A DNA stretch of 64,000 nt from Paenibacillus sp. MMS20-IR301 (GTDB lineage: Bacteria > Bacillota > Bacilli > Paenibacillales > Paenibacillaceae), in assembly GCF_032302195.1 (NCBI RefSeq), contig NZ_CP135275.1, positions 3,472,001 to 3,536,000 on the forward strand. The letters run 5' to 3'. A program made the translations under genes and the position numbers. Positions 1 to 64,000 of the stretch are shown here, one piece after another; the stretch's first letter is position 1; each line of letters begins with the position of its first letter. The notes beneath the pieces were generated by a model. That model was not told the origin of the DNA, searched no databases, and worked only from the letters and a program-made list of their open reading frames with translations.

Positions 1-6
1 AAGCAC

Positions 7-186
7 ATTGTTGTACAAACTGCAACTTTGACCCACTGATTTCCGGGTATCAGTAAGGATTGTTGTACGAAATACAATAATAGACCTACTAATCAGCCCT
101 ATTGAGGAGAATTGCTGCATTCCATGCAACAATCCTGGAGTTGCGTTGTTTTCAGAAGCGAATTGTTGCATAAAGTACAGGATTCA
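7..186. repeat. Degenerate 52-bp tandem palindrome array
   Basis: Four copies of a motif close to ATTGTTGTAC begin at 7, 59, 111 and 162, so the period is 52, 52 and 51 bp. Each copy is followed by an imperfect inverted half (TGCAAC, TACAATA, TGCAACAA, TACAGG), making a roughly 21-bp palindrome. Copies 1 and 2 also share GACCYACTRAT in the stretch between palindromes, so the whole 52 bp unit is probably duplicated. The array may continue left of the window. No ORF with a ribosome binding site lies in 1-385; between 187 and 319 I see nothing else. Confidence 0.6.
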
Positions 187-319
187 TCCTGATGAGCTCA
201 TGCGGCTGCGGCAGCAGTAACGTAGCGGGAGATCAGCAGTGGAAACAGGAGCTGCGGCGGATGATACTGTGGCGGGTGACGCAGCACAGGCTCCCGCCTA
301 TGCCGTTGCAACACATAGA

Positions 320-357
320 ATAAGCCCCCGGAATCTAGGAGATCCCGGGGGCTTATT
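320..357 (-). terminator. Terminator of glnA
   Basis: AATAAGCCCCCGG and its inverted copy CCGGGGGCTTATT flank a 12-nt loop, 29 bp beyond the glnA stop codon. The stem is strong, with an AT-rich end on both sides, so it may also work in the other direction. Confidence 0.85.
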
Positions 358-385
358 TAGCAAACTATATTCTCATTAATTCATC

Positions 386-1810
386 TTATACATCAAAGTA
401 CAGGGAGTATTCATGCGGGTGAACGCGGATCGCAACGGCTTGGGCTTCGGAACGTTTCAGCGCGATATAGTTATCGATGAAGTCCTTAGTGAATACGCCG
501 CCCTCTGTAAGGAAATCGAAATCTGCTTCCAGAGCATCCAGAGCTTCGTCCAGTGTACCCGGAACGCTGCGGATTTTCTCTTTGTCTGCATCAGACAGTT
601 CGTAGATGTTCTTATCCAGTGGACCGTAACCCATTTCTTCCGGGTTGATCTTCTTCTTGATTCCGTCCAGACCAGCCATCAGCATAGCAGAGAAGGCCAG
701 GTAAGGGTTAGCAGTGGAGTCCGGTGTACGGAACTCGATGCGACAGCCCTTAGGTGTCACAGCAGCTACCGGGATACGGACAGCAGCGGAACGGTTACCT
801 TTGGAGTACACCAGGTTAACTGGCGCTTCATAACCAGGAACCAGACGTTTGAATGAGTTGGTGCTTGGGTTAGTCAGCGCGATGAGTGCCGGAGCATGAT
901 ACAGGATACCGCCGATGTAGTGCAGGGCCAGCTCACTCAGGTTGGCATAAGCGCCTTTTTCGTAGAACAAAGGCTCGCTGCCGTTGAAGATCGACTGGTG
1001 AACGTGCATCCCGCTGCCGTTATCACCGAAGAGCGGTTTAGGCATGAAGGTTGCTACCTTGCCGTATTGGCGTGCAGTGTTCTGCACAATATATTTGTAA
1101 GTCAGGAGATTATCAGCTGTTTTCTTCAGGGTGTCGAAACGGAAGTTGATTTCCGCCTGGCCTGCAGTTGCCACCTCATGGTGGTGACGTTCGATTTCAA
1201 GGCCTGCTTCAGCAAGCAAACGGCACATTTCGCTGCGGATGTCCTGTTGGGAATCCACTGGAGCTACAGGCACGTAACCGCCTTTAACGCCTACTTTGAA
1301 TGCCAGGTTGCCGCCTTCATCCTTACGGTTAGTGTTCCATGCCGCTTCTTCCGAATCCACGAAGAAGGAAGCACTGTTCATGCCGCTCTCATAACGGACA
1401 TCGTCGAAGATGAAGAATTCAGACTCAGGTGCGAAGAATGCTGCTGTACCTACACCGCTTGCCTGCAGGAACTCTTCAGCCTTTACAGCGATACCGCGCG
1501 GGTCGCGCTCATAACGTTCGCCATCAGGTGTGAAAATATCGCACATGATGTTCAGCGTTGGGTGAGCTGTAAACGGATCGATGTAAGTAGTGCTTGGATC
1601 AGGCATCATTACCATATCCGACTCTTCAATCCCCCGGAAACCTGTAATGGAAGAACCATCAAATGCTACTCCATTTACAAATGTTTCTTCTTCAACCGCG
1701 GATGCTGGCAATGAGATGTGGTGGGCACGTCCACCCAAATCTACAAACCGGAAATCCACCCACTCGATATTGTTTTCCTTGATCGTCTGCAACACTTTTT
1801 CAACCGACAT
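386..1810 (-). CDS. glnA: Glutamine synthetase, type I-beta
   Basis: Makes glutamine from glutamate, ammonia and ATP; cytoplasmic dodecamer in this family. The 474-aa protein carries the N-terminal beta-grasp domain and the catalytic core (DGSSITGF, FAPESEFFIF, NGSGMHVHQS, NRSAAVRIP). It is longer than the 444-aa GSI-alpha enzyme of Bacillus and has the GSI-beta segment around residues 395-450, including NIYEL, where Tyr403 corresponds to the adenylylated tyrosine of the E. coli enzyme. No glnR lies next to it, unlike the Bacillus glnRA operon. The start is supported by GGGGAGG 9 nt upstream. Expression is probably nitrogen-controlled, since GlnR-like boxes and a good promoter lie upstream and a terminator follows. 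Confidence 0.95.
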   Translation of the reverse strand: MSVEKVLQTIKENNIEWVDFRFVDLGGRAHHISLPASAVEEETFVNGVAFDGSSITGFRGIEESDMVMMPDPSTTYIDPFTAHPTLNIMCDIFTPDGERYERDPRGIAVKAEEFLQASGVGTAAFFAPESEFFIFDDVRYESGMNSASFFVDSEEAAWNTNRKDEGGNLAFKVGVKGGYVPVAPVDSQQDIRSEMCRLLAEAGLEIERHHHEVATAGQAEINFRFDTLKKTADNLLTYKYIVQNTARQYGKVATFMPKPLFGDNGSGMHVHQSIFNGSEPLFYEKGAYANLSELALHYIGGILYHAPALIALTNPSTNSFKRLVPGYEAPVNLVYSKGNRSAAVRIPVAAVTPKGCRIEFRTPDSTANPYLAFSAMLMAGLDGIKKKINPEEMGYGPLDKNIYELSDADKEKIRSVPGTLDEALDALEADFDFLTEGGVFTKDFIDNYIALKRSEAQAVAIRVHPHEYSLYFDV

Positions 1811-1889
1811 GCTTAATTCCTCCCCAAGTTCCGAACATTAGGCCGCTCACAGTATCAAATGTTCTTGTTTTTATTTTTTTGCTGTCGTC

Positions 1890-1918
1890 ATTATAAATCT
1901 CAAACCTAACATCGTCAA
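1890..1918 (-). promoter_or_regulatory. Sigma-A type promoter of glnA
   Basis: On the minus strand a -35 box TTGACG (1913-1918) and a -10 box TATAAT (1890-1895) are separated by exactly 17 bp. It points at glnA, whose start is about 80 bp downstream. Confidence 0.8.
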
Positions 1919-1924
1919 TGCTTA

Positions 1925-1963
1925 TGTCAGGTATTTCTTACGACAATGTAAGATATTCTGACG
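1925..1963. promoter_or_regulatory. Two GlnR/TnrA-like boxes before glnA
   Basis: The known GlnR/TnrA consensus is TGTNA-N7-TNACA. Here TGTAA-N7-TGACG (1947-1963) fits but for the last base, and TGTCA-N8-TTACG (1925-1942) is a weaker second copy. Their starts are 22 bp apart, about two helical turns, and both lie just upstream of the -35 box. The position upstream of -35 would fit activation as well as repression; that is inference. Confidence 0.6.
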
Positions 1964-2021
1964 CTTTGGTGAAAATACCAATTTCACCCGATTTCCATGT
2001 CACCTTTGTCCTGTTTCCACA

Positions 2022-2074
2022 AAAAACAGCCCTCTCCCTCCGCACGAAGCAGGGGAAGAACGGCTGTAATCAGC
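2022..2074 (-). terminator. Terminator of aroF
   Basis: On the minus strand ACAGCCGTTCTTCCCCTGC pairs imperfectly with GGGAGAGGGCTGT and is followed by a run of T. It begins about 18 bp after the aroF stop. Confidence 0.75.
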
Positions 2075-2091
2075 TAGGGATCAGCTGTATT

Positions 2092-3138
2092 TTATACTAA
2101 AGCTGCCGGTTCCAGAGACGGCGAGAACTTGCGGCCGACAAGCGGTGCCAGCTTCTCCAGATCTCTCAGCAAATCGTCAAACTGCCCAGGGAACAGCGAC
2201 TGCACGCCGTCGCCAGTCATCGAATTATCAGGATCGGTATGCATTTCGATGATTAGACCGTTGGCGCCTGCAGCAACCGAAGCCTTAGCCATCGGGGCAA
2301 CCAGCTCACGCCGTCCGGTGCCGTGGCTCGGGTCAGAAATGACCGGCAGATGGCTGAGATTCTGCAGCACTGGAATGGCCGACAGATCCAGCGTGTTGCG
2401 TGTGTAGGTTTCGAACGTACGGATACCGCGCTCGCATAACATAACATCACGGTTGCCTCCGGCGAGGATGTATTCCGCCGCATTCAGCAGCTCGTCGTAA
2501 GTCGCACTGAAGCCGCGCTTCAGCAGCACAGGACGGCCGCAGGTTCCCAGCTTGCGCAGCAGGTCAAAGTTCTGCATGTTGCGTGTACCCACCTGCAGAA
2601 TATCAGCATGCTCCGCACAGATATCCACGTACTCCGGTGTCATAACCTCGGTGATGGTCAGCAGGCCGTGACGTTTGCCCGCTTCTGCCATCATCGTAAG
2701 GCCTTCCACGCCGACGCCCTGGAAGCTGTAAGGTCCGGTACGCGGCTTGAAGGCACCCCCGCGCAGCACCTGGCCGCCGGAAGCCTTGACCAGCCGGGCG
2801 ATCTCATCAATCTGCTCCGGAGATTCCACGGCACACGGGCCGCCCATAATGACGAGATTCTCCCCGCCGATCTTGACGCCGCGGATATCAATAACCGTAT
2901 CCTCCGGGTGGAAGTCACGGCTGGCCAGCTTGTAGGATTTAGTGATCTTCACAACATTCTCTACGCCCTTCATCTGGCGCAGATGCTCGGCAAGCTTCGG
3001 TGTCACTCCGCCGACAAGCCCGATTACAGTATGATCCGCTCCCCTTGAGAGATGAACCTGCAGGCCCTCCCGCTCAATAACGGCAATAATATCATTTACC
3101 TGCTCCTGCGGTGTTTGGTTGGATGTAATAACGATCAT
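2092..3138 (-). CDS. aroF: 3-deoxy-7-phosphoheptulonate synthase (DAHP synthase)
   Basis: Condenses phosphoenolpyruvate and erythrose 4-phosphate in the first step of the shikimate pathway. The 348-aa protein has a ferredoxin-like N-terminal regulatory domain (about 1-75) and the type I-beta barrel, with GGPCAVES, RGGAFKPRTGPYSF, EVMTPE, GTRNMQNF, LLKRG and SDPSHGTG. The Bacillus subtilis enzyme has a chorismate mutase domain at its N-terminus instead; here the Thermotoga-like ferredoxin fold suggests feedback control by an aromatic amino acid. The start has AAAAGGGGAG upstream. It has its own terminator and no partner aro gene nearby. Confidence 0.95.
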   Translation of the reverse strand: MIVITSNQTPQEQVNDIIAVIEREGLQVHLSRGADHTVIGLVGGVTPKLAEHLRQMKGVENVVKITKSYKLASRDFHPEDTVIDIRGVKIGGENLVIMGGPCAVESPEQIDEIARLVKASGGQVLRGGAFKPRTGPYSFQGVGVEGLTMMAEAGKRHGLLTITEVMTPEYVDICAEHADILQVGTRNMQNFDLLRKLGTCGRPVLLKRGFSATYDELLNAAEYILAGGNRDVMLCERGIRTFETYTRNTLDLSAIPVLQNLSHLPVISDPSHGTGRRELVAPMAKASVAAGANGLIIEMHTDPDNSMTGDGVQSLFPGQFDDLLRDLEKLAPLVGRKFSPSLEPAALV

Positions 3139-3389
3139 ATTATAGCTCCCCTTTTGGATAATTAAAGTATTGTTCAGATTATAAGAATAAATACTATCTC
3201 GCTACGACGCGTGTACGCTTTTAAGCACTAAAGTAATTTTACCGCATCTTTCCCTTTCAGTCAACCGTTAATCCCCGTTCTGCAGCCCAGTCTTTACAAA
3301 TTCCTGCAGTCAGATCTGCTCATCATGCTTGATAAACTGTCCGCCACAGCGGGACTCCTGCCAGTCGTGGACCCCGAAACATGCTACAT
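3139..3389. other. Intergenic region between ispH terminator and aroF
   Basis: About 250 bp upstream of aroF. On the minus strand a TATAAT-like -10 box occurs near 3176-3183, without a convincing -35 partner. Nothing else recognisable. Confidence 0.4.
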
Positions 3390-3426
3390 AAAAAACAGTG
3401 CAGCCCCAAACGGAGCCGCACTGTTC
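3390..3426 (-). terminator. Terminator of ispH
   Basis: AACAGTGC (3394-3401) and GCACTGTT (3418-3425) form the stem; on the minus strand it is followed by TTTTTT. It lies 40 bp after the ispH stop. Confidence 0.85.
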
Positions 3427-3464
3427 TTGTATGGAATCTATAATTTCACTTACGTGTCAATCCA

Positions 3465-4421
3465 TTAAGTAGTGCTGGCCGTCTTGTTCTTCACCGGCGG
3501 CAGCAGCTTCGCCATATTCACCGTGCGTCTGATCTCCCAGGTCTCAGGCTTATCATCATCATACTGCTCCAGATAAGCGATAACTTCCTTCGTAATCGGC
3601 GTAGGCGTTGAAGCTCCCGAGGTCACACCCACCTTGGTAATTCCCTTCAGCCAATCCGTATTCATCTCGGACACATCAGCGATCCGGTGTGCCGGCACGC
3701 CGGCAATCTCTTCCGACACCTGTGCCAGCCGGTTCGAGTTATTACTGCGCGGGTCTCCGACAACGATCACCAGCTCACACTGGCCGGCCTGCTCGGCCAC
3801 AGCTTCCTGGCGTACCTGGGTCGCCATACAGATCTCATTATGCACCTCGGCGCCGGGGTAGGTTTCGAGCAGTTTTTTCATAATATGCTTGATATCCCAC
3901 TGGCTCATGGTCGTCTGGTTCGTAATGACAATCTGGGAGGAATTAAGCACGAGTCCGGCAATATCAGCCTCTGTCTCTATCAGATGGACATGCTCCGGAG
4001 CAATGCCCACAGCGCCTTCCGGCTCTGGATGGCCCTTCTTGCCGATGTATATGATCTGGCAGCCCTCGGCAACCTTCTCTCTGATAAGGTCATGCGTCTT
4101 CGTCACATCCGGACAGGTGGCATCGACCGTGGTCAGCCCTTTAGCCCGGGCCAGCTTGCGCACCTCCGGCGATACGCCGTGTGCTGTGAAAATGACTGTA
4201 CCGCTATCCACTTTATCCAGAATATCCAGACGGTTATGCCCGTCCAGCGTAATAATCCCGTCATCCTCAAACGAATTCGTGACATGGCTGTTATGCACAA
4301 TCATGCCAAGTATATAAATCGGCCGGGGCAAATCAAGATTTTGTGCCGCCTGCCGTGCCATAACCATCGCATCGACGACGCCATAGCAATAGCCCCGGGG
4401 AGAAATTTTGATGACTTCCAT
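3465..4421 (-). CDS. ispH: 4-hydroxy-3-methylbut-2-enyl diphosphate reductase
   Basis: Last enzyme of the methylerythritol phosphate route to isoprenoids; reduces HMBPP to IPP and DMAPP with a [4Fe-4S] cluster. The 318-aa product shows the three cluster cysteines in [17 protein letters not shown] and [12 protein letters not shown], and family motifs AHGVSP, GKKGHPE and TSGASTP. I use the ATG at 4421, with GGTGA upstream; an in-frame TTG at 4445 is less likely because conserved sequence begins at [10 protein letters not shown]. It is monocistronic, with its own terminator. Confidence 0.95.
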
Positions 4422-4478
4422 GAATTCACCGCTTTCTGCTGTCAATGACTGCTGTAATAGGAACGGTTTAATTATACC

Positions 4479-5924
4479 CTATTCCAGCGGCGGGGCAAAG
4501 AGAAGCGGCAGCCAGATCACGAACGTTGTCCCTTCGCCCTGGCGGGTGACCACCTCTACAGACCCTCCGTGCTCGTCAATAATCCACTTGGCGATGGACA
4601 GTCCAAGCCCGATGCCTTCGGTAATGCCTCTGGATTCATCCGCACGGTAGAAGCGGTCGAAGATATGCGGCACCTCATCCTTTTCCATTCCGATTCCGGT
4701 ATCGGCAATACGGATGCCCACCTGGTTCTGGTAAAAGACAGCATCCAGCGACACCTGACCCTCAGGCGTATATTTGAAAGCATTGTCAATGAAAATAAAC
4801 ATCATCTGCTGCAGATAATCCTTGTTGCCAAGAATATATTTTCCGTTCAGATGTCCCAGCTCACCCACAGACCATTCCGCCTGCCGCGGCAGGAAGGACG
4901 CCCGGCGGGCCACCTCGGTCATCATCGGCTCCAGGGCTACCGGCTCAATATCAAAGGTCCGGCCGGTATCCGCTCTGGCCAGAGACAGCATATCCGACAC
5001 CAGCCGGCTCATTCGGGCTGCCTCATCGGCAATATCCTTCACGGATTCGATAGAAAGCTGGCGGATTTCGGCCTCAGTCATCCGGCTGTTATCCGGCTCC
5101 AGCTCCCAGACCTTCTGCAGCAGATCAATGTTTCCGCGGATCGTTGTCAGCGGTGTCCGCAGCTCATGCGAGGCATCCGACACGAAGCGGCGCTGGGTCG
5201 CATACGCCTCCTCCAGTCCGGTGTAGAAGCCCTCCATCCGGCCAAGCATGCTGTTAACGGTTTCAATTAGCCGGCCGATCTCATCCTGCGGTCCGTTATA
5301 TTCAATCCGCGAGCTGAGATCCGTTCCGGTCTGGATTCCGTTTGCCGCCTCAATGACCATACCGATCGGGCTCATTGCCTTGCGGGCCAGGAACAGGCCG
5401 AAGGTGAAGGCGGCAATCAGCGTGGCGAAGGAGCCGACCAGCAGAATATTTTTCAGCGTCAAAAGCAGCCTGTCCTGTTCCCCCGTATAAGCGGCAACCT
5501 GAAGCACAGCCGGAATCATCCCGTCCGTTGTAGTTACATCAATTGAAATCTGATAGACCAGAAACGGATTGCCCTCATAGCTCGACTTAATGAAGCCTTG
5601 CTGATGCTCCAGGTCCTTCTGATCGGGAATATTGAACTGGACATCAATATTATCCAGATTGTCATTTGCAATCAGCCTTTTCAGATCGTAGATATACATT
5701 TGTGCGAACAGATTCTGCCCTTCCGGGCCGCCGATCACAAGCTTCAGGTTGCCATTGCTCCAGGCCTGCCCAAGGACTACCTTGTTCGACTGTTCTACAA
5801 GCCGGTTCTTAATATCGCCATAGCTGTCAAAATACACAAACCCGTAAATTGCGGCTGACAAGGCCAGCAGCATAACGGCCAGAATGCCTGAGTACCAGGC
5901 GGTCAACCGCAATCGTATAGACAT
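4479..5924 (-). CDS. Sensor histidine kinase, two-component system
   Basis: Membrane kinase that senses an unknown signal and phosphorylates the response regulator encoded just upstream. The 481-aa protein has an N-terminal membrane segment (about 12-32), an extracellular domain, a second membrane segment (about 165-187), HAMP, a HisKA motif DASHELRTPLTTIRG, and ATPase boxes (DNAFKYTP, ADTGIGM, GIGLGLSI). The ATG at 5924 follows the regulator stop as TAATATG, with GAGGTG 8 nt upstream; a GTG at 5933 is the alternative. Sited after an htrA-like gene, it recalls protease-linked envelope stress systems (CssRS, MprAB), but the sequence alone does not assign it. Confidence 0.93.
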   Translation of the reverse strand: MSIRLRLTAWYSGILAVMLLALSAAIYGFVYFDSYGDIKNRLVEQSNKVVLGQAWSNGNLKLVIGGPEGQNLFAQMYIYDLKRLIANDNLDNIDVQFNIPDQKDLEHQQGFIKSSYEGNPFLVYQISIDVTTTDGMIPAVLQVAAYTGEQDRLLLTLKNILLVGSFATLIAAFTFGLFLARKAMSPIGMVIEAANGIQTGTDLSSRIEYNGPQDEIGRLIETVNSMLGRMEGFYTGLEEAYATQRRFVSDASHELRTPLTTIRGNIDLLQKVWELEPDNSRMTEAEIRQLSIESVKDIADEAARMSRLVSDMLSLARADTGRTFDIEPVALEPMMTEVARRASFLPRQAEWSVGELGHLNGKYILGNKDYLQQMMFIFIDNAFKYTPEGQVSLDAVFYQNQVGIRIADTGIGMEKDEVPHIFDRFYRADESRGITEGIGLGLSIAKWIIDEHGGSVEVVTRQGEGTTFVIWLPLLFAPPLE

Positions 5925-5925
5925 A

Positions 5926-6612
5926 TTAGTCACCTCTTAGGATGTAGCCGGCTCCCCGGATCGTTTGAATCAGCCTTTTTCCGCCATGCTCCTCCGTTTT
6001 CTGGCGCAGCATAGCGATGTACACTTCGAGCACATTAGATTCTCCGCTGTAATCATAACCCCATATTTTATCCATAATCAGATCCCTGGACAGCACCCGC
6101 TTCGGGTTCTGCATGAACAAATGCAGCAGCTCAAACTCCTTCGCCGTCAGCTCCAGGCGTTTGCCGCCGCGCAGCACTTCACGCGAATCCACATCCAGCG
6201 TAATATCCTCGTAGGCAATCGCCTGCTCGGAGCCGCCTCCCTGCTCACTCTTGCGCCGCAGCAGGGCGCGCACCCGGGCCAGCAACTCCTCCAGGGCAAA
6301 CGGCTTCACCAGGTAATCATCCGCGCCAAGATCCAGCCCCTTGACCCGGTGCTCAATCTCGTCCTTGGCTGTCAGCATCAGCACAGGAACACTGCTTCCG
6401 CCCTCGCGCAGCCGCCGGCAGACCTCGAAGCCGTCTACCTGGGGCATCATCACATCCAGAATCACAACATCCGGATCACCGGCCATAACAGCACGCAGCC
6501 CGTCAGCCCCGTTGGCAGCCGTTTTGACATCATAGCCTTCAAAGGCCAGCCCGCGGCGCAGCATGGATATTATTTTCTCATCATCATCAATAATTAGTAT
6601 ATTCGGTCGCAT
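5926..6612 (-). CDS. OmpR-family response regulator
   Basis: DNA-binding partner of the adjacent kinase. The 228-aa protein has a receiver domain (about 1-120; acidic pocket IIDDDEK, phosphoacceptor Asp in VILDVMMP, Lys in YLVKPFA) and a C-terminal winged helix (about 130-226; ELTAKEFELL, RGAGYILR). The start is taken at MRPNILIIDDD with GGGGGC upstream; in-frame extension to 6729 has no homology. It is the first gene of a two-gene operon with the kinase, downstream of the htrA terminator. Confidence 0.93.
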   Translation of the reverse strand: MRPNILIIDDDEKIISMLRRGLAFEGYDVKTAANGADGLRAVMAGDPDVVILDVMMPQVDGFEVCRRLREGGSSVPVLMLTAKDEIEHRVKGLDLGADDYLVKPFALEELLARVRALLRRKSEQGGGSEQAIAYEDITLDVDSREVLRGGKRLELTAKEFELLHLFMQNPKRVLSRDLIMDKIWGYDYSGESNVLEVYIAMLRQKTEEHGGKRLIQTIRGAGYILRGD

Positions 6613-6689
6613 CCGGCAGCCCCCATTGTATAGTTCATATATCTCTATTGTATCAGATGAATCCCGCTCTCCGCATCCGCAGCAGGGCA

Positions 6690-6720
6690 GCAAAAACGGA
6701 AGGGTTTCCCCTTCCGCTGC
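6690..6720 (-). terminator. Terminator of htrA-like gene
   Basis: CGGAAGGG-TTTC-CCCTTCCG (6697-6716) followed on the minus strand by TTTTTG. Confidence 0.85.
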
Positions 6721-6741
6721 GTTATTCACCGTCCGGCATGT

Positions 6742-8403
6742 TTATTGCTTCTGGGTTTGAGTAGTGTCAAAATCATTTTTGTTGCCGATGGTCACCGGAA
6801 GATCCAGCTTCTTGCCGTCACGTACTACATTCAGTGTAACCTGATCGCCAACCTTAAGGCTCTGGATGTAAGTAATCAGATCCTGGCTGGTTGCATAATT
6901 CGTACCGTTCACACCCGTAATGATGTCGTAAGGACGCAGGTCCGCAGTATAGGCTGGCGATTTGAAGACAATCTCGGCAACCACGGAGCCTTCCTTAATG
7001 TCAGTGCCCATTTGCTGGGCTACCTGATCGGTAATGGTCATCAGTGAAGCACCGATGAATGGTACCGGTTCTTTAGGAATTGCCTGGTTGGCTTCCAGCT
7101 TATCTACTACTTCCTTAATGGTATTGACTGCGATAGCAAAGCCGATACCCTGGGAATCCGTACTTACGGCTACATTCATTCCGATAACCTGGCCGTTCAG
7201 ATTGAGCAGAGGTCCGCCCGAGTTCCCTGGGTTAATCGAAGCATCGGTCTGCAGCAGATTCTTGTAGTTTCGGGTACCGCTGCCGTCTTCTTCATTGATA
7301 TCAATGCTGCGGCCTTTGGCGCTCAGTACCCCTGCCGTAACGGTGTGGTCAAAGCCCTGCGGATTACCGATAGCCACCACTTCAGAGCCTACCTTGATGC
7401 TGTCGGAATCACCAAGCGCTACTGTAGGGAAGTCGGCTCCTTCAATTTTGAGTACAGCCAGGTCCAGATCTTTGCTGGAACCGAGCAGCTTAGCTTCGTA
7501 AGGTTTAGTATTGCCGTCCACGGTAACCTGGATAACATCGGCGTTCTCCACAACGTGCTGGTTGGTCAAAATATAGCCGTTAGAATCATAGATGAAGCCG
7601 GTACCGATTCCGTATGGAGTAAGCTGGGAAGAACCGGAGTTGTTTGATTCGGACTGGGATTCTGAGTTAGAGCCGTTAGAGCCGGAAGAGCTGCCGCCGA
7701 ACTGGTCTCCGAAGAAGAACTGGGAGAACGGGTCGCTCATATTCGGATTGCTGCTGCTTCTGCTGCTCGATTTGACCAGTGTCTCAATTTTGACAACGGC
7801 CGGTCCTACACCGTCTACTACGCTGGATACATCACCTGAGCCGGTAACAAGTGCGGCAGTAGAGGTTGAAGGTGTTATTGTCGCGCTGCCGTTAGCCGTC
7901 TTGGCTGCTGTATTCGAAGTGGCGACTGTTGCCGCCTGATCCCCTGTGAACCAGTTGCCCCGGTCCGCCATAACCATGGAACCCGACAAGACAATCATTC
8001 CGGCGAGAAAAGAGACCAGCACCGCCTTGACCGGCTTCTTCGGCTTGCGGTTATACTGCCAGCTGTTGTTCCCTTCAGGAGGGTTGCCGCCGCGTCCGCC
8101 GTTTCCGTCATAGCCTGTAGTGCGCAGCGAAGTGTTGTACGGCAGTGGCTTCACCGGCTGGGGAGGGGTAATCTCTACCCGGTCCGGCTCCCGGCGGTTA
8201 TAATGCTGCCCGTCTGAATTCATTTCATCATTATTCATCGATTTGAAAGGACCGTAAGAGTAGTAGTACGAAGAGCCCGCCTCCGCATGCTCACTGCTGT
8301 CATTTGCGTTGCTGCTGGTGTTGCTATTATTGTCCCAATCCCGATCCGGTCCCGGTTCATTATCACGATTATAGTTGTTGTAGTTGTTTTTGTTATCGTC
8401 CAT
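6742..8403 (-). CDS. HtrA/DegP-like membrane serine protease
   Basis: Envelope quality-control protease. The 553-aa protein begins with a long Asn/Asp/Tyr-rich cytosolic tail (about 1-125), has one membrane segment (about 128-147), a low-complexity Ser/Thr/Gly region, then the trypsin-like domain with the full triad: His in TNQHVVENAD, Asp in DLDLAVLKI, Ser in NPGNSGGPLL. A single PDZ domain (about 445-540) ends it. This is the architecture of Bacillus HtrA/HtrB/YyxA. The Ser/Gly/Asn tract around 215-265 sits in a protease loop and is unusually long. It precedes the two-component operon on the same strand, which may control it; that link is inference. Confidence 0.93.
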   Translation of the reverse strand: MDDNKNNYNNYNRDNEPGPDRDWDNNSNTSSNANDSSEHAEAGSSYYYSYGPFKSMNNDEMNSDGQHYNRREPDRVEITPPQPVKPLPYNTSLRTTGYDGNGGRGGNPPEGNNSWQYNRKPKKPVKAVLVSFLAGMIVLSGSMVMADRGNWFTGDQAATVATSNTAAKTANGSATITPSTSTAALVTGSGDVSSVVDGVGPAVVKIETLVKSSSRSSSNPNMSDPFSQFFFGDQFGGSSSGSNGSNSESQSESNNSGSSQLTPYGIGTGFIYDSNGYILTNQHVVENADVIQVTVDGNTKPYEAKLLGSSKDLDLAVLKIEGADFPTVALGDSDSIKVGSEVVAIGNPQGFDHTVTAGVLSAKGRSIDINEEDGSGTRNYKNLLQTDASINPGNSGGPLLNLNGQVIGMNVAVSTDSQGIGFAIAVNTIKEVVDKLEANQAIPKEPVPFIGASLMTITDQVAQQMGTDIKEGSVVAEIVFKSPAYTADLRPYDIITGVNGTNYATSQDLITYIQSLKVGDQVTLNVVRDGKKLDLPVTIGNKNDFDTTQTQKQ

Positions 8404-8540
8404 GTTTTTCTTTCCTCCCGCGCCTTGCCTTGTCCGGCAAAGTGTTATTTGTTTTCTTGTTCTTATTTTGTACTTTAAACCTTAAGGTCACATTAAAAAC
8501 AATTTAAACGCAGATAAAAGATGTATAGATTTAGCATGTA

Positions 8541-8580
8541 GAATAAAACAAACCCCCGGCCAATTACCCGCCGGGGGTGA
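8541..8580 (-). terminator. Terminator of the liaFSR operon
   Basis: ACCCCCGGC (8552-8560) and GCCGGGGGT (8570-8578) form the stem; TTTGTTTTATT follows on the minus strand. Confidence 0.85.
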
Positions 8581-8627
8581 TACATGACAGATTTATGAGA
8601 TTGCCAATAGAAGACCGGTATGAACCG

Positions 8628-9281
8628 CTAGCCTTGAGCCCAGCCCTTCCGGTGGGCATAAATAGCCAGCTGGGTACGGTCATCGAGCTCGCACTTCATC
8701 AGCAGGTTGCTGACATGCGTCTTCACTGTCTTGATGCTGATATGCAGCTCTTCGCCGATATCCTTATTGGTTTTGCCCTCGGCGATCAGCAGCAGCACTT
8801 CCTTCTCCCGTTCGGTAAGGCCTGAGGAATCCCCCTGCACGGTCCGCTGGCGGATGCCGCGGGTTAATGCCTGCGAGACATCGCCGGTCATTACCGGCAT
8901 GCCGCGGTAGGCGCCCTGCAGCGCGTAAATCAGTTCTTCCGCCGAAACGGTTTTGAGCACATAGCTTACGGCGCCGGCCTCAATGGCATCCACTACCAGG
9001 TCATCCTCCAGGAAACTGGTGAGGATCACTATTTTGAGGCCGGGGAATTCGGCCAGCACCGCACGTGTCGTTTCTGCCCCGTTCATGACCGGCATCATCA
9101 GATCCATCAGCACGAGATCCGGCAGCGCCTCCTGCCCCAGCCCGCGCAGCATCGCCAGCGCTTCATGGCCGTTGGCCGCTTCACCGATCACCTCAAACAT
9201 CGGGTCCAGCATCAGATAGGTTTTGAGGCCCATCCGCACCATATCGTGATCATCTACAAGCAATACTCTAATGATACTCAT
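8628..9281 (-). CDS. liaR: LiaR-like NarL/FixJ response regulator
   Basis: Response regulator of the LiaFSR cell-envelope stress system. The 217-aa protein has a receiver domain (LVDDHDMVR, phosphoacceptor in VLMDLMMP, TSFLEDD, Lys in SYVLKTVSAEE) and a LuxR-type helix-turn-helix (LTEREKEVLLLIAEGKTNKDIGEEL). The start is the ATG at 9281 with GGGGGA upstream; the longer in-frame start at 9335 would run through the repeat leader. It is the last gene of the liaF-liaS-liaR operon, but separated from liaS by a 167-bp spacer made of a tandem structured repeat that ends at its ribosome binding site. Confidence 0.93.
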   Translation of the reverse strand: MSIIRVLLVDDHDMVRMGLKTYLMLDPMFEVIGEAANGHEALAMLRGLGQEALPDLVLMDLMMPVMNGAETTRAVLAEFPGLKIVILTSFLEDDLVVDAIEAGAVSYVLKTVSAEELIYALQGAYRGMPVMTGDVSQALTRGIRQRTVQGDSSGLTEREKEVLLLIAEGKTNKDIGEELHISIKTVKTHVSNLLMKCELDDRTQLAIYAHRKGWAQG

Positions 9282-9285
9282 GTTG

Positions 9286-9447
9286 CTTCCCCCTAAAGTT
9301 TTGATAGCATCTGCTTCCTGGCATCTTCTTCGCAAAACTCACTCCGGAAGCATACGCTAAAGTTTTGATAGCATCTGCATCCTGGCATCTTCTTCGCAAA
9401 ACTCACTCCGGAAGCATACGCTAAAGTTTTGATAGCATCTGCATCCT
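9286..9447 (-). repeat. 64-bp tandem repeat / structured leader of liaR
   Basis: Two full units (9293-9356 and 9357-9420) and a partial third (9421-9447) fill the liaS-liaR gap; the two full units are nearly identical. Read on the minus strand, the unit next to liaR has TAGCGTATGCTTCC pairing with GGAAGCAGATGCTA (13 of 14, one A-G mismatch), and AGTTTTG in the loop pairing with CAAAACT just after that stem, two bases before the Shine-Dalgarno. This would be an H-type pseudoknot. A related copy precedes metI at 24246-24325 and a short one lies at 61267-61320. Confidence 0.8.
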
Positions 9448-9448
9448 A

Positions 9449-10543
9449 TTATTCCTCATCCAAGTCTGTATCTGCGTCTGCACCGGTTTCAGGAGAACCG
9501 GAAACGGAATCAGCCGGCACCCGGCTGCCCTGCACAAACTTGGGAATATGTACGCGGATCGTCGTTCCCGCCCCCTTACGGCTGATAATTTCCACCTGGC
9601 CGCCGAGCTTTTCCGCACGTTCACGCATCGTGGTCAGACCGTAAGAGCCTTGCTTGTGCTGCACCTGCTCGAAGCCCTGCCCGTCGTCACTGATGCTTAG
9701 CACCACCTGCCGGGTGACTTCACGCAGCGACAGGCTGACCACCCGTGCTCCGGCATGCTTGACGATGTTCGCCATCGACTCCTGAATGATCAGGAACAGC
9801 TGATGCTCAATCGCTTCGGACAGCTCTCCCTGCAGCTCAAGCTCCTTTACCCCTTTAAGCCCGTTCTGGCGGCAGTAATCCGGGAACCATTTCTCCAGCG
9901 CCTCGAACAGATTCCTGCCCTCCAGCTCCACCGGCCGCAGCTGAGCAATCAGCGCGCGCATCTGCTTCTGTGCCATCTGGGACATACTGATCAGCTGGTC
10001 CATTACCGTCTGCCCATGCTCAGCACTCCGTTCAAGCACTTTAGGCAGCGAAGAGGCGGACATGTGAATGGCGAACAGCTGCTGGCTCACCGTATCATGC
10101 AGATCCCGGGCCATACGCCTCCGCTCTTCCAGTACCGCGCTTTCCGCTGCCTTTTCCTTCTCAATCACTTCCTGCTCGCCCAATTGCTGCAGAAGCTTCA
10201 TCTTCTTCTCAACCGTATCCATCATCACATTGAACTCATGGTAGACCCGGGCGAAGGACTGGTCATCACTCTCCGGCATCCGCACAGACAGATTGCCTTT
10301 GGCTACCTGCAGCATATTCAGATCCAGGTGGTCAATCCGCCGCTGAATCCGTTGTCCGGCAATGTAGCCGATAATGACAGTAAAGAGGATGATGCCCAGA
10401 CACAGATACAGCCACATTCTCGTATCCACCACCTGGATATAGCCCAGGCATGTCCCCGCATACATCAGCCCGGCAGTGACTCCCCCGCTAAGCAGAAAAT
10501 ACACCAGCAGCATCCATTTGGTATTGCTGAAGATCGTCCCCAT
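9449..10543 (-). CDS. liaS: LiaS-like sensor histidine kinase
   Basis: Kinase of the LiaFSR system, which responds to lipid II-binding antibiotics and envelope damage in relatives. The 364-aa protein has two membrane segments (about 10-30 and 42-64), a HAMP region, a HisKA_3 motif around ARDLHDTVSQQLFAI, and an ATPase domain (IQESMANIVKHA, SDDGQGF, YGLTTMRERAEKLGG). A short acidic tail follows. The ATG directly follows the liaF stop (TAAATG), so the two are translationally coupled. Confidence 0.93.
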   Translation of the reverse strand: MGTIFSNTKWMLLVYFLLSGGVTAGLMYAGTCLGYIQVVDTRMWLYLCLGIILFTVIIGYIAGQRIQRRIDHLDLNMLQVAKGNLSVRMPESDDQSFARVYHEFNVMMDTVEKKMKLLQQLGEQEVIEKEKAAESAVLEERRRMARDLHDTVSQQLFAIHMSASSLPKVLERSAEHGQTVMDQLISMSQMAQKQMRALIAQLRPVELEGRNLFEALEKWFPDYCRQNGLKGVKELELQGELSEAIEHQLFLIIQESMANIVKHAGARVVSLSLREVTRQVVLSISDDGQGFEQVQHKQGSYGLTTMRERAEKLGGQVEIISRKGAGTTIRVHIPKFVQGSRVPADSVSGSPETGADADTDLDEE

Positions 10544-11623
10544 TTAGCCCACCGTTTTAACTTTAATATCGCCGATGAAGGCACTGACGTTAATACGGAC
10601 TTTTTTGCCCGCTTCCTTATAGTAGGGTGTCTTGCACTGGACATTGCTCATGAACCCGCTGCGCGACTGCTCCAGCACCTGCATATCGCCGATGAACGAG
10701 CTGCCGGTGACCGACACCCCAAGATCCATATCATCCGGAATGTACACCTTAATATCCCCGACAAAAGCGGAAATGTTAATCTTCGTTTCACCGTAAGGAA
10801 TTTGCGCATTGGTCAAGTCCAGCACGGTGTCGCCGATAAACTGCGAAATATTCGTATGCTTTAATTGAAAATGCTCACGGCCCATATGCACATCACCGAT
10901 AAAAGCCGAGCGGTTCGTCGTTTCTTTATCATGCGCGGTATCCTGAAACTCCTCATGCCACTCTCCGTGCCGGCGGGCATGTCGTTCCTGACGCTCCTGG
11001 CGTCTGCGGTCATGCCGCTCCTGCTTCTCCTGCCAGCGGGCATCTGCAGAAGAATAATCCCCGGGGCCATCCTCAGCCCCTGCATCATCTTTGTGCAGAT
11101 AATCATTCCAGTTCCGCTCCCCGGAGCCCGAGGACTTGCCGAATTTCTGTTCAAACTGCTCATCCAGCGTGGACTCCAGCGGTGCAGGCGGCGGATCCAG
11201 CGGGCTGTTGCCTGGTCCGGGCGGATAGAAATTCGGCGGTGCAGGAGGCGCCGGAGGAACCGGAGGCGTATGGCTGCGCGGCTTGAAGATCACGGCCAGA
11301 CCGCCGCCGATCAGCATTACCGGAATCAGCAGTTTGAAGAAATCACCAGAAGAGAATTCGAACCAGTCCAGATTCCGTCCCAGGAAAAATACACCGATCG
11401 CCAGGAAGAAAAATCCGCCCAGCGTCGCAGAAAATCTCGAACGCTCATCATCCGGCGACAGAAAACGCTTAAGCCCCAGTGCAATCAGAATAACCGGCCA
11501 ATATGTGGATATCAGTGAACCCAGGCTGAAATCGGTGTAGCCCATCTGTCTGAGCAGAAACATGCCCCCGAGACCGATCAGAATCAGTCCGCCCAGCACC
11601 TGGCTGGTAAACCTTCGTTTCAT
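10544..11623 (-). CDS. liaF: LiaF-like membrane protein
   Basis: In Bacillus, LiaF is the membrane inhibitor of LiaRS signalling. The 359-aa protein has four hydrophobic segments in the first ~105 residues, a Pro-rich linker (about 115-160), a highly charged Arg/Glu/His segment (about 190-225), then the C-terminal LiaF domain with four repeats of the SAFIGD/SQFIGD type (beta-helical, also found in DUF1707/toast-rack proteins). The start is the ATG at 11623 with AAGGAGGAAGG upstream. First gene of the operon. Confidence 0.9.
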   Translation of the reverse strand: MKRRFTSQVLGGLILIGLGGMFLLRQMGYTDFSLGSLISTYWPVILIALGLKRFLSPDDERSRFSATLGGFFFLAIGVFFLGRNLDWFEFSSGDFFKLLIPVMLIGGGLAVIFKPRSHTPPVPPAPPAPPNFYPPGPGNSPLDPPPAPLESTLDEQFEQKFGKSSGSGERNWNDYLHKDDAGAEDGPGDYSSADARWQEKQERHDRRRQERQERHARRHGEWHEEFQDTAHDKETTNRSAFIGDVHMGREHFQLKHTNISQFIGDTVLDLTNAQIPYGETKINISAFVGDIKVYIPDDMDLGVSVTGSSFIGDMQVLEQSRSGFMSNVQCKTPYYKEAGKKVRINVSAFIGDIKVKTVG

Positions 11624-11779
11624 ATGTCCTTCCTCCTTGTAAATGATGTGAACTTGCTTCTTCACGCTTATAGACTTAGTCTACAACAAGATAGCTGTGC
11701 CGGACAGCGGCGTGAGAAGGAAACAGGCCTCGGTCCCGGGACCGATATGTATGGGATATTAAGGGAATTGTTCCCACAT

Positions 11780-11828
11780 AAAAAAGCTGTCCTCCAGCCC
11801 GTATTTGGACCTGAGAGGACAGCTTTCT
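11780..11828 (-). terminator. Terminator after the 45-aa gene
   Basis: AAAGCTGTCCTC (11783-11794) and GAGGACAGCTTT (11815-11826); a T run follows on the minus strand. Confidence 0.85.
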
Positions 11829-11858
11829 TAACAAAATTCCGGTATCACAGCACTACTG

Positions 11859-11996
11859 TTACTGCTGCGGTTTTTGTACCGGTTTGGAGAACGTGCTGCT
11901 CTTAGTAGTTGCACCGTCGTTCTCAACGGCAAACTCAGCATTGTATTTTTCATTTGGTGTTTTATAGTTTTCCTGAACCTTTGGTTTTTTAGCCAC
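11859..11996 (-). CDS. 45-aa small hydrophilic protein, unknown
   Basis: A short gene with a GTG start, GGGAGGTG 8 nt upstream, and a strong terminator 30 bp after the stop, so it is very probably expressed. The product is hydrophilic, Lys/Asn/Gln-rich, has no Cys or membrane segment, and begins VAKKPKVQENYKTP. The middle reads NAEFAVENDG, which resembles the EFA cleavage region of gamma-type small acid-soluble spore proteins. That likeness is short and suggestive only; the family is not certain. Confidence 0.7.
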   Translation of the reverse strand: MAKKPKVQENYKTPNEKYNAEFAVENDGATTKSSTFSKPVQKPQQ

Positions 11997-12129
11997 GGAA
12001 TTGTTCACCTCCCTTATTATCAAGAAAGGCAAGTCGCTTGCCTCAGTCGATATTATGGGAAATGCCGTGCCGTCTTATGCATGCTTAAGTGAAAAAAAAA
12101 TCAAACCTCCGGAAAAGCTGCCCGGTGCT

Positions 12130-12891
12130 CTAAATAACCTCGTCCAGCAGGTCTTGCGGCACTCCATTATAGGTCTGAATGGCCTGGCTAAGATTCTTCA
12201 GCATGCTCTCCGTACATTTTCCGGTGCCGCGTTTGATCAGATGAACAACCACGGTCTTCTTGCCCCATTCCTTATACACCTGCTTGGTAGTGCTGAAATA
12301 TAAGTCGATCTTACGTCCTTTAATTGCTGAACCTGTATCAGCGACAACAGCATAGCCATAACCCGGTATATATAAAATACTTCCCAAAGGCAGAACTTTC
12401 GGGTCTGCAGCAATGGTCGACACCGTGTTCTTATCCCGGCGCACCTTGACACCCGAATACGTGATTCCATACTGCGGATGCTTCGCAGTCTTGCCTGTGG
12501 ACTCGTAGCCGGCTGTGTACCCGGTCGCGGTTACTTTCATTGAAGTGATGATCTGCTCCGGCGCAGGTGCGGCTACCGGTACTGTGACCGGCTGCTTGGC
12601 TGCAGCTTTGGCTTTAGGTTTGACTGCCGGTGCCTCAGTTGGCTTAGGAGCCTTGAAGACTTCCGGCTGCCTTACTCTTGAAGAACCCCCCAGCAGAGAT
12701 GCTGAACTGGTGTACTGACGCTGAACCTTTAACTTCGCGCTGTCTGCACTAAGCTGCCTTGCCGTGTCTTCCGCCGCTCTCGCCTGAGCTGACTTGTGCG
12801 TGTAATCCGGGTAGATCCCGGCCGCTGTCAGCAGCAGAATGATTGTGACGAAGAGACACCAAAACCTCTGGTATAAGCCCATTTTGTTCAT
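12130..12891 (-). CDS. 3D-domain cell-wall protein (probable lytic transglycosylase-like)
   Basis: Secreted or membrane-anchored protein of the YocH/YuiC/Rpf-like group acting on peptidoglycan. The 253-aa protein has an N-terminal hydrophobic segment (about 10-27), a Pro/Ala/Lys-rich spacer (about 75-110), and a C-terminal 3D domain of double-psi barrel fold. The three signature aspartates are visible in [21 protein letters not shown] and [14 protein letters not shown] opens the domain. There are no LysM or G5 domains. GGAGG lies 8 nt before the ATG. Confidence 0.88.
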
Positions 12892-12943
12892 TAGTTAAAC
12901 CTCCCCCTATTAGCGAAGGTTTCCCGTTTCACAAAATTTTATA

Positions 12944-12970
12944 CATGAAACCTGATAAATCAGGCTTCAT
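12944..12970 (-). terminator. Probable terminator of thrS
   Basis: ATGAAGCCTGA-TTTA-TCAGGTTTCAT forms a hairpin (one G-T pair) on the minus strand about 130 bp past the thrS stop; the following tract is only weakly T-rich. Confidence 0.5.
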
Positions 12971-13099
12971 GGGGCTTATAACAGAGGTTGCATGGAGCTG
13001 CTCCGGTTACGATTCAGGCCTGAGTTTCCCCCACAAAGTGAGGCTTTGGCTCCGAGGCTGATTCAGGTACTTTGCGGGGACCCCGAAATCTTAAACTGG

Positions 13100-15037
13100 C
13101 TAGATTACGCGGCCGGAAATTTCCTGTACAAGGGTTCCGATTACTTCCTGCAGCGGCTTAGCACCGATGTCGCCTTCCCCGCGCTTACGGACGGATACGC
13201 TGCCGGCATTCATTTCATTCTCGCCGACAACGAACATATACGGCAGTTTTTCCAGCTGGGCTTCACGGATTTTGTAGCCCATCTTCTCATTGCGCAGATC
13301 GACTTCAGCCCGGATGCCGTGCTTCAGCAGTTGAGCTTCTACATCCTTGGCATAATCATCAAACGCAGAGGAAACCGGGATGATCTTCACCTGCTGCGGC
13401 GACAGCCACAGCGGCAGTGATCCGGCAAAGTTCTCCAGCAGGAACGCTACGAAACGTTCCATTGTGCCGAGAATTCCGCGGTGCAGGACAACCGGGCGAT
13501 GTTTGTTGCCGTCATCACCGACATACTCCAGCTCAAAGCGCTCAGGCAGCAGGAAGTCGATCTGGACAGTAGACAGTGTCTCTTCCTTACCCAGTACAGT
13601 CTTGATCTGGACATCCAGCTTCGGACCATAGAAGGCTGCTTCTCCCTCAGCTTCATAGAACGGCAGACCGGCTTCTTCGACAACCTCGCGCAGCATGCGC
13701 TGTGCAGTCTCCCACATTTCATCATTGGCATAATATTTCTCAGTATCCTTAGGATCCCGGTAGGACAGGCGGAAACGGTAATCCTCGATACCGAAGTCGC
13801 TATATACCTGCTTAATCAGCTCAAGCACGCGGATGAACTCGCTCTTGATCTGGTCCAGACGGCAGAAGATATGCGAGTCATTCAGGGTCATCGAACGCAC
13901 GCGGTGCAGCCCTGTGAGTGCTCCGGACATTTCATAACGGTGCTGGATACCGAGCTCGGCGATACGGATCGGCAGATCACGGTAGCTGTGCATCGAGCTC
14001 TTGTAGATCATCATGTGATGCGGGCAGTTCATCGGACGGAGCACAAATTCTTCGTTATCAATTGTCATCTTAGGGAACATATCTTCCTGATAATGCTCCC
14101 AGTGACCTGAAGTTTTGTACAGCTCGACATTACCGAGCACCGGAGTATAGACATGCTGATATCCGAGGCTGGCTTCCAGGTCTACAATGTAACGCTCGAG
14201 AATACTGCGCAGCTTGGCACCCTTCGGCAGCCAGATCGGCAGTCCTTGTCCAACCAGCTGGTTGAACGTGAAGATTTCCAGCTCTTTACCCAGCTTCCGG
14301 TGGTCGCGCTTCTTCGCTTCCTCCAAGAGGCGCAGATGTTCATCCAGCTGGGCCTTCTTGATCCAGGCAGTACCGTATACACGCTGCAGCATCTTATTCT
14401 TGCTGTCTCCGCGCCAGTAAGCTCCTGCGACGTTCATCAGCTTGAATACTTTGATTTTGGAAGTTGAAGGAACATGGGGACCGCGGCAGAGATCGAAGAA
14501 TTCACCCTGCTCGTAGATCGAAATTACGCTCTCTTCCGGCAGAGCCTCAATCAGCTCAAGCTTGTAAGGATCACCCAGCTCCCCGAAAATTTCCAGAGCC
14601 TCCTTGCGGCTTACCTCTTTGCGCACAATCGGCAGGTTCTCATTAATGATGCGCTCCATTTCCTTCTCGATCTTCAGCAGATCCTCCGGATTCAGCGGAT
14701 GCTCCAGATCCATATCATAATAGAAGCCGTCCTCGATTACCGGACCTACACCCAGCTTCACTTCCTTCGCTCCGAACAGGCGTCTTGCTGCCTGGGCCAT
14801 CAGATGGGCAGTGCTGTGGCGCATCACTTCCAGACCTTCCGGAGAATCGAGAGTCACAATCTCAATCAGCGCACCTTCTTCAAGCGGAGTTGAGAGGTCC
14901 ACAACAATTCCATTAAGTTTACCTGCAGCGGCATTCTTGCGCAGCCCGCTGCTGATGGAAGCGGCCACATCGTCGATGCTGCTGCCATCCGCGTATTCCC
15001 GGACCGATCCGTCCGGAAGTTTGATATTTACTGACAT
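13100..15037 (-). CDS. thrS: Threonyl-tRNA synthetase
   Basis: Class II aminoacyl-tRNA synthetase charging tRNA-Thr. The 645-aa protein has the full bacterial layout: TGS domain (about 1-62), editing domain with [10 protein letters not shown] and the Cys/His of MNVAGAYW region, catalytic core with class II motifs ([11 protein letters not shown] with zinc-binding Cys, [29 protein letters not shown]), and the anticodon-binding domain from about 540. The start is the ATG at 15037 ([10 protein letters not shown]) with AGGAGG upstream; upstream in-frame codons belong to the T-box leader. Confidence 0.97.
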
Positions 15038-15062
15038 TTTTCTTCCTCCTAAAAGTTTGTGC

Positions 15063-15320
15063 ACACAAAAAACACCCGTCCCGCAAAGGGACGAGTGATT
15101 ACACCCGTGGTTCCACCCAAATTCGATTCGTCCGTTAAGACAAGAATCCTTCGTCAGCATGGAGATAACGGCCATGAACCGGCGGCTCTTACTATCCCTG
15201 TACAAAGGGAGTTTCATAACCGCAGCTACAAAGGGGTAAATCGAAAGCCGGTACCGGAGGAAATTGCAGCCTGAAGTTTCCTCTCTCTGAAGCGGTCCAG
15301 AGCCTTGATCCATTTCTTTG
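15063..15320 (-). promoter_or_regulatory. T-box leader of thrS (threonine)
   Basis: Minus strand: the T-box core GGGTGGAACCACGGGT occupies 15103-15118, followed by the terminator hairpin CACTCGTCCC/GGGACGGGTG (15069-15093) and TTTTTT. In the stem I region GGTACCGG near 15252-15262 offers ACC, a threonine codon, as specifier. Uncharged tRNA-Thr would stabilise the antiterminator and allow thrS transcription. Confidence 0.93.
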
Positions 15321-15402
15321 TCGAAGCTGATAACTTGAATTACGGTAATTATAAATCGCAGCTTATCTTCCGTCAAGGGGGAGGAGCGTTGCCCTTACAG
15401 GC

Positions 15403-15579
15403 TTATTCCTCATCTTCCCGGCGTTTCTTACCCGGCAAGCGGCCTGCACGCTTCAAAGATTCACGCAGCAAGTATTCAATATGTCCGTTAACGCTGCGAA
15501 ATTCTTCTCCCGCCCAACGCTCCAGTGCTTCGTGCAGCTCGGGATCGATCCGCAGCGGAAAGCTTTTTTTGGCCGCCAT
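15403..15579 (-). CDS. Arc-like ribbon-helix-helix protein, 58 aa
   Basis: Small DNA-binding protein. The sequence runs [19 protein letters not shown], the typical beta-strand and first helix of the Arc/MetJ/CopG fold, followed by [15 protein letters not shown], the second helix, and a basic tail. It starts 12 bp after the stop of the SPFH gene on the same strand and is too short for usual ORF calling. Its likely job is to regulate its own operon with the SPFH gene; a palindrome over the promoter at 16460-16478 is a candidate operator. Confidence 0.85.
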
Positions 15580-15590
15580 GATGAACCGCC

Positions 15591-16433
15591 TTAGTACAAC
15601 GAGCCGGCGTTAATGACCGGGCTCGCGCCGCGCTCCGACACAATCGCTACCATCAGATTGTTGATCATCGCCGCTTTGCGTTCTTCATCCAGCTCTACTA
15701 CACCGTTCTCTTTAAGCTGGCGGATCGCCATATCTACCATGCCAACGGCACCCTCAACAATGATCTGGCGGGCGGACAGAATGGCCGAAGCCTGCTGGCG
15801 CTGCAGCATCGTGCTGGCGATTTCAGTAGAGTAGGCCAGATGGGTTAGCCGTGCCTCAATAACCTCCACCCCGGACAAGGACAAGCGCTCCTGCAGCTCG
15901 GAAGCCAGCTCCTTGGCAATCTCATCGGCATTAGCCCGCAGGGACATGCCGGTCTCATTGAAATTATCGTAAGGGTATTTGCTGGCTACATGGCGTAGTG
16001 CTGTTTCACTCTGGATTTCGACGAAAGCCATATATTTATCTACATCAAACAGGGCTTTGGCTGAATTAATAACCTTGAAGACAATTACCGCAGCAATCTC
16101 AATCGGATTACCCTCCACATCATTAACCTTCAGCTTCACGCTGTTGAAGTTGCGGACCCTCAGCGAGACCGTCTTGCGGATACTGAACGGAATGACGGCA
16201 AACAGCCCGCTGGCGGCAATGGTGCCGACATATTGGCCGAAAAAGGTCACCACCACTGACTTATTAGGCTGGACAACGGTAATACTTGTGCAGAGAATGC
16301 CTGCTAACACAAACAGAGTAACCGGTACTGCCACATATTCCTGAACCGCACCATAAATTCCTCCCGCAATACAAATGGCAATCAGGGCTACGACCCAGAA
16401 TCCGCTGACAGGATGCAACACTTTCTCCTTCAT
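15591..16433 (-). CDS. SPFH/Band 7 (stomatin-prohibitin) membrane protein
   Basis: The 280-aa protein has two hydrophobic segments (about 10-30 and 34-54) and an SPFH domain from about 57 to 230 ([44 protein letters not shown]). Family members scaffold membrane microdomains and often bind proteases or other partners; no substrate can be named here. The start has GGAGGTG upstream. It forms a two-gene unit with the Arc-like gene. SPFH genes followed by a small RHH gene recur in Gram-positive genomes as I recall, so this is likely a conserved pair. Confidence 0.85.
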
Positions 16434-16459
16434 AAAAGCACCTCCATAAGATATGTATT

Positions 16460-16478
16460 TGATATAATTATGATATCA
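16460..16478. promoter_or_regulatory. Palindrome over the SPFH promoter region
   Basis: TGATAT-N7-ATATCA, 27 bp before the SPFH start codon and overlapping AT-rich -10-like sequence. Possible operator for the Arc-like protein; inference from position and symmetry only. Confidence 0.4.
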
Positions 16479-16588
16479 CTTTTGGATGCAACTGTAAACT
16501 ATGTTCGCTGTAAAATATCACTGCAACCCTGCATCCATTCTCATATAATACAGCTAAGAAAATATCAAAATTGAAGGAAGTGTTACTA

Positions 16589-16771
16589 GTGAGTGTAAAA
16601 GACCAGGTATTTGAGATCATTAAGGCTTCAGCAACACCTGTTACTGCCGGTGAGGTAGAGAAGCTCTCCGGACTGGAGCGCAAAGCCGTCGATAAAGCGT
16701 TCACCGAGCTGAAGAAAGACAACGCGATTGTTTCCCCGGTCCGCTGCAAATGGGAAGCTGCCGTCAAGTAA
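16589..16771 (+). CDS. Small winged-helix protein, 60 aa
   Basis: The protein (VSVKDQVFEIIKASATP start) reads as one winged helix-turn-helix: helix 1 KDQVFEIIKA, helix 2 TAGEVEKLSG, recognition helix RKAVDKAFTELKKDN, wing IVSPVRCKWEA. Similar small domains occur in MarR/DprA-like regulators. GTG at 16589 is preferred, with AAGGAAG 7 nt upstream; the TTG at 16571 has no ribosome binding site. It is alone on the plus strand, convergent with the SLH phosphoesterase gene. Target unknown. Confidence 0.75.
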   Translation: MSVKDQVFEIIKASATPVTAGEVEKLSGLERKAVDKAFTELKKDNAIVSPVRCKWEAAVK

Positions 16772-16857
16772 CTGGGCCCTGCTGCCCCGGGCCGGACAAG
16801 CCCCGTAGCTTGAGCAGTTATTCGAGTGCCTGACGAGTGCAGGTACAGTCTATAAGC

Positions 16858-16896
16858 GAAAGAGCCCGTGCACAATGTGCACGGGCTCTTCTTTGT
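16858..16896. terminator. Bidirectional terminator
   Basis: Perfect 14-bp stem AAGAGCCCGTGCAC / GTGCACGGGCTCTT with a 3-nt loop, T-rich on both sides, between the convergent winged-helix and SLH phosphoesterase genes. Confidence 0.9.
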
Positions 16897-16916
16897 TCGG
16901 TATATCTAGTTTAAAT

Positions 16917-19900
16917 TTAGGAAGCCTTGTTCTCCAGCATACGGTAGATGATTACCGCTGCCTGAGCACGGTTTGCAATGCCTTTAGGAGCAAATTTCTG
17001 AGCATCTACACCATTTACGATTCCGAGCTTAGTCAATTGCGCGATCGGCTGCTGTGCATAAGATGCAATCTTCGCCTTGTCTGTAAAGACATTCAGAGCC
17101 GAAGTATCTACAGTCTGCAGCTGATCCTTAAGGGCGTTAGCGATCATAATCGCCATTTCTTCACGGGTAATCTCCCGGCCCGGTTCAAATTTACCGTTGC
17201 CCGTTCCTTTTACCAGACCCGCATTAACCGCAGCAGCGATAGTATCCGTGTACCAGACACCTTGTTTCACATCGCTGAAGTTAGTTGTAGCCGCAGTATT
17301 GGTCAAATCAAGTGAACGAACGAGCATTGTTACGAATTCTGCGCGGGTAACACTCTTCACTGGCGCGAAGTTTGTACCATCAATCCCTTTTACAATACCT
17401 TTAGCTGCAAGTGCATTGATAGCTTCCTGCGCCCAAGCTACTTTAGCCAGATCTTTGAATACAGCAGCAGGTGCAGCTGTAGGTACAGGAGCTGGTGTAG
17501 CTGCCGGTGCCGGAGTAGCGGATGCTGCCGGGCTTGGTGAAGCTGTTGGTGTTGCAGAAGGCTTAGGTGTTGCCGGAGTAGTGGAGCCTAGGCTTGAACC
17601 CGGATCTTTATCCACGTTAGTAATGCGGCCTTCGATTGGAGCTGTAATAGCGCCGCCTTTGAATTTCTTCACAATGTAGTCATAGAATACATCCAGATCG
17701 ATTGGTCCGGCCAGCGACTTGCTTGCCAGAGGCAATACTTTATAATTGTCGCCGCCTGCAGCCATGAAGTTGTTGACTACAGCTGTATAGCTCTTGTTCA
17801 TTTCGATTGGTGTTCCGTCTGTTTTGGTCAGGTTTGCTACACGGCTGGCAACCGGCAGATACATATTAGCTGTGTATTTCAGACCGGAAATTTGCAGCGT
17901 CTTGATATCTGCAGTTCCGTCAGCTTTAACCGCCCATTGCTGTTGCAGCAGGGTTTTAATCTGTTCACCGGTAAGCGTCAGCTTCACCAGCGTATTGCCG
18001 AATGGCTGAATTTTGGCCAGATCACCAAAGGATACATTGCCTTTTGGAAGATCGGCACGGATACCGCCCGGATTCATGAAGGCGAAATCCGCAGGACCGG
18101 CAGCTCCGTCTTTGAAATCAGCCTGACGCATAGCATCAGCAATCAGGTTACCCAGAGGAGCTTCCTTCAGGTACACATCTGTACGGGTAACTGTTCCATC
18201 TGTAGTACCTACAGGTCTGGACAGCTCAGGATGCAGGGCAAGATAATGATCAACAAGTGCTTTTGTTTCAGCATCCTCTTTAACATTTTCCTGGAAAGTA
18301 GTGATTACTTCAGCAGATTTGCTCTTCACTTTGCCAGTCTCCGGATCGATAACCAAACGGATATCCTCATAGGCTGTACCATAAGAATAAGCTTGAACTA
18401 CCAGCTTGCCATTCACAATATCATTAGCAAATGCGTGGTTGTCACCGGCTACGATTACGTCCACTGGAGAATTGGCAGGAAGGGCATTGGCCAAATCTAC
18501 AGCTTCACCTGTTGATACATTTTTCTTCGTTGCCGCATCAACCTTCGTGGTTGCCGGATCATGGGCAAGAACAATGATTGTGTTAACACCTTTGCTTTTC
18601 AGTTCTGCAGCATACTTCTCGATTGCTGCAACTTCTTCTTCAGCGCTCAGGAATTTCACGCCTGCTGTTCCGGCCGGGGATACCTTGCTAGGAGTTGCCT
18701 TGGTAACTACCCCGATGAACCCGATCTTAACGCCGCCGATTTCTTTGATTGTGTAAGGCTTGATCAGCGGTTCACCAGTCTTGATGTCGATTGCATTCGC
18801 ATTGATGTAATCAAAGTTCATAGGTGCATGGACAATGTTTTTGTTAACAGGGTCAACACCGCCAAAAATTTGTGCTTTGAGTGCTTCAACACCCTGGTCG
18901 AATTCGTGGTTACCCAAAGTTCCCACATCGAATTTCATCATATTCAGCCATTCAAGCGTCGGTTTGTCGCGTTCCATGGAGGATACCGGAGCAGAAGCAC
19001 CGACAGAGTCCCCGTTATGAACAAGCAGGGTATTATCGTATTTCGCACGGGCGTTCTTCAAGTAGGTTGCCAGAATTGCAGCAGTACCTACAGGCTTGCT
19101 CTCGGTACCAACGGTTACAAAGGAGGTTGTATCCAGTTGTCCGTGAAGGTCGTTGATGCCCAGCAAGTGGACTTTCACGCTTCCGCTCAAGTCAATATTG
19201 TAAATTTCAAACCCTTTGCTGTCCTGCTTACCTGTATCGGTAATATTCTCATGCTTAGGCAGTACGTTCTTCGCTCTTGGGGACGAAGGGAATGTCAGGT
19301 TAACATCGCCTTTGATTGAAGCAAGCGACCAGTTGTTATCTGCCGGCTGATTAACGGTCCCCGCTTCCACGATATAATCCATCAGCACCTGGCGGTTCTC
19401 TTCAAGAGTATCAAGAACCATAGTGACGCCTTCGAGTCCAGCCTTGACACCCGGGAAGTTCCCGCCGCCGCTGGCACGGTAGTTATTCGTAACCACGATG
19501 AATTCATCATTCAAGTTAAGCGGGTGGTTATTATAAGTGATCGAAGTAACACGCTCGGAATTCAAGTTGTTAGGTGTGCCGTCAACATTGTATCTGGCAT
19601 CCTTCGTTACATCAATCGTATATTCAATACCGTCAATGACATCGAAATTAAATACGGAGAATTTAGAGTTAAGCAGTTCCTGTGTATCCGTAACCGCCGG
19701 ATTGATCTTATTGAATGCACCTGCACTCATCTCTACCCACTCTTTTACTGTGGAGCCTTTGATCTTGATAGCCTTAAGTGTATTGTCATACAGGTACAGG
19801 TCGCTGGCACTGCGGATCGTCAGGTCGCCTGCGTCAATCTCTGTATATTCATCAGGGCCGTTGCGTCCAGCCTTGAACGGTGCGCCAACACTCAGAATCG

Positions 19901-21314
19901 GCAGCCCTTTGTACTCAGCGAGAGCCGGGTCTGTATTAATCCGGTTCTCTACATAACTCTTCTGGGCATAGGTTACGATCTGAACGGTCGGATCATCCTG
20001 CACCATTGCGAAGAAGCTGTTCATCGGTACATTCGTTTTGCCCAGTGGTGTATTAACATAATTAATCGTAGCAGCGTGAGCTGCGCTTACAGCAGCATCC
20101 ACTGCTGCATCCGGTTCAACATTAGCGATATTAACTTTAGTTCCTTTAGCATCAACTTCTGTTTTGTAGATCGAACTGGTCGAGGACTGGGAATTTGTCT
20201 TATCAACCATCCAGCCGCCGTCGCCGTCCGAAACGATCGCCAGGTCAATCAGACCCAGGTTGGCACCGCCGAAGCCGGCTTGAACTGCTGGAACATTATT
20301 AATCTGGCCCTTGTCATTATCAATGCCCGGCAGTGCAGCTTTGCCGTCAGCAGTCTTGAATGATGCATCCAAAGCGCTCAGACTCGCCGCCGGGAATACT
20401 TTGTGGGTGTGGGAGAAAGTAATGGCATCGATTCCAGGAACTTTGCTGAGCTGGCTGATGTCATTCTCAGCATTCCGCCCGGTTGCCGTAGCGTCATATC
20501 CGGTATGTGCCATAGCTACGATAATGTCCGCACCTGCATCTTTCATCTGAGGAATGAATTCGGCGGCTGTTTCGGAGATATCCTTAGCGATGACTTTTCC
20601 TTCAAGATTAGCTTTGTCCCAATCCATGATCTGCGGAGTTACGAGACCAATCAGACCTACATTAATGGTATGTTCAACATTATTGCTGTCTAACACTTTC
20701 TTTTTTATGATTGTGTATGGCTGGAAGTAGTTAACATCGTTGGTGTCATCATCATCATGATCATCGACATACACGTTTGCATTAATGAAAGGGATGCTAG
20801 TGTGCTTATAGGTAGCCGAAGTAGCGGAAGTGATGCTTTCCAGATAAGGCAGCCCGTAGTTGAATTCATGATTGCCGAAGGTTCCTGCATCATACTTCAT
20901 CGTGTTCATCGCATCAATCATCGGATGAATTTGATCGAGTTCCCCTGCCGGATTTTTCTGTAGTGACATATATGTTCCCAGCGGAGTTCCCTGAATCAGG
21001 TCACCATTGTCGAGCAGAAGGTTGTTTATCCCTTTGTCCTCTGCACGGGCATTCTTCACCAATGTTGCAGTCCGGTCCAGTCCCACTGTCAATGATTCTT
21101 TGTCCTTGAAGTAGTCCCAGCCCATTACGTTGGTATGTACATCTGTAGTACTCATTAGCCGCAGGTTGATTGCACCCGGTGCTGGTGCAGGATCAGCTTT
21201 AGCCGTTCCGCCTCCCAGCACTGAACCAACAGCGGCTCCGCCTAATACCTGTGCCGTAACGACAGCGGTAGCTAGGGCTGAAGCGATCGGTTTGTTCCAA
21301 CGCTTTTGTCTCAT
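16917..21314 (-). CDS. yfkN: SLH-anchored multifunctional nucleotide phosphoesterase (YfkN-like)
   Basis: Surface enzyme of 1465 aa that in the B. subtilis homologue acts as 2',3'-cyclic nucleotide phosphodiesterase, 2'(3')-nucleotidase and 5'-nucleotidase, releasing phosphate from extracellular nucleotides. Order: signal peptide (1-41), CpdB-like metallophosphatase (TTDVHTNVMG, DNGDLIQGTP, GNHEFNYG), its C-terminal substrate domain, a second UshA-like metallophosphatase from about 705 (GINDLHGQL, HNGDSVGAS, GNHEFDQG), its substrate domain (NPGGIRADL, MAAGGDNY), a Pro/Ala/Thr linker (about 1225-1280) and three SLH domains to the end. B. subtilis YfkN ends in a sortase signal; here SLH domains replace it. 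Monocistronic. Confidence 0.95.
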   Translation of the reverse strand: MRQKRWNKPIASALATAVVTAQVLGGAAVGSVLGGGTAKADPAPAPGAINLRLMSTTDVHTNVMGWDYFKDKESLTVGLDRTATLVKNARAEDKGINNLLLDNGDLIQGTPLGTYMSLQKNPAGELDQIHPMIDAMNTMKYDAGTFGNHEFNYGLPYLESITSATSATYKHTSIPFINANVYVDDHDDDDTNDVNYFQPYTIIKKKVLDSNNVEHTINVGLIGLVTPQIMDWDKANLEGKVIAKDISETAAEFIPQMKDAGADIIVAMAHTGYDATATGRNAENDISQLSKVPGIDAITFSHTHKVFPAASLSALDASFKTADGKAALPGIDNDKGQINNVPAVQAGFGGANLGLIDLAIVSDGDGGWMVDKTNSQSSTSSIYKTEVDAKGTKVNIANVEPDAAVDAAVSAAHAATINYVNTPLGKTNVPMNSFFAMVQDDPTVQIVTYAQKSYVENRINTDPALAEYKGLPILSVGAPFKAGRNGPDEYTEIDAGDLTIRSASDLYLYDNTLKAIKIKGSTVKEWVEMSAGAFNKINPAVTDTQELLNSKFSVFNFDVIDGIEYTIDVTKDARYNVDGTPNNLNSERVTSITYNNHPLNLNDEFIVVTNNYRASGGGNFPGVKAGLEGVTMVLDTLEENRQVLMDYIVEAGTVNQPADNNWSLASIKGDVNLTFPSSPRAKNVLPKHENITDTGKQDSKGFEIYNIDLSGSVKVHLLGINDLHGQLDTTSFVTVGTESKPVGTAAILATYLKNARAKYDNTLLVHNGDSVGASAPVSSMERDKPTLEWLNMMKFDVGTLGNHEFDQGVEALKAQIFGGVDPVNKNIVHAPMNFDYINANAIDIKTGEPLIKPYTIKEIGGVKIGFIGVVTKATPSKVSPAGTAGVKFLSAEEEVAAIEKYAAELKSKGVNTIIVLAHDPATTKVDAATKKNVSTGEAVDLANALPANSPVDVIVAGDNHAFANDIVNGKLVVQAYSYGTAYEDIRLVIDPETGKVKSKSAEVITTFQENVKEDAETKALVDHYLALHPELSRPVGTTDGTVTRTDVYLKEAPLGNLIADAMRQADFKDGAAGPADFAFMNPGGIRADLPKGNVSFGDLAKIQPFGNTLVKLTLTGEQIKTLLQQQWAVKADGTADIKTLQISGLKYTANMYLPVASRVANLTKTDGTPIEMNKSYTAVVNNFMAAGGDNYKVLPLASKSLAGPIDLDVFYDYIVKKFKGGAITAPIEGRITNVDKDPGSSLGSTTPATPKPSATPTASPSPAASATPAPAATPAPVPTAAPAAVFKDLAKVAWAQEAINALAAKGIVKGIDGTNFAPVKSVTRAEFVTMLVRSLDLTNTAATTNFSDVKQGVWYTDTIAAAVNAGLVKGTGNGKFEPGREITREEMAIMIANALKDQLQTVDTSALNVFTDKAKIASYAQQPIAQLTKLGIVNGVDAQKFAPKGIANRAQAAVIIYRMLENKAS

Positions 21315-21631
21315 AAATCGTTAACCCTCCCAGATAATCTCATTAAACTGACCGTCACAGCGTACCACAACTCTATTAGTCTATCTATCAGATTGGGTTA
21401 ACTGGATTAGCAGTTTGTGTTAATTATACACTGGATAATTAATGAATTGTAAAAAAATACTTCCGCATTTTTTTCACTCTGATTTCAGGCACTACATATT
21501 TCTTCTCAATCTGCCTAAAATATCATGTACACACCGCTGATGTAATCCCTTTTGTGGCCTCCTGCTGTTTGCCGTCAAGACATCCTTTTACATTATTTTT
21601 ATACCGCCAAAATATTTACACAGGAAAAATA
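21315..21631. other. Upstream region of the SLH phosphoesterase
   Basis: On the minus strand TATAAT (21424-21429) with TTACAA (21448-21453) 18 bp upstream could be the promoter, giving a leader of about 100 nt. The rest is AT-rich and I see no gene or other signal in it. Confidence 0.4.
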
Positions 21632-21690
21632 TAAAAAACGCCTATCTATTACCCTCCCTTTACCGGGGACGATGATAGATAAGCGTTATT
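21632..21690 (-). terminator. Terminator of mqnC
   Basis: AACGCTTATCTATC and GATAGGCGTTTTTT style arms (21637-21650 and 21674-21687) flank a 23-nt loop; T run on the minus strand. Confidence 0.8.
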
Positions 21691-21743
21691 TGTGCTGCTA
21701 AAGAGTACAGGGGCTGACACTTAACCGGGCGCCGCCCTGCCCT

Positions 21744-22880
21744 CTAGTTCTGCATGATGAAATCATTATCAATCTTGGCGCTGGCGTCCTCGAACGTGCG
21801 CAGGATGTCGTAGCGCGTGTTGCGCTGTGCCGGAATCTTCCCGGCTTCGCGGATCAGCTGGGTGATCGACTCGATGTTGACCTTGTAGGTAGCGCCTGCC
21901 GAGGAAACTACGTTCTCCTCAATCATCGTGCTGCCAAAGTCATTACAGCCGTATTGCAGGGACAGCTTGCCGACCTCCGGCCCCATTGTAACCCAAGAGG
22001 ACTGGAAGTTCTTGATGTTATCCAGCACGAGGCGGCTGATGGCTACGGTCTTCAGATACTCTTCCGGAGTCTGGCGGTCCAGCTTCAGGTTCGTATTATC
22101 CGGCTGGAAGGTCCAGGAGATAAAGGCCAGGAAGCCTTCAGAATCATATTTGTTCGCAATGCATTCATCCTGGGCTTCACGGACACGCAGCAGATGCAGC
22201 GCCCGCTCTTCCATACTCTCGCCGAGGCCGATTACCATGGTGGCTGTAGTATTCATACCGATACGGTGCGCGGTCTGCATCACATCCATCCATTCACGCC
22301 ACGAGCCTTTAAGCCGGCTAATCTTCCGGCGTGTACGGTCGTCAAGAATCTCAGCTCCCCCGCCCGGCAGGGAGTCAAGGCCGGCGGCATGAATCTCACG
22401 CATTACCTGCTCCAGCGGCAGGCCGGATACCTCGACCATCTTCATAATCTCTGCCGGTGAGAAGGAGTGCATCGTAATCTCAGGGAAGCGCTGCTTAATG
22501 CCGCGCAGGATATCCGTATAGTAGCTGAACGGCAAATTCGGATTCGTTCCGCCCTGCATCAGAATCTCTGTCCCGTTCACACTGATCGTCTCGGCAATCT
22601 TCTGATAGATCGTATCGTCAGGAAGCACATAACCTTCCTCCGAGCCGGGTCTGCGGTAAAATGCACAGAAGCGGCAGTATACATCACAAACATTAGTGTA
22701 GTTAATATTGCGGCCGATCACGAATGTGGCCAGCGGGTCCGGATGCCAGCGCTTCATAATAATATCTGCGGCAGCGCCCATTTTCTCAATTTCATTGCTC
22801 TCGAATAATGTGATCGTGTCTTCTAATTGCAGACGTTCACCCTTAAGTGTCTTATCCAGAATAAGATCAATCGCACTCAC
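21744..22880 (-). CDS. mqnC: Cyclic dehypoxanthine futalosine synthase
   Basis: Radical SAM enzyme of the futalosine route to menaquinone, cyclising dehypoxanthine futalosine. The 378-aa protein carries the cluster motif CDVYCRFC (CX3CX2C), an N-terminal LEDTITLFESN region, and family signatures MQGGTNPNLP, HSFSPAEI, DSLPGGGAEI and SWTFQPDNT. The start is GTG at 22880 with AGAGGAGG upstream. No other mqn gene is in the window, so the pathway genes must be scattered. The presence of this enzyme predicts futalosine-type menaquinone synthesis rather than, or beside, the MenFDHC route. Confidence 0.95.
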   Translation of the reverse strand: MSAIDLILDKTLKGERLQLEDTITLFESNEIEKMGAAADIIMKRWHPDPLATFVIGRNINYTNVCDVYCRFCAFYRRPGSEEGYVLPDDTIYQKIAETISVNGTEILMQGGTNPNLPFSYYTDILRGIKQRFPEITMHSFSPAEIMKMVEVSGLPLEQVMREIHAAGLDSLPGGGAEILDDRTRRKISRLKGSWREWMDVMQTAHRIGMNTTATMVIGLGESMEERALHLLRVREAQDECIANKYDSEGFLAFISWTFQPDNTNLKLDRQTPEEYLKTVAISRLVLDNIKNFQSSWVTMGPEVGKLSLQYGCNDFGSTMIEENVVSSAGATYKVNIESITQLIREAGKIPAQRNTRYDILRTFEDASAKIDNDFIMQN

Positions 22881-22995
22881 TGTTCGCGGCCTCCTCTTAA
22901 TTCTATGAAGTATAGTCAGATGAATTTAAATTTTAATATAAACAAACCCGTTCCCCCATCGTATCACAATTGGGTGAGCTTGAAAAACCTTTCGC

Positions 22996-23028
22996 AAAGA
23001 AAACAGCAGCACCTTGTTGGCGCTGCCG
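22996..23028 (-). terminator. Terminator of metI
   Basis: GGCAGCGCC-AACAA-GGTGCTGCT with TTTTCTTT following on the minus strand, about 45 bp past the metI stop. Confidence 0.8.
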
Positions 23029-23072
23029 TTCATTATTATGCTCTCCTCTTGAAATTCCTGTCCGGCAAGCGC

Positions 23073-24239
23073 CTACTCCAGCTCCACCCGCGCCGCCTCA
23101 AGCGCCTGTGCAAGATCATTAATCAGATCATCTACATGCTCGATCCCGACAGAGAAACGCAGCAGACGGTCATCGACGCCAACGGCATCGCGGATCTCCA
23201 CCGGAATATCGGCATGGGTCTGCACAGCCGGATAAGTCATAAGCGACTCGACACCGCCCAGGCTCTCGGCAAAAGCAATCAGGCGGATATGGCGGAGCAG
23301 CGGCTCCACATATCTGGCATCCTTAACTTTGAAGGAGAAGATTCCGGTGTTGCCGGAGGATTGGCGGTTCTGGATTTCATACCCCGGATGATCGGGCAGG
23401 CCCGGGTGGAACACCTCGGCAACCGCCGGATGCTCCAGCAGATACCGGGCAATAGCCAGTGCATTGCTCTCATGCCGCTCCATGCGCAGGGCAAGTGTCT
23501 TCATGCCCTTCATCAGCTGGTAGCTGTCATTTGGTGCAAGTACAGCGCCCAGCGAGTTATGCAGGATAGCCATTTCTGCTGACAGCTCCGCGCCTTTGGT
23601 CACAATAAGTCCGGCAAGCACGTCATTATGTCCGCCCAGATATTTGGTCGCACTATGTACGATAATGTCTGCCCCAAGCTCAATCGGACGCTGGAAGAAC
23701 GGGGTTAGCAGCGTGTTGTCGACAATAGTCAGCAGCCCGTGCGTGCGGGCCCATGTACACACCGCTTCGACATCTGTAATCATCATCAGCGGATTGGTCG
23801 GCGTCTCAATAAACACAGCTTTGGTGCCCGGCTGGCGGGCAGCCTCCAGGCCCTCCAGGTCATTCGTATCCACATAGGAGGCGCTGATGCCGTATTTGGA
23901 GAGAATCCGTTCAAGCAGACGGTAAGTTCCGCCGTACAGGTCCAGCGATACCACGAGATGGTCGCCTTGTCCGAACAGGGCGAATACTGTAGTCAGGGCA
24001 GCCATCCCGGAGGCACAGGCAAAGCCGGCATCGCCGGATTCCAGTGCGGCAGCCGCGTCTTCGAGTACGGTGCGGGTAGGATTTTTGGTGCGGATATAGT
24101 CAAAGCCTGTGCTCTGACCGAGTCTCGGGTGACGGAAAGCCGTCGCATTATATATCGGGTAATTAACCGCCCCCGTTGCCGGGTCCTCAAGTGAACCAAT
24201 CTGTGCCAGTCTGCTCTCAATCTTCAGTTTCTCGTCCAT
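23073..24239 (-). CDS. metI: Cystathionine gamma-synthase / O-acetylhomoserine thiolyase
   Basis: PLP enzyme of methionine synthesis, joining an activated homoserine with cysteine or sulfide. The 388-aa protein shows YPIYNATAFRHP, the cofactor region FACASGMAALTT, Asp in IVDNTLLTP, and the PLP lysine in HSATKYLGGHND. It closely resembles B. subtilis MetI. The second ATG (24239) is chosen because AGGAGG is 8 nt before it but only 2 nt before the ATG at 24245. It lies downstream of metA on the same strand, so the upstream SAM riboswitch should control it too. The 121-bp gap to metA contains the structured repeat ending at its ribosome binding site. Confidence 0.93.
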   Translation of the reverse strand: MDEKLKIESRLAQIGSLEDPATGAVNYPIYNATAFRHPRLGQSTGFDYIRTKNPTRTVLEDAAAALESGDAGFACASGMAALTTVFALFGQGDHLVVSLDLYGGTYRLLERILSKYGISASYVDTNDLEGLEAARQPGTKAVFIETPTNPLMMITDVEAVCTWARTHGLLTIVDNTLLTPFFQRPIELGADIIVHSATKYLGGHNDVLAGLIVTKGAELSAEMAILHNSLGAVLAPNDSYQLMKGMKTLALRMERHESNALAIARYLLEHPAVAEVFHPGLPDHPGYEIQNRQSSGNTGIFSFKVKDARYVEPLLRHIRLIAFAESLGGVESLMTYPAVQTHADIPVEIRDAVGVDDRLLRFSVGIEHVDDLINDLAQALEAARVELE

Positions 24240-24245
24240 TCCCAT

Positions 24246-24325
24246 TGCCTCCTAAAAGTTTGTTAGCATTTGCTTCCCTGAATTTCTTCGTACAAACTAG
24301 CTTCGGAAGCATCAGCTATGTGTAG
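24246..24325 (-). repeat. Structured leader repeat before metI
   Basis: Same element as at liaR. Minus strand: TAGCTGATGCTTCC pairs with GGAAGCAAATGCTA (11 of 14, three-base internal loop), and AGTTTGT in the loop pairs with ACAAACT after the stem, directly before TTTAGGAGG. Compared with liaR (AGTTTTG/CAAAACT) two pairs have changed on both sides and pairing is kept. Confidence 0.75.
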
Positions 24326-24360
24326 TGCGCTTTTACTTTGCTTCTATATAAATAATTGTG

Positions 24361-25278
24361 TTAAATAAACGCTCCGATATCGTAAGGTGTCTCCTGGTAT
24401 ACATAGTAATTGAGCCAGTTAGAGAATAATAAGTTGGCATGGGCGCGCCAAACGGCCGGCGGTGTACGGGTAGGATCATCTTTTGGATAATAGTGCTTCG
24501 GAATTTCAATATCCATGCCTTTGGCGATATCCCGGTCATACTCCCATTTCAAAGAGAACGGATCATATTCCGAATGCCCGGTGACAAAAATCTGCTTCCC
24601 CTCATATGCCGACACCAGATACACTCCGGCTTCTTCCGATTCGGCAAGAATCTGCAGATCCGGATGATTCTCAATATCCTCCCGGGATACATCAGTGTGG
24701 CGGGAATGCGGCACATGGAACACCTCATCGAAGCCGCGCAGCAGCTTGACATTATTATGGCTCAGCGTGTGCGGAAAAACTCCAAAGCATTTGTCCGGCA
24801 GGCTCACCTTGCGAACACCGAAATGATGATACAGTCCTGCTTGTGCCGCCCAACAGATGTGCATGGTCGAAGTTACATTCTGCTTGCTCCATTCAAAAAT
24901 AACTTTCAGCTCTTCCCAGTAGTTGACATCCTCGAACTCCATCTGTTCTACGGGAGCGCCGGTAACGATCAGGCCGTCGAACCGGCGGTGGCTGATCTCA
25001 TCGAAGGTTTTATAAAAGCTCTTCAGATGCTCTGCAGAGGTATTCTTCGAGGTATGGGAGCTGGGATGCAGCAGAACCACATCCACCTGAAGCGGCGAGT
25101 TTCCGATCAGGCGCAGCAGCTGCGTCTCGGTCGTTTCCTTGGTCGGCATCAGATTTAGAATAGCGATCCGCAGAGGACGGATATCCTGATGAAAGGCGTG
25201 GCTCTCATCCATTACAAAAATATTCTCACCGGATAATACTTCTTTGGCCGGCAGACTGTCGGGAATTTTAATTGGCAT
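24361..25278 (-). CDS. metA: Homoserine O-acetyltransferase (MetA family)
   Basis: Activates homoserine in methionine synthesis. The 305-aa MetA-type protein (not MetX) has the catalytic Cys in HICWAAQAG, and His/Glu in VTGHSEYD. Residue 111 in [10 protein letters not shown] is Glu; in this family Glu111 goes with acetyl-CoA and Gly with succinyl-CoA, so acetylation is predicted despite the usual succinyltransferase name. The ATG at 25278 ([10 protein letters not shown]) is used; the GTG at 25290 overlaps the ribosome binding site. First gene of metA-metI, with a SAM-I riboswitch upstream. Confidence 0.94.
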
Positions 25279-25351
25279 TGCTGTGTCCACTCCTTAACTG
25301 AATTTAGATTCCGCCTGGGCGTGCTCTATCATGTGTGGTGAAAAGAGTACG

Positions 25352-25545
25352 AAAAAAAACCTTTCTCAGGCGAGAAAGGTCATATATCTGCAGTCATATG
25401 CGCCTCTCTCATCTGCCAGAGAACTTCCGCCGGACGTATACGTCCTGCCGAGCTTCCGCAAGATTTAGCACCGTGCGTAGATACGCCGGTTGCCGGGTTT
25501 CATCGGGCTAGTCCCTCCACCTGCTCTTGATAAGATTTAGCTGTA
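25352..25545 (-). promoter_or_regulatory. SAM-I (S-box) riboswitch of metA-metI
   Basis: Minus strand: CTTATCAAGAG at 25524-25534, then GGTGGAGGGACTAGCCC, GATGAAACCCGGCAACC and the GGTGCTAAATCTTGC segment, all conserved S-box parts. The terminator CCTTTCTC-GCCT-GAGAAAGG (25360-25379) with TTTTTTTT follows. High S-adenosylmethionine should stop transcription of metA and metI. Confidence 0.95.
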
Positions 25546-25667
25546 TTCAGTTGGGTACCACCGGTGGTTCCTCAGAACTTTTGCTTAAAATTCACTTTAA
25601 ATCATGAACCTCCTTTTCGTCAAGTCCATACAATGCTAAGGGGCCTATATTATGAAAAGAATTTCTC

Positions 25668-25696
25668 TTGAAAGAGGCATACCCCGGCGTTATACT
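25668..25696 (+). promoter_or_regulatory. Sigma-A type promoter for the corA leader
   Basis: TTGAAA (25668-25673), 17-bp spacer, TATACT (25691-25696). Predicted transcription start near 25703 would give a leader of about 255 nt before corA. Confidence 0.75.
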
Positions 25697-25744
25697 AGAC
25701 AAGTGTTTCAACCATAAACGGCGAAAAGAAGAGGTGAGAGAAGA

Positions 25745-25873
25745 ATGGAAGGCGACCCGGGCTCGCGAATAGGCACGCAGAAAGAACAACCACACAGGAT
25801 TAACATCAGCTTGCCGGCGGCGGGGGCAGTTCTTCTTCATGCTCTCCGTACGTCTTTTGGCCTTCGTCAGTGA
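25745..25873 (+). CDS. 42-aa putative leader peptide upstream of corA
   Basis: ATG with AGAGGTGAG about 7 nt upstream, 42 codons, TGA at 25871-25873. The peptide starts MEGDPGSRIGTQKEQPHR and ends in a more hydrophobic part (LPAAGAVLLHALRTSFGLRQ). The ORF overlaps the 5' arm of a large hairpin whose 3' arm begins six bases after its stop codon, as expected of a regulatory leader ORF. No known family. It may instead be only an untranslated stretch; translation has not been shown. Confidence 0.5.
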   Translation: MEGDPGSRIGTQKEQPHRINISLPAAGAVLLHALRTSFGLRQ

Positions 25874-25898
25874 TTGTACCGCCGGCCAAGCTGATTTT
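25813..25898 (+). promoter_or_regulatory. Possible attenuator in the corA leader
   Basis: GCCGGCGG (25813-25820) pairs perfectly with CCGCCGGC (25879-25886), and a TTTTTT run lies at 25895-25900 after AAGCTGA. The loop is long (58 nt). A second hairpin, TCCCTG/CAGGGA (25922-25940), ends just before the corA ribosome binding site. Confidence 0.5.
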
Positions 25899-25957
25899 TT
25901 CCCTGTGCTTTAATTAGCATATCCCTGGAGAAGACAGGGACAGAAGGAGTGAATCAG

Positions 25958-26893
25958 ATGAAAATCCGGCTGGTGAACGCAGGAATTTTTACGACAATTG
26001 ACAATATTGAAGAAACACTTACAGCCCCTGCAGAGGGGTTCTACTGGATTGATGCCGATGTTGAGGATCTTGTGGAGCTTCAGCCTTTGTACAATCTGCA
26101 TGATCTGGCTGTCGAGGACTGCCTCAGTGAAGAGGATCAGCGCCCGAAGCTGGAGATCTATGAGAGCCATTATTTCATTGTAGTCAACAGCATCCGGTTT
26201 GATGACGAGGAAATATTCCTCCGCGCCCTTAACGTATTCCTGGGCAGACATTTCATCATTACGGTGACCAAGCAGAAGATCCATGAGCTGCGCGTCCTGA
26301 AGCCCATCCTGTGGGAGCAGGAGGTCAGTGAGCCTGACCGTTTCCTGTACCTGTTAATCGACCTTGTCGTTGACAACTTCTTCTCCGTCGGTGACCGGAT
26401 CGAAGCGCGGATTGAGAAGCTGGAGGAAGATATCCTCATGCACACCAAGAAATCGCATCTCAGCGAAATCATCGGTCTGCGCAGTGAAATTCTCTGGCTG
26501 AAGAAAATGCTCGGACCGCAGAAGGAAGTTATCAACACGCTGAACAAGAAGGATCTCCGCCTGATCGACGATCAGCTGCAGAAGTATTTCAGTGATATTT
26601 ATGAGAATGCGGTGAAAATTTCGGAAACCTTCGAAACCTACCGCGATCTGATGGGCAACTTACGGGAAGCTTATCAGTCCAGTATCGCCAACCGCGCCAA
26701 CGAAATCATGCGGGTATTTACAGCAATTACTACAATATTCATGCCGCTGACCGTGATTACAGGGATCTACGGTATGAACTTTGATAATATTCCCGAGACC
26801 CATTCCCAGTACGGCTACTACGGAGTTATTGCCGTCATGGTAACACTCGGCTGCGGAATGCTGGTAGTTTTCCGCAAGAAGGAATGGCTATGA
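25958..26893 (+). CDS. corA: CorA-family magnesium/cobalt transporter
   Basis: Pentameric inner-membrane channel for Mg2+ (also Co2+, Ni2+). The 311-aa protein has the cytosolic funnel domain, a long helix around 140-245, and two C-terminal membrane helices (about 252-272 and 287-305) with the selectivity motif YGMNFDNIPE. The positively charged end RKKEWL is typical. ATG at 25958 is preferred, with AAGGAG 8 nt upstream; GTG at 25949 overlaps that site. Preceded by a leader ORF and hairpins, followed by its own terminator. The nearby cobalt uptake operon makes a role in cobalt possible, but Mg2+ is the usual cargo. Confidence 0.94.
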   Translation: MKIRLVNAGIFTTIDNIEETLTAPAEGFYWIDADVEDLVELQPLYNLHDLAVEDCLSEEDQRPKLEIYESHYFIVVNSIRFDDEEIFLRALNVFLGRHFIITVTKQKIHELRVLKPILWEQEVSEPDRFLYLLIDLVVDNFFSVGDRIEARIEKLEEDILMHTKKSHLSEIIGLRSEILWLKKMLGPQKEVINTLNKKDLRLIDDQLQKYFSDIYENAVKISETFETYRDLMGNLREAYQSSIANRANEIMRVFTAITTIFMPLTVITGIYGMNFDNIPETHSQYGYYGVIAVMVTLGCGMLVVFRKKEWL

Positions 26894-26916
26894 ACCATAC
26901 CGGACGAATACGCAGG

Positions 26917-26962
26917 ACGAAGGCGCCGCTAACCCACGGGTAGAGGAAGCCTTCGTCTTTTT
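26917..26962 (+). terminator. Terminator of corA
   Basis: GACGAAGGC (26917-26925) and GCCTTCGTC (26949-26957) followed by TTTTT. Confidence 0.85.
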
Positions 26963-26968
26963 GATTGT

Positions 26969-27985
26969 CTACAGATTTGTAGCCAGCCCCAGCTTCACCG
27001 GCTGCTCCCGCCGGAAGCGGAGCCGGATCAGCCGCAGGCGCTCATAGTACATATCGAGTCCTTCAGCGGGTGCGAAATCCTCTCCGTATGCTTTGTAGAG
27101 CACCGGCTTCAGGAAGGTATCACCCATCAGTTCATAGGCCGTCCATATATTATTCTGTTCCAGCGGACTAACCTCGCTCAGTTCAAATGTGATCAGCTTC
27201 TCCACCGAATATCCGTCCTTCTCCAGTTCCTCGGCTGCCTCCAGAATCTCGCGCCGGGAAATTCCGCTCAGCGCCCGGATCTGCTCCATGCCTTGTCCGG
27301 CCTCAATGGCCTGAAGCAGAACACGCCGCAGCCGCAGCCGCTCCAGCTGCTTCTTGTACTTCAGCTCCTTCTGCTTGTACAGCCAGGAGACAAAGCCCTC
27401 CTCGTCAATAGCTTCATTCACCCAAGAGAGCGGAAAGGAATGCGCCCGCTGGATACCTGAGGTAATCTGCAGCCAATCCGCACCATACTGTGACGCTTTG
27501 CCCTCGCCGACCCCGGGAATTTGCAGCAGCTCTTCGGTTGTATGCGGGAGAAAGGCGCTGATCATCCGCAACAGACGGTTGCTCGCAAGCACATAAGGCG
27601 CTTTACGCTCACTGGAGGCTTTGCCTCTGCGCCAGGAGCACAGCTCATCATAAACCGCATCCGCTGCGTGCTGCTCACTGTAATACTGCAGCTTAAGCTG
27701 CTCCTGGCTGCGCCCGCCCAGATGCTCCTCCTCATGGAACACTCCATCGATCAGCGGACGGTAGCCTTCCCCCATCTTCACCGCAAGCTCATGCCGGTAC
27801 ACACACAGCATTTCATTCCATGAGCTGCCTTCATACCACAGGCTGTCCCCCATCTCCTGTGCTCCGGAGAAATCCCGCCAGCCCAGGCGCCACACGCCCT
27901 CCTCTTCACCAATCCATAGCTGGGCGAAGACCTCCCGGTCCACCTCTGACAATCTGGACAAACGGTTCATGAATACGATCTGCAT
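26969..27985 (-). CDS. HRDC-domain protein
   Basis: The 338-aa protein has an N-terminal domain of unknown role with many Trp and Glu residues (about 1-105), an HRDC domain (about 110-180: DELCSWRRGKA, PYVLASNRLLRMI, LQIPGVGEGKASQYG) of the type found at the end of RecQ and RNase D, and a C-terminal part with a helix-turn-helix-like segment (RALSGISRREILEAAEEL, about 238-258). No helicase motifs are present. Likely a nucleic-acid-binding protein; its role is unknown. Convergent with corA. Confidence 0.85.
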   Translation of the reverse strand: MQIVFMNRLSRLSEVDREVFAQLWIGEEEGVWRLGWRDFSGAQEMGDSLWYEGSSWNEMLCVYRHELAVKMGEGYRPLIDGVFHEEEHLGGRSQEQLKLQYYSEQHAADAVYDELCSWRRGKASSERKAPYVLASNRLLRMISAFLPHTTEELLQIPGVGEGKASQYGADWLQITSGIQRAHSFPLSWVNEAIDEEGFVSWLYKQKELKYKKQLERLRLRRVLLQAIEAGQGMEQIRALSGISRREILEAAEELEKDGYSVEKLITFELSEVSPLEQNNIWTAYELMGDTFLKPVLYKAYGEDFAPAEGLDMYYERLRLIRLRFRREQPVKLGLATNL

Positions 27986-28089
27986 AAGAATCCCTACCTT
28001 CCTCGTCTTACAGCAAGCATGCTCCCGCGTCTGGCCGGAATCCTTCCTCCCAGGTCATCCGGGTAACCGCTGAGACCTCCCGGACGCAC

Positions 28090-28129
28090 AAAAGCACCTC
28101 TCCCACGATAATCGTGAAAGAGGTGCTTC
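28090..28129 (-). terminator. Terminator of the ROK kinase gene
   Basis: AAGCACCTCT(TTCACGAT)/(ATCGTGGG)AGAGGTGCTT, an extended hairpin followed by TTTGTG on the minus strand. Confidence 0.75.
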
Positions 28130-28206
28130 CTCGTAAATGCTATACTGTTAAAACCTAGGATACCATATATTGCGCAACAGTCAATGCCTTTTTGCAGCAG
28201 CGGCTG

Positions 28207-29088
28207 TTATTCCGCTTCAAGCGCCAGTCTGGCCAATCCAAGTGCCCCTGCCAGCCCGGCATTATCCCCAAGCTTCGGCGGAACGATATAGCTGCCGATA
28301 TTGTCATTCAGCGCCGGATGCTGCACATAGCCGGCTAAGAGTTCCTGCAGCTTGGTGTGAATCAGCGGGAACAGCTGACTCTGCTTCATCACTCCGCCGC
28401 CCATCACAATCTTCTGCGGTGAAAGGATCAGCACATAGTTCATCAGCGCGTGGGCCAGATAATGGGCTTCCATCTCCCAGGCGGGATGATCCGCAGGCAG
28501 CTCACCGGCCGGCCGGCCCCAGCGCTTACCGATTGCCGGACCTGCCGCCAGGCCTTCCAGGCAATCGGCATGATACGGGCAGAAGCCTGCAAAGTCATCC
28601 TCAGGATGACGGCGGACGAGAATATGTCCCATCTCCGGATGGGACAGCCCGTGAATCAGCCTGCCGCCAACCACGGCACCGGCACCGATGCCTGTCCCCA
28701 CTGTGATGTAGAGGCAGCTGTCCAGCCCCGCGGCCGCGCCCCAGGTGTACTCGCCCAGGGCGGCACCGTTCACATCTGTATCGAACCCGATGGGAACATT
28801 GAACTGCTCCGCAACTGCCCCAACCAGATTGAACCCGCCCCAATGCGGCTTCGGAGTGGTTGTAATATATCCATATGTAGTACTGCCGATTACCGGATCA
28901 ATCGGTCCGAAGGAACCGATTCCGATAGCTTCGGCCCCTTTACGGGAGAAATAATCCAGTACTTGTCCCATGGTCTCTTGAGGTGTAGTGGTCGGAAAGC
29001 TCACCCGGTCGAGAATCGTCCCGTCCTCATTTCCGATGCCGCATACAAACTTTGTTCCCCCTGCTTCAATCGCTCCGAGCAATTTCAC
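28207..29088 (-). CDS. ROK-family fructokinase-like sugar kinase
   Basis: Cytosolic ATP-dependent sugar kinase of 293 aa. ROK features: N-terminal phosphate motif GAIEAGGTKFVCGIG, DTDVNGAALGEY, VGTGIGAGAV, and the zinc motif GHILVRRH...CPYHADCLEG. This zinc pattern and the overall length match B. subtilis GmuE/YdhR fructokinases rather than GlcK. The start is GTG with AGGGGGA upstream. It is monocistronic, so context gives no substrate. Confidence 0.88.
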   Translation of the reverse strand: MKLLGAIEAGGTKFVCGIGNEDGTILDRVSFPTTTPQETMGQVLDYFSRKGAEAIGIGSFGPIDPVIGSTTYGYITTTPKPHWGGFNLVGAVAEQFNVPIGFDTDVNGAALGEYTWGAAAGLDSCLYITVGTGIGAGAVVGGRLIHGLSHPEMGHILVRRHPEDDFAGFCPYHADCLEGLAAGPAIGKRWGRPAGELPADHPAWEMEAHYLAHALMNYVLILSPQKIVMGGGVMKQSQLFPLIHTKLQELLAGYVQHPALNDNIGSYIVPPKLGDNAGLAGALGLARLALEAE

Positions 29089-29655
29089 TGCAGTGTTCCC
29101 CCTTCCTGAAAATAAAATCTGTCATCCGTTCGCTGACAAGCCAAGCCGTCCGCCAGCCTGCGGCACAATAAAGCGCTCTCTTATTTTATATTATATGTGG
29201 CCTGCCAGGGGGGTGGCAAGCGGTTGACATACATCGTGCAGCTTAGTACCGGTTACCATACTCTCTCCGGTTCAAATATAACCCAATGCTGACCCTTATG
29301 GACACCACAGACCTTATCCGCTCAAAATAGGCCTTTTGGGCGGTCTTGCGGACACCACGGACCTTATCCGCCGCTTTTGATGGGCTAACTCCGCTTTTCC
29401 GGCGAAATAACGGCGCTGGTGTCCGCAAGTCGGCACTTTGCTGCCTTTCCGCAGGCTTAAGGTCTCTCATGTCCGTAACGTTTAGCCAGTCACATGAACA
29501 ACCGTTACGCGACTGGCTACTTTCTGAACAGGGAGCCAATTCAGTCCATTTACCTGCTCGGCAGCTCATTGTACTTGAGTTTCCGCTTAAAGGTGAGACT
29601 TCCGGCCGCTGGCATCCCTACAGTTCCAAGCTTCCCTCCACCAGCTCTTCTTTTT
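29089..29655. other. 567-bp gene-free region with dispersed repeats
   Basis: No convincing gene. It holds two direct copies of GGACACCACRGACCTTATCC (29303-29322, 29351-29370, 48 bp apart), and a ~110-bp block (29387-29499) whose reverse complement is found again at 56902-57013. ORFs crossing it lack ribosome binding sites. Confidence 0.6.
29387..29499 (-). repeat. Dispersed ~110-bp repeat, copy 1
   Basis: On the minus strand it shares with copy 2 GTTCA, GTTACGGACA, GAGAGAC, TTAAGC and CGGACACCAGCGCCGTTATT in the same order and spacing. Not protein-coding as far as I can see. Confidence 0.75.
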
Positions 29656-31212
29656 CTAAGTTTTATAGTTCAATCTATATAGCTTCTGTTCATGATAAGC
29701 ACGGCATGCCGCCACCAGCCGCCCCGCTGCCGGGAGATGAGAGGCCAGATGGACATGGGCATAAGCTGCCATAACATTGCCGCTGCTGTTGATGTAACCT
29801 TCCGGACGCGTGCCGCCCCGCCCTTTGCTCTCATAGACAAAGGTCCGGGCTTCACCCGGAAGGTAGTCCATGACAGAATAATGGAACTCATGGCCGCGCA
29901 GCTGCTCCCCCTGCTTCAGCAGCAGGTTATCCTGGAGCGCCGTCACTTCCCGGTAGCCGAGGGCGGCGCGGCGCTCCTGCATCACTGTATGTGCCGGAAT
30001 GATTCCGGCCATCGTATGCACCACGCCCGCACGGTCAGTCAGGCTGCGGGCCAGAACCATGTAGCCGCCGCATTCAGCGTACAGCGGCATCCCGTCTGCG
30101 GCTGCAGCCCTCAGCCCGCTCAGGAAGAGCGGATTCGCAGCTATAGCAGCGGCGAATTCTTCCGGGAACCCGCCGCCGAGATAGATTCCATCGGCTTCCG
30201 GCGGGATTCCCCCGCCGCTGAGCGGGCTGAACGTTACCAGCCGCGCTCCGGCCCGTTCGAGCAGCTCCAGGTTATCAGCGTAATAGAAATTGAACGCTGC
30301 ATCACGGGCGACAGCAATGACGGGCTGATACGGCTCAGCTACAGCGCTCACCGCTGCCGCAGAAGGCGGCGCTGGCAGCGCAGCTGGCGGGCAGGGTGGA
30401 GCAGCGGCTTCCGGCAGCTGCTCCACCGCCAGCTGTGCGGCAGCCGCCGGCCTTAGCGATGCGGGTCCAGCTTGCACAGGGCAGCGCAGACCAGGCGCAG
30501 CAGCGGCAAGCTCCAGCAGCCGCTCCAGATCGGTGCCCTGCGCGAGCAAATCAGCCGCATGGTCGAATAAGGGCGCAAGCTCCCCGCGCTCCACCGCGGG
30601 GAGCAGGCCGAGATGCCGCTCGGGAATATCGAGGCCGCTGTCCCGGGGCAGCCAGCCGATCACGGGAATGCCGCAGGCAGACTCGATGGCAGCCCTGACC
30701 ATCTGGTAGTGGCCTTCGCTGCCGCAGCGGTTGACTATAACCGCTGCAATCCGTACCTCCGGCTCCAGCTGCCGGAAGCCCAGCACAATAGCCGCAGCAC
30801 TCCGTCCCATGCTGCGGACATCCACGACCAGCAGCACCGGACTGTCCGTCAGAACCGCAATCTCCGCGGTTGACCCGGTAAGCGCAGTATCCTCTTTACC
30901 GTCATACAGCCCCATAACGCCCTCAATAACCGACACATCCGCGTGCTCCGAAGCACGCAGGAAATACTGCTGCAGGTAACTGTGGGTAGTCATCCATGAA
31001 TCCAGATTGCGGGAGGGCCGGCCTGTGACGGCACTGTGGTAGGCAGGATCGATATAGTCAGGCCCGCATTTGAAGCCCTGCACCTTCAGCCCGCGGCGGG
31101 CAAAAGCCCGCATCAGACCGAGGGTAACTGTTGTTTTACCGGAACCGCTGCCTGTACCGGCCACCACGAAGCGCGGACGGTACAGCAGCTCCCGCCGGAT
31201 CTTGTCATCCAT
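29656..31212 (-). CDS. cbiA: Cobyrinate a,c-diamide synthase
   Basis: Amidates the a and c side chains of (cobalt-)cobyrinate with glutamine and ATP. The 518-aa protein has an N-terminal dethiobiotin-synthetase-like ATPase domain with P-loop GTGSGSGKTT, followed by a Pro/Ala-rich linker (about 245-295), and a C-terminal glutamine amidotransferase domain with the nucleophile in YAECGGYMVLA and late His in YAHVHLASH. The linker is longer and more repetitive than usual. Its ATG overlaps the cbiG stop by 8 nt. Last gene of the cobalamin operon; no clear terminator follows. Confidence 0.95.
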   Translation of the reverse strand: MDDKIRRELLYRPRFVVAGTGSGSGKTTVTLGLMRAFARRGLKVQGFKCGPDYIDPAYHSAVTGRPSRNLDSWMTTHSYLQQYFLRASEHADVSVIEGVMGLYDGKEDTALTGSTAEIAVLTDSPVLLVVDVRSMGRSAAAIVLGFRQLEPEVRIAAVIVNRCGSEGHYQMVRAAIESACGIPVIGWLPRDSGLDIPERHLGLLPAVERGELAPLFDHAADLLAQGTDLERLLELAAAAPGLRCPVQAGPASLRPAAAAQLAVEQLPEAAAPPCPPAALPAPPSAAAVSAVAEPYQPVIAVARDAAFNFYYADNLELLERAGARLVTFSPLSGGGIPPEADGIYLGGGFPEEFAAAIAANPLFLSGLRAAAADGMPLYAECGGYMVLARSLTDRAGVVHTMAGIIPAHTVMQERRAALGYREVTALQDNLLLKQGEQLRGHEFHYSVMDYLPGEARTFVYESKGRGGTRPEGYINSSGNVMAAYAHVHLASHLPAAGRLVAACRAYHEQKLYRLNYKT

Positions 31213-32416
31213 GCCTGCTCTCCCCCTTCTTCACGCACGGTACATCATGCACAACCCGGGCTACGGCGATGGTCACATTCCCGCTCTTGTGCTTGCGGAG
31301 CAGCAGTTCCCCCGCTCCTGAAGACAGCAGCGCAGCCGGCTCGCAGACTCCGTACGCTCCGGTAGCTCTGAATACGGCCGCCGACGGATTGTCCAGCGCA
31401 ATTGTGTTCAGCTGCTCCGGTGAATACAGCTCCAGCTCCCAGCCATACTTGGCACACAGGGCCAGCAGCCCGGCTTCGTCACCTTTAATTCCTGCTGTAG
31501 CGGCATTGCGGACGCTGTGCAGCGACAGCCCAAGCTCCGCCAGCGTGTGCAGCACTACAGCTTCCAGCTCCGCCGCCGCCGTGCCGCGGTTGCAGCCAAG
31601 GCCAAGCACCAGGCTGCGCGGGCGGAATACTACCGTGCTGCCTGGTAATGCGGCTGCCTCCGGCTCAAGCAGCAGCCTGTCCGTCACTATGATTGCCGCC
31701 GGGCAGCTGAAGCCGCTGCCGAGCAGCTCCTCCCTGTCCGTGAACAGCCGGACATGCTCCGGCAGCACTGTTCCCGGAGGAAGCCAGCCGCGCTCCCCGC
31801 TCTCTTGCACGAAAGCCACCGGCTCCCCGTTGACGAGTGCAGCACTTACCGCCTTCATCCCGGCGAAGCTGTCCGGCCGCCAGCCGTATTCCTGTCCAAG
31901 CAGATCTACAGCGAATATGCCCTGTACATCCGAGGCTGTTGTAATGACAGGATGGCTGCCGAGCAGCCCGGCAATCTGCAATGTGAGCCTGTTGGCTCCG
32001 CCAAGATGACCGGAGAGCATGCTGATGACATGCTCTCCGCGCTCGTCGATGACGATAACGGCGGGGTCGGTTTTTTTGTCCCCGAGCAGCGGAGCGGTCA
32101 GCCGGACGGCAGCTCCCAGAGAAAAGAACAGAATAATTGCTTCATAGCTCCGGAAAAGCTGCGGAAGCAGGTCTCTAACCGGTCCGTCAAAAGCCGCAAT
32201 CTCCCCGGACTGCCCCTCAAGGCCGCCGCAATACTTGGCATAACCATAAACTGCAGTACCGCTCAGCTCTGCTCCGAGCTTCGCTGCAAGCATGATTCCA
32301 TTCCGCGTAATGGCAACCGCAGCATAGCGCTTATGCACGGGCCGCACCGGGCTGCTCAGACTGAACGGTCCCGCCGGATTCAGCAGGTTCACCTGCTCCG
32401 GTTCCTTCGCGGCAGC
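31205..32416 (-). CDS. cbiG: Cobalt-precorrin 5A hydrolase
   Basis: Opens the delta-lactone of cobalt-precorrin-5A, releasing acetaldehyde, a step unique to the anaerobic route. The protein has the N-terminal CbiG domain (YAAVAITRNG, FFSLGAAVRL, ERGEHVISMLSGHLGGANRL) and the C-terminal CobE-like domain (LVLGLGCNRGTAA). The start is unsure: ATG 32416 has AAGGG upstream and overlaps cbiF by 86 bp; a GTG at 32338 overlaps the cbiF stop by 8 nt and matches where family homology begins, but lacks a good ribosome binding site. Confidence 0.92.
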   Translation of the reverse strand, partial: AAAKEPEQVNLLNPAGPFSLSSPVRPVHKRYAAVAITRNGIMLAAKLGAELSGTAVYGYAKYCGGLEGQSGEIAAFDGPVRDLLPQLFRSYEAIILFFSLGAAVRLTAPLLGDKKTDPAVIVIDERGEHVISMLSGHLGGANRLTLQIAGLLGSHPVITTASDVQGIFAVDLLGQEYGWRPDSFAGMKAVSAALVNGEPVAFVQESGERGWLPPGTVLPEHVRLFTDREELLGSGFSCPAAIIVTDRLLLEPEAAALPGSTVVFRPRSLVLGLGCNRGTAAAELEAVVLHTLAELGLSLHSVRNAATAGIKGDEAGLLALCAKYGWELELYSPEQLNTIALDNPSAAVFRATGAYGVCEPAALLSSGAGELLLRKHKSGNVTIAVARVVHDVPCVKKGESRHG

Positions 32417-33188
32417 CATGGGTAAAACCCTTGTCATACAGCTTGGAGCGGTGCTGATCCCGGTCACTGAGACCCGGGTCCAGCGCCCAGCCGGCCAGGA
32501 TCATAGCATGCATGGTAATTCCCGCAGCGAGCAGATCCTGCTCCAGCCTCTCTACGGTTGTCCGCAGGATCTGCTGGTCCGGCCAGGTCGCCCGCTTCAC
32601 TACAGCAACCGGTGTGTCCGGACTCCAGCCTGCGGCGAGGAATTCCCCGGCTGCATGACCGGCCAGCGAAGCGCTGAGGAACAGCGCTACTGTACAGTGA
32701 TGCTCCGCCAGCCTTCGCAGCTGCTCCCGCTCCGGCACAGGTGTCCGGCCCTCCGCACGGGTCAGGATCACCGTCTGGGTCAGATCAGGCACGGTCAGCT
32801 CTGCGCCAAGCGCCGCCGCTGCGGCGAACACAGAGCTGACCCCCGGCACGATTTCGTACCCGATGCCGCATAACTTCAGCAGCGTCATCTGCTCCAGAAT
32901 TGCGCCGTACATGGAAGGGTCACCCGTATGAACGCGGGCGACACTCCGTCCCCCCTGGACTGCTGCGGCCATCAGCTCCACTTGCTGCTCCAGATCCAGC
33001 CCTGAGCTTTTGACAACCTCAGCATCCGGCTTCGCACTGTTAATCAGCTCCGCGCTGACCAGTGAATCGGCATACAGCACCAGATCGGCGGAACGCAGAA
33101 TCCGGCTGCCTTTGACCGTAATCAGCTCGGGATCACCCGGCCCCGCACCGACGATATACACTTTAGGTTCCAGCAAGAGGCCCGTCAT
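32331..33188 (-). CDS. cbiF: Cobalt-precorrin-4 C11-methyltransferase
   Basis: SAM-dependent methylation at C11 of the corrin ring. The 285-aa protein has the tetrapyrrole methylase fold: [47 protein letters not shown], and [10 protein letters not shown]. The start at 33188 overlaps the cbiL stop as ATGA. An in-frame extension to 33254 lies inside cbiL and is rejected. The C-terminal ~35 residues beyond the methylase domain are poorly conserved and overlap the start region of cbiG. Confidence 0.94.
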
Positions 33189-34042
33189 TTGCTCACCACC
33201 ATCAGACTTAAGTACTCCAGCTCCTTGCCCCGCAAATCCCGGGCATCCCGCCATACTGTTTCATGCGGTGAGGTCACCTTGGTAACGACAGAGGCCTTGC
33301 CGGAGAGGCCCAGCTCATCCAGCACATCCAACAGCAGATCCAGCACCTTGGCTACCTTAAGGAAGACCACGGTCTCATGATGCAGCAGCGCTTCCTTCAG
33401 CGCCTCACGGTCAGCCGTAGCCGGAATGATCCCTACCCGCTGATCCCCGTCAGCGAGCGGCTGCTCCAGGGCTGCCGCTGCACCCAGCACCGAGGAGATG
33501 CCCGGAACTGAAACAACCGGTACCCCGGGATGAAGCTCCTGCATCAGCCGGGCCAAATGAATGAAGGTGCTGTAGAGATTCGGATCGCCCTCCGTCACAA
33601 AAGCCACATCCCGCCCCTGGCGCAGCTCTGCCCAGCACAGCTCCACCGTACGGTTCCAGCCGCTTGCCAGCAGCTCGGGATCCTTGGTCATCGGGAAAAC
33701 AAGGCCCAGCATCACCGTTTCTTCCGGATTGACATGCAGCTCGATGATTTCATGAGCGTAGGATTTGCCACCTTTCTTGGTTGCTGGATAGGCTACCACC
33801 GGGCATTCCCGCAGCAGCCGGCAGGCTTTGAGCGTAATCAGCTCCGGGTCTCCAGGGCCGACTCCAACCCCGTACAAGGTTCCAAGACTCCGCGGTGCAA
33901 GCTGCTCCTCCGCCTTCACCATTTCCTCGTCCACGGCATCATAGAGCGCGCTTGCCGCCTGCATTGCCGCCTCTGCCAGCAGTGCTTCAGCTTCTTCTCC
34001 GGCTGCTTCCAAAGCCCCTTGTCCTGTAACGTTAGTTCTCAT
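33185..34042 (-). CDS. cbiL: Precorrin-2 / cobalt-factor II C20-methyltransferase
   Basis: SAM-dependent C20 methylation, early in corrin synthesis. The tetrapyrrole methylase domain begins near residue 55 ([18 protein letters not shown]) and continues with VAFVTEGDPNLYSTF and PGISSVLGAAAAL. Before it is an Ala/Glu-rich stretch of about 50 residues not usual in CbiL. The ATG at 34042 with AAAGGGGAAG upstream is chosen over 34075 and 34129, which lack a ribosome binding site. Translationally coupled to cbiF. Confidence 0.92.
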   Translation of the reverse strand: MRTNVTGQGALEAAGEEAEALLAEAAMQAASALYDAVDEEMVKAEEQLAPRSLGTLYGVGVGPGDPELITLKACRLLRECPVVAYPATKKGGKSYAHEIIELHVNPEETVMLGLVFPMTKDPELLASGWNRTVELCWAELRQGRDVAFVTEGDPNLYSTFIHLARLMQELHPGVPVVSVPGISSVLGAAAALEQPLADGDQRVGIIPATADREALKEALLHHETVVFLKVAKVLDLLLDVLDELGLSGKASVVTKVTSPHETVWRDARDLRGKELEYLSLMVVSK

Positions 34043-34180
34043 AGCTTCTTCCCCTTTCTCACCGGTTAATTTCATATTGATTTCGGATCCATATGTAAAT
34101 AGAACACCATTACGCCTGCGTTTAAACAATGACGGACCTGGTGCGTCAAAATGATCACTGAATGCCCGGCGTCAGCGGCA

Positions 34181-35404
34181 TCAGCCCTTCCGCCCGCTGA
34201 TCACATAGACGGGATTCATTCCGTCAAACCGGGTCATGCCGAGTATCGGCTTGCCGCGTGACGCCTGCAGCATGGTTACTTCAGGGGCCAGCCCCGCTGT
34301 CCTCAGCGCTTCCATACTGCCATGCAGCGTCTCTACTGTAATCGCTCCCACTACAATCCGGCCTTCCGGCCGGAGCCTTGCGGCGGCGGTTGCGATAATG
34401 TCTGCCAGCTCACCGCCGCTGCCGCCGATGAATACCGCATCCGGGTCAGGCAGCTCTGCCAGTCCCAAAGGTGCTTTCGCATGAATGATCTGGAAATCCG
34501 CCCGGAATTTACGGCGGTTCGCTTCCATGTTCGGCAAATTCTCTGCCCCTTTCTCCAGGGCATAGACCTTGCCGAGCCGGGCGATCCGCGCACATTCTGC
34601 AGCAACCGCACCCGAGCCGGAGCCGATATCCCAGACCACTGCATCCTCGGACAGATTCAGCTCCGACAGGACCAAAGCACGGACCTCGCGTTTCGTAATG
34701 AGTCCTTTCTCCGGCTTGCGCTGCTCAAATTCTCCGTCCGGGTAGGCGAAGCCGCGCCGCAATGGAATACTTGTCCCCGGCATTCTGCGCAGAATCACTA
34801 CATTTAACGCTGCGAAGCTGCCTCTCTCCATCTCCTCCAGTGTCCAGAACCGGCACAGCTCTTCGGCTCCGCCGAGCCGCTCGCAGACAAATGCCTCATA
34901 TTCCGTCATCCCGAACTCGCGTAAATAGGCGGCAATCACTCCGGGCGTATTGCTCCCGTCCGTCAGCAGCGCGACTTTGTGTTTGCCGTCTATGCGCTGG
35001 GCCAGTCCCTGAAGGGGACGGCCATGCAGGCTGATCAGCTCCGCATCCTGCCAGCTGTCCCCCAGCCGGGCAAAAGCCAGCTGCACACTGCTGTAATGCG
35101 GAATCACCTCAACATGCTCCGGCCCGAATTTACGGACAAGATAACCGGCGATGCCATAAAAGAGCGGGTCCCCGGAAGCCAGCACCACCGTCCGCCGCTC
35201 TCTCCACACTTCCTCCAGCTTCTCTGCAAAAGGCTTCAGCCCGCCTTGCAGAACGATTTTCTCACCCGTATATCCGCTGAAAAAATTCAGCTGCCGCTCG
35301 CCCCCGAGCAGCACCTCACTGTGATTCACTTTGCTTAGGCTGTCCGGAGTCAGTCCCCCGGCACCGTCTTCTCCGATCCCGATTACATAAATCAGATTAC
35401 CCAC
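34181..35404 (-). CDS. cbiET: Precorrin-6Y C5,15-methyltransferase (decarboxylating), CbiE-CbiT fusion
   Basis: Adds methyl groups at C5 and C15 and removes the C12 acetate carboxyl. The 407-aa protein joins CbiE (about 1-205; VIGIGEDGAGGL, VVLASGDPLFYGI) with CbiT (about 215-407; Rossmann SAM motif VWDIGSGSGAVAAE, PDAVFIGGSGGEL). This fusion is the CobL-like form. GTG start overlaps the cbiD stop by 8 nt. A gap of 138 bp separates it from cbiL downstream. Confidence 0.94.
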   Translation of the reverse strand: MGNLIYVIGIGEDGAGGLTPDSLSKVNHSEVLLGGERQLNFFSGYTGEKIVLQGGLKPFAEKLEEVWRERRTVVLASGDPLFYGIAGYLVRKFGPEHVEVIPHYSSVQLAFARLGDSWQDAELISLHGRPLQGLAQRIDGKHKVALLTDGSNTPGVIAAYLREFGMTEYEAFVCERLGGAEELCRFWTLEEMERGSFAALNVVILRRMPGTSIPLRRGFAYPDGEFEQRKPEKGLITKREVRALVLSELNLSEDAVVWDIGSGSGAVAAECARIARLGKVYALEKGAENLPNMEANRRKFRADFQIIHAKAPLGLAELPDPDAVFIGGSGGELADIIATAAARLRPEGRIVVGAITVETLHGSMEALRTAGLAPEVTMLQASRGKPILGMTRFDGMNPVYVISGRKG

Positions 35405-36731
35405 ATACCTCCGCCCTTCCCAGCACCCGGCCCTTCATTGTGATTAATACCATCCTTACAGTCATGCCTCCGTTTATAGCTTTGAGACTCTGCTCGCAGG
35501 CAAGCCGGCACAGCTGCTCAAAGAACACGGAATTTCCCGCCTCAGTCATCATATCCACTACCTGCGAAGCTGTATTCGCGGCTGCAATCTCCCGTACCTG
35601 CTGATTATCTGCACCTGCATCCGCCGCCACCGCTGCCAGAAACCCGAAGTCAACCGGAGCATTCCTGGAGTGAATCAGCATAGCTCCCTGTGCGACTTTG
35701 GAGAATTTCCCGGCCATGCCGACGAAGGTAACTTTACGGATGCCATACGCCTTGGCATGCCCTAGCGAGAAGCCCACATACTCCCCCATCTGGATAAAAG
35801 CTTCCTCCGGAAGCTCTGCGAACATCCCCAGCGCATATTTCTCACTGCTGCCGCCTGTAGTCAGAACAATCTGCCCGTTCCCCGTTGCCGCTGCAACCGA
35901 TATCGCCTGGACCACACTGGCTTTATAAGCCTCTGTATCAAACGGCGTAACTACGCCCTTCGTGCCGAGAATAGAAATTCCGCCGATGATTCCAAGCCGG
36001 GGATTAAGCGTCCTCTGGGCGATGCGTTCGCCTTCCGGCACGCTGATGACCACCCGCAGCCCCCGCGCTGCGCCATGCTCCTCCAGCACACCGGACACCG
36101 CTTCAAGAATCATCCGCCGGGGCACCGGATTGATAGCTGCGGCACCGACCGGCACCGGCAGGCCCGGCTTCGTAACCCGGCCGACTCCGCGTCCCCCGTC
36201 GATCTCCACACCCGGATGGTCCAGCCAGCTTACTGCCGCCTCGATCCGGGCCTGATGAGTCGCATCGGGATCATCCCCGGCATCCTTGACTGTGGCACAG
36301 GCTGCGGAGTCCTCTCCCTCGCTCCACCAGTCGGTAAGCTCAAACGTATGCCTGAATCCTGCCGGGAGATCAATCTCTACAGCTGCAAAGCGCTCCCCTG
36401 TAATCAGCAGCAGTGCCGCCCCCTTCGCCGCAGCAGCAGCACAGGCTCCGGTCGTATACCCTCTGCGCAGGGCGGCGGCAGGGGCGGTGGAATGCTCCGG
36501 TACATGGAGTGGCGCTTTCACTTCAGCTTCAGCCTCCGCCTTTGCTTCCGCCACCGCTCTTGCCTTTACCGCATTTGCTTCTGTCTCGGCGCCGGCTCGC
36601 GCCACTGCTTCAACCGCTCTACGGGTACAGGAACGCTCTATCTCTTCCTTTTCAGGCGGGTCCGCCTTATCATTCACTCCTGCGTCTCTCCGGTCCCGGC
36701 CTGCCCGGTTATCCGCTCTTCCCTCACTCAT
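35397..36731 (-). CDS. cbiD: Cobalt-precorrin-5B C1-methyltransferase
   Basis: SAM-dependent C1 methylation in the anaerobic pathway. The core (from about residue 88: LRRGYTTGACAAAAAKGA; then GRVTKPGLP, GAAAINPVPR, GGISILGTKGVV, FVGMAGKFSKVAQG) is typical. Before it lies an unusual ~87-residue charged extension rich in Ala, Glu, Lys and Arg with AEAKAEAEAEVKA, likely helical. The start at 36731 has GAAGAGGG 9 nt upstream, so the extension is probably translated. A 457-bp repeat-filled gap separates it from cbiC upstream. Confidence 0.93.
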   Translation of the reverse strand: MSEGRADNRAGRDRRDAGVNDKADPPEKEEIERSCTRRAVEAVARAGAETEANAVKARAVAEAKAEAEAEVKAPLHVPEHSTAPAAALRRGYTTGACAAAAAKGAALLLITGERFAAVEIDLPAGFRHTFELTDWWSEGEDSAACATVKDAGDDPDATHQARIEAAVSWLDHPGVEIDGGRGVGRVTKPGLPVPVGAAAINPVPRRMILEAVSGVLEEHGAARGLRVVISVPEGERIAQRTLNPRLGIIGGISILGTKGVVTPFDTEAYKASVVQAISVAAATGNGQIVLTTGGSSEKYALGMFAELPEEAFIQMGEYVGFSLGHAKAYGIRKVTFVGMAGKFSKVAQGAMLIHSRNAPVDFGFLAAVAADAGADNQQVREIAAANTASQVVDMMTEAGNSVFFEQLCRLACEQSLKAINGGMTVRMVLITMKGRVLGRAEVCG

Positions 36732-37188
36732 GTAATCCCTCTTCGCTGATGGTATTTAATCATTCTGAAGCATTGCTGGCATAATCAGGAGTACATTAGA
36801 GGAAATAAGTAACTCCAGGCAAACGGGACAAGCAGCTGCCGCCAATATCACTCACAAGCAGATGCAGCCGGCTGTAATTTATTTGGATTTTCTCCGATAT
36901 GCCCGCCTGCATTCACCTGAAATTGCTGCCGGGAGCGCAGAGAATATCTCCAAGGGGATTTAAATGGATTTTCGGCACTTAATTATCCTGTCTACCCTCC
37001 TTCACCGATAATAGTTGGATTTTCTACACTTAATCCGGCTCATATCAGCATCGTACGGTAATTCAGGTGAAATTAAGTGCCCTTTTTCCAATTAATTTAT
37101 TGCGGCAGTAGATTTCAGCCGATTTAAGTGTCATTTATCCACTTATTTCCTGAATCACTGTGAGCATGTAAGAGATCATGGCTGAGCT
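36732..37188. repeat. Repeat-filled gap inside the cobalamin operon
   Basis: No gene. The motif (T)GGATTTTCNNCACTTAAT appears forward near 36964-36981 and 37016-37034 (and, truncated, at 36889) and in reverse near 37066-37087 and 37112-37142. ATTCACCTGAAATT (36910-36923) is inverted as AATTTCACCTGAATT at 37051-37065. The whole looks like an array of short dispersed repeats that lengthens the operon between cbiC and cbiD. Confidence 0.6.
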
Positions 37189-37866
37189 CTAATCCCGGTC
37201 CCGGCTCTCCGCAGCCCGGCGTACGGCCAGCAGACTCAAGGCGTTCACTGCAGCGACTACGGTTGTGCTTCCGCCTTTGCGGCCGATGTTGGTGATATAG
37301 GGGATATCCAGCTTGCGCAGCTCATCCTTGGATTCCGCCGCCGAGACGAAGCCGACCGGCATGCCGATGACGAGCCCCGGCCGGGCTGCGCCTTCTTTGA
37401 TCAGGCGAATGAGTTCCAGCAGTGCTGTCGGTGCATTGCCGATCACATAAATTCCGCCCGGAGCCTCCGCACAGGCTTTGCGGGTAGCGAGAATCGCCCG
37501 GGTCGTTCCCAGCGCCTTGGCTTCTTCCACCACATCAGGATCGGAGATATGCACTCTGACCTCCCCGCCGTACCGCTGAAGCCGCTCCTTGGCAATCCCC
37601 GCCTCGACCATCCGCACATCGGCAATAACCGGCATCCCCTGCAAAATAGCGCTGATCCCCGCCTCAACCGCCCGGGGATGAAAAACAATACTGCGGCCCA
37701 GCTCGAAATCAGCAGAGGCATGGATGATCCGCTGTACAATCGGATACTCCAGGATACTGAAAGAGTGATCACCCAGCTCCTCCGTAATCATCTGAAAACT
37801 AAGTCCCTCTATCTCCTGCGGCTGCACTGTCAGCGGCTTAAATTCCGTTCCAAAATCCACAATCAT
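37189..37866 (-). CDS. cbiC: Cobalt-precorrin-8 methylmutase
   Basis: Moves a methyl group from C11 to C12, forming the corrin chromophore of cobyrinate. The 225-aa protein shows RIIHASADFE with the catalytic His, VIADVRMVEAGI, VIGNAPTALLELI and MPVGFVSAAESK. The ATG at 37866 is only one base from AGGAGGG; GTG at 37860, six bases from it, may be the true start. Between cbiJ (70 bp upstream) and the repeat-filled gap. Confidence 0.94.
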   Translation of the reverse strand: MIVDFGTEFKPLTVQPQEIEGLSFQMITEELGDHSFSILEYPIVQRIIHASADFELGRSIVFHPRAVEAGISAILQGMPVIADVRMVEAGIAKERLQRYGGEVRVHISDPDVVEEAKALGTTRAILATRKACAEAPGGIYVIGNAPTALLELIRLIKEGAARPGLVIGMPVGFVSAAESKDELRKLDIPYITNIGRKGGSTTVVAAVNALSLLAVRRAAESRDRD

Positions 37867-37936
37867 CCCTCCTCCACACTTGTTACAAATAGGTTTAAAT
37901 ACTTAACCGGCACACCTTCAGTCCTGCACCGAGCAG

Positions 37937-38722
37937 TTACCGGGAGTTCCTTAGCGCAGCCTGTACAGCAGCCGTGAGCTCGTCAAAAGAATCAAACACC
38001 GTCCCGTCATCCCCAAAGGACATCCCCGGCCGCACAATCATAATGACATAAAGCCCCATATCCAGCGCAGCCTGCAGCTTCTCATCCACCGAGCCTTCCG
38101 CTCCGCTCTCCTTGGTGATCATCACTTTGGTGTCATACTGCCGGTAGAGCGCCTCATTCATCTCTCTGCTAAAAGGGCCCTGAAGCGCAATAATATTACG
38201 CTGCTCAATACCGAGGGCCAGACATTTCTCCATATTCTCCACACAGGGCAGCAGCCTGACTGTCAGCCGGATATCCGGATCACCAAGCAGCGCCTCTGCG
38301 AAAATCTCCAGTGTTTTGCCGCCGGTTGTCAGCATAACCGGGCCTTTCAGCTCCTTGGCCCTGCGCGCAGCCGCCTCATAGGAATCCGCCAGGATCAGCC
38401 GGGGATGGCTGTCATAAATCAGGCTTTGCCGTTCGTAGCGAAAATAGGGGAGGCCCAGCGCTGCGGCCGCACCTATCGCATTGGCATGCGCCTCCAGTGC
38501 AAAAGGATGGCTGCCGTCCACCACCGCCCGGTAGCCTCCCTCCTGCAGCAGCGAGATCATCGCCTGCATATCCAGTCTGCCGGTCCGGGCACTGATTCCG
38601 GCGGCTTCCAGACGTTCAGCCGCACTCGGCGTTACGACAGAGGCCTGCACCGGCAGGCCTTGCCGGGACAGATGCAGCGCCAGCTCCCGGGCATCGCTGG
38701 TCCCGCACAGCATCAGGATCAT
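37937..38722 (-). CDS. cbiJ: Cobalt-precorrin-6A reductase
   Basis: Reduces the C18-C19 double bond with NAD(P)H. The 261-aa protein shows MLCGTSDARELA, VVDGSHPFALEAHANAI, PYFRYERQS, VMLTTGGKTLE, and ITKESGAEGSVDEKL near the end, all usual for CbiJ/CobK. The ATG overlaps the preceding stop codon as ATGA, so translation is coupled to the cbiH-cbiX gene. Confidence 0.95.
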   Translation of the reverse strand: MILMLCGTSDARELALHLSRQGLPVQASVVTPSAAERLEAAGISARTGRLDMQAMISLLQEGGYRAVVDGSHPFALEAHANAIGAAAALGLPYFRYERQSLIYDSHPRLILADSYEAAARRAKELKGPVMLTTGGKTLEIFAEALLGDPDIRLTVRLLPCVENMEKCLALGIEQRNIIALQGPFSREMNEALYRQYDTKVMITKESGAEGSVDEKLQAALDMGLYVIMIVRPGMSFGDDGTVFDSFDELTAAVQAALRNSR

Positions 38723-41319
38723 CGCGGCTGCCGCTGAGCGATGGCCTGCTCCGGAGCCGCTGTTTCCGCGTCTCCCGTCTCCCGTACAGCTTGCCCGGCA
38801 CTCCCGCCGGTCCCGTGGTGCCCATGCCCATGGTGCCCATGCTCGTGATGCCCATGCCCGTGGTGCCCGTGCCCATGCTCCTCCTCACCATGGTGGTGAT
38901 GGTGGTGGTGGTGGTGGTGATGCAATGCCGCCTCGTCACGGTATTTGCAGTTGTCGCAATTACTGAAGGACTGGCCCTCCAGCGTCTCTTCAACCCGCTC
39001 AGCCAGCATATCAATAAGCAGCGGATGGGCGCCCAGCTGGCGGCCGGCCGCCACTTCTATTTCCGGATGGTCTGCGGCAAATTGCGCTGTTATTTCGCTG
39101 AACTGCTTCATTAGCACTCCGGTGAAGAGCAGGTACGGCACAACAATAATCTTACGCGCACCCAGCTTCAGACAGCGTTCAAGCCCTTCCGGCAGCAGCG
39201 GATTCGTAATTGCTATGAAGCAGGCTTCAACGCTTTTATAAGATGTTCTTTCCCATAGGAGCCGGGTCAGTTTGAAGAAATCACTATTAGCATCCGGATC
39301 ACTGCCCCCGCGGCCCATCAGCAGCACAATGGTATCCTTATCCTCTACAGCCGGGGAAGGTGCTTCCGGCATACCCGATTCAGCTTGTATAGCCCGTTCA
39401 ACCAGTTCTGCCTCATTATTATGCTCCGGCAGGGGGATAAGCCGCTCAGCTTCCCTGATGCGGTCCAGTACAATGTCTACAGCCCGCTCCTGCACCCCCA
39501 GCGGACGCCCGTAAATAAATCTGACCCCGGGATACCGCAGCTTGGCCTCGTCAATGGCCATAGGGATATCCAGCTTGGAATGCCCCGCTGCGAACAGAAT
39601 AATCGGCACTACATAAATTTCTGTGGCATCGCCCTCTACACATTTGGCGATCCCGCCGGCAATAGAAGGTGAAGCCAGCTCTATGAAGCAGGTCTCAAAT
39701 TTAAGCTCCGGCTTGCGCGCGGCAAGCAGGCTGGTGAACTGCAGCAGCTCCTCATTCCCTTCCTGGACCCGGCTGCCGTGTCCAACCAGCAGTACTGTTC
39801 TCATTATGCGTGCTCCTTCTGTGCTGTCATTATTCTTGGTGTTCTCTTCAATCCTGTTCATCCGGGCAAAAAAGGCATGAAATCGCTCCTGCTCCCGGCC
39901 TTGCGCAGAATACTGCTCTACGGCCGCAGTTACAGCAGCTATTGCCTCATCTTCATTCATGCCCTCGCGGACTAACGTACCTGCATGTGCACCCCGGCCC
40001 GATCTCTTACCGCCCAGATACAGCTCATAGCTGCCCCGCGAGTAGACCAGCCCGATGTCTTCCAGCACAGCTGAGCTGCAGATCATGCCGCAGCCCGCCA
40101 CGCTGATCTGCAGCTCTCTGGGTACCGGGTGTCCGTGTAAGGATCTATGCAGGCGCACCGCTGCGCTTAATGCGTCACTCCGCCGCATGTCGCAGAAACC
40201 GCAGGTCTTCACCTTCACATAATCTCCGGGCAGGCTTATGTGCAGTCCGGCTTCTTCCAGCTCAGCTGCCGCCTCTAGCAGCACCCCCGTCCGGGTGCGC
40301 AGCAGCAAATGCCCGTCCCTGCCATAGACAAGCCGGCCCTCACTGCCGGCCAGCCCGGCCAGCTGCTTCAGCTGCCCTCCGCTAAAACTGCGGCTGCCGA
40401 TGGCCGGGCCCACCTCCAGCTCGTAGCCCGCTACCCCGGCATCCGCGCCGCCTGGCTCACCTCCCGCTGCCCGCTCCGCTTCCGCCGCAGCGAGCGACCA
40501 CGGCTCGGCCGCCGTGCGCAGCCGTTCATGCGGCTTCAGCGCCTGTGTCTGCGCGCTGAGATTATACTTGCGCTCATATCCGCGCGGCGTAACCATCAGC
40601 CCCTCATAGGCCATCGTCGCTGAATTGCCGACGACCACGGTAGAGAGCATGCCGATGTCATGCTCCAGCATGTCCTGCAGCGTCGTTACTACGGTATGCT
40701 GCCGGCTGCGGTAGGCGCTCTTGACAATGCCGACCGGTGTGGCAGGGTCCCGGTAACGCAGCAGAATCCGGCGCGCCTCTTCAATCTGCCGCGTCCGCTT
40801 GCCGCTGCGCGGATTATAGAAGGCAATGACGAAATCCGCCGCCCCTGCCGCCTCTATACGCGCGGCTATACTCTCCCACGGTGTAAGATGATCGCTCAGG
40901 CTGATCGTGCACGAGTCATGCATAACCGGTGCTCCCAGCAGCGAGGAGCAGGACTGGATTGCCGATATCCCTGGAATCACCTCAACTGTAACACCGTCAG
41001 CCGGATTCCAGCCGCGTTCAATCAGCACCTCATAGACCAGACCGGCCATCCCGTATACTCCGGCGTCACCGCTTGAGATGACGGCGATAATCTGCCCGGC
41101 TTCTGCCCGGCGGACTGCCTCCTGGGCACGGCTGACTTCTTCCGTCATCCCCGTACCCACAATCTCCTGATGCCTTAGCAGCGGCTTAATCAGATCAACA
41201 TAAGTGTTGTAGCCGATAACGGCTTCACTCTCATCCAGGGCAGCCAGGGCCCGGCCGGTAATATGCTCCAGCGCTCCGGGACCGAAGCCGATAACCAGCA
41301 GTTTCCCTTGTTTCTTCAT
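38719..41319 (-). CDS. CbiH60-CbiX fusion: precorrin-3B C17-methyltransferase, Fe-S domain, sirohydrochlorin cobaltochelatase
   Basis: One 866-aa frame holds four parts. Residues ~1-245 are CbiH, the C17-methylating, ring-contracting enzyme (LVIGFGPGALEHITGRA, VISSGDAGVYGMAG, PGISAIQSCSSLLGAP). Residues ~300-500 resemble a half nitrite/sulfite reductase with CGFCDMRRSD and VAGCGMICSS, as in CbiH60 of B. megaterium. From 506 follow two CbiX chelatase halves (LLVGHGSR, PIILFAAGHSK; LLMGRGGSD, VPYLLFTGVLMK). The end has CDNC (788-791) and a His-rich tail (800-836) like CbiX-long. The ATG of residue 506 (39804) has AAGGAG 8 nt upstream, so a separate 361-aa CbiX may also be made. Confidence 0.92.
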   Translation of the reverse strand: MKKQGKLLVIGFGPGALEHITGRALAALDESEAVIGYNTYVDLIKPLLRHQEIVGTGMTEEVSRAQEAVRRAEAGQIIAVISSGDAGVYGMAGLVYEVLIERGWNPADGVTVEVIPGISAIQSCSSLLGAPVMHDSCTISLSDHLTPWESIAARIEAAGAADFVIAFYNPRSGKRTRQIEEARRILLRYRDPATPVGIVKSAYRSRQHTVVTTLQDMLEHDIGMLSTVVVGNSATMAYEGLMVTPRGYERKYNLSAQTQALKPHERLRTAAEPWSLAAAEAERAAGGEPGGADAGVAGYELEVGPAIGSRSFSGGQLKQLAGLAGSEGRLVYGRDGHLLLRTRTGVLLEAAAELEEAGLHISLPGDYVKVKTCGFCDMRRSDALSAAVRLHRSLHGHPVPRELQISVAGCGMICSSAVLEDIGLVYSRGSYELYLGGKRSGRGAHAGTLVREGMNEDEAIAAVTAAVEQYSAQGREQERFHAFFARMNRIEENTKNNDSTEGARIMRTVLLVGHGSRVQEGNEELLQFTSLLAARKPELKFETCFIELASPSIAGGIAKCVEGDATEIYVVPIILFAAGHSKLDIPMAIDEAKLRYPGVRFIYGRPLGVQERAVDIVLDRIREAERLIPLPEHNNEAELVERAIQAESGMPEAPSPAVEDKDTIVLLMGRGGSDPDANSDFFKLTRLLWERTSYKSVEACFIAITNPLLPEGLERCLKLGARKIIVVPYLLFTGVLMKQFSEITAQFAADHPEIEVAAGRQLGAHPLLIDMLAERVEETLEGQSFSNCDNCKYRDEAALHHHHHHHHHHHGEEEHGHGHHGHGHHEHGHHGHGHHGTGGSAGQAVRETGDAETAAPEQAIAQRQPR
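39813..39818 (-). promoter_or_regulatory. Internal ribosome binding site for CbiX
   Basis: AAGGAG, spaced exactly 8 nt from the in-frame ATG at 39802-39804 that opens the CbiX part (MRTVLLVGHGSR) within the fused frame. Confidence 0.6.
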
Positions 41320-41352
41320 CCTTCTTCCCCCGTTCGTAAATGACTGTGCACA

Positions 41353-42195
41353 CTAATCCAGCAGCCGCTGCAGCGCAGCCTTGAAATTCTCTGCCGTTCG
41401 TGGAGCCGCCTGCCCGGCAGTGAGCCGCTCAGGCAGGCTGTACCACAGATCGGCCAGCAGCGGAAGATCAAGGCCAATGGCCTGCAGCTCCTCCCGCCGG
41501 GCAAAAATCTCCTCCGGCGTCCCCGCCGCCCGGCACCTCCCCTGATCCAGGATAATGATCCAGTCTGCCCAGCGGTAAGCCAGATTCATATCATGCGTGG
41601 CCATGACCAGGCTTGCACCTTTGGCATGAATAACCTCAAGCCCCTCCAGCATCTGCATCTCCGATAGCGGGTCCAGATAGGAGGTCGGCTCATCAAGCAG
41701 AATCAGCTCCGGCTCCATCGCCATTACACCGGCGAGCGCTGTACGCTTTTTCTGCCCCAGGCTGAGCTGGTGAATCGGTTTATCCCTAAGCTCTTCCAGG
41801 CTGAGCAGCTTCATAATATTGCGGCAGCGAGCAGCGATCTCAGCCTCATCCATCCCGGCACCCCGCAGCCCGAATGACACATCCTCAAGCGGCGTGCTCA
41901 GGATCAGCTGCTGCTCCGGGTCCTGAAAGACAAGTCCTATACTGCGCCGCAGGGCAGCCAGCTCTTTTTTGGAATACGACAGCTCCCTGTCTCCCTGCAC
42001 AATCCTGCCCTGCTGCGGACGCAGAATGCCTACGGCATGCAGGAAGAGCGTTGATTTGCCGGAGCCGTTGTGGCCAAGCAGTACTGTTTTGCGGCCTTTT
42101 GGGAAAGTGACCGTCAGTTCACGCAGCGCAGGCTCCTTAGTGTCCGGATAGCGAAACTCTACTCCTTCAAAAGCCAGACAATATTCCTGGTCCAT
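41353..42195 (-). CDS. cbiO: Cobalt ECF transporter ATPase
   Basis: ATP-binding subunit of the CbiMNQO cobalt importer. The 280-aa protein has Walker A GHNGSGKST, Q-loop FQDPEQQ, signature LSLGQKKRTALAG, Walker B LILLDEPTSYLDP and the switch His in MATHDMN. The C-terminal ~60 residues include no extra domain. It is followed 33 bp later by the cbiH-cbiX gene. Confidence 0.95.
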   Translation of the reverse strand: MDQEYCLAFEGVEFRYPDTKEPALRELTVTFPKGRKTVLLGHNGSGKSTLFLHAVGILRPQQGRIVQGDRELSYSKKELAALRRSIGLVFQDPEQQLILSTPLEDVSFGLRGAGMDEAEIAARCRNIMKLLSLEELRDKPIHQLSLGQKKRTALAGVMAMEPELILLDEPTSYLDPLSEMQMLEGLEVIHAKGASLVMATHDMNLAYRWADWIIILDQGRCRAAGTPEEIFARREELQAIGLDLPLLADLWYSLPERLTAGQAAPRTAENFKAALQRLLD

Positions 42196-42273
42196 AGCGC
42201 GCCCCTTCCCCTTTATCTGTATTTGGTTCGTTCAACTTCACAATGTCGTATTGTATCCGGTTTGCCGCATACG

Positions 42274-43062
42274 CTACCCAAGCCGCCACAACCACAGCTG
42301 TGCCAGCAGCAGCACGGTTATTCCGGCATACGCCCGGGCAGCATACCGCCGCGGCACAGGGCGTGCAGTATACGGCGGCAGAATAATCTCATCCGTGAAT
42401 CCGCGGGCCAGCAGTCCCTGGGACAGCCCGTAATACCGGTGCATGGTGTTCCCGAAGAGCGCCCCCGCCATGGCTGCCGTCTCGTGCAGTCTGGCCTTAT
42501 ATCCTCTGCGGCCGCCGCGCAGCCGCCGGGAGAGCATCATCCCGTGTGCCGCATCGCTTAGCAGGAACAGGAAGCGGTACATGATCAGCATCAGCTCCAG
42601 CACAATCTGCGGCATCCGCAGCCTGCGGAGCACCTGCAGCAGCTCACTGAACGGCGTGGTGAGCATCAGGAAGAAGAAGCAGCTCATACAGGCTGCGACT
42701 CTCGCCAGCAGCAGGCCTGCCCGCTGCAGCCCTGCTGCTGTGACATACACTGGCAGGCCGGTCCCCGGAAGCCGGAATATACCCGGTGCTCCCGCGGCCG
42801 GATGGCCGAACTCTACCAGCAGTGCCGGGAGACTCAGGACATAGAACAGCAGCGCCGTACCAAAGAGCAGCCCGTAGGCGCGGACAGGGATTCCGGCATG
42901 CAGAATGCACCAGGACATCATCCAGAGCGTAATTACAAGCTGCAGCAGCGGATGGACTGTATAAGCGAGCAGGAACATCAGCGCCGCGAAGAAGCTTTTC
43001 CACAGGGGAGACAGCTGCCGCAGCGCATTGTTATACGAAAGAGTGTCAATTCGTCTGATCAC
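42274..43062 (-). CDS. cbiQ: Cobalt ECF transporter transmembrane protein
   Basis: T-component that links the ATPase to CbiM. The 262-aa protein has about five to six membrane segments and the coupling region VLRRLRMPQIVLELMLIMYR with the conserved basic pattern, plus AARGF-like LLARGFTDEI. Its GTG start lies 17 nt inside cbiN. Confidence 0.93.
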   Translation of the reverse strand: MIRRIDTLSYNNALRQLSPLWKSFFAALMFLLAYTVHPLLQLVITLWMMSWCILHAGIPVRAYGLLFGTALLFYVLSLPALLVEFGHPAAGAPGIFRLPGTGLPVYVTAAGLQRAGLLLARVAACMSCFFFLMLTTPFSELLQVLRRLRMPQIVLELMLIMYRFLFLLSDAAHGMMLSRRLRGGRRGYKARLHETAAMAGALFGNTMHRYYGLSQGLLARGFTDEIILPPYTARPVPRRYAARAYAGITVLLLAQLWLWRLG

Positions 43063-43351
43063 TTGGCGTCTTCTGCTTCTGCAGGCCGTGCTTGCCCTTC
43101 AGCAGCCCCAGCGAATACCCGATCACTCCGGCTCCGAGCGCCGCCTGCAGGGCGAACAGCATACTTTCTGTCTCACCGGGCAGCTCGGTCAGCGGCTTGA
43201 ACCAGGGCTCATAGGCCGGATCAATCTCCGTAACGGCCCCTTCGGCGGCATCATCCGCTCCCCCGAACTCACCCTCTACGAACAGCAGCGGCAGGACACA
43301 GAGAAGGACGACAACCAGCAGCATCAATCCATTCTTCCATTTATTGTTCAT
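43046..43351 (-). CDS. cbiN: Cobalt transport protein CbiN
   Basis: Small accessory subunit of the cobalt importer. The 101-aa protein has two membrane segments (about 7-24 and 63-82) around an acidic external loop containing GADDAAEGAVTEIDPAYEPWFKPL, a typical CbiN pattern (the loop is shown here by its ends GADDA and EPWFKPL). Start and stop overlap neighbours cbiM and cbiQ. Confidence 0.93.
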   Translation of the reverse strand: MNNKWKNGLMLLVVVLLCVLPLLFVEGEFGGADDAAEGAVTEIDPAYEPWFKPLTELPGETESMLFALQAALGAGVIGYSLGLLKGKHGLQKQKTPSDQTN

Positions 43352-44115
43352 TAGGCGTTGCCTCCGTTCACTTTGCGCTTGAGCAGGGACAGTTCATTCG
43401 GGCTGTATGATTTCAGCCAGTTCCACAGGAGCACAGTCAGCAGCCCTTCGCTGATGGCCAGCGGAATTTGCGTGAGCGCAAAGATCCCCCCGAATTTCAC
43501 GAAAGAAGCCAGAACTCCGCCATCCTCCGCCGGAAAAGCCACCGCAAGCTGGAAGGAGGTTACGACATAGGTCATCAGGTCGGCAATTGCGGCGGCGCAG
43601 AACAAAGCCAGCTTTTCACGCTGCGGCTGTCTCATTATTAATTTGTACACTGCATATCCGGCAAAAGGACCCGCTACCGCCATCGAGAAAGCATTCGCCC
43701 CGAGCGTCGTAATTCCCCCGTGCGCCAGCAGCAGCGCCTGAAACAACAGAACAACCGAGCCGATAACTCCCATCGGGAGCGGCCCCAGCATTACAGCGCC
43801 AAGTCCCGTACCGGTTGGATGGGAGCTGCTTCCGGTGACGGAAGGCATTTTGAGCGCCGAGAGAACGAACGTGAACGCTCCGGCCAGCCCGAGGAGCAGC
43901 TTCAGCTCCGGGTTCTCCCTGGTCATTGCTCTGAGCCGGATAATGCCCAGCACGAAAAACGGGATAAACGCCGCCCACCAGAATACCGCCCAGCCTACCG
44001 GCAGGAAGCCTTCCATGATGTGCATCGCCCGGGCTGTCCCCGGTTCATTCAGCATAAAATACACTGTAAATCCGGCAACCAGTGCCGCAAAACTCCAAAA
44101 TCCGCGTTTTTTCAT
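43351..44115 (-). CDS. cbiM: Cobalt ECF transporter substrate-binding protein
   Basis: Substrate component that binds Co2+. The 254-aa protein has an N-terminal signal-like segment processed before MHIMEGFLP, the metal-binding N-terminus of CbiM, then about six membrane segments with SVTGSSSHPTGTGLG and HGGITTLGANAF, where conserved His residues lie. First gene of the operon, directly under the cobalamin riboswitch. Confidence 0.95.
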   Translation of the reverse strand: MKKRGFWSFAALVAGFTVYFMLNEPGTARAMHIMEGFLPVGWAVFWWAAFIPFFVLGIIRLRAMTRENPELKLLLGLAGAFTFVLSALKMPSVTGSSSHPTGTGLGAVMLGPLPMGVIGSVVLLFQALLLAHGGITTLGANAFSMAVAGPFAGYAVYKLIMRQPQREKLALFCAAAIADLMTYVVTSFQLAVAFPAEDGGVLASFVKFGGIFALTQIPLAISEGLLTVLLWNWLKSYSPNELSLLKRKVNGGNA

Positions 44116-44150
44116 TTGTCAGCCTCCATTTTCTTCAAATCGGTCAAACC

Positions 44151-44179
44151 AAAAAACTCCCGCCCTTGAGGGTGGGAGT
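44151..44179 (-). terminator. Terminator of the cobalamin leader
   Basis: ACTCCCACCC-TCAA-GGGCGGGAGT followed by TTTTTT on the minus strand, 35 bp before cbiM; the expression platform of the B12 riboswitch. Confidence 0.9.
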
Positions 44180-44334
44180 GCATGTACGCAGGTAATGTAG
44201 GGTGGCGAATGCCGCAATGAATAGCTGGATGCAATCTTGTATATTAAAGATCCCCTCCGGCTCTGCTGGCAGAACGCCTCTTCTAAATAACCTATCCGTA
44301 CACCGCTCCTATCCGCGTAGAGTCGTGGTGTGCT

Positions 44335-44520
44335 TACACAAGGTAGGTCTCCTGGCTTGGAATACCGGCGCTGTGAACTTCGCCTTCCCCGGGTGATGCC
44401 CGAGTGACATGATGAAGCCCAGCTCTTCCTTACAGTGGCGGGACCGCTCGGGAGTTGCACCCGATTCCCTGTTACCCCTTGCCGCAGGCGGCAAGAGCAC
44501 CTTGTATAGTCGCTAATTCA
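44335..44520 (-). promoter_or_regulatory. Cobalamin (AdoCbl) riboswitch
   Basis: Minus strand: B12 box GCCACTGTAAGGAAGAGC at 44422-44439 and the downstream AAGCCAGGAGACCTACCTTG near 44340-44359 are diagnostic. About 155 nt lie between it and the terminator before cbiM. It should lower expression of the whole cbiM to cbiA operon when cobalamin is plentiful. Confidence 0.95.
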
Positions 44521-44615
44521 CCCTACATCATAGCGGACAGAGCTTAGCCTGTCTGTGATAAAATTGGAGCGGATGGCGGCAGCATGCTCATTCGAGCGGA
44601 AAGTTGTTCATTTAC

Positions 44616-44644
44616 TTGTAAGAACGTTGTTTGAGTAATATAAT
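44616..44644 (+). promoter_or_regulatory. Sigma-A type promoter of the ArsR-like gene
   Basis: TTGTAA (44616-44621), 17-bp spacer, TATAAT (44639-44644), 35 bp before the start codon. Confidence 0.7.
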
Positions 44645-44678
44645 CATTAACTATATAACCTGAACGCGGAGGCAGCAC

Positions 44679-45620
44679 ATGAAACTAGATTTAACCGAAC
44701 AATCCTTGCCCGTATATGAGGCATTATCCAGTGCGGTACGCCTGCAGATGCTGCGCCTGCTGGCCGATAAACCAATGAATGTTAAGGAGCTGGCCGGAGC
44801 ACTTAAGCTCAGCAGCGCTATTATGACCATGCATGTGCGCAAGCTTGAAGCCGCCGGGCTAGTCCGGAGCCATATGGCTCCGGGCAAGAGCGGGCTGCAG
44901 AAGATCTGTACGCTGGCTGCTGACGGGGCCGAGATTATCTTCCCCGGACAGGCACGGGCGCAGCGCCGGAGCTACCGCAAGGAGATTCCCGTAGGCCATT
45001 ATTCCGATTTCCGGATTGAACCTACCTGCGGCCTGTCCACCACAGAGAAGGTGATCGGCAATTTCGATGATCCGCGGTATTTCTGGGACCAGGAACGCGT
45101 GAATGCAGGCATCCTCTGGTTCGGCAAAGGCTTCGTGGAATATAAAATCCCCAACTTCCTGCTCTCCAGCCAGCAGCCGGAAGAGCTGGTCATCACAATG
45201 GAGATCGCCTCAGAAGCTCCGTCTATCAATAACAACTGGCCTTCAGATATCTCCTTCACCCTGAACGGCCGGCGGCTCGGCTTCTGGACAAGCCCGGGCG
45301 ACTACGGCGACAGCCACGGCAAATATACCCCGGCTTGGTGGCCTGCGCTCACCAACCAGTACGGTCTGCTCAAGCAGCTGCGGATTACACCGGCCGGCAC
45401 CTTCATGGACGGGCAGAAGCTCTCAGAGATCACGCTGGACCAGGTAGGCATCCGCGAGAAACAGTGGACCTTCAGGGTGGCCGTTGAAGAGGATGCAGAG
45501 CATATTGGAGGTCTTACCCTGTTTGGCAAAGGCTTCGGCAATTATAACGAGGATCTGGTCTTTGAGCTCTTTTATAATGATGCTGCCGATTCCCCGGGAA
45601 ATGCCGGCCAGCCGGAATAA
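44679..45620 (+). CDS. ArsR-like transcriptional regulator with large C-terminal domain
   Basis: The 313-aa protein has an N-terminal winged helix (about 8-75: LSSAVRLQMLRLLADKPMN, ELAGALKLSSAIMTMHVRKLEAAG). No metal-binding cysteines of ArsR are seen. The remaining ~210 residues are rich in Trp, Tyr and Phe (WFGKGFVEYKIP, TPAWWPALTNQYGLLK, LFGKGFGNYNEDL) and probably form a beta-sandwich that senses a ligand, perhaps a sugar. It faces the arabinofuranosidase gene, convergent with it. GGAGG precedes the ATG. Confidence 0.82.
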   Translation: MKLDLTEQSLPVYEALSSAVRLQMLRLLADKPMNVKELAGALKLSSAIMTMHVRKLEAAGLVRSHMAPGKSGLQKICTLAADGAEIIFPGQARAQRRSYRKEIPVGHYSDFRIEPTCGLSTTEKVIGNFDDPRYFWDQERVNAGILWFGKGFVEYKIPNFLLSSQQPEELVITMEIASEAPSINNNWPSDISFTLNGRRLGFWTSPGDYGDSHGKYTPAWWPALTNQYGLLKQLRITPAGTFMDGQKLSEITLDQVGIREKQWTFRVAVEEDAEHIGGLTLFGKGFGNYNEDLVFELFYNDAADSPGNAGQPE

Positions 45621-45633
45621 ATTGCAAACACGC

Positions 45634-45690
45634 CAAACAGCGGCAGCGGGAGAACTTACCCTCAGGTAGGTTCCCCGCTGCCGCTGTTTC
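45634..45690. terminator. Bidirectional terminator
   Basis: AAACAGCGGCAGCGGG (45635-45650) and CCCGCTGCCGCTGTTT (45674-45689), a perfect 16-bp stem between convergent genes. Confidence 0.9.
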
Positions 45691-45728
45691 ATTTACGGGC
45701 AGTATTAAGTTGTATTATCCGACGGCCT

Positions 45729-46004
45729 TTATTCCGCCACCGGCTGCCACAGGCCGCCGCCCGGAAGCGGACAGCCGCGCGCCTTCAGCCGGGCCACAAC
45801 CGGAATGATGCAGCCGCAGGCGGTGCAGGTCACCCCGTCCTGCAGCTTGGGGCAAGTTCCGCACAGGGCAATCCGGCCCGCATAAACCTCATCCGAAGCC
45901 GTATTATCCGGATTGAACATGGAGGAAGCCAGAATACGGGCAATCTGCGCTTCCGTTACCTTGTATTCCTCCCGGCATCCTTTGCAGGCTGAAGCTGCTG
46001 TCAT
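45729..46004 (-). CDS. Cys-rich small protein, DUF6171-like
   Basis: The 91-aa protein has three cysteine clusters: CKGC near the start, CGTCP in the middle and CTACGC after it, suggesting bound zinc. The end is GCPLPGGGLWQPV. I recognise this layout as a small Firmicute family but no function is known. ATG 46004 has AAGGTG upstream; a GTG at 46013 overlaps that site. It begins 20 bp after the arabinofuranosidase stop and is likely cotranscribed. Confidence 0.75.
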   Translation of the reverse strand: MTAASACKGCREEYKVTEAQIARILASSMFNPDNTASDEVYAGRIALCGTCPKLQDGVTCTACGCIIPVVARLKARGCPLPGGGLWQPVAE

Positions 46005-46023
46005 GCTGTTCACCTTCTTCTTA

Positions 46024-47520
46024 TTAGGCTTCCGGTGTAATTTCCAGTACAGTTACCGACATTGGCGGCAATTCTACGGTAAGCGCAGTGCCCTCCAGCT
46101 TGAAGGCAGTGAACGGCTGCGGCACTACCGCTTCCGGCTGCTCGAAGGTATTATGGGCATCAATGGATGATCCGGCAAGCACAGTCCCGCTGACGGAAGC
46201 CGCCGCTACGGCCAGTCCGCGCAGCTCAAGCGGCAATGTGGCGGAGGTCTCGTGATTCAGATTGCACAGGCTGACATGAATTATACCTTCAGCCGTAATG
46301 GAAGCCGAAGCGGATACCTCAGGAATCTCACGGCCTTCATAACTGTACACCGGGCTGTCGATCGTCAGATCCAGGAGCTCGGCATCCTGATGCACCTTAT
46401 ACATGTTGAACACATGATAGGTTGGCGTCAGCACCATTTTCTCCCCTTCGGTCAGAATGACAGCCTGCAGCACGTTGATGGTCTGGGCGATGTTCGCCAT
46501 CCGGACACGTTCGCTGTGCTTGTGGAAAATATTCAGGGTCAGGCCGGCAACCAGCGCATCCCGGATTGAATTCTGCTGGTAGAGGAAGCCCGGGTTCGTT
46601 CCCGGCTCTACATCATACCAGGTGCCCCACTCATCGACGATCAGGCCCACTCTTTTCTCCGGATCATATTTGTCCATAATGGTGCTGTGGCGGGTAACCA
46701 GCTCATCCATCCGCAGAGCCTTCTCCAGCGTGCTGAACCATTCATCCGCCGCAAACCCTGTAGCCGCCCCTTTGTTATGCCATTCACCAGTCGGAATCGT
46801 GTAGTAATGCAGGGTAATGGAGTCCATGAAGCGGGCAGCCTCGCGCATCAGTACTTCCGTCCAGTTGTAATCATCCACATTCGCCCCGCAGGCAATCCGG
46901 TGAATCTTGTTATCCCCGTAGTTGCGAACGTAAGTCTGGTAACGGCGGTACAGATCGGCATAATACTCAGGACGCATATTGCCGCCGCAGCCCCAGTTCT
47001 CATTCCCCACGCCGAAATAAGTTACGCTCCAAGGCTCTTCCCGGCCGTTCTTCTGGCGCAGCTCAGCCATCGGCGATACGCCGTTAAAGGTCAGATATTC
47101 AACCCACTCAGACATCTCCTGAACCGTTCCGCTGCCCACATTGCCGTTGATGTAAGGCTCACATTGCAGCATGTCACAGAGCATCATAAATTCATGCGTA
47201 CCGAAGTGATTGTTCTCTACCGTACCGCCCCAGTGGGTGTTGATCATCCGCTTGCGCTCTTCGCTCGGGCCGATACCGTCTTTCCAGTGATATTCATCAG
47301 CGAAACAGCCGCCCGGCCAGCGCAGCACCGGAATCTTCATTTCCTTAAGCGCTTCCACTACATCGTTACGGATACCGTTGGTATTCGGGATCGGAGAATC
47401 CGCTCCAACCCAGATGCCTTCATAGATGCAGCGGCCCAGATGCTCGGCGAAATGCCCGTAAATGTTGCGGTTAATCGTTCCTTTGCGGATATCCGTGTTC
47501 AGTACAATACGTTCAGCCAT
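46024..47520 (-). CDS. abfA: Alpha-L-arabinofuranosidase, GH51
   Basis: Intracellular enzyme releasing terminal arabinose from arabino-oligosaccharides. The 498-aa protein matches GH51: [33 protein letters not shown], the acid/base Glu in [11 protein letters not shown] and the nucleophile Glu in VDEWGTWYD, followed by the C-terminal beta domain. It has no signal peptide. The ATG at 47520 has AGAGGAG upstream. No transporter or other ara gene is near, apart from the ArsR-like regulator on the opposite strand. Confidence 0.96.
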
Positions 47521-47851
47521 GAATGTAACGCTCCTCTTTAAGTTAATATATTTATTAATCATTTAATACTTATATTAATATTATAGTCAGGCAGCTTCCC
47601 ATTCGTCAATCTTTATATTAAGCGCCTTTGCCTGCAGTCCGTTAACCGCTATAATTTTGCAGAAATATCGTTCAAAAATACCATTTACGAATGGAATTTA
47701 TTGGTATATATTGTAGGAGATATAAGAAATAAGGCACGGGAGGAGGCCGAATTGCGGTTCTGTTGGTTCAGGTTCTGCTTGGTTGAAGTTTTTTTGGCAT
47801 GCATCCGGTTAAACTCTAAAAATACTTTATTTTTGAGAGGATGGATCATCT
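47521..47851. other. AT-rich intergenic region
   Basis: 331 bp between divergent abfA and the secreted-protein gene. Low GC, presumably holding both promoters; I find no clear hexamer pair or other element. An ORF at 47701-47928 has no ribosome binding site. Confidence 0.4.
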
Positions 47852-48262
47852 GTGAAAAAACTGAGTACTCTGTTATTTATTATGGTTATGGGCCTCACTC
47901 TGACGTTCGGCTTGACCGCATCGGCTAATCCCGCCATCGTAAGCTATGGGGGCAGTTATTCCAACACGTTTAATACGCCTGAGAGCAACTACGCCTACAT
48001 TCTTCCTAATGCCAGTACAAAGGGGACCAGCGTTCACATTACGGCATCTTCAGCAAATACGCTTCGCCTGCACTATTACTGGAGCTACAATAATACTACG
48101 CTTGATCTGGGCACTATGACTGTTAACAGCACCAATTACTATGGAGGCTCCGGCTACTATGCGCCAGGCACACTGATTACAGTTGTAGAAAGAGTGCCCG
48201 GGGCCACTACAACACTAATTCCGTCTGTTACCTACACCATTTCTTTTAACGCAGCACCATAA
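47852..48262 (+). CDS. Secreted protein of unknown function, 136 aa
   Basis: Starts with GTG, GAGAGGA about 9 nt upstream. A clear signal peptide (KKLSTLLFIMVMGLTLTFGL, cleavage near TASA-N, about residue 25) is followed by ~110 residues rich in Ser, Thr, Tyr and Asn with no cysteine, probably all beta (LRLHYYWSYNN, YYGGSGYYAPG, VTYTISFN). I do not recognise the family. It stands alone with its own terminator. Confidence 0.75.
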   Translation: MKKLSTLLFIMVMGLTLTFGLTASANPAIVSYGGSYSNTFNTPESNYAYILPNASTKGTSVHITASSANTLRLHYYWSYNNTTLDLGTMTVNSTNYYGGSGYYAPGTLITVVERVPGATTTLIPSVTYTISFNAAP

Positions 48263-48280
48263 GTACGCCAGATCCGCGAA

Positions 48281-48327
48281 GAGCCGCAAGATGACCTCTA
48301 AGTCCGGTCATCCTGCGGCTTATTTAT
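48281..48327 (+). terminator. Terminator of the secreted-protein gene
   Basis: AGCCGCAAGATGACC (48282-48296) and GGTCATCCTGCGGCT (48306-48320) followed by TATTTATT. Confidence 0.85.
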
Positions 48328-48398
48328 TGTGCTATGTAAAAGCACGCCGGAATGATATTATGACAAGGGTACACAAATAAAGCATATTGGAGAGTAAT

Positions 48399-48809
48399 AT
48401 GATCAGACCTATTTGTAAAGATACGATGCTGCTGAGCCAGCGCTCCGCTCCGGCAACGAAGGATGATATTCCGGTGTTAGACGACCTGCTGGAGACGCTG
48501 CGGGCCAATAGTGACCGGTGTGTCGGGATGGCGGCTGATATGATCGGCGTTAATAAGCGCATCATTGCCTTCAGCATCGGACCGGCGAACATTGCCATGA
48601 TCAATCCGGTAATCACGGGACGTGATACCCCCTACGAAGCCGAAGAAGGCTGCCTGTCTCTCGAAGGTGTACGGCGGACCGTCCGGTATCAAACCATTGA
48701 GGTAGAGTTCCTTGACCGCAACTTCAAGCAGCATAAGCAGAGCTTCACCGGCTTTACCGCGCAGATCATTCAGCACGAAATCGATCATTGCGACGGAATT
48801 GTAATCTGA
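48399..48809 (+). CDS. Peptide deformylase-like protein, short form
   Basis: The 136-aa protein has two of the three deformylase motifs: EGCLS with the metal Cys and QHEIDHCDG with HExxH. The first motif, usually GxGxAAxQIG, reads CVGMAADMIG, so the glutamine that helps form the oxyanion hole is Met. Such short, variant forms occur in Firmicutes beside a canonical Def. It may be a deformylase with altered activity or another metallo-amidase. ATG 48399 has GGAGAG upstream; the in-frame TTG at 48387 is unlikely. Confidence 0.85.
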   Translation: MIRPICKDTMLLSQRSAPATKDDIPVLDDLLETLRANSDRCVGMAADMIGVNKRIIAFSIGPANIAMINPVITGRDTPYEAEEGCLSLEGVRRTVRYQTIEVEFLDRNFKQHKQSFTGFTAQIIQHEIDHCDGIVI

Positions 48810-48822
48810 ATCTTATTTATGC

Positions 48823-48866
48823 CAAAAAAGCGCCCTCCGGCCGCAACGGTCCGAAAGGCGCTTTCC
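48823..48866 (-). terminator. Terminator of the exonuclease gene
   Basis: AAAGCGCC...GGCGCTTT (48827-48834, 48857-48864), with TTTTTT on the minus strand. Confidence 0.8.
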
Positions 48867-48897
48867 TTATGTGGCAGCTGTGGCGGCGGTTTGCGGC

Positions 48898-49839
48898 TTA
48901 GCCCAGATCCCCCAGCTCAATCTGCACAATTCCCCGCTCATCCCGTTCCTCGGCGATCCCGCCGATCAGATGCATCAGACTGCCGAACTCCAGCTCCTGG
49001 AACTTGCGTGCCGCCGTATCCCGCTGCAGCGCCCAGAGGCATTCCGTAAGCGTGCAGACCACCGGCACATCGCAGCGGATCTCCGCCAGCTCCCGGGAGA
49101 GATGCAGCATGTCGAGATCGGCTTCAATTTTACCCCGCACCCCTTTGGGCAGCAGATGCAGGTTCTCAATTACACCCTCCACCGTGCCGTATTCGATCAG
49201 AAGTTTGGTAGCCGTTTTCTCGCCAATACCCTTCACGCCGGGATAATTATCGCTCGTATCGCCCATGAAGCCCTTCAGGTCAATCACCTGCGCTGGCGTG
49301 AGGCCTCTTTCCGTAAGGAGTTCCGCCGGATCATACACTTTATAGTTGGACCGGCCTTTTTTCATAATCACGACCTTGACACTGTCATTCACCAGCTGCA
49401 GCATATCGTGATCCCCCGTAAGAATGTAGACCTCAGACTCCCCGCTATAGCATGAAGCCAGGGTTCCGATGCAATCATCCGCTTCATAGCCCGCGAGGCC
49501 GATATTCGGTACGCCCAGCTCAGCTACTACTTCCTTGACCAGATCGAATTGCGGGATCAGCTCCAGCGGCGCATCAATCCGGTTCGATTTGTACCCGTCA
49601 TACTTCTCCGTACGGAACGTTCCCTTCCCCATATCCCAGCAGCAGACTACATGCGAAGGCTCAAACGTGCTCACCGCATCGAAAAAATACTGCAAAAACC
49701 CGTACACCGCATTCGTAGGCAATCCGGCTTTGGTCTTGCGGATATATCCTCCATAAGAGGTAGCATAAAAAGCCCTGAACAGCAGAGCCATTCCATCGAT
49801 TATCATTACCCGGCCCTTCATTTCTGTTTCTGTGCTCAT
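48898..49839 (-). CDS. ypcP: 5'-3' exonuclease (FEN family, YpcP-like)
   Basis: Stand-alone homologue of the 5' nuclease domain of DNA polymerase I; removes RNA primers and flaps. The 313-aa protein has acidic metal sites in VMIIDGMALLFRAFY, VCCWDMGKGTFRTEKYDGYK, AGYEADDCIGTLA, ILTGDHDMLQLV and FMGDTSDNYPGVKGIGEKTA, the last with the H3TH motif. GGAGAGG precedes the ATG. Own terminator. Confidence 0.94.
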   Translation of the reverse strand: MSTETEMKGRVMIIDGMALLFRAFYATSYGGYIRKTKAGLPTNAVYGFLQYFFDAVSTFEPSHVVCCWDMGKGTFRTEKYDGYKSNRIDAPLELIPQFDLVKEVVAELGVPNIGLAGYEADDCIGTLASCYSGESEVYILTGDHDMLQLVNDSVKVVIMKKGRSNYKVYDPAELLTERGLTPAQVIDLKGFMGDTSDNYPGVKGIGEKTATKLLIEYGTVEGVIENLHLLPKGVRGKIEADLDMLHLSRELAEIRCDVPVVCTLTECLWALQRDTAARKFQELEFGSLMHLIGGIAEERDERGIVQIELGDLG

Positions 49840-49866
49840 GTGTAACCTCTCCTTGTTAGCTGTAAT

Positions 49867-50232
49867 TTAAGATTTGCTCCAGGCTTCCGCATATTGCTCC
49901 TCTTTGAAGCCGACCGTCACCTGCTTGCCGTCAGACACGACCGGACGCTTAATCAGCATCCCGTGAGCGGACAGCAGCGCCAGCTGCTCATCTTCGCTGA
50001 GGCCGGCCAGCTTATCCTTGAGATTAAGCTCCTTATAGACCTCACCGCTCGTATTAAAAAACTTCTTCAGCGGCAGCCCGCTGTGCTTCACCAGTACACG
50101 CAGTTCATCCACGGTTGGCGGCTGCTCGGCAATATGCTGCAGATCCAGCTCATGCCCCTGCTCCTTCAGCCATTTCACCGCTGCGCGGCAGGTGCTGCAT
50201 TTCGGATATTGATAGACTTTCAATTGACTCAT
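49867..50232 (-). CDS. ArsC/Spx-family thioredoxin-fold protein
   Basis: The 121-aa protein has the Spx/ArsC fold with CSTC (CxxC) at residues 12-15 (YPKCSTCRAAVKWL) and IKRPVV in place of the arsenate reductase IERPI motif. Length and sequence resemble B. subtilis YusI; it lacks the RpoA-binding region of a true Spx. Likely a redox or stress protein, function unproven. Overlaps no neighbour. Confidence 0.88.
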   Translation of the reverse strand: MSQLKVYQYPKCSTCRAAVKWLKEQGHELDLQHIAEQPPTVDELRVLVKHSGLPLKKFFNTSGEVYKELNLKDKLAGLSEDEQLALLSAHGMLIKRPVVSDGKQVTVGFKEEQYAEAWSKS

Positions 50233-50312
50233 CGGCTTCTCCTTCTATTAAGAGCACAGCCTTGCGGCTGTACCGGGGGCTTGGTGATTATAGTAAGTGG
50301 ATTTATTTAGAT

Positions 50313-51281
50313 TCAATCAGCTATGGACCGCAGCTTCTCCTGCAGCAGCGCCATATCCGGCGGCAGCGGCGCGTCGAAGACCAGTCCGGCATGCGTGACC
50401 GGATGCCGGAAGGACAGCCGCACCGCATGCAGCGCCTGACGCGGGATGGCGGCGTCCAGCTCCGCGACAGCCGCGAGCTGCGCCGCTTCCCCGCGCGCAT
50501 ACAGCGGGTGACGGTACATGCCGTCACCGATCAGCGGACAGCCGATCGAGCTCATATGCACCCGGATCTGATGGGTGCGCCCGCTCTCCAGCTTCAGCTC
50601 CACCAGCGAAGCCGCGCTGGCGGTGTAAGCCTCCTTGACCTCGTAGCGGGTCAAGGAGGGATAGCCCTCCGGCGTCACAATCCGCCGGTGCGGCTCCAGC
50701 GGGTCACGGTCGATCGGCCCGTCGATATCCCCGCTGGGCACTGCTGGAACGCCGTGCACAAACGCTGCGTACCGCTTGTCCACTGTTCCGGCAATCATCT
50801 GCTCGGAGATATGCTGATGGCTGTAAGGATTCTTGGCAATGACCAGCACACCCGAGGTGTCCTGGTCCAGCCGGTGGACCGGGCGGAAGCGGACCCGCTC
50901 CCCCCGCGAAGCCCAGTAATGGACCACTCCGTTGGCGAGTGTGTCCGTGTAATGTCCATGCGTCGGATGGACAATAATGCCCGCCGCCTTATTCACCACA
51001 AGCAGGTGCTCATCCTCGAACAGAATATCAAAGGGAATCGCCTGCGGCATTATATCATCCGAAGTCTCCTGCTCCATGCGGATATCGACCTGATCCCCGC
51101 TGCTTACCTTAACACTGATATAGACACGCTCTCCGTTCAGCATAATGCCCTGCTCAGTCATCTTGAGCCGGGACAGCAGCTTGCGGGAGACATCCATCCG
51201 CTTCTGCAGGATGGTTTTGAGCAGCCAGCCGTCTTCATGCGGCGGCACAATATAGGTAATCGGCGGATAATAGCTGCTCAT
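50313..51281 (-). CDS. RluA/RluD-family pseudouridine synthase
   Basis: Isomerises uridines in rRNA or tRNA. The 322-aa protein has an S4-like N-terminal part (about 15-75), and the catalytic motif HRLDQDTSGVLVIAKN with the catalytic Asp, later RTHQIRVHMSSIGCPLIGD and LHAVRLSFRHPVT. Three RluA paralogues are usual in Bacillus, so the exact target is open. The start overlaps the adenosyltransferase stop as ATGA. Confidence 0.93.
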   Translation of the reverse strand: MSSYYPPITYIVPPHEDGWLLKTILQKRMDVSRKLLSRLKMTEQGIMLNGERVYISVKVSSGDQVDIRMEQETSDDIMPQAIPFDILFEDEHLLVVNKAAGIIVHPTHGHYTDTLANGVVHYWASRGERVRFRPVHRLDQDTSGVLVIAKNPYSHQHISEQMIAGTVDKRYAAFVHGVPAVPSGDIDGPIDRDPLEPHRRIVTPEGYPSLTRYEVKEAYTASAASLVELKLESGRTHQIRVHMSSIGCPLIGDGMYRHPLYARGEAAQLAAVAELDAAIPRQALHAVRLSFRHPVTHAGLVFDAPLPPDMALLQEKLRSIAD

Positions 51282-51844
51282 TTGTTCCGGAACACCTTTT
51301 TGCTGCGCAGATACTCTACCTCAGCAACCTCCAGGCGTGTATTGGCTGCGCGGGCCAGTGCGAAGAAATAATCGGACAGCCGGTTCAGATAGATTACCGC
51401 CTCCGGGTTAATCTCTGCACTCCGTCCCAGGGTAACCGCCCGGCGTTCCGCACGGCGGCACACGGTCCGGCAGACATGCAGCACCGAAGACAGCTGGCTT
51501 CCGCCGGGCAGAATGAACCGCTCCAGCACGGGATTCTCCGCCTGCAGCGCATCGATCCAGCCCTCCAGCCGGACGGCCATTTCGCTTTTCACCTTATACT
51601 TCTGCTCGCTCAGCTTCACAAATGCCAGATCTGAGCCGCAGTCAAACAGCTCATGCTGAATCTCCAGCAGCTGCTCCCGCACATCAGCAAACCGTTCATC
51701 CTCCATCAGGCTCCGGGCCTGGCCAACGAAGCAGTTCAGCTCATCTATGGTGCCATAAGCCTCGACGCGGACATCATCCTTGCCCACACGGCCCCCGATA
51801 ACCGAGGTTTCCCCTTTATCCCCCGTACGCGTATAGATCGCCAT
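51278..51844 (-). CDS. PduO-type ATP:cob(I)alamin adenosyltransferase
   Basis: Transfers adenosyl from ATP to reduced corrinoid, making the coenzyme form. The 188-aa protein shows IYTRTGDKGETSV, GTIDELNCFVGQA, FILPGGS, CRTVCRRAERRAV, and YLNRLSDYFFALAR. ATG 51844 is used (MAIYTRTGDKG); upstream in-frame codons lack a ribosome binding site, while TTTAGGGGG lies before this one. It completes activation of the product of the cbi operon 7 kb away, yet is cotranscribed with a pseudouridine synthase. Confidence 0.93.
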   Translation of the reverse strand: MAIYTRTGDKGETSVIGGRVGKDDVRVEAYGTIDELNCFVGQARSLMEDERFADVREQLLEIQHELFDCGSDLAFVKLSEQKYKVKSEMAVRLEGWIDALQAENPVLERFILPGGSQLSSVLHVCRTVCRRAERRAVTLGRSAEINPEAVIYLNRLSDYFFALARAANTRLEVAEVEYLRSKKVFRNK

Positions 51845-51947
51845 AGTATTTATCCCCCTAAAGTTACAAATCACATAGTAATAGTGTAATCGTTCTTAGG
51901 TATGTAGGCAAACAAAGATAAGCATTTCTGACATGTAAATAACTCCC

Positions 51948-52712
51948 TTACGGCTTCCGGAAAGTTATGCAGTACATCAGGCCCTTGCATACTTCCTTAT
52001 ATTCCAGCTCCAGCATCTCCTGCGGAATGAGTCCGGCAATCCCCGGCAACTGCTCCTTCTGCTGAAAATATCCTTTAACCACAGGCACCTTCCCGTAGGT
52101 CCCCTTGACCAATTGCTCCGTCTCATCAGCTATCATCAGCTTCGTGCCCGGCTTTGCCACCCTGATCATCTCCAGCACCGCGGCAGCCGGATCGCTGAAA
52201 TAATTAATCCCGCCGACATGATAGACGCAGTCAAAGACATTATCTGCAAAAGGCAGCTGCTCCGCCTGTCCCTGGAACAGCCGGGCCTCCAGCTTCCAGC
52301 GCCGCAGATTACGTACTGCCTGCTTCAGCATTCCGCTGGAGATATCCAGCCCGTACAGCTCTGCCTTAACGCCCAGATAGGGGAAATTATCCGCGCTGCC
52401 CGCCGAAGTCTCCAGTATGGAATCACCATCCTGCAGTGCAAGTGATGACAGAAACTGCTCCCTGTAGCGGCGTTCCCCGCCAAACTTCAGCGCAAAATAC
52501 AGTGTATTGGACAGCCGGTAGAAACGGGCAATCCGGTTGTACAGCTCAAGATATTTTTTGTTGCTGCCTTCGGCAGCCGATTCTGCCAGAAATACAAAAT
52601 ATCCGTGCTGCCACGGATATTGTTGTCCATTCTGTATATTGACGGCCCCGGCAGGCGTAAGCTGAAGCTTGTCCTTAGTGTACGGGTCCATGAGCATTTC
52701 GTCTTGCAGCAT
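51948..52712 (-). CDS. Class I SAM-dependent methyltransferase
   Basis: The 254-aa protein starts with a Trm112/RlmA-like segment (DPYTKDKLQLTPAG, about 5-40), without zinc cysteines. The methyltransferase domain carries ILETSAGSADNFPYL, LYGLDISSGML, FQGQAEQLPFADNVFD and YHVGGINYFSDP, as in UbiE-like enzymes. Substrate unknown. ATG 52712 has AAGGAG 9 nt upstream; the ORF extension to 52757 does not. Confidence 0.88.
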   Translation of the reverse strand: MLQDEMLMDPYTKDKLQLTPAGAVNIQNGQQYPWQHGYFVFLAESAAEGSNKKYLELYNRIARFYRLSNTLYFALKFGGERRYREQFLSSLALQDGDSILETSAGSADNFPYLGVKAELYGLDISSGMLKQAVRNLRRWKLEARLFQGQAEQLPFADNVFDCVYHVGGINYFSDPAAAVLEMIRVAKPGTKLMIADETEQLVKGTYGKVPVVKGYFQQKEQLPGIAGLIPQEMLELEYKEVCKGLMYCITFRKP

Positions 52713-52897
52713 CGGTAACATCTCCTTGTGGGGCAACACGTTCAGCACCGCCCGCAAATATCGTATGTACCCATTATATGCCTGCAGCGGAAACCAGCCA
52801 TCCGGCTACGGGCCGTTCTCTCCTTCCGCCCGGAGGCGGATACAGGAAATACAGCAGCGGCCGTATGCCGTAAGTATGGTTATGTTCCTTCTCCAGC

Positions 52898-54973
52898 TCA
52901 GCTCACCCTGAACAAAACCACCGCCTGCTGCAGCCCGTCAGCCATTGTCGCCAGCTCCGTTGAGGCGGCGGCTACCTCCTCCATGGAAGCAAGCTGCTCC
53001 TCGGAGGACTCGGCTACAGTCTGCGAACGCTCCACGGCCTGCCTGGCAATTTCAGCCATCTGCTCCACCGATGAGGTTAATTCCTCGGTTCCGGCCAGCA
53101 GCTGTTCTGATGAGGAGGACATCTCATGCACCTGGGTGTTAATCTCACTGATGCCGCTGAGAATATCCGTGAACAGCTTACCTGCCTCACCGACCATCCG
53201 CGACCCTTCCTGCACAGCACCGGCACTCGCCGTAACTGCATCTGCTGCAGCCACATTCCCCTGCTGAATTTCATGAATCAGCAGGCTGATATGACCGGCT
53301 GCCTCCGCTGTCTGCTCCGATAACTTCTTCACCTCGCCGGCAACTACCGAGAAGCCGCGGCCGGCTTCACCCGCTCTTGCCGCCTCGATGGCAGCATTCA
53401 AGGCCAATAGGCCGGTCTGGTCGCTGATGCCCTTGATCAGACCGACGATATCACCGATCTGCCCGGACCGGGAGCCCAGAGAATGAATCAGCCCGGAGGT
53501 TTCTGCAGCCGCCCGCTCCACCTCCTTCATCTTATCAACCGCCTGGATAATAATCGCATGCCCGCTCTGCGCCTGGCCTGCAGTGCGCCCCGCTGCTTCT
53601 GCCGTATCTATTGAAGCTTCGGCAACCCGCTGCACACCGGCAGCCATCTCCTCCATCGCCCTTGCCGACTCCCTGGTAGACTGAAGCTGTGTATCCGCTC
53701 CGGCAGCCAGATCCTGAATAGCCTGTACAACAGCTTCTGTTGTAAGATTTGTCTGATTGGCGCTCGACATCAGCTGCTCTGAGGTAGAGGCTACCTGCAG
53801 CGAATGATCGCCGACCGTTCCCAGCAGTCCGCCTAAATTATTAATCATCATGTTCATATGCCCGGCCATTTTACCGAATTCATCCTGGCTGTCCTCTTCC
53901 AGCTTCCCTGTAAAGTCTCCCGCCGCCATCCGCCGGGACAGCACATTGACACCGGCCAGCTTGCGGGTAATATACCTGCTGTACAGGTACACAGCAACGA
54001 ATGTGAATGCCAGTCCGGATAGACCGACCAGCAGAACGGATCTCAGCAGGCCCTGCAGCGGCGCATACAGCTCCTTCTCCGGCACAGCAAGCCCGATCGT
54101 CCAGCCGGTATCCGGCAGCTTTTCATAATACATCTGAATAGGGGCACCGGAAGCGGAATACCTGATCATCCCCCGGTCCTGCCGGAGCATCTCTGCACCT
54201 GCCGCAGCCAGACTTGCATTGTCTTCTTCAGCGATGCTCAGCTGCATAATCTTCTCTGGATCAGGCCCGGCGATGTAATTGCCCTGCTTATCCAGCAGAA
54301 TGGCCCAGCCCGTCCGGCCAACCTTGGTCTGCCCAATCTTGTTCTGCAGTGTCTTGAGATCGATATCACCGGTCATTACACCCAGCAGCGTACCTGCTTC
54401 AGCAAAAAAGGGCACGGCAAATGTAGTCATCGTCGTATCCGTACCTTGATCATAATACGGATCAGTAATGCCTCTATGCTCCTTGCCGATGGCGTACCAG
54501 TCCTGCTGAGGGTAATTATAGGACGGGTCACTGTACTGCTCAGTAGTCACAATATCCGCACCGTCCCTGTAAGCATATGTAGAGAAAAATTCCGTGTTAT
54601 TGTCATATCTTCCCGGTTCGAAGTAGATTCCGGCACCAAACGTATCCTCGTTTGCTTTCAAGGCGCTGCTTAGCATGGTTCTGTACTCATCCAGTGTAAA
54701 CGCGGAGGCCTGGCTCTCCACAGTCCGGGCTAATACCTCCGGCACCTTGCTGTGCGCGCCAAGATTGGCGTTAATTTCGTTTGAAATATCCGATATCTGC
54801 AAATTCATTTTCTGCTTAACCTCATCAGTGATAATGTTCCTGGCGTACATGTAAGACAATGAAGCAACCAGCAGCAGCGTAAGCAGGAAGACGGGCAGGA
54901 TGAATGCAAATGTTCGCATGCGTATGCTTTTGAACCGGAGCCTATTAATTCCCTTGTGAACAGCATTAGCCAT
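52898..54973 (-). CDS. Methyl-accepting chemotaxis protein with Cache domain
   Basis: Transmembrane chemoreceptor of 691 aa. Two membrane segments (about 21-43 and 305-327) enclose a dCache-type ligand domain ([36 protein letters not shown]), followed by HAMP and the long coiled-coil signalling domain with the hairpin tip [28 protein letters not shown] (shown by its ends [10 protein letters not shown] and GRGFSVVA). The start at 54973 with GGGGGGA upstream is used; the 44-residue upstream extension has no signal. Ligand unknown; other che genes are not in the window. Confidence 0.94.
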
Positions 54974-55137
54974 ATGAATCCCCCCATTGTTAGTAAAGCT
55001 GCTACAAGCATATTGAAAAATCCCGGCGGGAGATACGACTGGTTTGTTAACTTTTTGTCGAATCATAGAATAATTTGTTGTGAAATTGTGAAAAATCTGC
55101 CGCAAACGCCTGTTACATTTTCACCAGTTAAAAGAGC

Positions 55138-55172
55138 AAAAAAAGCCACCCTCTGCAGGATGACCTTTGGCC
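55138..55172 (-). terminator. Terminator of the hydrolase gene
   Basis: GCCAAAGGTCATCCT-GC-AGAGGGTGGC type hairpin followed by TTTTTTT on the minus strand. Confidence 0.7.
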
Positions 55173-55178
55173 TATCTG

Positions 55179-56075
55179 TTAATTTGCAATATGATCCTTC
55201 AGAAAACCGATCAGCTCGCGGTTAATCCGTTCCGGCTGCTCATGATTAATGCCGTGTCCGGCATCGGGTATAACCGTATAGTGAAAACCGCCATCCTCCA
55301 GAATGGCTGTGAATTCCCGCTTGTGCTCCAGCTTATAATCCCCCAGCAAAAAATAGAGCTTATCCCGGACAGCAACCGCCTGCGCTTTATCATACAGCTG
55401 AAGCTTGTGCACGAACATCGCCTGCTGGTTATGGTTCTTCATCAGTAACACCAGATGCTCGCCAACCTCGGGGTGATGATCAAACAGTCCGGAGGCAGGC
55501 GAGCTGAGTTTCCGGGCAACTTTCAGCAGATTGCGGTGTGTCGGTACAAGAATTTCCGGGAACATCATCATCAGGGTGCGGACCATGGCTTTTAACGGCG
55601 AGCTGACCATTCCCCCCTCCATGCACACCGTATTAATCACTCTTCCGCTCTCGTTTATAGTATAGTTATAGGCCATATAAGCCCCGTTGGAGACCCCGGC
55701 CAGATAGAACCTGCCCAGCCGCAGCTGATCGGCAATTTCATTGATCCAGTCCACCTGATTGAAGCTTTGCTTCGTATAATTCCCGTTAGGAATGCTTTTC
55801 CCCGGCCCGCCCAGTGTATCGACTGCGATACAGTAGTAATACTGTGCAAGCTCCCGGATATTCAGCATCCACATTACGGCAGAGTTATCCCCTACCCCAT
55901 GGAGCAGCATCAGCGGAGGATTAGCCGGATTGCCCGCTGTAATACAATGAGTAATCCCGTATTTCGTGGCAAGCTTCAGCTCCTGCATTTCAGCCGGCCA
56001 ATACTCCAGCAGCAGTTTATTATAAGAGCGCAATACCCGTTCTTTACCGGCCTCACTTTTATACACCTTCACCAT
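55179..56075 (-). CDS. Alpha/beta hydrolase
   Basis: The 298-aa protein has the fold of YcgS/bromoperoxidase-like hydrolases: oxyanion motif MLLHGVGDN, nucleophile elbow AGVSNGAYMAYN (GxSxG form GVSNG), acid in FLLGDYKLEHK and His in DAGHGINHEQPE. Substrate unknown. It lies 37 bp after the TetR-like gene on the same strand, so both are probably controlled by the operator upstream of that gene. AGGAG precedes the ATG. Confidence 0.9.
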   Translation of the reverse strand: MVKVYKSEAGKERVLRSYNKLLLEYWPAEMQELKLATKYGITHCITAGNPANPPLMLLHGVGDNSAVMWMLNIRELAQYYYCIAVDTLGGPGKSIPNGNYTKQSFNQVDWINEIADQLRLGRFYLAGVSNGAYMAYNYTINESGRVINTVCMEGGMVSSPLKAMVRTLMMMFPEILVPTHRNLLKVARKLSSPASGLFDHHPEVGEHLVLLMKNHNQQAMFVHKLQLYDKAQAVAVRDKLYFLLGDYKLEHKREFTAILEDGGFHYTVIPDAGHGINHEQPERINRELIGFLKDHIAN

Positions 56076-56112
56076 TGCCGTCAGCTCCTAATAAGTTAAT
56101 GACCAGATTTAC

Positions 56113-56754
56113 CTACGACCTCTTCATGAAACGCAGCACCAGCTCTGCCGAGGGAAATGGAGCCGCAGCCGTAGTCTGAAGCCTGGCAATCCCCAGTCCT
56201 TGTATAAAAGAAAAGTACGCGACCGCAATTTCCGCCGGATCACCCGCCACAATCTCACCTGCCTGCTGTCCGGCAATAATCAGGGGAATAAGATGCTCGA
56301 ACGGCTTCATAATCTTCGCTTTCGCAACAAGTCCGGCTTCCTCCGGAATAGCTTCGGGCGTAGCGGTCTGGAGCAGAATGAGCCGCCAGTGCTGCATAGC
56401 GATGCTGTCCGGGGATATGAAGGCTTCCGTAAGCCAGGTAATCCGCTCCAGCGGGCTGCCTTCCAGCTCTGCAGCATACTGCACTGACATTCCTGCACCC
56501 TCGGAAGCAAGCTCAACAACTTTGGTGAAGATTTCATCCTTTGATTTGAAATACATATAGACATATCCCTGGCTGAAGCCTGCACTGGCGGCAATATCCT
56601 TAATTTTGGTTCCGGCATAGCCCTTCCTTGAAAAAATCAGGGCCGCGTGCTCAATAATCTGCCGGGTCGCCTTATCCGGAGCCAGCAGCTCAAAGCCCTC
56701 ATTGAATTTATGTACCAGCAGCTTGCCGTTATCGCTCATATCCAAGACCCGCAT
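56113..56754 (-). CDS. TetR/AcrR-family repressor
   Basis: The 213-aa protein has the TetR DNA-binding domain (ATRQIIEHAALIFSRKGYAGTKIKDIAASAGFSQGYVYMYFKSK, residues ~29-72; key parts GYAGTKIKDIAA and GYVYMYFKSKDEIF) and a helical ligand domain. Start unclear: the ATG at 56754 is one base from AAGGAGG, while TTG 56745 and ATG 56739 are better or worse spaced. A perfect palindrome 11 bp upstream is its likely operator. It probably represses itself and the hydrolase gene. Confidence 0.92.
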   Translation of the reverse strand: MRVLDMSDNGKLLVHKFNEGFELLAPDKATRQIIEHAALIFSRKGYAGTKIKDIAASAGFSQGYVYMYFKSKDEIFTKVVELASEGAGMSVQYAAELEGSPLERITWLTEAFISPDSIAMQHWRLILLQTATPEAIPEEAGLVAKAKIMKPFEHLIPLIIAGQQAGEIVAGDPAEIAVAYFSFIQGLGIARLQTTAAAPFPSAELVLRFMKRS

Positions 56755-56765
56755 GCCTCCTTAAA

Positions 56766-56785
56766 ATGAATGACTGTTCATTCAT
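56766..56785. promoter_or_regulatory. TetR-type operator
   Basis: ATGAATGA-CTGT-TCATTCAT, a perfect 8-bp palindrome with 4-bp centre just upstream of the TetR-like gene; this TGAATGA/TCATTCA form is typical of TetR-family sites. Confidence 0.8.
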
Positions 56786-56901
56786 AATACATTTAATTGA
56801 TTATTTTGTAAATAAATATAAATTAACTGCGGCTGGGGACTGCAGTGACTGGGGGAGACTCAGGTAACTTCCGTCAAGAAAGTAGTCCGCCATTCAGCTG
56901 T

Positions 56902-57013
56902 GTTCAGGTTAGTAGCTTAGCGTTACGGACAGGAGAGACGTTAAGCGGCGGCAAAGCCTGAGTGCAGATTCTTAACGGACACCAGCGCCGTTATTCCATT
57001 GAAAAAGTGAGTT
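56902..57013 (+). repeat. Dispersed ~110-bp repeat, copy 2
   Basis: Matches copy 1 (29387-29499, opposite strand) including GTTACGGACA, GAGAGAC, TTAAGC and CGGACACCAGCGCCGTTATT in order. It sits between the left outer inverted repeat of the IS and orfA. Confidence 0.75.
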
Positions 57014-57085
57014 TTGGGATTAGAATGGAAAGTGGACGACTGTTAACGGACGGAGGGATAATAAGAGCAACGGAGGTGCGTCCCT

Positions 57086-57403
57086 ATGGGAGAAAAACGA
57101 CAACGGTACAACGAAGAATATAAGAAGCAAACGGTGAAGTTCATTCAAGAACAGACGAAGAGCTTAGGGGACATCGCGCAAGAGCTGGACATTCCGAAAA
57201 GTACGCTGCACCAGTGGATGGGGCAATACCGGGAGCTAAAGAATGAACCGGTCGCAAGTATGGATCGGGTACGGGAACTCGAAGCCGAGCTCCAAGAGAT
57301 GCGCCGTCAGCTTCAGGAGAAAGACACTCAACTTGCTGACACGGAGGAAGAACTAGCGATCGTAAAAAAAGCAGTGCACATCTTCAGCAAACCAAGGAAC
57401 TAA
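57086..57403 (+). CDS. IS3-family transposase OrfA
   Basis: The 105-aa protein has a helix-turn-helix (YKKQTVKFIQEQTKSLGDIAQELDIPKSTLHQWM, residues ~11-45; key part SLGDIAQELDIPKSTLHQW) and a leucine-zipper-like coiled coil (about 60-95: VRELEAELQEMRRQLQEK). CGGAGGTG precedes the ATG. A7 run at 57364-57370 (A-AAA-AAA in frame) near its end is a classic slippery site for -1 frameshifting to make OrfAB. Confidence 0.95.
   Translation: MGEKRQRYNEEYKKQTVKFIQEQTKSLGDIAQELDIPKSTLHQWMGQYRELKNEPVASMDRVRELEAELQEMRRQLQEKDTQLADTEEELAIVKKAVHIFSKPRN
57364..57370 (+). other. Programmed -1 frameshift site
   Basis: Seven A bases. orfA is in frame with 57086 and orfB one base back; the orfB frame is open from this point to its ATG, so a shift here gives OrfAB. 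Confidence 0.75.
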
Positions 57404-57414
57404 GATTCCAGTTC

Positions 57415-58278
57415 ATGAAGGACCATCGCTCCGAGTTTCGCTTGGAGAAGATGTGCAATACCCTACAGGTATCCAGGAGCGGATATTACAAGTGGCTCAA
57501 TGCCAAAGCCAGTTTGCAGGCACTCCGCAAGGCAGCCGTTATGGAGCGAATCCGGTACCATTTTGACGATCATAAAAAACGGTATGGAAGTCCGAAGATC
57601 ACCCGCCTGCTGCATCAGGAAGGCTATACGGTCACGAAACGCACAGTGAGTGTGTACATGCGAGAAATGAAGCTCCGCTCTATTGTATCTAAGCCATACC
57701 GTGTGCAGACGACCGATTCCAAGCATAGCAATCCCGTTGCACCAAACACACTGAACCAAGAGTTTAAGGTGCTTAAGCCCAATACCGTATGGGTCACGGA
57801 CATCACGTATATCCCTTGTCGTGGAGGTCGCTTATACCTAGCTAGCGTCATGGATCTATGCACGCGAGAAATCGTAGGGTGGCGGCTGTATAACCATATG
57901 GAGACGAGCCTGGTCTTAGACGCACTGCAGGCGGCTTACACGGCGAAGCGGCCCGGCGAGGGCCTACTGCATCACTCTGACCGAGGGTCTCAATATACCT
58001 CAAAAGAATATGTCGACCAACTAAAGACATACCACATGAAATCCAGCATGAGCCGTAAAGGAAACTGCTACGATAACGCCTGCATTGAGTCTTGGCACAG
58101 TATTTTAAAGAAAGAGCTCATCTACTGTAATCCGCGCTTCAAAAACCCGGAACAGGCATATGATGCTATTTTCCAATACATTGAGTTCTATTACAATCGC
58201 AAGCGAATGCACAGCTCGCTGGGGTATCTTTCCCCCGCCCGCTTTGCTAAGCAATTCACTAAAAAATCCGTTGCGTGA
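57415..58278 (+). CDS. IS3-family transposase OrfB (DDE integrase)
   Basis: Catalytic part of 287 aa, normally made as OrfAB. An HTH_21 region (HFDDHKKRYGSPKITRLLHQ type, about 43-62) precedes the rve core with the DDE triad: Asp in VWVTDITYIP, Asp in HHSDRGSQYTS, Glu in NACIESWHSILKKE, plus the closing YNRKRMHSSLGYLSPA. Full length with no disruption. Confidence 0.96.
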   Translation: MKDHRSEFRLEKMCNTLQVSRSGYYKWLNAKASLQALRKAAVMERIRYHFDDHKKRYGSPKITRLLHQEGYTVTKRTVSVYMREMKLRSIVSKPYRVQTTDSKHSNPVAPNTLNQEFKVLKPNTVWVTDITYIPCRGGRLYLASVMDLCTREIVGWRLYNHMETSLVLDALQAAYTAKRPGEGLLHHSDRGSQYTSKEYVDQLKTYHMKSSMSRKGNCYDNACIESWHSILKKELIYCNPRFKNPEQAYDAIFQYIEFYYNRKRMHSSLGYLSPARFAKQFTKKSVA

Positions 58279-58420
58279 CAGTCTACTTTCTTGACAGAAG
58301 TCCATGATGTCCGCAAGGCCAGGTCGGACCCGTTCCGGACCCGGGATATAGCTACAATAACCGTACAAAGCAGGGCATTAACTTAGGGAGATTACTCAGG
58401 TACATGCGGAGACCGAAACA

Positions 58421-58453
58421 TAAAAAGACGCCGCCCGCTAACGGACGGCATCT
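58421..58453 (-). terminator. Terminator of the Spo0E-like gene
   Basis: GATGCCGTCCG-TTAG-CGGGCGGCGTC followed by TTTTT on the minus strand. Confidence 0.8.
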
Positions 58454-58481
58454 CTTCAGCATTGCTTATAAATTACAGCGT

Positions 58482-58736
58482 TCATTCAAATTTCCGGCGG
58501 CGGCCTTTCATATATTCATTAATCTTCAGATCAAGCAAGCTGCTTATTTCAATCACATTATCCGAGGTAAAGGACTTCTCCTGCATAAAAAGCTGTTCCA
58601 TTCTGCTGCGGAGATCCTGAATTTCATCTTCAAGTGAGAGCCTGCGTGCATTTGCATCACCCTTGGGAGGACGTAACCCGCTTCCGGAAGAACATTCCCC
58701 GCCATAGGAAGGTAAGTAATAATCTGCGCTTAGCAC
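58482..58736 (-). CDS. Spo0E-like aspartyl-phosphate phosphatase
   Basis: Family members dephosphorylate Spo0A~P and delay sporulation. The conserved two-helix domain lies at the C-terminus: LEDEIQDLRSRMEQLF and VIEISSLLDLKINEYM with the SxxLD signature. About 30 extra residues precede it. GTG 58736 is 7 nt from AGGAGG; the ATG at 58742 is only one base from it. Single gene with its own terminator. Confidence 0.85.
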   Translation of the reverse strand: MLSADYYLPSYGGECSSGSGLRPPKGDANARRLSLEDEIQDLRSRMEQLFMQEKSFTSDNVIEISSLLDLKINEYMKGRRRKFE

Positions 58737-58932
58737 AATCATCCCTCCTAATGTAGTATTGCGCTTTATCCGGCACTGCTGCTGATTCATAACAGGCCCG
58801 GAGTCTGCGCCCGATTCCAGCTAAAGAGGTCCGTGTCAGTCTATCACAGGTGTTTCTTGTCCCTAGAGTAAAATAATACCATATAGGAAGGTGATCGGCT
58901 ATAGTTCGATTTACTTCATTCTGCTTACATGA

Positions 58933-60120
58933 CTATGCCCGTTCGCGGGCCAGCTGTGAGACGAATGCCCCAATTCGTTCAATGGCTTCGTTCAGCTGGG
59001 ATACTGAGGTTGCATAAGAGCAGCGGAGATACCCTTCCCCGCCCAGACCAAACACGCTTCCCGGAACGGCAGCAACTTTGTATTCCAGCAGCAGGCGCTG
59101 GGCGAACTGGTCAGAGGTGAGTCCGGTAGCCTGGATGCTCGGGAACGCATAAAATGCTCCTTGTGGCTCATGGCATTCAAGACCCGCATCGCGCAGTCCC
59201 TTGACAATCAGTCTGCGCCGCTGGTTGTAGGAATCGGTCATCCGGTCCTTCTCCTCCATGCCGTTGGTCAAAGCCTCCAGCGCAGCCACCTGCCCCATGG
59301 ACGGGGCGCACATTACGGTGTACTGATGGATCTTCAGCATCGCGGCAATCAGATCCGGGTGCCCGCAGGCATATCCCATCCGCCAGCCGGTCATGGCGAA
59401 GGCTTTGGAGAAGCCGCTGACCAGAATGGTCCGGTCAATCATTCCCGGAAGGGAAGCGAAGCTGACATGATTGCTTCCGTAAGTCAGTTCAGCATAAATC
59501 TCATCTGAAATGACGATCAGATCATGCTTCTCTACCACCTTGGCAATCGGCTCCCAATCCTCACGGCTCATAATGGCCCCGGTCGGATTGCTCGGATAGC
59601 AGAGAATAAGTATTTTGGACCGCGGAGTGATCTTCGCTTCCAGATCTTCTGCCGTAAGCTTGAAGTTATTCTCGCCGAAGGTTTCAATCCCGACCGGAAT
59701 TCCGCCGCCGATGGCGGTGATCGGTGAATATGAGATATAACACGGCTCGGGGATAAGAATCTCATCCCCCGGGGCAATTAAGGCCCGGAGCGCCAGATCG
59801 ATAGCTTCACTGCCGCCAACGGTGGCAATAATCTGATTAGCCGGATCATATTGCACTGCGAACCGGGTCTGCAGGTATTCGGCAATGCCCTCCCGGAGCT
59901 CAGGCATCCCTGCATTGGAGGTGTAGCCGGTAAACCCGCGTTCGAGCGAGTAGACACAGGCTTCCCTGACATGCCACGGTGTCTTGAAATCCGGTTCACC
60001 TACACCGAGTGATATGATATCTTTGCTGCCTGCCGCAAGATCGAAAAACCTGCGGATACCCGAAGGCTGAATCTGCTGGACCAGCGGAGCCAAATAGGAG
60101 TTCATCGATTTCGTAATCAT
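58933..60120 (-). CDS. alaT: PLP-dependent aminotransferase (AlaT-like)
   Basis: Class I aminotransferase of 395 aa, close to B. subtilis AlaT (YugH), which makes alanine from pyruvate. Visible: GVGEPDFKTP, SNPTGAIMS, DEIYAEL, PLP lysine in SGFSKAFAMTGWRMGY, and the late Arg in YLRCSYA. It follows the Lrp-like gene by 13 bp, the same pair (alaR-alaT) as in Bacillus; this context supports the name. Confidence 0.92.
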   Translation of the reverse strand: MITKSMNSYLAPLVQQIQPSGIRRFFDLAAGSKDIISLGVGEPDFKTPWHVREACVYSLERGFTGYTSNAGMPELREGIAEYLQTRFAVQYDPANQIIATVGGSEAIDLALRALIAPGDEILIPEPCYISYSPITAIGGGIPVGIETFGENNFKLTAEDLEAKITPRSKILILCYPSNPTGAIMSREDWEPIAKVVEKHDLIVISDEIYAELTYGSNHVSFASLPGMIDRTILVSGFSKAFAMTGWRMGYACGHPDLIAAMLKIHQYTVMCAPSMGQVAALEALTNGMEEKDRMTDSYNQRRRLIVKGLRDAGLECHEPQGAFYAFPSIQATGLTSDQFAQRLLLEYKVAAVPGSVFGLGGEGYLRCSYATSVSQLNEAIERIGAFVSQLARERA

Positions 60121-60133
60121 GGCATTACATCCT

Positions 60134-60634
60134 TCACGGAGATATCATCAGACGGTTGTCTTCTTCATGCTCTTCAAAGATGATACCGTCCTGTTTGTAT
60201 TTTTTGAGCGTAAAGTTTGTTTTGGTAGAGAGCACCGCATCAATCGGCGACAGCTTCTCGGAGACGAAATTGGCCACCTCGCGCAGATTACGTCCTTCCA
60301 CTTCGACCAGTAAATCATAGGCACCGGACATCAGATAGACGGATTTGACCTGCGGGTAGAGGTAAATCCGCTCGGCAATGCCTTCAAAGCCGCGGCCGCG
60401 TTCCGGTGTAATCTGCACCTCGATCAGCGCAGTTACCCGCTCGTCATCCACCTTATCCCAGTTGACAACCGTCGCATATTTTACAATGACATGATCCTGC
60501 TCCATTTGGGCAATTACTGTTTTGACGTCTTCTTCTTCCGCTCCAAGCAGGGTAGCCATTAGCGCTGTCGAGCTTCGCGCGTCCTCCTTAAGCAGTTCCA
60601 GCACTTTCCTCTTCAAGTCATTCATTTCCTTCAT
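60134..60634 (-). CDS. alaR: Lrp/AsnC-family regulator (AlaR-like)
   Basis: The 166-aa protein has an N-terminal helix-turn-helix (LKRKVLELLKEDARSSTALMATLLGA) and a RAM ligand domain (ALIEVQITPERGRGFEGIAERI, VYLMSGAYDLLVEVEG), shown here in part. In B. subtilis AlaR activates alaT. ATG 60634 has GGAGGGAAGG upstream; the ORF extension to 60745 has no homology. First gene of the pair. Confidence 0.9.
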   Translation of the reverse strand: MKEMNDLKRKVLELLKEDARSSTALMATLLGAEEEDVKTVIAQMEQDHVIVKYATVVNWDKVDDERVTALIEVQITPERGRGFEGIAERIYLYPQVKSVYLMSGAYDLLVEVEGRNLREVANFVSEKLSPIDAVLSTKTNFTLKKYKQDGIIFEEHEEDNRLMISP

Positions 60635-60742
60635 GCCTTCCCTCCGGATCGTTCGCCAGCCGGGTGCCTTCCTGGTTCCAGGGACAACCTTCTGCGAAAA
60701 GAGTTTAGTATTAATATGACATGAAAATGACAGTTCTGCAAA

Positions 60743-60768
60743 CAAAATAACCCCGCCGGAGCGGGGCT
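60743..60768 (-). terminator. Terminator of the coat-like gene
   Basis: CCCCGCTCCGGCGGGG (60751-60766) followed by TTATTTTG on the minus strand. Confidence 0.75.
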
Positions 60769-60846
60769 ACAGGACTTCCTTTCACTTGACTGCCGCCTGT
60801 AACCGGAAGGGAAGCGCACTCATGCTTCATCTCTCCCGCATCAGGG

Positions 60847-61254
60847 TTACATATAGTAAGATCCGTTGCTATGCTGATTGCCATGCTGCACATTGGCCTG
60901 ATGCAGCGGAACATTAGAGGCGTGATTGTAGGCCGCCGCTCCGCCTGTTTTCTCGCGTACAAACTGCTGGCACTTCTGCTGGGTCTGCTGGGCGCACTGG
61001 ATCTGCTTGTCCACATCCTGACGCAGCGCCTTGCCCGGAGGCGTGTACATATTCATCTGCGACATCTGCGTGTACAGCTCTCCCTGAATTCTGAGAGTGT
61101 CCATCGTCAAATCATTGAATACCCGGCGTACCGTCTGACAGTTCGATTCGGTGGCTGCAGTTGTATATTCGCGGACAGTCCGCTTCAAATCAGCCAAAAT
61201 CGTGTTCAGCAAATCCTCGTCCGCCATAAATGACGTTCCGTTTTGTGCGTACAC
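60847..61254 (-). CDS. CotF-like spore coat protein
   Basis: The 135-aa protein matches the CotF/YhcQ coat family: DEDLLNTILADLKRTVREYTTAATESNC, shown by DEDLLNTILADLKR and EYTTAATES, and a helical core with many Gln and Met. The tail is Gln/His/Asn-rich (QHGNQHSNGSYYM). GTG start with AAGGAGG 7 nt upstream. It lies behind a second small coat-like gene and is followed by a terminator. Confidence 0.88.
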   Translation of the reverse strand: MYAQNGTSFMADEDLLNTILADLKRTVREYTTAATESNCQTVRRVFNDLTMDTLRIQGELYTQMSQMNMYTPPGKALRQDVDKQIQCAQQTQQKCQQFVREKTGGAAAYNHASNVPLHQANVQHGNQHSNGSYYM

Positions 61255-61257
61255 AAT

Positions 61258-61320
61258 AAAACCTCCTTATAAGTTGAGTTTCTTCTTACAGATTAGCTTC
61301 GGAAGCACCGGCCTAAGCTG
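61258..61320 (-). repeat. Short copy of the structured leader repeat
   Basis: Minus strand: GTGCTTCCGAAGCTAATCTG and GAAGAAACTC match the metI leader, then AACTTATAAGGAGG leads to the GTG of the coat gene. The second arm of the long stem (GGAAGCAAATGCTA) is missing. Confidence 0.55.
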
Positions 61321-61339
61321 CCGGCATTCACAGCTCAGC

Positions 61340-61573
61340 TTATTGCGGCTGGGTTGGCGCATACTGCTGATGCTGATGCAGCAGCTGTACCAGCATATCC
61401 ATATGGTGGGTATGGCTCTGAATCTGCTGGATACAAATTCCCTGCACCGCCTGATTCTGGGTTGTTCCGGCTGTAGCAGCCAGCTGTTTGATCAGCAAAT
61501 CCTCGTTGGAGATCGAATCGGCGATGTATTCCAATTCTTTTCCGCTAAGCGCCTGCATTTGGTTAGATTGCAT
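61340..61573 (-). CDS. Small coat-associated protein, 77 aa
   Basis: Starts MQSNQMQALSGKELEYIADSIS with GGAGGG 9 nt upstream; an ORF extension to 61720 lacks similarity. Mostly helical, Gln-rich, with QSHTHHMDML and LLHQHQQYAPTQPQ. Related small proteins accompany CotF-like genes in spore formers, so it is probably a spore coat component. Same strand as the CotF-like gene, 85 bp upstream of it. Confidence 0.78.
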   Translation of the reverse strand: MQSNQMQALSGKELEYIADSISNEDLLIKQLAATAGTTQNQAVQGICIQQIQSHTHHMDMLVQLLHQHQQYAPTQPQ

Positions 61574-61762
61574 GTTCGGTATTCCCTCCTTCTGGATGTT
61601 CAAGCGTTCTTTAGTATGCCGCCGGGGCAAGCTCTTTATGTGCCTGCGGGCACAAGAGAGGCTTACACAAATCTGGATAAAAGCCTGCACGGCTGCGCAT
61701 GAGCACCCGGCAGGCTGCAAATAATACCTTATCAGGAATCATACAAAGGAGAGACTTAACTC

Positions 61763-63001
61763 ATGAAACTCATCAGCGGACAATTGCCCTGGGCGAATAC
61801 ACTGCCTCATCCTCCTGTCTATCCGGTACTGGAAGGGGACACAGCCTGCGATTGCCTGATTGTCGGCGGCGGTATGGGCGGAGCGATGATGTCCTACCGT
61901 ATGTCACTCACCGGAGCAGATACTGTTATCATCGATAAAAGATCTGTAGCAGGCGGAAGCTCACATGCCAATACAGGATTACTGCAGATTGCCAATGACA
62001 AATCGCTGACCTCCTGCATGAATACCTTCGGCGAAGAGAACGGTGTGCTCTTCTATAAGCTGTGCCAGCGGGGCCTTCAAGCAATTCTTGATTTGCCGGA
62101 GAAGCTTGAAATCGATCCGCAGATCATTCCCCGCAGCAGCCTGCTCTATGCCAGCTCCCTGGAGGATGTGCCTGCACTGAAGCTGGAGCAGGAGAATCTC
62201 GCCTCGCACGGCTTTGATTCGGAACTGTGGAATGAGGAAAAAATCCGCTCCCATTATTCCTTTTCGCGGCCCGCGGCCCTGTATTCCAGAGGGGATGCAG
62301 AAACGAATCCGTTCCGCACCGTGCACAGCCTGATTCATAAGGCGCACTCCGGCGGAGTCCGTGTCTACGCACATACGGAAGCGCTGAGCTATGAATATAG
62401 AACTGACGGTGTAATCTGCCATACAAGGCATGGCCGGATTTTTGCGAAGAATGTTGTTTTTGCCATGGGCTACGAAACCCAGGAAATGAAGAAGGACCGC
62501 GGTGCAGAGCTGATTAATACCTATGCCGTTATGACCAAACCTCTGCGCAGCATGCCGAAATGGCATGAACAAAGCCTCATCTGGGAGACTGCCCGGCCTT
62601 ATCTGTACTTCCGGACGACTCCGGACGGCCGGATCATCGCCGGCGGCAAGGACGAGCAGCTCACTGATCCTGACCGCCGGGAGGTGCGGGTGCTCTCGCA
62701 AAGCCAGCGGCTGCTGGAGGAGCTAGTGGCTTTGTTTCCGGAGCTTCAGGGAATTGAAGCTGAATATTCCTGGGGAGCCGTCTTCGGCTCAACACGGGAC
62801 GGCTTGCCGTACATGGGCCCTCATCCGGAATACCCTCACTGTTATTTCATTGAGGGCTACGGCGGCAACGGCACCGTCTACAGCATGATTGCTGCCGAGC
62901 TCCTGTCCGATACACTGGCCGGCAGGCACCGGCCGGAGCTGGAGCTGTTCTCCTTAACCCGGACAGCCAAGCCCTCCCCGTCTCCGGCCATTCAGGGGTA
63001 G
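61763..63001 (+). CDS. FAD-dependent oxidoreductase (DAO family)
   Basis: The 412-aa protein has the Rossmann motif LIVGGGMGGAMMSYRMSLTGA (shown by GGGMGGAMMSY) near residue 34-42, ANTGLLQIAND, and the C-terminal FAD motif IEGYGGNGTVYSMIAAELL. It resembles glycine/sarcosine oxidase-like DadA enzymes. Substrate unknown. GGAGAG precedes the ATG. Single gene with a strong terminator. Confidence 0.9.
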   Translation: MKLISGQLPWANTLPHPPVYPVLEGDTACDCLIVGGGMGGAMMSYRMSLTGADTVIIDKRSVAGGSSHANTGLLQIANDKSLTSCMNTFGEENGVLFYKLCQRGLQAILDLPEKLEIDPQIIPRSSLLYASSLEDVPALKLEQENLASHGFDSELWNEEKIRSHYSFSRPAALYSRGDAETNPFRTVHSLIHKAHSGGVRVYAHTEALSYEYRTDGVICHTRHGRIFAKNVVFAMGYETQEMKKDRGAELINTYAVMTKPLRSMPKWHEQSLIWETARPYLYFRTTPDGRIIAGGKDEQLTDPDRREVRVLSQSQRLLEELVALFPELQGIEAEYSWGAVFGSTRDGLPYMGPHPEYPHCYFIEGYGGNGTVYSMIAAELLSDTLAGRHRPELELFSLTRTAKPSPSPAIQG

Positions 63002-63021
63002 GCGCCGGAGACACACAAGAA

Positions 63022-63062
63022 GGGATGCCCTGTAAGCCTGCGGCTTAGGGGCATCCCTTTTT
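63022..63062 (+). terminator. Terminator of the FAD oxidoreductase gene
   Basis: AAGGGATGCCCT...AGGGGCATCCCTT with TTTTTT following. Confidence 0.9.
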
Positions 63063-63089
63063 TCCATCATAATCATATGCAATGATTGC

Positions 63090-64000
63090 TTATTGCGCTT
63101 TTACAAACTCAGCTGACTTGATTCCGGCCTGGCGTCCGAAAATAATAATCTCCGCCACCGAGTTGCCGCCGATACGGTTCTGGCCGTGTAATCCGCCGAC
63201 AACCTCACCTGCTGCGAACAATCCGGTAATCGGGCTGCCTTCCTTGTTCAGGACTTCAGTATTCGTATTGATCACTACGCCGCCCATCGTATAGTGAATC
63301 CCGGGGCCAATCAGGATGGCATAATAAGGGGCGCCGGACAGGTCATTGTCCATCCCGGTAGTTCTGCCGAATTCCGCATCCGTCTTACTCTTGACTGCAC
63401 CGTTCCATGTGTCCACTGTCGCCTTGAGTTCAGCTGCCGGAACATTGATTTGTTCAGCCAGTGCTTCAATCGTGTCCGCTGTTTTGACAACGCCCATCTT
63501 GATATATTGGTCAACTGCCTTGACCCGGGATTTCACGCCGGAATCAAATACCAGATAGGCTGATTTGTCAGGCAGGGTATTGATCGAAGCCGTTACTTTA
63601 TCACGGGTATCCATTTCGTTGCCGAAGCGTTTACCTTCGTTTGAGACGAGAATAGCGCCTTCGCCGCGGACCGCTTCACCGATCAGGTAGGATTTCTCCT
63701 GCTGCACTGTCGGGTGAACCTGAATCTGATCCAGATCTACCGTAGTCCCGCCAACCTGTTCAATCATCCGGATCCCGTCACCTGTGCTGCCGATCTGATT
63801 CGTAGTTACATAGCCTGCAAGGTCGGGCCGGACGGATGTAATCATCTCCATATTGGAGCCGAAACCGCCGGTAGTCACGATAACTGCCGAGCCGGTGATA
63901 ATTTTCTCATCTGCCTGGTTGAACAGCACCTTAACGCCGTTCACTTTACCATCCTGTACAGTAAGCTCCTTCACATCTGCATTAACGAACAAGGGAATAC
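63090..64000 (-). CDS. FAD-binding fumarate/urocanate reductase-like flavoprotein, C-terminal part
   Basis: Cut by the window end; the frame stays open to 64000 (…IPLFVNADVKEL). The visible 300 residues match the FrdA-like flavocytochrome c group: VIVTTGGFGSNMEM, QIQVHPTVQ, GEGAILVSNEGKRFGNE with the catalytic Arg region, IGPGIHYTMGGVVINT, and GLFAAGEVVGGLHGQNRIGGNSV. Such proteins are often secreted lipoproteins with an FMN domain at the N-terminus, which cannot be seen here. Confidence 0.92.
   Translation of the reverse strand, partial: IPLFVNADVKELTVQDGKVNGVKVLFNQADEKIITGSAVIVTTGGFGSNMEMITSVRPDLAGYVTTNQIGSTGDGIRMIEQVGGTTVDLDQIQVHPTVQQEKSYLIGEAVRGEGAILVSNEGKRFGNEMDTRDKVTASINTLPDKSAYLVFDSGVKSRVKAVDQYIKMGVVKTADTIEALAEQINVPAAELKATVDTWNGAVKSKTDAEFGRTTGMDNDLSGAPYYAILIGPGIHYTMGGVVINTNTEVLNKEGSPITGLFAAGEVVGGLHGQNRIGGNSVAEIIIFGRQAGIKSAEFVKAQ

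Follow-up and report, generated by a model that had tools for sequence, protein, structure and literature searches.

A dispersed structured repeat of Paenibacillaceae, placed immediately upstream of Shine-Dalgarno sites, as a candidate RNA element of translation initiation

The window analyzed here is a stretch of 64,000 nucleotides from Paenibacillus sp. MMS20-IR301 (NZ_CP135275.1, positions 3,472,001 to 3,536,000), which contains liaF, liaS, liaR, metA and metI, identified by Pfam matches together with the gene names of a first-pass annotation. That annotation had described an element of ~75 nt in front of both liaR and metI, reaching up to the Shine-Dalgarno (SD) site, and our analysis confirmed it as written, on the minus strand. 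It had overlooked the tandem nature of the liaR copy: the interval from the liaS stop to the liaR start holds a 3' half-unit, a full unit of ~64 nt and a second full unit that ends at the liaR SD (9293-9447, minus strand; TRF: 9293-9447, period 64, 2.4 copies, 98% matches). The proximal full unit (AGCG...CAAAACT, 9297..9358) is matched by our covariance model of the family, R1, at G000:C1:3481297-3481358 (E 1.7e-12), and its distal tandem copy (9361..9422, also delimited by TRF) at 3481361-3481422 (E 6.8e-12), while the half-unit (9423..9447; TRF, and BLAST at 3481421-3481447) forms the 5' end of the array directly past the liaS stop. The two full units are a single base apart, in the 3' stem arm. 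The SD AGGGGGA (9288..9294) and the ATG linked to it (9281-9279) follow, and the coding region from this ATG (8631..9281, minus strand) encodes a LuxR-type response regulator according to Pfam. At metI there is one diverged unit with a shortened S2 helix, between metA and metI (24317-24257, minus strand; R1 match 3496257-3496317, E 1.7e-9, a value to be read with the fact that this copy is itself among the 38 units behind R1). It precedes the SD AGGAGG (24248..24253, minus strand) and the likely start ATG (24239-24237), chosen by SD spacing, of a coding region downstream of metA for a PLP enzyme of Cys/Met metabolism (Pfam; 23073..24239).

Two helices can be drawn in the liaR unit, all arms being on the minus strand. 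The long stem P1 is formed by the 5' arm TAGCGTATGCTTCC (9346..9359) and the 3' arm GGAAGCAGATGCTA (9305..9318, from a pattern match), and is imperfect, with an A.G mismatch in its middle. The second helix, S2, joins AGTTTTG (9333..9339) to CAAAACT (9297..9303), the latter ending 2 nt 5' of the SD; its assignment draws on the sequence and on covariation in the family. The pairings AGTTTTG/CAAAACT at liaR and AGTTTGT/ACAAACT at metI are both present as first described. A pattern of the 3' stem arm with at most 3 mismatches matches the window 23 times against 7.4 expected, a number that 0 of 100 shuffles attained, several of the 23 matches falling inside the liaR and metI sites themselves. A search of the window with Rfam 15 yielded only a SAM riboswitch upstream of metA (25406-25536, minus strand), the metI element being downstream of that gene, and a cobalamin riboswitch (44325-44519, minus strand), both away from the element; for the element region itself, searched with E up to 10, the one match, to a snoRNA, was at chance level (13.6 bits, gathering score 60). 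The proposal of a candidate structured RNA beside SDs, outside the families of Rfam, is supported. Tandem repeats of short period (15 nt and 3 nt) were also seen inside a long coding frame at 38812-38919.

R1 was built from 38 units of the own genome and stops at CAAAACT, so that it contains no letters of the SD. The covariance-model search that the first-pass annotation had proposed gave 99 matches at E<=10 in the own 7.69-Mb genome, and of 295 genomes sampled across the same bacterial family, the own genome included, 139 were positive at E<=0.01. In the 53 loci fetched around the genome matches R1 has 93 matches at E<=0.5, BLAST with the liaR unit returns 60 genome-wide hits at E<=10, and all 20 genomes of nine other genera, chosen as earlier positives, were positive again. 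A class-wide scan, with stricter filters by which weak matches are lost, found 11 positive genomes among 299, all of them Paenibacillaceae, and an exact-pattern scan of GTDB contigs returned 49 stretches, every one titled Paenibacillus or Paenibacillaceae. We explain the element best as a dispersing RNA specific to Paenibacillaceae. Searches of the literature, supplements being outside their scope, brought up no publication that we recognized as describing it: the main text of two structured-RNA surveys (PMC11109978, PMC8632094) does not mention Paenibacillus, and a transcriptome paper on P. riograndensis (PMC5670726) reports riboswitches, the words "repeat" and "pseudoknot" being absent from its main text.

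In the own genome, 53 of 55 arrays stand in sense orientation immediately 5' of an SD-like site, behind which a start codon opens a frame of 60 codons or more; the count relies on the model without SD letters, and several of the 53 are weak or partial matches, down to E 0.44 (L091:90-124). The gap between S2 and the SD is 3 nt in 42 arrays, 2 nt in nine and 4 nt in two, and the start codon lies 13-20 nt downstream. Partial units included, 22 arrays have one matched unit, 24 have two and seven have three. To keep one position and one orientation beside the SD is a trait of cis-regulatory translation leaders, and the random placement relative to start codons against which the first-pass annotation had weighed its idea is not seen. 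The remaining two arrays (L114, L122), scored as misses, represent a different and longer repeat. When arrays were defined by a regular expression and other genera were included, 266 of 302 had both a start and an SD, eight a start but no SD by regular expression, and 28 no start that was found; loci overlap in this set, so that some places are counted more than once. By eye, many of the 28 go back to clustering that separated internal units, to the ends of loci or to false hits of the expression, and L227, at least, looks like a genuine copy with a poor SD. Outside the 55 arrays, weak R1 matches were inspected at eight places, of which, by eye, four adjoin an SD (L403, the compact variants L399 and L404, and the decayed L406) and four belong to the longer repeat (L400, L401, L402 and L405); five further places from BLAST comprise a known array (L407), a copy of the longer repeat (L408) and three without a unit recognizable by eye. 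No clear replication-strand bias was apparent by eye from the R1 match coordinates, and an upstream reading frame that would begin with the ATG of the 5' arm is, by eye, not strictly conserved.

Could a short insertion target explain this placement? In a 342-kb sample of the own genome, AGGAG occurs at 77 intergenic positions away from starts, while 78 intergenic occurrences and a further 137 within called frames precede a start; the corresponding numbers for AGGAGG are 22 away from starts, and 42 intergenic and 47 in called frames before a start, and for TAGGAGG two away from starts, and 19 and 22 before a start, the start-preceding counts containing the SDs of the arrays themselves. A bare target of either kind, AGGAG or AGGAGG, should thus leave some copies elsewhere, and we reject it. 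A longer target such as TAGGAGG may apply, its two intergenic sites away from starts being too few to discriminate. The same counts bear on the idea of a REP/BIME-type repeat whose Y1 transposase, of the REP-associated kind, would recognize AGGAG, or CTCCT when read on the opposite strand. Short tandem repeats with inverted arms beside a fixed short sequence are in keeping with such a system, but copies should then also be found away from starts, and the Y1 family (PF01797) has no protein in the own genome against five positives among 14 control genomes. For this genome REP/RAYT mobility is largely refuted, and we regard it as the least credible of the explanations considered here.

The two helices fare differently when their conservation is analyzed. 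Among the 38 units of the own genome, 97% of the S2 cells and 76% of the P1 cells are paired, and covariation within this set is not above shuffles; the S2 signal sharpens once units from other genera join. Paired variants of S2 include AGTTTTAT/ATAAAACT, AGTTTTTAC/GTAAAAACT, AGTTTTTGC/GCAAAAACT and the AGTTTGT/ACAAACT type seen at metI. The larger set comprises 322 distinct units selected by a regular expression that requires AGTTT (one substitution allowed) and AAACT, so that only S2 pairs beyond these letters test covariation. The pair that flanks AGTTTT/AAAACT within the unit is G-C in 281 cases, A-T in 11 and T-A in 10, and 20 units have G-T or no pair there; read against the arm upstream of the unit, where there is one (199 units), it is G-C in 154, A-T in three, T-A in three and unpaired or G-T in 39. 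In arrays of mixed S2 type (e.g. L097, L136, L237, L257) the arms likewise pair better inside a unit than between a unit and its upstream neighbor. An alternative helix, in which AGTTTTG would take the CAAAACT that precedes the unit as its partner, was rejected, as that partner fits the variants far worse.

For the swap test, the column scan and the relatedness-aware null we used 208 units, those left after dropping units at least 90% alike or without GCT/GCC at the expected place. The comparison of own with swapped duplex stability gave z -13.4 for S2 and z -3.5 for P1, with controls at -0.5 and -0.2. Under the relatedness-aware null, in which substitutions are re-thrown on a FastTree tree, S2 pairs six and seven were each reached in 1/200 replicates (uncorrected for the 14 pairs looked at), and pairs eight and nine were unexceptional on pairing (70/200 and 188/200). 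For P1 this test covered the five lower pairs, the upper part with its indels being left out, and gave 27 to 93 of 200, none of them exceptional. The ungapped column scan placed one lower-P1 pair second among 357 column pairs (0.54 paired vs 0.46 expected), and most other top pairs fit no helix. The P1 duplex is stronger on the sense than on the antisense strand (-10.26 vs -8.63 kcal/mol; in 213/322 units, without a composition control), which suits an RNA. A small inner hairpin, CGAA/TTCG, was rejected, since its energy is not below that of shuffles or of swapped halves (z 0.7 for both). We conclude that S2 is kept by paired changes, a result supported for two pairs also against the relatedness-aware null, and that the P1 long stem is weakly supported. 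Of the H-type pseudoknot put forward in the first-pass annotation, together with covariation in both helices as its check, the half that stands, by statistics other than those proposed there, is the second helix between the loop and the bases 3' of the stem; support for the stem itself is weak, its lower pairs failing the null. The loop lengths further suggest that the full P1 and S2 would be mutually exclusive in a classical H-type fold, because they leave 1-3 nt to span about 12 bp.

Comparison of orthologous sites, made by eye, revealed gain, loss and decay of the element between conserved neighbors, a trait of dispersed mobile repeats of the MITE kind, at liaR, sdhA, qcrC and aroE, and most of the relatives shown lack it at these four genes. 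Among 30 liaR loci there are four full units (L277, L279, L289, L290), two 3' remnants (L278, L284) and 24 sites with nothing recognizable; among 29 sdhA loci, seven have units (some degenerate), four have remnants, four carry a different long insert and 14 are empty. At qcrC (26 loci) the element is found in the own genome only, and at aroE (18 loci) in the own genome, with a 3' remnant in L344 and what look like further decayed copies in L345 and L349. In L312, L313 and others, the insert is followed directly by the native SD of the empty sdhA sites, AGGAGTGAAC, which indicates that the element abuts a pre-existing SD rather than bringing one. The alternative offered in the first-pass annotation, a mobile repeat that carries its own ribosome binding site, is thus borne out as regards dispersal and decay and contradicted at sdhA as regards the origin of the site. 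The different, longer insert upstream of sdhA in L327, L328, L333 and L334 ends at the same native SD, and that of L327 includes a compact copy of the core; Rfam found no match in the inserts of L327, L333 and L334. Some placements look old: in the pairs L203/L234 and L081/L192, orthologous genes of different genera have the element at the same place. In the own genome the 25 best pairs listed of copies from different loci are 76-91% identical, so no recent jump was caught.

These observations lend weight to a selfish or nearly neutral dispersed repeat that survives only where it is harmless, directly 5' of an SD, which we consider a possible though not the favored explanation. Such a repeat could perhaps spread via RNA or into sites opened by translation initiation, and S2 would then serve copying instead of control. 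The filled, empty and remnant sites at the four genes, the tandem growth inside loci, the lack of a functional theme among the downstream genes, and the retention of S2 nearly as well in units that do not touch an SD all agree with it, as does a core in common with a longer repeat away from ribosome sites; a longer target such as TAGGAGG may also have guided its spread. Against it, the Y1 transposase family is absent from the genome, no recent jump is visible at the identities given above, and neutral survival should leave copies in other intergenic places or in reverse orientation, whereas only two of the 55 arrays, both of the longer repeat, lie elsewhere. Nor did searches of phage and plasmid collections return any match to the element, and carriage by either was rejected.

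The longer repeat is a second dispersed family of the own genome (L412, L413, L416, L417, L402; e.g. at G000:C1:287935, 623213, 4436408 and 5263927), with matches of 149-189 nt that are 80-95% alike. It has the shared core AGCATATGCTTCCGAAGCGAG followed by a GCTTTCC/GGAAAGC hairpin and, by eye, lies away from ribosome sites. Compact variants also exist, in the own genome (L399, L404/L415) and in another genus (L255), in which the S2 arms form a plain hairpin with a loop of 3-5 nt and the 3' stem arm is missing; the two in the own genome adjoin an SD. At the other extreme, L199 (G232:C11:898542-899125 and on) has ten matched units in one array; over much of it, two types of unit that differ in the last base alternate and so form a 130-nt higher-order repeat.

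The genes behind the element are diverse. We scanned 52 of the 53 downstream proteins, 50 with NCBIfam and those of liaR and metI with Pfam, L121 being left out, and saw no common pathway among those that could be named. Matches above the NCBIfam cut-off include (the list is not exhaustive) cytidine deaminase, Rex, RhaA, FabF, ThiM, DapF, MetG, CimA, IlvD, AroE, cardiolipin synthase, CysW, the ATP synthase gamma subunit, xylulokinase, thioredoxin, SdhA, NifB and HelD; below the cut-off are a PDH-type E1 alpha subunit, an E2 acyltransferase and a FabH-like protein, and 13 of the 50 proteins have no match at 1e-10. The gene at L093, which we take to be qcrC, has only sub-cut-off cytochrome c matches in NCBIfam. 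H-type pseudoknot riboswitches such as preQ1 and SAM-II form a helix between a loop and the bases next to the SD, and the first-pass annotation had likened the element to translation-controlling riboswitches. A structured RNA that adjoins an SD and has unpaired conserved letters, such as CGAAG, would suit a metabolite-binding riboswitch with an SD-proximal pseudoknot, yet the lack of a pathway theme among those of the 53 target genes that could be named, fast gain and loss, tandem arrays of near-identical units and a long stem without firm confirmation all speak against the likeness, and this reading is very improbable.

A same-strand stop-free frame ends at most 120 nt upstream in 30 of the 53 arrays, as would be expected within operons. 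This, together with a structured RNA on the sense strand, would agree with an element of mRNA processing or stability that gives the genes of an operon different mRNA levels through intergenic cleavage or protection and leaves a clean SD at the new 5' end. The other 23 arrays have no such upstream frame, and an SD at 2-4 nt is not required by processing; we therefore think this role improbable, if less so than a riboswitch.

The reading that we prefer, at a probability of roughly 45%, is a dispersing cis-acting RNA module that would act on translation initiation. According to this model S2 would form in the mRNA right beside the SD. In one state the 5' arm ATGCTTCC would pair with its own 3' arm to give P1 and leave the SD free; in the alternative state the CUUCC of the 5' arm would pair with GGAGG in the SD, giving a hairpin that encloses S2 and masks the SD. 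Each insertion would thereby put translation initiation of another gene under the same two-state RNA, which may be read by ribosome traffic or by an RNA-binding factor, and tandem copies could raise dose or sensitivity. The complementarity between 5' arm and SD is modest (-5.59 kcal/mol vs -5.06 with a shuffled arm), with no own-versus-swapped signal, and predicted pairing of the SD overall is not above shuffled controls (0.58 vs 0.61), so masking is a step that we infer. In favor of translational control we count the placement, the covariation of S2, the sense-strand preference of P1 and the sites common across genera. Against it we count the missing common function, the absence of the element from most relatives and its remnant decay; the SD pairing at control level, S2 kept away from the SD and a lower P1 that fails the null; and the longer core-sharing repeat off ribosome sites, as well as a possible target of the TAGGAGG type. 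A stronger version, in which a self-dispersing RNA switch copies itself specifically to the 5' side of ribosome sites and so brings dozens of unrelated genes together in one regulon of translation, with a common factor as the sensor and the tandem copy number as the dial, appears rather unlikely.

Several known repeats invite comparison. BOX elements of Streptococcus are modular structured repeats near genes, with a variable number of internal tandem modules, and are not known to keep a fixed distance to an SD. The element described here, likened to them by description and not by sequence, is similar in its modular tandem structure near genes and differs in its fixed distance to the SD. The bcr1 and similar repeats of Bacillus cereus, again compared by description and not by sequence, are alike as dispersed repeats in Bacilli. 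REP/BIME sequences with RAYT transposases have in common with it short palindromic dispersed repeats in clusters, whereas here there is no Y1 transposase, one orientation and one kind of site. Relative to preQ1 and SAM-II, the family has no ligand theme, forms tandem arrays, turns over rapidly and has a long stem that is not confirmed. The nearest published pattern that we found is that of the TAACTGA direct repeats of Beggiatoaceae, which occur in many tandem sets, in the main genome studied mostly directly upstream of the start codons of functionally unrelated genes; translational regulation was proposed for them, and their mode of spread is given as unknown (PMC4679880). According to the same source, the heptamers overlap the expected SD and most genes behind them have no obvious SD (PMC4679880), whereas in Paenibacillaceae, another phylum, units of ~64 nt with a covarying helix abut the SD.

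We regard the family as a structured, dispersed repeat whose fixed placement is that of a leader RNA. Dispersed bacterial repeats and cis-regulatory RNAs are usually treated as separate classes, and this element resembles both: it spreads and decays as a repeat, yet it keeps a paired helix and occupies one kind of site, in one orientation, before the SD. A neutral element would pose the puzzle of how a repeat for which no transposase is known reaches ribosome sites. If it acts on translation, it would provide a route by which unrelated genes gain shared control quickly, and close relatives with filled and empty sites would then constitute natural experiments.
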